Positions 1 to 20,385 of a stretch of DNA of 20,385 nucleotides are shown here, in pieces. Each line of letters starts with the position of its first letter. The stretch's first letter is position 1. A program made the translations under genes and the position numbers. This stretch comes from a virus, in IMG/VR virus record IMGVR_UViG_3300027704_000216, positions 1 to 20,385 of that record. One strand, written 5' to 3'. The notes under the pieces are model-generated. The model made no database searches, had not been told where the DNA came from, and worked only from the letters and a program-made list of their open reading frames with translations.

Positions 1-1
1 A

Positions 2-1135
2 CAACGTAAACTAGAGGGAATAAGAGATGCTACATGTAAAGCTGTTGGTCTTACATCTAATACAACTGGGTTTCACGCAGACATTGTTGTACTTGATGAC
101 ATCGTTGTACCAGGAAACGCTTATACTTCAGAAGGTAGAGAAAAAGTAGCAAGTGCTTATTCACAACTTGCTTCTATTGAAAACCCAGGAGCACAAGAAT
201 GGGTTGTAGGAACTAGGTATCATCCTAGAGATATATATGATACTATGATTAATATGAAAGAACAACATTATGATGATGAAGGTGAACTACTTGAAGAACT
301 AGAAGTTTACGAGTTATTTCAAAAAGTAGTAGAAACAGATGGAGAATTTTTATGGTCTAAAAAAACTAGAGCAGATGGAAAAAGTTTTGGGTTTGACTCT
401 AGAGAGTTAGCTAGAATAAAAGCTAAATATATAGATACAACACAGTTTTTTGCTCAGTATTATAATAACCCTAATACTAATGAAACAGCAAGAATTAACA
501 CAGAGAACTTTCAATACTATGATAGAAATGTTTTAGTTAATAAAGAAGGGGACTGGTATATAAGAGATAGAAAATTAAATATATATGCTGCTATTGATTT
601 TGCTTTTTCTTTAAGAAAACAAGCAGATTATACTGCTTTAGTTGTAGTAGGTGTAGATCATCAAAGTAATTATTATATATTAGATATAAATAGATTTAAA
701 ACAGATAAAATTGTAGATTACTATAAACAAATACTCCATGCTTGGGAAAAGTGGGGGTTTAGAAAAATCCGAGCTGAAATAACAGTAGCACAACAAACAA
801 TTGTAAAAGAATTAAAAGATAGTTATCTTAGACCTAATGGGATTCCTTTAGTTATAGATGAGTTTAGACCTACAAGACATCTAGGAGATAAACAAGAACG
901 TGTAGGATCAGTATTAGAACCAAAGTATGATAACAAGCAAGTATGGCATTATAAAGGAGGAAATTGTCAATCATTAGAAGAAGAATTAGTAATGGTTCAT
1001 CCTCCACATGATGATATAAAAGATGCATTATCAAACGCAATTGCAATTGCAATTACTCCAAAACAAAAGTTTGGAGCCTTTAGTTTAGGTAAAAACATTA
1101 TGACTCACTCTAGATTTGGTGGAGTTTCTTATTAA
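2..1135 (+). CDS. terL: Terminase large subunit, 5'-truncated by window edge
   Basis: This is the packaging motor ATPase and nuclease that pumps DNA into the procapsid through the portal and cuts concatemers. The reading frame is open from base 2, so the first in-window ATG at 245 is internal and the true start lies left of the window. The visible part holds the Walker B segment IVVLDDIV (83-106, acidic pair at 95-100) and a coupling-type motif GTRYHP (209-226). The RNase H-like nuclease domain follows, with its first aspartate in YAAIDFAF (D at 596-598) and the terminal acidic motif HDDIKDA (1007-1027), as in T7 gp19-type terminases. The Walker A P-loop must be upstream. Three tandem GCAATT hexamers at 1037-1054 encode AIAIAI just after the last catalytic motif. 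The portal gene starts 9 bases downstream. The stop codon is TAA. Confidence 0.93.
   Translation, partial: QRKLEGIRDATCKAVGLTSNTTGFHADIVVLDDIVVPGNAYTSEGREKVASAYSQLASIENPGAQEWVVGTRYHPRDIYDTMINMKEQHYDDEGELLEELEVYELFQKVVETDGEFLWSKKTRADGKSFGFDSRELARIKAKYIDTTQFFAQYYNNPNTNETARINTENFQYYDRNVLVNKEGDWYIRDRKLNIYAAIDFAFSLRKQADYTALVVVGVDHQSNYYILDINRFKTDKIVDYYKQILHAWEKWGFRKIRAEITVAQQTIVKELKDSYLRPNGIPLVIDEFRPTRHLGDKQERVGSVLEPKYDNKQVWHYKGGNCQSLEEELVMVHPPHDDIKDALSNAIAIAITPKQKFGAFSLGKNIMTHSRFGGVSY
1037..1054 (+). repeat. Triple GCAATT tandem repeat within terminase gene
   Basis: Three perfect GCAATT hexamers in a row encode the residues AIAIAI in the last helix of the terminase nuclease domain. Each junction creates the palindrome TTGCAA. 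It is in frame and adds two residues per copy pair change. It is most likely a coding coincidence or replication-slippage remnant with no regulatory role. Confidence 0.5.
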
Positions 1136-1144
1136 GGAAAAATT

Positions 1145-3004
1145 ATGGCAGGAAAAGTAGCAGAAATTAGAGATTTATTAGATAGAGATAGCATGGCTAG
1201 AACTCTAGCTGGGTTGTATAATCAATGGTATACTCAAAGAAACTCAAAAGAAGTTGAATGGAGAGAGTTAAGAAACTATTTATTTGCAACTGATACAACT
1301 ACAACTTCTAATTCAACTCTTCCTTGGAAAAACAAAACTACTGTTCCTAAGCTTACTCAGATTAGAGACAACCTGCATGCTAATTATTTAGATGCTTTAT
1401 TTCCAAATGATGATTGGATGAAATGGGAAGGATACGACTTAGAGTCTTCTACTAAAGATAAAAGAAAAGCTATACAAGCTTATATGTCAAATAAACTAAG
1501 AGAATCTGGATTTAGAGAAACTATTTCTAGCCTTGTTTATGATTATATAGATTATGGTAATGCCTTTGGCGAAGTAACTTATGTTGATGAGCATCATATG
1601 GATTTAATTTCAGATGAAGTTATAACTACTTATCGAGGACCTAAATTAATTAGAATATCTCCTTTTGATATTGTATTTAATCCTACAGCTCCTTCTTTTA
1701 GAGAAGCTCCTAAATTTACAAGATATATGAAATCTATTGGAGAATTAAAAAAAGATCTTAAGTATCGTCCTGATTTAAAATATGATGAAGCCGTATTTAA
1801 TAAAGTAGTAGACATTAGACAAAGCATTAGTTCTTTTAGAACAGAAGATATTAATAAAGCTGAAGGCTTTTTAGTTGACGGTTTTGGATCTTTACAAGAG
1901 TATTATCAATCAGGAATGGTAGAATTACTAGAGTTTGAAGGAGACTACTATAATCAAGCTACGGGTGAATTAGAAGAAAACAAAGTAATTACTATTATTG
2001 ATAGAAGCTATATTTTAAAAAATGAGACTAATCCTTCATGGTTAGGCACAGATACTAAAAACCATGTTGGTTGGAGAGAACGTCCAGATAATCTATATGC
2101 TATGGGACCTTTAGATAATTTAGTTGGTATGCAATATAGAGTAGATCATTTAGAAAACCTTAAAGCAGATGCTTTAGATCTAACTATACACCCACCTTTA
2201 AAAATTAAAGGGGACGTAGAACCTTTTACTTGGGGACCAGAAGAAACTATACATATACCAGAAGATGGTGATGTAACAGCTATGCCTCCTAATCCTGCAG
2301 CATTTCAAGTTAATAACGAAATTGCTTCTTTACTTCAAGTTATGGAAGAGATGGCAGGTTCACCAAAAGAGTCTATGGGAATTAGAACTCCAGGAGAAAA
2401 AACAGCTTTTGAAGTACAGCAACTTCAAAATGCAGCTAGTAGAATATTTCAACATAAAGTTAATAGGTTTGAAAGAGAGTTTTTAGAACCTATCCTAAAT
2501 AAAATGTTAGAAATGTCTAGACATTATATAGATACTGCAGAATTAACTAGAGTTATGGATGATGATCTTGGAGTAATGGATTTCTTATCTATAACAAAAG
2601 AAGACATATCATCTAGAGGAAAACTAAGACCAATTGGTGCTAGACACTATGCTATGAGAGCGCAGCTCTTACAGAACATCCTAGGGGTCTTTAATAGCCC
2701 AATTGGAGCAATAATACAACCTCATATTTCAGGTAAACGTATTGCTCAAATGGTAGAAGAATATATGGGCTTTGAAAAGTATGATTTTATTGGTGAATAT
2801 GTAGGACTCTTTGAACAAGGTGAACAACAAAAAATTGTTCAACAAGTACAAAAAGAACTTCAACAAGACGCTGCTGCTCCTAGTATGGACGATCGTATGC
2901 TACAAGAACAAGGTAGAGAACTAGGAATGGAAGAAGAAGAGTTATCTCCATTACCTTCAGGAACTTCAGAAGAACTACCACAAGAAGGTCCTCCTATGGA
3001 ATAG
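1145..3004 (+). CDS. Portal (head-tail connector) protein
   Basis: At 619 aa this is probably the dodecameric ring at the capsid vertex through which DNA enters and leaves, and on which the tail is built. The assignment rests on its place directly after the large terminase, its length (somewhat longer than T7 gp8) and its sequence style. The N-terminal half is mixed alpha/beta and rich in Trp and Tyr (WKNKTTVPKL, DDWMKWEGYDL). A segment at residues 411-428 (MGIRTPGEKTAFEVQQLQ) precedes a long helical region, as expected for a portal stem and wing. The C-terminal roughly 60 residues are Gln/Glu-rich and probably disordered. An AAGGAAA ribosome site lies just upstream of the ATG. The stop TAG is followed at once by a promoter. 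The family name is inferred from context and general resemblance to podovirus portals. Confidence 0.88.
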   Translation: MAGKVAEIRDLLDRDSMARTLAGLYNQWYTQRNSKEVEWRELRNYLFATDTTTTSNSTLPWKNKTTVPKLTQIRDNLHANYLDALFPNDDWMKWEGYDLESSTKDKRKAIQAYMSNKLRESGFRETISSLVYDYIDYGNAFGEVTYVDEHHMDLISDEVITTYRGPKLIRISPFDIVFNPTAPSFREAPKFTRYMKSIGELKKDLKYRPDLKYDEAVFNKVVDIRQSISSFRTEDINKAEGFLVDGFGSLQEYYQSGMVELLEFEGDYYNQATGELEENKVITIIDRSYILKNETNPSWLGTDTKNHVGWRERPDNLYAMGPLDNLVGMQYRVDHLENLKADALDLTIHPPLKIKGDVEPFTWGPEETIHIPEDGDVTAMPPNPAAFQVNNEIASLLQVMEEMAGSPKESMGIRTPGEKTAFEVQQLQNAASRIFQHKVNRFEREFLEPILNKMLEMSRHYIDTAELTRVMDDDLGVMDFLSITKEDISSRGKLRPIGARHYAMRAQLLQNILGVFNSPIGAIIQPHISGKRIAQMVEEYMGFEKYDFIGEYVGLFEQGEQQKIVQQVQKELQQDAAAPSMDDRMLQEQGRELGMEEEELSPLPSGTSEELPQEGPPME

Positions 3005-3007
3005 TCC

Positions 3008-3036
3008 TTGACTTTTAGATATAAACATGGTATAAT
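3008..3036 (+). promoter_or_regulatory. Consensus sigma70-type promoter upstream of the capsid genes
   Basis: TTGACT (3008-3013) and TATAAT (3031-3036) are separated by exactly 17 bases: a 5/6 match at -35, a 6/6 match at -10, and optimal spacing. It occupies almost all of the 38-base gap between portal and the 74-aa gene. The predicted transcription start, about 7 bases after the -10 box, falls at about 3043, the A of the next ATG. It would drive the 74-aa protein, scaffold and capsid genes using host RNA polymerase. AT-rich DNA produces chance TATAAT boxes, but a matched -35 at 17-base spacing inside one of the few gaps is much less likely by chance. Confidence 0.75.
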
Positions 3037-3042
3037 AATAGT

Positions 3043-3267
3043 ATGATAGATTTAAAGACTAAAGAAGGAAAGGCTCTTACTAAACAAGAGTCCTTTCGAT
3101 TAATAAAAGAATACTTAGATGAACAAGTAGAGTTATCAAGAAGAAAGTTGGTAGATGAAGAAATATTCAATATCCCAGCTCATTCTGAATACATTGCTTT
3201 TCAATTAGGCTTACAAAAAGCTTTTTTAAAGCTTAACAATTTAATACCTGACCAAGGAGATAAGTAA
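3043..3267 (+). CDS. Small conserved-looking protein between portal and scaffold
   Basis: This 74-aa protein is not recognised. It is highly charged and mostly helical in character, with a run near residues 17-40 containing SFRLIKEYLDEQ and SRRKLVDEE. The rest looks amphipathic (YIAFQLGLQKAFLKLNNLI) before a polar end. It has no signal peptide or membrane segment. Its position between portal and scaffold suggests a role in head assembly, but that is inference from neighbours only. No Shine-Dalgarno sequence precedes the ATG: the bases before it are the promoter -10 region (TATAATAATAGT), so the transcript may be leaderless. There is no other in-frame ATG. The next gene starts 1 base after its TAA stop, with a GGAGATAAG ribosome site inside this gene's end. 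Confidence 0.8.
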   Translation: MIDLKTKEGKALTKQESFRLIKEYLDEQVELSRRKLVDEEIFNIPAHSEYIAFQLGLQKAFLKLNNLIPDQGDK

Positions 3268-3268
3268 C

Positions 3269-3985
3269 ATGGAACAAGAAGTAAATGAAGAAGTAAACGT
3301 AGAGCAGAGTACAAACGAAGCTGTACAAACAGATACTACACCAAAAGCATTTGAGATTCCGACCGAGGCTCAAGAACTAGTTGGTGAAGGAAAAAAGTAC
3401 CAGAGCCCAGAAGATGCTCTTAAATCAGTACCTCATGCACAAAAGCATATTGAGACTTTAGAGTCTGAACTTGCCGCTGTAAAAGAAGAATTGACTAAGA
3501 GACAAACTACTCAGGAACTTTTAGATGAAATTAAGTCTGGAATTCAACCACCTGTTACGACCTATCAGGAACCTGAATTTAATCAAGATATGTTACAAAA
3601 CGTTGTTAATAAAACTATAGAGTCAAAAGAAAAAGAAAGAGTTTATCAGCAAAATGCTCAGTTAGTATCTGAAAAGTTTACTACTAAGTATGGAAATAAA
3701 GCGGAGACTGTTTATAATTCTATGGCTTTAGAAAATGGTTTAACTATACAACAACTACACAATCTTGCTGCAACAAACCCTAAGTTAGTTTTAAAACTTA
3801 GTGAATTAGCTCAGCCTGGAGAAATTTTACACTCTAAGCCTACTAGTTCAATAAATACAGAAACGCTTAGAAATCAAGTCGGAGACTCTTCTCAGTTGAG
3901 TGCTCGTGTAAAACAGGGTGCTACAACAAAAGATTTAGCTGCTGCTTGGAAAATTGCAGGTGAGAAAATTAAACAACAAACATAA
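3269..3985 (+). CDS. Capsid assembly scaffold-like protein
   Basis: At 238 aa and immediately upstream of the capsid gene, it has the expected composition and layout of a podovirus scaffold that templates procapsid assembly and is then removed. Residues 1-55 are acidic and low in complexity. Residues 56-88 form a strongly predicted coiled coil (HIETLESELAAVKEEL). The middle is Gln-rich, and the C-terminal 25 residues are basic and helical (DLAAAWKIAGEKIKQ), like the capsid-binding tail known in P22 and phi29-type scaffolds. No protease motif is visible, so there is no sign that it digests itself. The function is inferred from position and architecture, not from a catalytic motif. A good GGAG ribosome site lies about 9 bases before the ATG. 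Confidence 0.8.
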   Translation: MEQEVNEEVNVEQSTNEAVQTDTTPKAFEIPTEAQELVGEGKKYQSPEDALKSVPHAQKHIETLESELAAVKEELTKRQTTQELLDEIKSGIQPPVTTYQEPEFNQDMLQNVVNKTIESKEKERVYQQNAQLVSEKFTTKYGNKAETVYNSMALENGLTIQQLHNLAATNPKLVLKLSELAQPGEILHSKPTSSINTETLRNQVGDSSQLSARVKQGATTKDLAAAWKIAGEKIKQQT

Positions 3986-4005
3986 TTTTATAAGGAAAAT
4001 TAATT

Positions 4006-4989
4006 ATGGCTAGTACTGGAAACACAACAGCGTTCATTGAATCGCAACAGTATTCGCAGTTTATTCTTGATAATTTACATGACTATTTACTACCTGAAGG
4101 TATGTGGAGAGATGTAACAGACTTTGGTTCTGGTACAACTTTAAACGTTAAAACAGTTGGTACAGTCTCATTACAAGATGCTGCTGAGGATACACCTCTA
4201 AACTTCCATGACATTGACACTGGAACTCTAACTCTATCTATTACTGACTACGTTGGTGATGCATGGAAAGTTACAGATGACCTACGTGAAGATGGTTCTC
4301 AAATTGATACTTTAATGTCAATGCGAGCTATGGAATCTACTCGTGCTCTTGGTGAAAACCATGAGACTAAATTTTTAAATGTAGCAAATGCTGCACAAAC
4401 CGCAGGAGCTGTTAACTTAGTTAATGGTCGCCCACATCGTTGGGTTGCTGGTGGTTCTGGCGGTACTTCTAGGAAAATTACTTTATCTGACTTTGTAGCA
4501 ATGAAGTTATCTTTTGATAAAGCTAATGTTCCTGCAGGTGGTAGGATTGCAATTGTTGATCCTATTGTTGAGGCTACTTTAAACGGATTAATCTCTTTAC
4601 AAACAGTCGTTGATAATACTCCGCAATTCCAAGGTATTCTAAATGAAGGTTTTGCAAGAGATCATAAATTTGTTAGAAATATTATGGGTTTTGATGTTTA
4701 TACATCTAACTTCCTACACTCTGTTACTGCAGTAGAAGACATTAATGCTGCTGCTTATGGCTTAGCTGATGATGTTTCAGTAGTAGGTAATAAAGCTAAC
4801 GTGTTTATGTGTGTTGCTGATGACTCTTGTAAACCACTGATGCATGCATGGAGACGTGCTCCGCAGACAGAAGGTTGGAGAGATAATGAGGAAAGAGCTG
4901 ATAAATATCAAGTTACTACTCGTTATGGCTTTGGCGCACAACGTCTTGACACTTTAGGTGTGATCATCACTGATCATGCTGCATACTAG
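4006..4989 (+). CDS. Major capsid protein
   Basis: This is the 327-aa shell subunit, presumably of the HK97 fold, in the size range of podovirus coats. The N-terminal arm (MASTGNTTAFIESQQYS) is followed by DVTDFGSGTTLNVKTVG and SITDYVGDAWKVTDDLRE, a style common to marine phage capsid proteins. The P-domain-like part and a late segment (TTRYGFGAQRLDTLGVI) close the protein. Position after the scaffold and before decoration genes supports the call. Its codon choice differs from its neighbours: it uses CGT, CGC and CGA for Arg as well as AGA, and more C-ending codons, typical of a very highly expressed gene. An AAGGAAA ribosome site precedes the ATG. The N-terminal arm recurs in the 47-aa gene at 6905-7048. 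Confidence 0.93.
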   Translation: MASTGNTTAFIESQQYSQFILDNLHDYLLPEGMWRDVTDFGSGTTLNVKTVGTVSLQDAAEDTPLNFHDIDTGTLTLSITDYVGDAWKVTDDLREDGSQIDTLMSMRAMESTRALGENHETKFLNVANAAQTAGAVNLVNGRPHRWVAGGSGGTSRKITLSDFVAMKLSFDKANVPAGGRIAIVDPIVEATLNGLISLQTVVDNTPQFQGILNEGFARDHKFVRNIMGFDVYTSNFLHSVTAVEDINAAAYGLADDVSVVGNKANVFMCVADDSCKPLMHAWRRAPQTEGWRDNEERADKYQVTTRYGFGAQRLDTLGVIITDHAAY

Positions 4990-4998
4990 GAGAATATA

Positions 4999-5481
4999 AT
5001 GGGATACGAAGTCGGAGCTAAAAGAAATGTGGCTAGCCATTATGGTCCTCGTACTACAGATGGGCAATTTGGTGGTCAAGAAAGTTCAAAGCAAGGTTTA
5101 CTTAAAACAGCGGAATGGGATTTTTCATACGATAACTTGCCAGTTGCAGGAACTACTGCACTGACATTTAAACTACCCGCAAATGCCATGATTAAGTCTG
5201 CAGTAATTTATATTACTACAGCTTGGGCTGGTGGAAGTACACCTACAATGCAAGCAGGTATAGTAGGAGCAACTACAGATCCTAACGGATTAGTAGATGA
5301 AGCTCAGGGTACTAATGCATTGATATTAACTAAAGGTGCTGTTATTACAGGCGCAGGAGTATTTATTGGTAAATCAGTAGGTACATCAGCAGCTTCAGTA
5401 ACAGTAGCAGCTCAAACTGGTACGCTTACAGCTGGGTCAGCTAGGTTAAGAGTTACATATGTCTATAATGGAAATGTGTAA
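4999..5481 (+). CDS. Probable capsid decoration protein
   Basis: At 160 aa it directly follows the capsid gene. A 30-residue polar N-terminal arm (MGYEVGAKRNVASHYGPRTT, then a Gly/Gln-rich stretch) leads into a domain of alternating hydrophobic strands rich in Thr, Ala, Val and Gly (WDFSYDNLPVAGTTALTF through LRVTYVYNGNV), consistent with a beta-sandwich. No enzyme motif is present. The small size, beta-rich build and location between capsid and adaptor fit a shell-binding cement or decoration protein; a minor head or tail component is the alternative. Codon use is similar to the capsid gene, suggesting high expression. An AGGAG ribosome site lies 7 bases upstream. A stable hairpin follows the stop codon within 14 bases. 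Confidence 0.65.
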   Translation: MGYEVGAKRNVASHYGPRTTDGQFGGQESSKQGLLKTAEWDFSYDNLPVAGTTALTFKLPANAMIKSAVIYITTAWAGGSTPTMQAGIVGATTDPNGLVDEAQGTNALILTKGAVITGAGVFIGKSVGTSAASVTVAAQTGTLTAGSARLRVTYVYNGNV

Positions 5482-5494
5482 TAAGTAATACCTC

Positions 5495-5516
5495 GGTGAG
5501 CCCTTCGGGGCTTACC
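5495..5516 (+). terminator. UUCG-tetraloop hairpin; terminator-like or RNA-stabilising
   Basis: GGTGAGCCC (5495-5503) pairs with GGGCTTACC (5508-5516) around a TTCG loop (5504-5507). This gives nine paired positions with one G-U wobble, closed by the especially stable C(UUCG)G tetraloop. The hairpin stands out as GC-rich in a very AT-rich genome and fills the largest gap in the window (5482-5538). The bases after it (CCTAATTTAAC) are not a U-run, so a full intrinsic terminator is doubtful. It may cause partial termination or protect the 3' end of capsid and decoration mRNA. The structure is clear; the function is inferred. Confidence 0.55.
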
Positions 5517-5538
5517 CCTAATTTAACAAGGAAACAAA

Positions 5539-6108
5539 ATGACGATTCAACACAAAACTATTACTGGCACTGACTTGCATGAGCCCAAAGGTGTGGCTGC
5601 GGCTGCTGCCAATAAAGTTTATGTAGCGAATGGTTCAGCATCAGGAGCTTGGTCAACACTGACTACAGGCACGATGGCTTTACCAAAAGGGAAATTCTAT
5701 TTCTATAATATAGCTTCTCCCTATACTTTATCACATAGTAGTTCTACTGCTAAAGTAGCACCAACAACAATAGCTTCTGGACTAGGTAGTCTAGTTACTG
5801 AAGCAACATCAGCAAGACTAACATATACTGGTAGTCTTACAACAGTAGTTAATCTTAATTTTGATGTATCTTTAAAACAAGCTGCAGGAGCAGATAGAGA
5901 GATAACATTTGCAGTACATAGAAATGGAACTGTTATAGCTGGTTCTCAAGTATTAACAACTTGTGTTACAAGCGATGTAACTCAAGCTTCAGGTTCATGT
6001 TTTTATAACGCTGCTACTAATGACTACTTTGAAATCTATGCTCACAATACAGGAGCAAGTGGTGATATGATATTTCAAAAAGTAGGTTTAACATTAACTG
6101 CTACATAG
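5539..6108 (+). CDS. Capsid-surface or head-fibre-like beta protein
   Basis: This 189-aa virion-type protein has no enzyme motif. The N-terminal 40 residues carry GTDLHEPKGVAAA followed by KVYVANGSASGAW, a motif seen at the start of phage fibre and decoration proteins, where it probably forms a trimeric anchor. From about residue 50 the chain is beta-rich (KGKFYFYNIASPYTL, LNFDVSLKQ, REITFAVHRNGTVI, DYFEIYAHNTG, FQKVGLTLTAT), suggesting a jelly-roll or TNF-like trimer head. Two Cys lie near residues 141 and 154. With no long fibre gene visible in the window, it may be the exposed head fibre or a second decoration protein. Translation starts from an AAGGAAA ribosome site after the hairpin. Naming beyond surface structural protein is uncertain. 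Confidence 0.6.
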   Translation: MTIQHKTITGTDLHEPKGVAAAAANKVYVANGSASGAWSTLTTGTMALPKGKFYFYNIASPYTLSHSSSTAKVAPTTIASGLGSLVTEATSARLTYTGSLTTVVNLNFDVSLKQAAGADREITFAVHRNGTVIAGSQVLTTCVTSDVTQASGSCFYNAATNDYFEIYAHNTGASGDMIFQKVGLTLTAT

Positions 6109-6116
6109 GATAAATT

Positions 6117-6896
6117 ATGGCTAAAATGACATTACTTGAAATGACACAAGATATTTTATCTGATATGGATTCAGACGAAGTAAATTCAATTAATACTACA
6201 CCAGAGTCTTTACAAGTAGCTCAAATAATTAAAACTTCTTACTATAATATTGTTGATGGTACAGACTATCCCTTTTTATATGAATTATTTAGAATGACTG
6301 CTAGTGGTACTACTGCTAGACCTACTCATATGCTTTTACCAGAAGATATTATTGACTTAAAGTATATTAAATATAATAGTAAATTAAAATCTACAGATAA
6401 AGATTTATTTCAAGTAATAGAGTATAAAACTCCAGAAGAGTTTATGCATCTTACTGATGCTAGAGATAGTACTGCTACAGCTACAGTTTTAAAAGTAACA
6501 GACCCTACAGGTATAACTATTAATATTCTTAAAAATAAACAACCTCAGTGCTTTACCTCTTTTGATGATGAGTCTTTAGTATTTGATTCTTATTTATCTT
6601 CTTTAGATAGTACACTACAGTCTTCAAAAACACAGTGTCATGGTAAACGTTCAGTAGCCTTTACGCTATCGGATGCATTTATTCCAGATATTCCTGTGCA
6701 ACTATTTAGTTATTTATTAGCTGAAGCTAAGTCAACAGCTTTTGTTGTACTTAAACAAATGGCTAATCCTAAAGCAGAACAGACAGCTACTTCCCAAAGA
6801 CGTAGAATGAGTCAAGATGCTTGGAGACTAAAGAATGGAATCTCTTATCCAAACTATGGTAGACATGGTTCTACAAATAAAAAACCTAATTACTAG
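6117..6896 (+). CDS. Tail tubular protein A-like head-tail adaptor
   Basis: At 259 aa it is probably the adaptor ring that joins the portal to the tail nozzle, equivalent to T7 gp11. The N-terminal helix-rich start (MTLLEMTQDILSDMDSDEVN, then SLQVAQIIKTSYYNIVDG) and the central beta region with PTHMLLPEDIIDLKYIKYN are typical of podovirus tail tubular A proteins. The basic C-terminus (SQRRRMSQDAWRLKNG) fits binding near the DNA channel. The order capsid, decoration, this protein, nozzle matches T7-like genomes except for two tiny genes inserted before the nozzle gene. The ribosome site is AGGATAA just before the ATG. The stop is TAG. Confidence 0.75.
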   Translation: MAKMTLLEMTQDILSDMDSDEVNSINTTPESLQVAQIIKTSYYNIVDGTDYPFLYELFRMTASGTTARPTHMLLPEDIIDLKYIKYNSKLKSTDKDLFQVIEYKTPEEFMHLTDARDSTATATVLKVTDPTGITINILKNKQPQCFTSFDDESLVFDSYLSSLDSTLQSSKTQCHGKRSVAFTLSDAFIPDIPVQLFSYLLAEAKSTAFVVLKQMANPKAEQTATSQRRRMSQDAWRLKNGISYPNYGRHGSTNKKPNY

Positions 6897-6904
6897 GAAA
6901 TAAT

Positions 6905-7048
6905 ATGGCAAACACTGGTAATACATCTGCATTTATAAATGCTCAACAATATGGGAAAAAAAAGAAAATGAAATATAAATCACCAGTAGTAAAAAAGAAA
7001 AAGAAAGTAGTTAAAAAAACTAAAGGTAAATCAAAAAACTATGGATAA
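6905..7048 (+). CDS. 47-aa capsid-N-arm mimic with polylysine tail
   Basis: This small gene runs ATG to TAA, with an AGGAAA ribosome site 6 bases upstream and a start 8 bases after the previous stop. Residues 1-17 (MANTGNTSAFINAQQYG) match the capsid start (MASTGNTTAFIESQQYS) at 12 of 17 positions. The other 30 residues hold 16 Lys, and the whole protein has no Asp or Glu (net charge about +16). Over these 51 bases the two genes share 34. Seven of the 12 identical residues use a different synonymous codon, so the protein sequence appears to have been kept over time. It could bind the site normally used by the capsid arm, or ride into the shell and touch DNA with its tail. No function is established. 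The last 8 bases overlap the next start (ATGGATAA). Confidence 0.8.
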   Translation: MANTGNTSAFINAQQYGKKKKMKYKSPVVKKKKKVVKKTKGKSKNYG

Positions 7049-7304
7049 AAATATAATAAGAAGTTATAAAACTAAAGGAACTAAAGAACTTGAAGCTCGT
7101 ATACATCCAGGAACAGCACATTATAAATTACAATGGTCTGGTGGTGGAGAGTTACCTCAAGAACTATCAGGTATGTATACCTCTTTAAATTTAGTAGATA
7201 CAGCAGTATTATCTTATTTAGCAAATTTAAAAGAAGGCAAAATAGAAGAAACAGCTAAAGAAAAGTATTACGCAAAACAAGCTAAAAAATCTCAGGAAAT
7301 TTAA
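7041..7304 (+). CDS. Unrecognised 87-aa protein
   Basis: I do not recognise this family. The body looks like a small alpha/beta fold: KELEARIHPGTAHYKLQW, then a Gly turn (SGGGELPQELSGMYTSLN), then a helix (DTAVLSYLANLKEG) and a charged Lys/Glu-rich end. It has no membrane segment and no cysteine. Its ATG lies inside the last codons of the 47-aa gene, and the nearest AAGG is about 14 bases away, so translation probably depends on ribosomes finishing the upstream gene. That coupling hints that the two small proteins are made in step. The nozzle gene begins at the base after its TAA. Its position between adaptor and nozzle suggests a tail or head-completion role, but this is inference only. Confidence 0.75.
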   Translation: MDKNIIRSYKTKGTKELEARIHPGTAHYKLQWSGGGELPQELSGMYTSLNLVDTAVLSYLANLKEGKIEETAKEKYYAKQAKKSQEI

Positions 7305-9566
7305 ATGGCAACAAGCCTTGAAAAACCATATAATACCTTTGTTAAAGGGTTAATTACAGAGGCAAGTCCTCTTACTTTTCCTGATAATGCTTCTATTGAT
7401 GAACAAAACTTTGTTCTTAATAGAGATGGTTCACGTTCAAGGAGACTAGGGATTGACTATGAAAATCTCTATGCTTTAAAATCTACAGGACAATCAGCTA
7501 GTCAGTTAGCTTCTGGAAGACAAGATTTATTTAAATGGGATTCACCTGCTGGTGATGCTAGTGTAGCTATTGGTGTAGTAAGGTCAAATGAAAAACTTTG
7601 GTTTATTAATTTATTATCTGCTAATCCAAGTAATAATTTTTTAAACAGTGGTAATTTTATAAGTCTTAGTGGAGTTTCTAATGGTAAACTAGAAACAGCT
7701 ATTATTAATAATAAAATGATTATTGTTGGTTCTCAATTAGAACAGCCTATTTTATTAGCCTATAATAAAGCTACTGGAGCAGTTACTCAATCAACAATTG
7801 ATATCTATGTAAGGGATATTTGGGGAGTTGATGATGGTTTAACTATCTCAGAAAGACCTTCTAGTATTTCTGCTGCTCATAGATATAACCTTAGAAACCA
7901 AGGGTGGAATACAACTATTGTTTCTGCAGCTGAGTCAGGAACACCAGATGCAATTGATTTTACACATACAGAACTTGGATTATATCCTAGTAATGGTGAC
8001 TCTTGGACTTTTGGTAAAATAAGTAATGCTGCTGATGAGGATTATGAAAAATATGATCCAGAAACATTACTTAAAAACTCTACTTCACAATACTTTGTAA
8101 GTAGAGGCAGTAATGTAATTGATGCTTTTATTAGAGGATCTCAAAGAAGTACTTTAACAGGTCTCTCTTTACCTAATGATTTAGAGCAGGGTAATCTTAC
8201 GACTGTTGCTTCTTATGCTCAACGAGTATTTTATTCAGGAGTAGCTTCTGATGTTACTGGTGGAGATGCTATATCTCCTAATTATTCGGGCTATATCTTT
8301 TTTACACAAGTTGTAACAACAGATGATCAACTAGGTAAAGCTCATCAAGCTTCCGACCCTACTGCACCAGGAGTTAATGCTTTAGTTGCAAGTGATGGTG
8401 GAACTATACAAATACCTGAGATTACTCAGATTGTTAAATTAGCTTCTTCTCAACAGTCACTATTAGTTTTTGCAGAAAATGGCGTGTGGGAGATCTATGG
8501 AGATACTGGAGGGTTTAATGCTAACTCTTTCCAATTAAATAAGATATCTACAAATGGTGTATCAAATGGTGAGTCTATAGTTAATGTTAATGGAAACTAT
8601 ATTTATTGGTCAAAAGCAGGTATATATCAATTAGCTCCTGATTCTACATCAGGACGATTTAAAGCTGAATCTATTTCATTAGGCTCTATACAAAAGTTTT
8701 TTATTGATATTCCTGATTTAGGTAAAAATAATTGTAAAGGTTTTTATGATGAAAAAGAAAATAGATTAAGGTGGTTATATAATGATACAGATGCTTATAG
8801 TACTGCAAATTATATTAATGATTATAATAAAGAATTAGTTTTAGACTTATCCTTAAAAGCATGGTACCCTCAAAAAATTGAAAAGTTGTCTTCTAACTCT
8901 CCTTGGGTAACTGCTTATATAGATATTCCAGGATATGCAGTATCTTCAACAGCAACAGGTGTAGAAGTAACTGATGGTAATGCTGTTATTAATACTGCGG
9001 GTACTTCAGTTATTGTTACAGAAGATATACAAGTAAATAGAACATCTGGGTTTAGGTTTTTAACTTTTAAAGGTACACAGTTTACAGTTTCATTATATAA
9101 AAATACTACCTTTAAAGACTGGGTTACAGCTGGTGGTGCTGGAGGAGGAGTTAACTACTCAAGTTATTTAGTTACGGGGTATGAATTATTTAAAGATTCT
9201 ACAAAACGTAAACAAGTACCTTACATATTCTTTTACTTTAATAAAACAGAAGATGGGTTCTCAGCTAGTGGGTCTAGTTTTGTTTTAGATAACCAGTCAT
9301 CATGTTTAGTACAGTCACAATGGAACTGGGCTAATTCTGCAAATAGTGGAAAATGGGGAACTGAGTTTCAAGCTTATAGACTCCTTCGTTTATATACACC
9401 TTCAGGAGCAACAGATACATTTGATAATGGAGCAGCTGTTATAACAACTAAAAATAAATTAAGAGGTTCTGGAAAGACATTGAGTTTAAAAATACAATCA
9501 GAAGTAGGTAAAGATATGCAACTTTTAGGTTGGACAGTTCAAGCTACAGCACTAACAAAAGCATAA
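7305..9566 (+). CDS. Tail tubular protein B-like nozzle protein
   Basis: At 753 aa it is probably the hexameric tail nozzle, equivalent to T7 gp12 (794 aa). The start (YNTFVKGLITEASPLTFPDN, then ASIDEQNFVLNRDGSRSRRL) is a hallmark style of podovirus tail tubular B proteins, in which the first strands describe the minimal genome-channel wall. The rest is almost entirely beta-strand and turn, with segments such as VFAENGVWEIYGDTGGF and INVNGNY-like propeller blades, and a Gly-rich loop near residue 610 (TAGGAGGGVNYSS). No signal peptide is present, as expected for a virion part. The start codon directly abuts the previous stop; an AGGAA ribosome site at 7294-7298 lies inside the preceding gene. 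The family call rests on the N-terminal pattern, length and gene order. Confidence 0.8.
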   Translation: MATSLEKPYNTFVKGLITEASPLTFPDNASIDEQNFVLNRDGSRSRRLGIDYENLYALKSTGQSASQLASGRQDLFKWDSPAGDASVAIGVVRSNEKLWFINLLSANPSNNFLNSGNFISLSGVSNGKLETAIINNKMIIVGSQLEQPILLAYNKATGAVTQSTIDIYVRDIWGVDDGLTISERPSSISAAHRYNLRNQGWNTTIVSAAESGTPDAIDFTHTELGLYPSNGDSWTFGKISNAADEDYEKYDPETLLKNSTSQYFVSRGSNVIDAFIRGSQRSTLTGLSLPNDLEQGNLTTVASYAQRVFYSGVASDVTGGDAISPNYSGYIFFTQVVTTDDQLGKAHQASDPTAPGVNALVASDGGTIQIPEITQIVKLASSQQSLLVFAENGVWEIYGDTGGFNANSFQLNKISTNGVSNGESIVNVNGNYIYWSKAGIYQLAPDSTSGRFKAESISLGSIQKFFIDIPDLGKNNCKGFYDEKENRLRWLYNDTDAYSTANYINDYNKELVLDLSLKAWYPQKIEKLSSNSPWVTAYIDIPGYAVSSTATGVEVTDGNAVINTAGTSVIVTEDIQVNRTSGFRFLTFKGTQFTVSLYKNTTFKDWVTAGGAGGGVNYSSYLVTGYELFKDSTKRKQVPYIFFYFNKTEDGFSASGSSFVLDNQSSCLVQSQWNWANSANSGKWGTEFQAYRLLRLYTPSGATDTFDNGAAVITTKNKLRGSGKTLSLKIQSEVGKDMQLLGWTVQATALTKA

Positions 9567-9878
9567 ATGGATATAGAATATTTATATAAAGAAAAAACTA
9601 AAACTTTTGTAGGTATGTCTTATAATGAAGACCTTAATATTTATCTTATGCATATGGAAATGGAAGATTGGAAAGTTTCTACTTATAAAAGATATAGAAA
9701 GATTTGGGATAATGTAATTATACCTGAAATTAAAAAGGCTGGGATTAAGGAATTTTATGGATTATGTGATAATAAAAAAGCTGTAAAATTTAATCAAATG
9801 TTTGGACTTAATCCAACAGGACTTATGGTAACAACAACAGATGGTGTAGAACAAATATTAACAAAAAAGGAGTTATAA
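9567..9878 (+). CDS. Half-length GNAT-like protein (internal virion protein A-like)
   Basis: This 103-aa protein resembles the second half of a GNAT acetyltransferase fold: a strand (NIYLMHMEMEDWKVS), a helix (KRYRKIWDNVIIPEIKKAG), a strand (KEFYGLCD), a helix (KKAVKFNQMFGLNPTG) and a final strand before a Lys-rich end. Similar short proteins occur at the T7 gene 13 position, just before internal virion protein B. The acetyl-CoA-binding Q/RxxGxG/A loop is not visible, so it is unlikely to be an active enzyme. It starts at the base after the nozzle stop (TAAATGG) and has no Shine-Dalgarno sequence, so it is probably translated by coupling. The GNAT resemblance is a reading of the pattern, not a search result. 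Confidence 0.6.
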   Translation: MDIEYLYKEKTKTFVGMSYNEDLNIYLMHMEMEDWKVSTYKRYRKIWDNVIIPEIKKAGIKEFYGLCDNKKAVKFNQMFGLNPTGLMVTTTDGVEQILTKKEL

Positions 9879-9879
9879 A

Positions 9880-10593
9880 ATGGGAAAGGCAGTTAAAACA
9901 ATAGCAAAGGTAGCAGTAGTAGCAGCAGCTGCTTACTATGGAGGAGCTTATCTTATGGGAGCTGCAGCACCGGCTGCTGGTCCTGCTGGTTATGCATTTA
10001 CTACAGCAGGAGGAGTAGGAACTGCTACTAGTGCTTTTGGAAGTAGCTTTGCAGGTAAACTAGCCTCTTCAGCATTTAATTATGTAAAAGCTAATCCTTT
10101 TTCAACAGGAAGTTTTGCTCTGCAATCTGGAGGTATGTTTCAACAAAATAAATACGCAACTGAAGCTGCTAGTTATAATCAAGTAATTGCTGATGCAAAA
10201 GTAGAAGAAAATAAAACTAGACAAAGAATATCAGAAGTAAATGCAAGAAATGTAGCTAATGCTAAAAATCAACAAAAAATGATTATGCAAGGTAGAAACT
10301 TAGTTGCTAATTCTGGATTTAGTAGTACAGGAACTTCTAGTTATGTTGGAACTCAAGGAGCTCTAAACACTGATTATGCTTCAGTAATTGGAGATTTAAA
10401 TGTTTCAAGAGGTTTTGCTGCAGACTTATCAACCCAAGCTAATATAATTGGTCAAGCTGGAACTGATAGAAGTACTGCTCAAGGATTTGCTTCAGGAGCA
10501 GGGAATATTACAACTGCTGGAATGAATATATTTAAAACAATTTCTGGAGGAGACGGAGGTCTCTATTCTAGATCTTTAACTCCAATAGCTTAG
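9880..10593 (+). CDS. Internal virion protein B-like (gp14-type) protein
   Basis: This 237-aa protein is rich in Ala, Gly, Ser and Thr. Residues 8-45 are hydrophobic and Ala/Gly-rich (VAVVAAAAYYGGAYLMGAAA), enough to insert in a membrane. Residues about 107-133 form a charged helix (KVEENKTRQRISEVNARNVA), and the C-terminal half is Gly/Ser-rich. This is the pattern of T7 gp14-type internal core proteins, which leave the virion during infection and form a pore in the outer membrane. The gene position, after the gp13-like gene and before the giant ejection protein, fits. It has the strongest ribosome site in the area (AAGGAG). The role is inferred from family pattern and context. Confidence 0.7.
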   Translation: MGKAVKTIAKVAVVAAAAYYGGAYLMGAAAPAAGPAGYAFTTAGGVGTATSAFGSSFAGKLASSAFNYVKANPFSTGSFALQSGGMFQQNKYATEAASYNQVIADAKVEENKTRQRISEVNARNVANAKNQQKMIMQGRNLVANSGFSSTGTSSYVGTQGALNTDYASVIGDLNVSRGFAADLSTQANIIGQAGTDRSTAQGFASGAGNITTAGMNIFKTISGGDGGLYSRSLTPIA

Positions 10594-10600
10594 GACATAC

Positions 10601-13600
10601 ATGGCTCTTATATTTCAAGAAAATTTAGAATTACCAGAAGAAACTGCTGCTAAGTTTGTTTTTAGTGATAGTGACGCATCTAATAAAGCTTTTTATACAG
10701 CAGCAGCTACAGATGCTGATCCTGAAGTAACCTACACAGAAACTAAAGCACAACTATTAAACGAAGGCACCTCTCCGCTTGAAGATTTAGCAATTAATAA
10801 ATATAAAGAAGATCAAAATGTACAAAACAAAAGCATTGTAAATAGTATTATTTCTGATCCTGATATAGATAAACAAGAAAAAAAGAATGCTCTTGAATTA
10901 TATGCTACTGGTGGATATATATCTTCAGATTTAAAAACAAAATATCAATCAAGTATTAAAACCCTTGTACCAATAGATATTCCAGAAAATAATGAAATAC
11001 AAAAAGCAGCTATAGAAGTTTTAGATAAAGTAAATACAGAAAGTAATGCTGCTAGTAAAGTTAATAAAATAAAGACATTAAAAGATGACATAGAAAATAT
11101 TAGTGTAAACCAACTAATTCCTATTGAAATAAAACAAAAAGAAATAAAAGAAAAAAATATAGAAAAGATTAAACTTTCTATACCAGAAGTTCCTGATGAA
11201 GAGTCAGTTACTCTTATTAATAAACTTTCGGATGCCTTTACTTTTGGTAATGTAAATAAAACAAAAGATGCATTATCAAAGGCAATGGAAACATCTTCTA
11301 AAGATGTAGCAATATTAGGATTAAATGTTGAAGACTTTGCTATAAAAGCAGGAGTGGCTTTACTAACTTTTGGTACTTATACAACAGCTACAGCAGCAGA
11401 TTACTATGATGCACTTTTAGATAGAGCTTCTCCTGGAGAAATATCTTTTAAGTCTATTAAAGAAAAAGTATATAAAGACCTAAAAGGATTTAATACTAAC
11501 CTTGATAAAAATTCAAAAAATCTTTTAGACTTAATAGCTAATAATTCTATTACTTTAGAAGTTATAGATAGAAATACAGTAAAAGAAAATAAAGTTAGTA
11601 ATGAATATATACAACGTGTTTATAATACTGAAAAAGGTCCTAATGGTATTACATGGCTTAAAAATGCTGACTTAGCAGAGAAAAGACTTGATCCAAACAG
11701 CAGTGAATATAATCCAATATTTACAGACAATTGGAATAATCTTACAGAAATAGTTACTGATATAGGTAAAGATGTTTTTAGTAATGAACTACTATCTTTA
11801 CAACAAAAACATGGTATTTATTCAAAACATATTTTATTAGCCTTAAAGCCAGTTTATTCTGCAGAAACAACGTTTGGTACTAACAATGAGATTAGTTCTG
11901 GTGGAGCTGTAGGTGAACTACAAGTTATTTATCCTACTTTTCAAAGCTTAGTTAAAAATAATTATTTAGGAACTAAGTTTGTAGAGGCTATTGAAGATCC
12001 CTTAGTTACATCTGTTGAGGAATTAAAAAGTTTAACTAAAGAAGAGTTTACAGCTTTATTATCTAACAATAATATTGCTGCTATTCTTGCAGGAGAAGCA
12101 ACACTTATACAAAAGTTAACTAATAATCCTGATGGGTTCTTAAAAAATGTACAAGCTACAGGTGATCTTACAGAAGAAGGTATAAAAGCAGTAGCAAAAA
12201 CTCCAGATTTAGATGAGAATCAAGGGTTATCTTTTGATGAATTATTAATAAAAAATCAAAGTAAGTATGATACAGCAGCCTATAATTTACAAGGAATTAC
12301 TCCTGCAACTCCACTTTTTACATTTGCGCAGCTACTTGCGCGAGAGTTAGATATAGATGGTATTGACTTTATAAATGCAAGGTTTAAAAAAGGTGAACCA
12401 GATAGAAGGTCTACAGTAGAAAGACAGTCTGATGCATTAAATATTACTACCGAAGAAAGATTGAAGTCTCCCTCTGGACAATTAATAACAAAATTTGGGG
12501 AGCTTATTCATTTAGCAATGCAAAAAGTAGAAGAAAAAACTCCTGCAGGTCCAGGAACTTCTAGAGCTTTAGTAGAAGCTGCTCTTATATTTGCACCTAC
12601 TAGAGCAATTAAAGGAATTATTCCTAAAAGAAAAGGTAAGGATCTTGTTACTAAAGAAAGTGAGTTTGCTAGAAGAGATGCTGGACAAGATGCAACTAAT
12701 CCAAATTGGAGAGACAAGTATAAAGAGTCCTTTGATGAAGGTTCTCCTATATATGCTTCAGATAAATCTAGTGTAAATCCAGACTCTCCTATACAAACTA
12801 CTGCTAATGCTAATCTTGACGTAGCCTCAGTAATATCTAAAGAAATTTTAGATGGACCTGATGGTTCAACTACAGGTCTAGCTCTTGGTGTAAGTAAAGC
12901 AGAGCTCTTTAATTCATGGGTAGACTTTGGTTATGGATCTAGAAATACATCTTCACTACCTCACCCTAATGTTATTTTAACTAATCCTACACCAGTAGAT
13001 CTTTCTGCTCAAAGTATTTATAATGAGGCAATAACAAAGAGTAGGTCTTTAAGCCAAGCAGTTGATTATACTCTTGTAAGACAACTTAAACCACTACTTA
13101 ATAATATAGCAACTTATAATAATTATAGTCCAAGTCATTCTAATGTTAGTATAAATGCTACTAATTTAAATTCAGATTTAGTTTTTAGAGCAGATCAAGT
13201 TGGAAATCCTATTACTAATAAAGTAGATGCTATTGATAAATTAAATAAATTAATTAATGATCCTAATTTAAATAATATAAATGAAATAAGTAAATTACCT
13301 GAAGGTACTAGAAAGTTTCCTGTTCCTATAAGTAAAAAAAATAAAAAGGGTATGATACAAAAACCTTTTGTTGAATCAAAAGTATATATACGAGACTTAA
13401 ATACTGGAAAAGTATATTATAATTCTCAAACTTTTAATAAAGACAGAGGTATAATGACTGCTATTGAAAGTATAGAGGCTGGTCCTGGAGCAACAGCAAC
13501 TATAAAATTGCCTGCTTATAATATAATAAAAGGTAAAACAAAAGAGTTAGTTCCAGAAAAAACTTTATCTATACCAATTAAAATTGGTTCTACTAAAAAA

Positions 13601-16600
13601 GGTAGAACTGTAGCTCTTCCAAATAAAAGTGTTTTAATACAGGATGTTAATGCAACTTTAAGACGTAAATCTAATGGCGAACCTCTTGAAATTATACTTA
13701 ATGTACCTGCAATTAAAAAAGGGTTTAAGGATAAACCTTGGTTATCTCCTAAAGTAGAAGGAGTTACGGCTTTACCAGATATTTTTAAAACAGAAAATGA
13801 ATGGGTAGACTTTGTTTTAAAACATGAAATAGCTCATGCTGGAAATCCAGCTAATCCTAAAGTAGAAAATAAGGCTTCTTATGAAAATAGAATAAATAGA
13901 ATAGCTCTTAAAGAGTTTAAAAATCAATTTTCTAAAGATACTACTAATCAATTTGAAATAGTGTTAGAAACTAAAACAGATTATAATGTAATTATACAAG
14001 GATTATCTCCTATTGAAATAGGTAATCTTAAATTTAATTGGTTTCCAGGTAAATCTATAACATATAATCCTAATACAAGAATAAAGCATTGGGACGTTTT
14101 TTCTTGGATACATAATAACATGAGAGAAGCTAAGTGGGTTACACGAGAACTTACTGATTTAGCTTTAGAAAATGATTATTTAAGTTCAAGAATGCAAAAT
14201 GAAATTATTAATGTTTTTGCTTCTTATGGAAATAAAAATGCTCTTGACTATCTTCTTAGAGATATGAAGAAAAATGGGTTATCTATAAATGATTATACTG
14301 ATGTACAGTTGTTTTCATTGTTTAGTCCTACTATAAATTATTCTAAGCTTTTAGAAAGGACTAGAATTACTTCTGTTAAACAATTACCAGCTCTTAGAGA
14401 AGCTGCAAATGCTTTTGAACAGTTAACTAGATTAACAAGAAAAGTAATGAATCAATATGAAATTAATAGACTAACAGAAGAAGGTTATAATTTAGGAGCT
14501 TATGAAAATATATCTAATAGGTTAATAGCTCCTGTATCTGATCGTGTAGTATCAGAAAAAAATAATCCTGTTACACTAGAAATAGATAAAATACTAGAAG
14601 ATGGAAGTTTAGTAACTGAACTACGTACTATAGACATTCCTTGGATCACAGCAAATGTAAAAAAAGTAATGAACTTATCAGATACTAAAGTAATTAATTT
14701 TGAGTATAGTAAAGAATTATCTTTAGCTAATAATAAAGGACAAGTTGTAGATACACAAGGTCGAATTTTAGTTAAACTAAGTAAACCTGTAAGTGGTCTA
14801 GCGTCTAATTTTGCAAGTGCTTATAGTGTAAGTACTAAAAAACCAATGGAACAACAAAACTTTTATAAAGAAGATTCATTAGGTTCTATAAAAGAAACTT
14901 ATCCAGACCTTCCTGATTTTAATGACTATACTTATGGAGTAATTGACCCTACTACAAGTAAACTTAGTGTATTAGCTGGAGACCTTCTTCCTTTAAGTAA
15001 AGGGTATCTTCCACAAGTTGATGCTAGTCTACATTTTGTAGATATAGTTCCATTAAAGGCTGTAGAAAATGGTACTCTTCTTTATGACTATAGAACACAG
15101 ACTAGTCCTCAAGGTATAATAGTAGGAGGTAAATATAACCCTAGCTCTAAAAGAGCTGAGCCTGTTACAGAAAATCAAGCTAGAACACTTGCAGTATTAC
15201 AAAAACGAAGACAGTCTATTGCAAGGGCTTCAACAAAAAAAGAAGCACTAAAAATAGTAAATAAACTTAAAAACAGTAGCTTATATAAAGACTATGTTAT
15301 ATATTCTAGACAAGCTTCAGAAAGCTCTCCAAAAGAAATGTTTAATTATGAAGAAGCTGGACAAGTTCTTTATGATTCTGAGTTAGCAAATGCTAAAGAT
15401 ATGAATCAAAACATGGTAGGAAGAACTGATATTAAAGATGAATTTAAAGCTATGGTTGAAAATGCGAATAATGCAATGAAACGTAATTTAAATTCTCAAG
15501 CTTTTGATTTGTTTAAAAAACAATTTGTAGAAGAGTTTAAAGAATTTTTACCTGCTGGAGGACGTTATCCACGAAGTGTAAGTGAAATAGGTAAAAGTAT
15601 AGATAAAACAACACTTACTAAAGAGCTACTTAATAAACTAAATACAGCAAAAAATCAATATGAAACGTATTCTCGTAGACTAGGAGAAGTTGAGGTAGGT
15701 CTTTCTGATATAGCCAAACAAAAAATATTACATTATTTATCTGATATAATTGAATTTATTCCAGGACAAAGGGCAAGAAAGACTTCTATATCTTTAAGAC
15801 GTGAAGGAAATGAGTCTGCCTCTTCAGCTATGCTTTTACAAAGAAGTATTTCAACTTTAGTAATTGCTGGCTCTCCTATTAAACAATTACTTTTACAACT
15901 TTCTCCTGCTATTGAAGCAACTGTAGCATCAGGTTTAAAAGCTGATCCTTTAATAGTTCCTAAGATAATGTCAGATGCATTAATTTTAAGAGCTTCACCA
16001 TTACTTACACATCCAGATTTAAAAGCCGGAGCTGAAGGTTGGAACAAAAAAATAACAGCAGCATTAAAGTTTTCTGGATGGACTGACATAGAAATCCCTT
16101 ATTTAATTCGAGAAATTAATAGAACTCTAAGTCAAGTAGATAAAAATATAATAATTTCTGAAATAATGACTCAATCTGAAGTATTACTAAATCCAAAGTT
16201 TTATGACAAAGCAACAGGAGCATTTAAAGGCGTAATTGGTGCTCCAGGTAATGTTGGTAGAGTAATTGGCTTTAAGCAATCTGAGTCTATGACTTCAGTT
16301 GTAAGTATACTTTATTCAATACTTACATTTAAAGAGAGAAACCCTGGAAAAAATTGGTGGGAAGATAAGTATAGAGCAGAAGTAGCAACAAATGCTTATA
16401 ACTTTAAAGGTAGTATGACTAAGTTTGGAGCTATGCCTTGGAGTCATAATGCTCTTGGACAAATAATGACTTTCTTACAGTATAATCATAAGGTTACAGT
16501 AGCAGCTTTACATGAAGGAGGTTTTGGATTATCAAACGTACAAAGAGGTAAATTGTTTGTAGGTAAATCAATAATGTGGGGAACAGAAAACTTACCTATT

Positions 16601-17647
16601 TGGGGTTTATATGTAAAAGCTATAGGAACTATATTAGCTGTAAACTTACTTGAAAATGATGAAGAAAAATTTGCTGAAGAAGGAATTAAAAATCCTAAAG
16701 CAGAGGCTCGTAAACAAGGTCAATTAAATTATCAAGATTCATTACCTCAATTTTTATCTAATTTAGAGGGTGGAGTAGCAGATTGGATGTGGAAATCAGC
16801 ATTTAAAATAACTGGTAAAGAAGCACCATCAGGTTTTGTTTTGTCAGAAGGAATGGCAACTAGAGATATAGGGCTATTTCAAATAGCAAAAGAACTTTAT
16901 AAACTGTTTGATAAAAATGATAAAACTAATCCAAGTATTGCTTCCCTTTCAGTTCCAGGTAAGATAGCAGCTAAAATTAATGAGGCTATGTTTATTTGGA
17001 CTGTACCAGATTCTTCTATAGGGGCTAAAGGTACTGCAGATAAAGTTAAAGATACTTTTGTAGCTGTTCTTAGTGCTTATAAATCTGTTAGTGATATTCA
17101 AAAAGCTTTAGTAATTCATGCAAATGAAGGCTGGGTAACTAATAAAAATGGTGCTAAGCTTTATAATCTTGAAGAATCAGATATTTGGCAAGTAGCTCTT
17201 GGTTGGGGAGACCCAAAAGGTAATGCTTATTATAAATCTTTATTTAAAAATCTAGATAGAAAGACACTGATGGAAGAAAATGCTAAACTTTTACATCAAA
17301 ATTATACAACATGGGCAGATAAATATAGAAATGGTGATATTGGTCTACCTGAAGCTATAAGTAATTTAGAAAATGATATGCCTTGGTTACTATTAGGTTT
17401 GTCTGAAGCTCAAAAGTGGACTAAAGTAGAACATGAAAGAGTAGTAGACAAAGTTCTTTCTCTTGAACGTAGAAAATTTAAAGGCTCAGGAGCAGAAGAC
17501 TTACTAGATCTTATGATAGAAACTGGCATTTCAGAGTCTATGGAAAATGATAGAGATATTAATAACTGGCTTGAGAAATATGCTCCAGAAGGAAAGAAAG
17601 AGTATGATAAAATATTTATAGACACCCCAATAGACAATAAGGAATAA
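10601..17647 (+). CDS. Giant ejection/internal virion protein with transglycosylase and zinc-peptidase signatures
   Basis: At 2348 aa this protein takes up over a third of the window. Residues 1-240 are charged and helical, and a hydrophobic patch lies near 250-268. A lytic transglycosylase-like stretch follows: AETTFG with the candidate catalytic Glu at 422, then SSGGAVGELQVIYPTF (G435 to F447), matching the ES..GA.GL.Q..P.T layout of SLT enzymes. Near 1063-1100 is a zincin motif, VLKHEIAHAG (H1075, E1076, H1079), with a possible third ligand at E1089 or E1095. Hydrophobic segments occur near 1743-1780 and 2001-2016, and a conserved-looking block KFGAMPWSHNALGQIMTFLQ lies at 1941-1960. T7 gp16 (1318 aa) also pairs an SLT domain with ejection. 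This protein probably enters the cell and opens the wall. The peptidase part is unusual and its activity is unproven. Confidence 0.85.
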   Translation: MALIFQENLELPEETAAKFVFSDSDASNKAFYTAAATDADPEVTYTETKAQLLNEGTSPLEDLAINKYKEDQNVQNKSIVNSIISDPDIDKQEKKNALELYATGGYISSDLKTKYQSSIKTLVPIDIPENNEIQKAAIEVLDKVNTESNAASKVNKIKTLKDDIENISVNQLIPIEIKQKEIKEKNIEKIKLSIPEVPDEESVTLINKLSDAFTFGNVNKTKDALSKAMETSSKDVAILGLNVEDFAIKAGVALLTFGTYTTATAADYYDALLDRASPGEISFKSIKEKVYKDLKGFNTNLDKNSKNLLDLIANNSITLEVIDRNTVKENKVSNEYIQRVYNTEKGPNGITWLKNADLAEKRLDPNSSEYNPIFTDNWNNLTEIVTDIGKDVFSNELLSLQQKHGIYSKHILLALKPVYSAETTFGTNNEISSGGAVGELQVIYPTFQSLVKNNYLGTKFVEAIEDPLVTSVEELKSLTKEEFTALLSNNNIAAILAGEATLIQKLTNNPDGFLKNVQATGDLTEEGIKAVAKTPDLDENQGLSFDELLIKNQSKYDTAAYNLQGITPATPLFTFAQLLARELDIDGIDFINARFKKGEPDRRSTVERQSDALNITTEERLKSPSGQLITKFGELIHLAMQKVEEKTPAGPGTSRALVEAALIFAPTRAIKGIIPKRKGKDLVTKESEFARRDAGQDATNPNWRDKYKESFDEGSPIYASDKSSVNPDSPIQTTANANLDVASVISKEILDGPDGSTTGLALGVSKAELFNSWVDFGYGSRNTSSLPHPNVILTNPTPVDLSAQSIYNEAITKSRSLSQAVDYTLVRQLKPLLNNIATYNNYSPSHSNVSINATNLNSDLVFRADQVGNPITNKVDAIDKLNKLINDPNLNNINEISKLPEGTRKFPVPISKKNKKGMIQKPFVESKVYIRDLNTGKVYYNSQTFNKDRGIMTAIESIEAGPGATATIKLPAYNIIKGKTKELVPEKTLSIPIKIGSTKKGRTVALPNKSVLIQDVNATLRRKSNGEPLEIILNVPAIKKGFKDKPWLSPKVEGVTALPDIFKTENEWVDFVLKHEIAHAGNPANPKVENKASYENRINRIALKEFKNQFSKDTTNQFEIVLETKTDYNVIIQGLSPIEIGNLKFNWFPGKSITYNPNTRIKHWDVFSWIHNNMREAKWVTRELTDLALENDYLSSRMQNEIINVFASYGNKNALDYLLRDMKKNGLSINDYTDVQLFSLFSPTINYSKLLERTRITSVKQLPALREAANAFEQLTRLTRKVMNQYEINRLTEEGYNLGAYENISNRLIAPVSDRVVSEKNNPVTLEIDKILEDGSLVTELRTIDIPWITANVKKVMNLSDTKVINFEYSKELSLANNKGQVVDTQGRILVKLSKPVSGLASNFASAYSVSTKKPMEQQNFYKEDSLGSIKETYPDLPDFNDYTYGVIDPTTSKLSVLAGDLLPLSKGYLPQVDASLHFVDIVPLKAVENGTLLYDYRTQTSPQGIIVGGKYNPSSKRAEPVTENQARTLAVLQKRRQSIARASTKKEALKIVNKLKNSSLYKDYVIYSRQASESSPKEMFNYEEAGQVLYDSELANAKDMNQNMVGRTDIKDEFKAMVENANNAMKRNLNSQAFDLFKKQFVEEFKEFLPAGGRYPRSVSEIGKSIDKTTLTKELLNKLNTAKNQYETYSRRLGEVEVGLSDIAKQKILHYLSDIIEFIPGQRARKTSISLRREGNESASSAMLLQRSISTLVIAGSPIKQLLLQLSPAIEATVASGLKADPLIVPKIMSDALILRASPLLTHPDLKAGAEGWNKKITAALKFSGWTDIEIPYLIREINRTLSQVDKNIIISEIMTQSEVLLNPKFYDKATGAFKGVIGAPGNVGRVIGFKQSESMTSVVSILYSILTFKERNPGKNWWEDKYRAEVATNAYNFKGSMTKFGAMPWSHNALGQIMTFLQYNHKVTVAALHEGGFGLSNVQRGKLFVGKSIMWGTENLPIWGLYVKAIGTILAVNLLENDEEKFAEEGIKNPKAEARKQGQLNYQDSLPQFLSNLEGGVADWMWKSAFKITGKEAPSGFVLSEGMATRDIGLFQIAKELYKLFDKNDKTNPSIASLSVPGKIAAKINEAMFIWTVPDSSIGAKGTADKVKDTFVAVLSAYKSVSDIQKALVIHANEGWVTNKNGAKLYNLEESDIWQVALGWGDPKGNAYYKSLFKNLDRKTLMEENAKLLHQNYTTWADKYRNGDIGLPEAISNLENDMPWLLLGLSEAQKWTKVEHERVVDKVLSLERRKFKGSGAEDLLDLMIETGISESMENDRDINNWLEKYAPEGKKEYDKIFIDTPIDNKE

Positions 17648-17649
17648 CT

Positions 17650-19566
17650 ATGGCACAACAGAATGAAAAATACGCAACCTCTTTAAATACAGATACAAAT
17701 GTAAATTTTGCTGTAGATAAACCAATAGTAAATACTACTGAAGGCGAAAAAGCTAAAGCTAACTTAATGTTACTTAGTAAAGCTACACAATTAGGTGCTA
17801 CTGTTTATGATGATTATAAAGACTATGAGGTTAAAACAGGTGTAGGAGAAGATCTTTTAGGTGAAATAGATGCATATAAAGACCAGAGTGTTTCTTGGAA
17901 TAGTTTACCTTTTGTTCAACAAGACAAAGTAGAACCTAATGAAGGTGATATAAAATTAAATGGGGTTTTATCAGATGTAAGCAATAAATCTAAAGTAATT
18001 ACTAATGGTGTTAAGCAAGGAAAAATGACAGTTTTTCAAAGTCAAATGAGAATAAAAGAACTTTTACAAGATGCAATTAAAAATAATCCAGGTAGAGTTG
18101 ATGTTATTACTAAATATTCTAAACAGTTATTAGCAAATTCTGGTATTAGTAATATTTATGCGGCAGATACAGCTAATGAAAATGCTATTGCTGCTGGCAG
18201 GGCAAAATCTCAAGCAAAATTAGAAGCTTATATTTTTGATCAAGCAAAGAAATTTGGTACAGAAGTATATAAATTAGAAGATGGTTCAGTTGATTTTCCT
18301 AGAACAGAGTTAGGATTTCAAGAACAACGAACAGAGTTTAGTATGACAGAAGCTGAGGAGTTAGCCAATAAAAGTAGAGACCAAGATGTTGCTAAAGAAG
18401 CCGATTCTATGGTAAATCAAAGGTTAGATACTAAACTTATTATTCAAAGTAGTCAAGAACTACGTGCATATGCATTAGAATTATTTGATCCTACAAAAAA
18501 TCCAGATGCTGAGAACCCTACAAAATTTCCTGGTTTAATAAATCAACTTCAAACTAAAATAGAACAAGAACAATTTAAATTCTTAGACAGTGAAAATGGA
18601 TTTGGAAGATTTATAGATGACCCAAGAATAAAACCTAAATTTGATATGTATAATAACTCTTTAAATGGTCTTCTTACACGTACTAAAACATGGAGAAATG
18701 GTAAAGATGCTTCAGAAGCTTTTAGCTATGCTCTTACAACAGCAAAAGCTATAGATGAATCTGAAAATATGAAGTATATAAGTCCTTCTAATGTAGCAAC
18801 TATTCAAGTTCTGACATCAGTTTTAGATAAACTACCAGCAGGAGATACTAAACAAAGAGCACTCTTTTTAAATGCTCTTAATATAGGAACAAAAGAAATA
18901 TCAGATGGTATAACTAAAAAAATGTTTGACAAAAAGTACCCTGACTTAAATTCGTTTTATGGTAATGCTATTCCAGGTAAAAAGGCATTTAATGATGTTT
19001 TAAATACAGCAATTAAAATTAATAAAGTACAAACAGGGACTTCTCAAGTTCAGTCAGATCAAAATATTGAAGAACTTATTACTTCTACAGGAATAAGATG
19101 GGTAAACCCAAATAATTCTCAACTAACAAATACAGCTGCTCTTACTACTTTAGATGATTTAAGTAAAGTTATATTTAATCCTGATAATGAAGCTCTTATG
19201 ACAAGAATAGCTAAACAAGGAACTACTATAGATCAGGAGTTACCTACGTCTATAGATTTGTTAAATGCTAGAACTGCTACTGCTGTACAAAGTAATCTAG
19301 TTAAACTAATACAATCAGGAGCAGCAGAACAATTTAATTTTAATGAGACCGTTGTTGGAGAATATTCTGCTAGTATAAAAAATATGGATAGCATTCCAGA
19401 ATTACAAAAAGTGGATGCTATAGAATCTGTACGTAAAACTAATCAAGTTTTAAGTTATATTAATAAACAATATAAACTACAGTTATGGGCTAATGGTAAA
19501 GAAAAAACTAAAGAGTCTTGGGAGTTGTTTATAGATACATACTATCCACAATTGGTAAAGGATTAA
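17650..19566 (+). CDS. Probable internal virion protein, 638 aa
   Basis: I do not recognise this family by motif. It is a long, mostly helical, soluble protein without signal peptide, membrane segment or cysteine. It starts with a polar arm (MAQQNEKYATSLNTDTNVNF) and has many Lys/Glu/Gln-rich helices (QMRIKELLQDAIKNN, INQLQTKIEQEQFKF, SNLVKLIQSGAAEQF). Its place 2 bases after the giant ejection protein, in the block of internal core genes, suggests a T7 gp15-like ejected component that works with the transglycosylase protein. In T7 the gp15 gene precedes gp16; here the order would be reversed. The ribosome site AAGGAATAA sits in the giant gene's stop region. The assignment is contextual; a tail appendage protein is the alternative. 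Confidence 0.6.
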   Translation: MAQQNEKYATSLNTDTNVNFAVDKPIVNTTEGEKAKANLMLLSKATQLGATVYDDYKDYEVKTGVGEDLLGEIDAYKDQSVSWNSLPFVQQDKVEPNEGDIKLNGVLSDVSNKSKVITNGVKQGKMTVFQSQMRIKELLQDAIKNNPGRVDVITKYSKQLLANSGISNIYAADTANENAIAAGRAKSQAKLEAYIFDQAKKFGTEVYKLEDGSVDFPRTELGFQEQRTEFSMTEAEELANKSRDQDVAKEADSMVNQRLDTKLIIQSSQELRAYALELFDPTKNPDAENPTKFPGLINQLQTKIEQEQFKFLDSENGFGRFIDDPRIKPKFDMYNNSLNGLLTRTKTWRNGKDASEAFSYALTTAKAIDESENMKYISPSNVATIQVLTSVLDKLPAGDTKQRALFLNALNIGTKEISDGITKKMFDKKYPDLNSFYGNAIPGKKAFNDVLNTAIKINKVQTGTSQVQSDQNIEELITSTGIRWVNPNNSQLTNTAALTTLDDLSKVIFNPDNEALMTRIAKQGTTIDQELPTSIDLLNARTATAVQSNLVKLIQSGAAEQFNFNETVVGEYSASIKNMDSIPELQKVDAIESVRKTNQVLSYINKQYKLQLWANGKEKTKESWELFIDTYYPQLVKD

Positions 19567-19567
19567 T

Positions 19568-20176
19568 ATGGCAGACTCTAAAAAAGTAATTTCCTTAATA
19601 GATAGAATGAAAGAAGTTAATAATATTGATTTAGTACCATCTCCTGTAAAAGCTTTAGTTGGAGATGTTTTTATGAATTCTGTTGTAAAATCAAATCAAG
19701 ACAATATTGTTTATGGTAATGATTTTTTTGCTAAAAGTGATATGAATTTTATAAAACAAAGTATTAAAAAAAAGATTAAAGATAATCCTAGTATGAAAGA
19801 AGGAGGTATTATAGAGTACAAAGATTACCCTGGAGGTAGCACATCTGTTGAAAGAACAGGAGATAATATAAAAAAAGTAACTGATATATTTTTTAAACCT
19901 GAAGAAAGAGTAAAAAAAACACTAGGACAGTATGGATTTAAACTTAATAAAGATGGTGGATATGATATAGAAGATAGATTTAATTTTAATGATGCTAAAG
20001 AAAAAAATCAAGACAAGTCCATAGGAGAAAAATTGGATACTGTCCAAGCAGATATAGAACAAGAGGGTATAAGTAAAATTAGTTACGGAGCTATAAGAAA
20101 AGTAGCTCAACATTTAGGATCATCAGAAGGTACTGGTGCTACTTTTAAACTTAACTTGGAGAACCTAGATGATTAG
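19568..20176 (+). CDS. Unrecognised 202-aa protein before the holin-like gene
   Basis: I cannot name this family. It is polar and lysine-rich, with no signal peptide or membrane segment. The first part is helical (VISLIDRMKEVNNIDLV). A Gly-rich turn region around residue 79-90 (EGGIIEYKDYPGGSTS) follows. From about residue 130 there is a compact domain with GGYDIEDRFNFND, then YGAIRKVAQHLG at about 173-184 and a final strand (ATFKLNLENL). That ending looks like a folded beta/alpha domain. It starts 1 base after the 638-aa gene stop with an AAAGGATT ribosome site, and its end overlaps the next gene by 8 bases, so it is co-translated with both. A structural or lysis-related role is possible but unsupported. 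Confidence 0.7.
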   Translation: MADSKKVISLIDRMKEVNNIDLVPSPVKALVGDVFMNSVVKSNQDNIVYGNDFFAKSDMNFIKQSIKKKIKDNPSMKEGGIIEYKDYPGGSTSVERTGDNIKKVTDIFFKPEERVKKTLGQYGFKLNKDGGYDIEDRFNFNDAKEKNQDKSIGEKLDTVQADIEQEGISKISYGAIRKVAQHLGSSEGTGATFKLNLENLDD

Positions 20177-20385
20177 TTTATTAACACACTTAATACCAAT
20201 AGGATTAGGTTTTTTTGCTAAGCTAACTGCAATTAAATCTAAGCAGGCACATGATGAACAGAAGCTTATACTTCAATCAATGGGTGCTAAAAATACAGCT
20301 ATAAATAATGCTAGAAATCAATCTAACAAAGAGTCATCCATGGCGGCTTGGAATAGAAGGTTTCTTATTGTGGTTATACTAGCTT
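20169..20385 (+). CDS. Holin-like membrane protein, 3'-truncated by window edge
   Basis: The frame opens at ATG 20169, overlapping the previous stop (ATGATTAG), and remains open for 72 codons to the window end. Residues 1-20 (MISLLTHLIPIGLGFFAKLT) form a short hydrophobic or amphipathic helix. A polar Lys/Gln/Asn-rich stretch follows, then WNRRFLIVVILA, the start of a membrane segment with positive residues on the inner side. This layout resembles small phage holins of the three-helix GTA-type family, which time lysis by forming membrane holes. A GGAG ribosome site (20158-20161) lies 7 bases before the ATG and supports this start. Because the C-terminus is missing, the number of membrane helices cannot be checked, and a non-holin membrane protein is possible. 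Confidence 0.55.
   Translation, partial: MISLLTHLIPIGLGFFAKLTAIKSKQAHDEQKLILQSMGAKNTAINNARNQSNKESSMAAWNRRFLIVVILA

Follow-up and report, generated by a model that had tools for sequence, protein, structure and literature searches.

A small protein of MEP401-like Zobellviridae phages imitates the N-arm of its own capsid protein and carries a lysine-rich tail

The capsid targeting sequence of phage T4 is thought to recruit internal proteins into the prohead (PMC3012670, PMC9026906), and lysines of these internal proteins contact the packaged DNA (PMC3012670). SaPI1 CpmB, a small parasite-borne protein, bears a short motif of a resident assembly protein, the scaffold end (RIIK), forms a helical dimer, and reaches the same shell site (PMC5644958). 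Encapsulin cargo-loading peptides, which are usually C-terminal and carry enzyme cargo, dock inside an HK97-fold shell, where the N-terminal helix of the shell forms part of their pocket (PMC8346489). In P22, the N-arm helix of the coat protein binds scaffold in the procapsid and on maturation becomes a loop reaching into the neighbouring subunit; this change of the N-arm is described as conserved in T4, T5, T7, SPP1, P23-45, and lambda (PMC9965877).

Here, we found that a 47-aa protein of a Zobellviridae podovirus imitates the N-arm of its own capsid protein. The T4 internal proteins, CpmB, and the encapsulin peptides are its nearest analogues, and none of them copies its own capsid arm. Like T4 IPI, IPII, IPIII, and Alt, the protein has a short conserved N-terminal tag and belongs to a set of small, basic, fast-diverging proteins (83 distinct versions here), and it may also share their contact with DNA; however, the T4 tag is a cleaved propeptide with a sequence of its own, while the present tag imitates the capsid arm and co-varies with it, and the proteins have no sequence relation. 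The resemblance to CpmB lies in the copying of a short motif of a resident assembly protein, although the small protein imitates the capsid arm rather than the scaffold end and is encoded by the phage itself, and neither the RIIK hook nor the helical dimer domain of the CpmB type was found in it. By analogy, the encapsulin peptides offer a comparable mode of docking, but they are no copy of the shell protein. The Zobellviridae capsid N-arm, N(T/S)xxFIxxxQY, is the sequence source or the model of the small arm; nevertheless, the small protein shares only these 16–17 arm residues with the capsid protein and continues with a 30-residue lysine-rich tail instead of an HK97 fold.

The gene lies in a 20,385-base IMG/VR virus record, IMGVR_UViG_3300027704_000216, which was analysed over its whole length (hereafter, the window) and bears the structural genes of a Zobellviridae podovirus. 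Among named phages, it is closest to the OM43 phages MEP401 and MEP402, with 81% identity between their capsid proteins and that of the window (PMC10580990). The genes run in the order terminase, portal, a 74-aa gene, scaffold, capsid protein, two small genes, adaptor, the 47-aa gene, an 87-aa gene, and closure protein (Table 1). Two other features of the window can be mentioned. Downstream of the capsid gene, the 160-aa and 189-aa genes have between them a strong GC hairpin (5495–5516; −18.3 kcal/mol, z −3.2) whose loop is TTCG; it may be a terminator or processing site by which capsid expression is set apart. At 10601–17647, in the position of an internal virion protein, there is a 2348-aa protein without a PHROG match; its MEP401 counterpart has 1786 aa.

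Table 1. Coordinates of the small gene and of related features in the window
Feature	Position	Strand	Basis or remark
47-aa gene: capsid-arm mimic and lysine-rich tail	6905..7048	+	conserved in relatives, dN/dS <1
Arm of the small protein, MANTGNTSAFINAQQYG	6905..6955	+	12/17 residues as in the capsid protein
Lysine-rich tail of the small protein	6956..7045	+	net charge +16, acidic residues 0
AGGAA, likely ribosome-binding site	6895..6899	+	sequence; overlaps the stop codon of the adaptor gene
Major capsid protein, HK97 fold	4006..4989	+	PF25209, phrog_267
Capsid N-arm stretch being mimicked	4006..4056	+	model helix 7–27 begins here
Scaffold protein, conserved basic C-terminus	3269..3985	+	phrog_7931; MEP401 orthologue annotated as scaffold
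Head completion adaptor, directly upstream of the 47-aa gene	6117..6896	+	phrog_7592; MEP401 annotation
87-aa conserved gene	7041..7304	+	phrog_9082; 8-base overlap with the end of the small gene
Head closure / tail appendage protein, downstream anchor of the locus	7305..9566	+	phrog_8094; MEP401 annotation

The product of the small gene is MANTGNTSAFINAQQYGKKKKMKYKSPVVKKKKKVVKKTKGKSKNYG. A first-pass annotation, made from the letters alone, had noticed its likeness to the capsid start, and we reproduced the underlying counts exactly: 12 of 17 residues and 34 of 51 bases are identical between the two arms, the synonymous codons differ at seven of the 12 identical residues, the tail contains 16 Lys, the 47-aa protein has no acidic residue, and a ribosome site stands at proper spacing, five bases ahead of the ATG. 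The span of the likeness was slightly corrected, as the arm proper ends at Tyr16 and residue 17 is Gly in the small protein and Ser in the capsid protein. Over residues 2–17, the ungapped BLOSUM62 score against the capsid is 60, while the best of one million random peptides drawn from the phage's own composition scored 36, so the match is far beyond chance. When all possible starts in the window were compared with the capsid arm, the 47-aa gene scored 66 and the next ORF 26; the corresponding values in MEP401 were 42 and 28. The small gene is the sole start resembling the capsid arm in the window, MEP401, and MEP402, apart from the capsid gene itself. Identical copies of the gene in two other contigs (L006 and L205) exclude an assembly error. 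Taken together, the capsid-arm mimicry of the 47-aa protein is well supported.

Relatives were gathered with the capsid protein and three adaptor proteins as queries. A tblastn search of named phages with the 47-aa protein gave no match, even though MEP401 gp37 is its orthologue, because low-complexity masking hides the tail, and orthologues were therefore located by position and motif. Close relatives, a subfamily of phages from marine and freshwater habitats, keep both the gene and its arm: among the relatives of this MEP401-like Zobellviridae phage, it is present in 171 of 173 readable loci, directly after the adaptor in 169 of them and one gene further on in the other two (L101 and L102). 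The only loci without it, ctOsX528 and Erwinia phage Pecta, are outside the clade, and it is also lacking in the 127 loci that could be read in three further Zobellviridae clades (those of CW02, RIO-1, and CRP-4 relatives). The annotated orthologues, MEP401 gp37 and MEP402 gp39, are each recorded as “hypothetical protein”. The possibility of an orphan or spurious ORF was ruled out by this conservation and by the dN/dS values given below.

Some of these loci differ in the genes around the small gene. In L101 and L102, the adaptor gene and the small gene are separated by an insertion, a different gene of 110 aa. Between the small gene and the 87-aa gene, many relatives have one or two extra basic, fast-diverging genes of 65–220 aa (e.g., L017:8523-8966, L003:8056-8604, and L033:4881-5557), which are absent from the window; some of them share a recurring (F/Y)xPT(D/N)TxxxP motif.

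Across the family, the arm of the small protein follows the motif (T/S)NTxxF(I/V)xxxxY. With the arm Phe taken as 0, the small and capsid proteins have in common T-6, N-4, T-3, A/S-1, F0, I/V+1, Q+5, and Y+6; the search pattern contained the anchor F......Y, outside of which only two loci fell, and hence the invariance of Phe and Tyr is partly by construction. The two arms differ at position +2, where Glu is found in 81 of 81 capsid arms as compared to seven of 81 small arms, most small proteins having His, Asn, or Lys instead. The arm Tyr of the small proteins is usually followed by Gly and then by the tail. The tails are 15–55 residues long (the shortest is only GKKKKKVKRKSKNYG), consist of 39% Lys and 1.5% Asp+Glu, and have a net charge of +8 to +20, so that all 83 are strongly basic. 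They are low in complexity, and what they have in common between clades is the composition, their sequences being unrelated.

On the capsid side, all of 90 capsid proteins, with identities as low as 29%, have Tyr16-Ser17. The arm motif N(T/S)xxFIExxQYS is an old feature of the Zobellviridae capsid protein, as seen in the capsid N-termini of ICP2 (L094), CW02 (L090), and CRP-4 (L095), and the Cobavirinae arm, SSNTxxxRLIRSEVYS, is near the EVY and DVY variants of some small proteins. Since the capsid arm is older and the small gene is absent from the three other clades, the mimic probably arose from, or converged on, the capsid arm inside the MEP401-like subfamily.

The motif is not widespread in unrelated phages. 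A DNA pattern coding for NTxxFIxxxxYGKK matched 72 IMG/VR stretches, all in loci with Zobellviridae structural genes, and 12 stretches in 257 Gb of bacterial and archaeal genomes, none of which is at a plausible start of a small basic ORF. The idea of a generic protein start was thereby ruled out, the KK-containing motif being specific to these phages. The window protein had no match among PHROGs, Pfam, or NCBIfam profiles, its relatives had only marginal, composition-driven PHROG matches, and the open-licence papers, which as a restricted sample are weak evidence, contained nothing on lysine-rich or capsid-mimicking small phage proteins. The small protein fits no described family.

The protein sequence is held by selection, as had been supposed from the synonymous differences. 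Over 34 independent pairs, dN/dS was 0.25 (0.16–0.35) for the arm and 0.45 (0.36–0.55) for the tail, both below 1, and 0.18 and 0.15 for the arm and body of the capsid protein. The likeness is also no recent copying accident: identical residues use the same codon at a frequency of 0.54 within a genome and 0.56 between genomes, and 0.55 is expected from codon usage. Recent duplication or gene conversion was ruled out on this basis.

As anticipated, the two N-termini co-vary, and they do so beyond shared ancestry. At positions −8, −7, and −5, which vary in the capsid, the small and capsid arms agree more within than between genomes, and a clade-level permutation of the matching gave P <=0.0006 at every cut. 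In a simulation of independent evolution on two trees, the null was 0.00 +/- 0.03, and the observed 0.19 was reached in 0/1000 runs, with few independent arm changes and a simple substitution model limiting these tests. The small arm tracks the capsid protein 2 kb off and not the adjoining adaptor gene; the partial Mantel correlation with the capsid arm, given the adaptor and capsid body, was r = 0.34 (P = 0.0005), as compared to r = 0.07 (P = 0.14) with the adjacent adaptor, given the capsid protein. Correlations of the small arm with the scaffold and with the capsid body single out neither as the partner.

For example, capsid arms with LTSNT are paired with small arms with LTSNT, STGNT with NTGNT or STGNT, HTTANT/HNTANT with FTTANT, and TTxNT or NTTNT with TTSNT or STSNT. 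The match is loose in some lineages, in which the small arms METWNT or MLTFDT accompany the capsid arms LTSNT or STGNT. One locus (L007) is an exception, as its capsid protein is identical to that of the window while its adaptor is another version and its small arm another type, MLTFDTKAFIKGDVYG; this discordance is a sign of recombination between the capsid and adaptor genes.

No solved capsid structure is close to the window capsid in sequence, and an AlphaFold model was built on a diverse alignment. The model is confident and HK97-type (pLDDT 80.5, pTM 0.77), with an N-arm helix at residues 7–27. It superposes on procapsid chains of P22 (8i1v) from residue 6 and of T7 (3j7v) from residue 7, whereas its fit to most mature capsids starts only near residue 22, in agreement with the arm refolding that has been published for maturation (PMC9965877). 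From the model helix and these superpositions, the first 16 residues of the small protein are predicted to copy the tip and the first half of the capsid N-arm helix. Scaffold C-termini of the family (e.g., L033, L061, and L120) have a conserved basic segment, S(A/R)(K/R)VxxGA(S/T)TKD(L/M)xxAWxxAGEKVKQ, which is likely the coat-binding end, and the scaffold protein is a possible partner of the small protein's arm.

Arm mimicry, selection on the arm, co-evolution with the capsid arm, and an obligate basic tail are directly supported. The balance of probability leans slightly towards a two-part minor head protein that docks by its capsid-arm mimic and directs its basic tail towards the DNA. As the arm imitates the capsid N-arm, it would take the binding site of that arm, inside the procapsid or capsid; candidate sites are the coat-binding end of the scaffold and the groove of the neighbouring subunit that receives the refolded arm on maturation. 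The unstructured lysine-rich tail would hang inward and contact the packaged DNA by the wall or the portal vertex. That the protein sits in the head, what exactly it docks on, and that its tail touches DNA are what we infer. It had been proposed that the tail neutralises or tethers DNA. With the coat number of P22, 415 (PMC9965877), as many copies of a +16 tail would cover only about 8% of the phosphates of a 43-kb genome, so bulk neutralisation appears weak and a tethering or local role is the likelier part of that proposal.

The alternatives start from the same arm and differ in what it is for. The small protein could be an assembly regulator that binds the coat-binding end of the scaffold or nascent capsid protein in competition with the capsid arm and so tunes scaffold ratio, size, or release, the lysine tail merely adding affinity for acidic scaffold or capsid. 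The scaffold end indeed touches the coat N-arm helix in P22 and 80alpha (PMC9965877, PMC5644958), the scaffold and capsid proteins are net acidic, CpmB sets an example of competition in assembly by a small protein with a copied short motif, and correction for the capsid arm leaves a weak correlation of the small arm with scaffold divergence (r = 0.17, P = 0.001). We nevertheless regard this role as unlikely, though to be reckoned with. A competitor needs no strongly basic tail, yet all 83 tails are of this kind, and Glu+2, universal in the capsid arms, is seldom retained. Moreover, by residue offset in the procapsid superposition, the P22 acidic cluster D14/E15/E18 would fall at about model residues 18–22, and the mimic would end before this region equivalent to the scaffold-binding acids of P22.

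The variability of the tail could instead suggest an injected internal protein, with the arm as a head-loading tag like that of T4 and the basic tail as an effector that accompanies the DNA into the host and works there, e.g., against nucleases or on host nucleic acid. A conserved tag with fast-diverging cargo is the pattern of T4 internal proteins (PMC3012670, PMC9026906), the dN/dS of the tail is nearly twice that of the arm, and the tails are unrelated in sequence between clades. However, tails so short and so low in complexity are unlikely to be folded effectors, and a prohead protease that could release them was not found in MEP401 and MEP402 (no S78 or Clp-type match with working controls; the S77 search had no positive control), which makes this reading quite improbable. 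It is very improbable that the protein is a plug of the portal vertex, where five capsid subunits are missing, their neighbours thus lack a partner arm, and the small protein would supply it. The arm sites on these neighbours follow from the P22 maturation structure, and nearly all loci have the gene placed between the head completion adaptor and the closure gene; even so, phage gene order is weak evidence of place, the proposal is pure inference, and plugging by itself does not explain the basic tail, so that it amounts to a special case of the docking arm with a DNA-facing tail.

We put forward tentatively, at rather less than an even chance, that the small protein represents an undescribed kind of virion protein, a genome-to-shell tether that combines an evolving replica of the capsid arm with a polycationic tail and is kept in step with the capsid by selection, and whose extra “free arms” would plug arm sites and anchor DNA. 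Their small size, basic character, and lack of folds have left the short internal proteins of phage heads poorly understood, while the docking half of the present protein is self-explanatory, being a capsid arm that evolves together with the capsid arm. It offers a direct handle on the entry of minor proteins into HK97-fold shells when neither a protease nor a dedicated signal is involved, and on the binding partners of the N-arm. A capsid-arm mimic also provides a natural and simple tag by which cargo could be loaded into these shells. These results indicate that genes of fewer than 50 codons, usually left as “hypothetical”, can bear strong evolutionary evidence of function.
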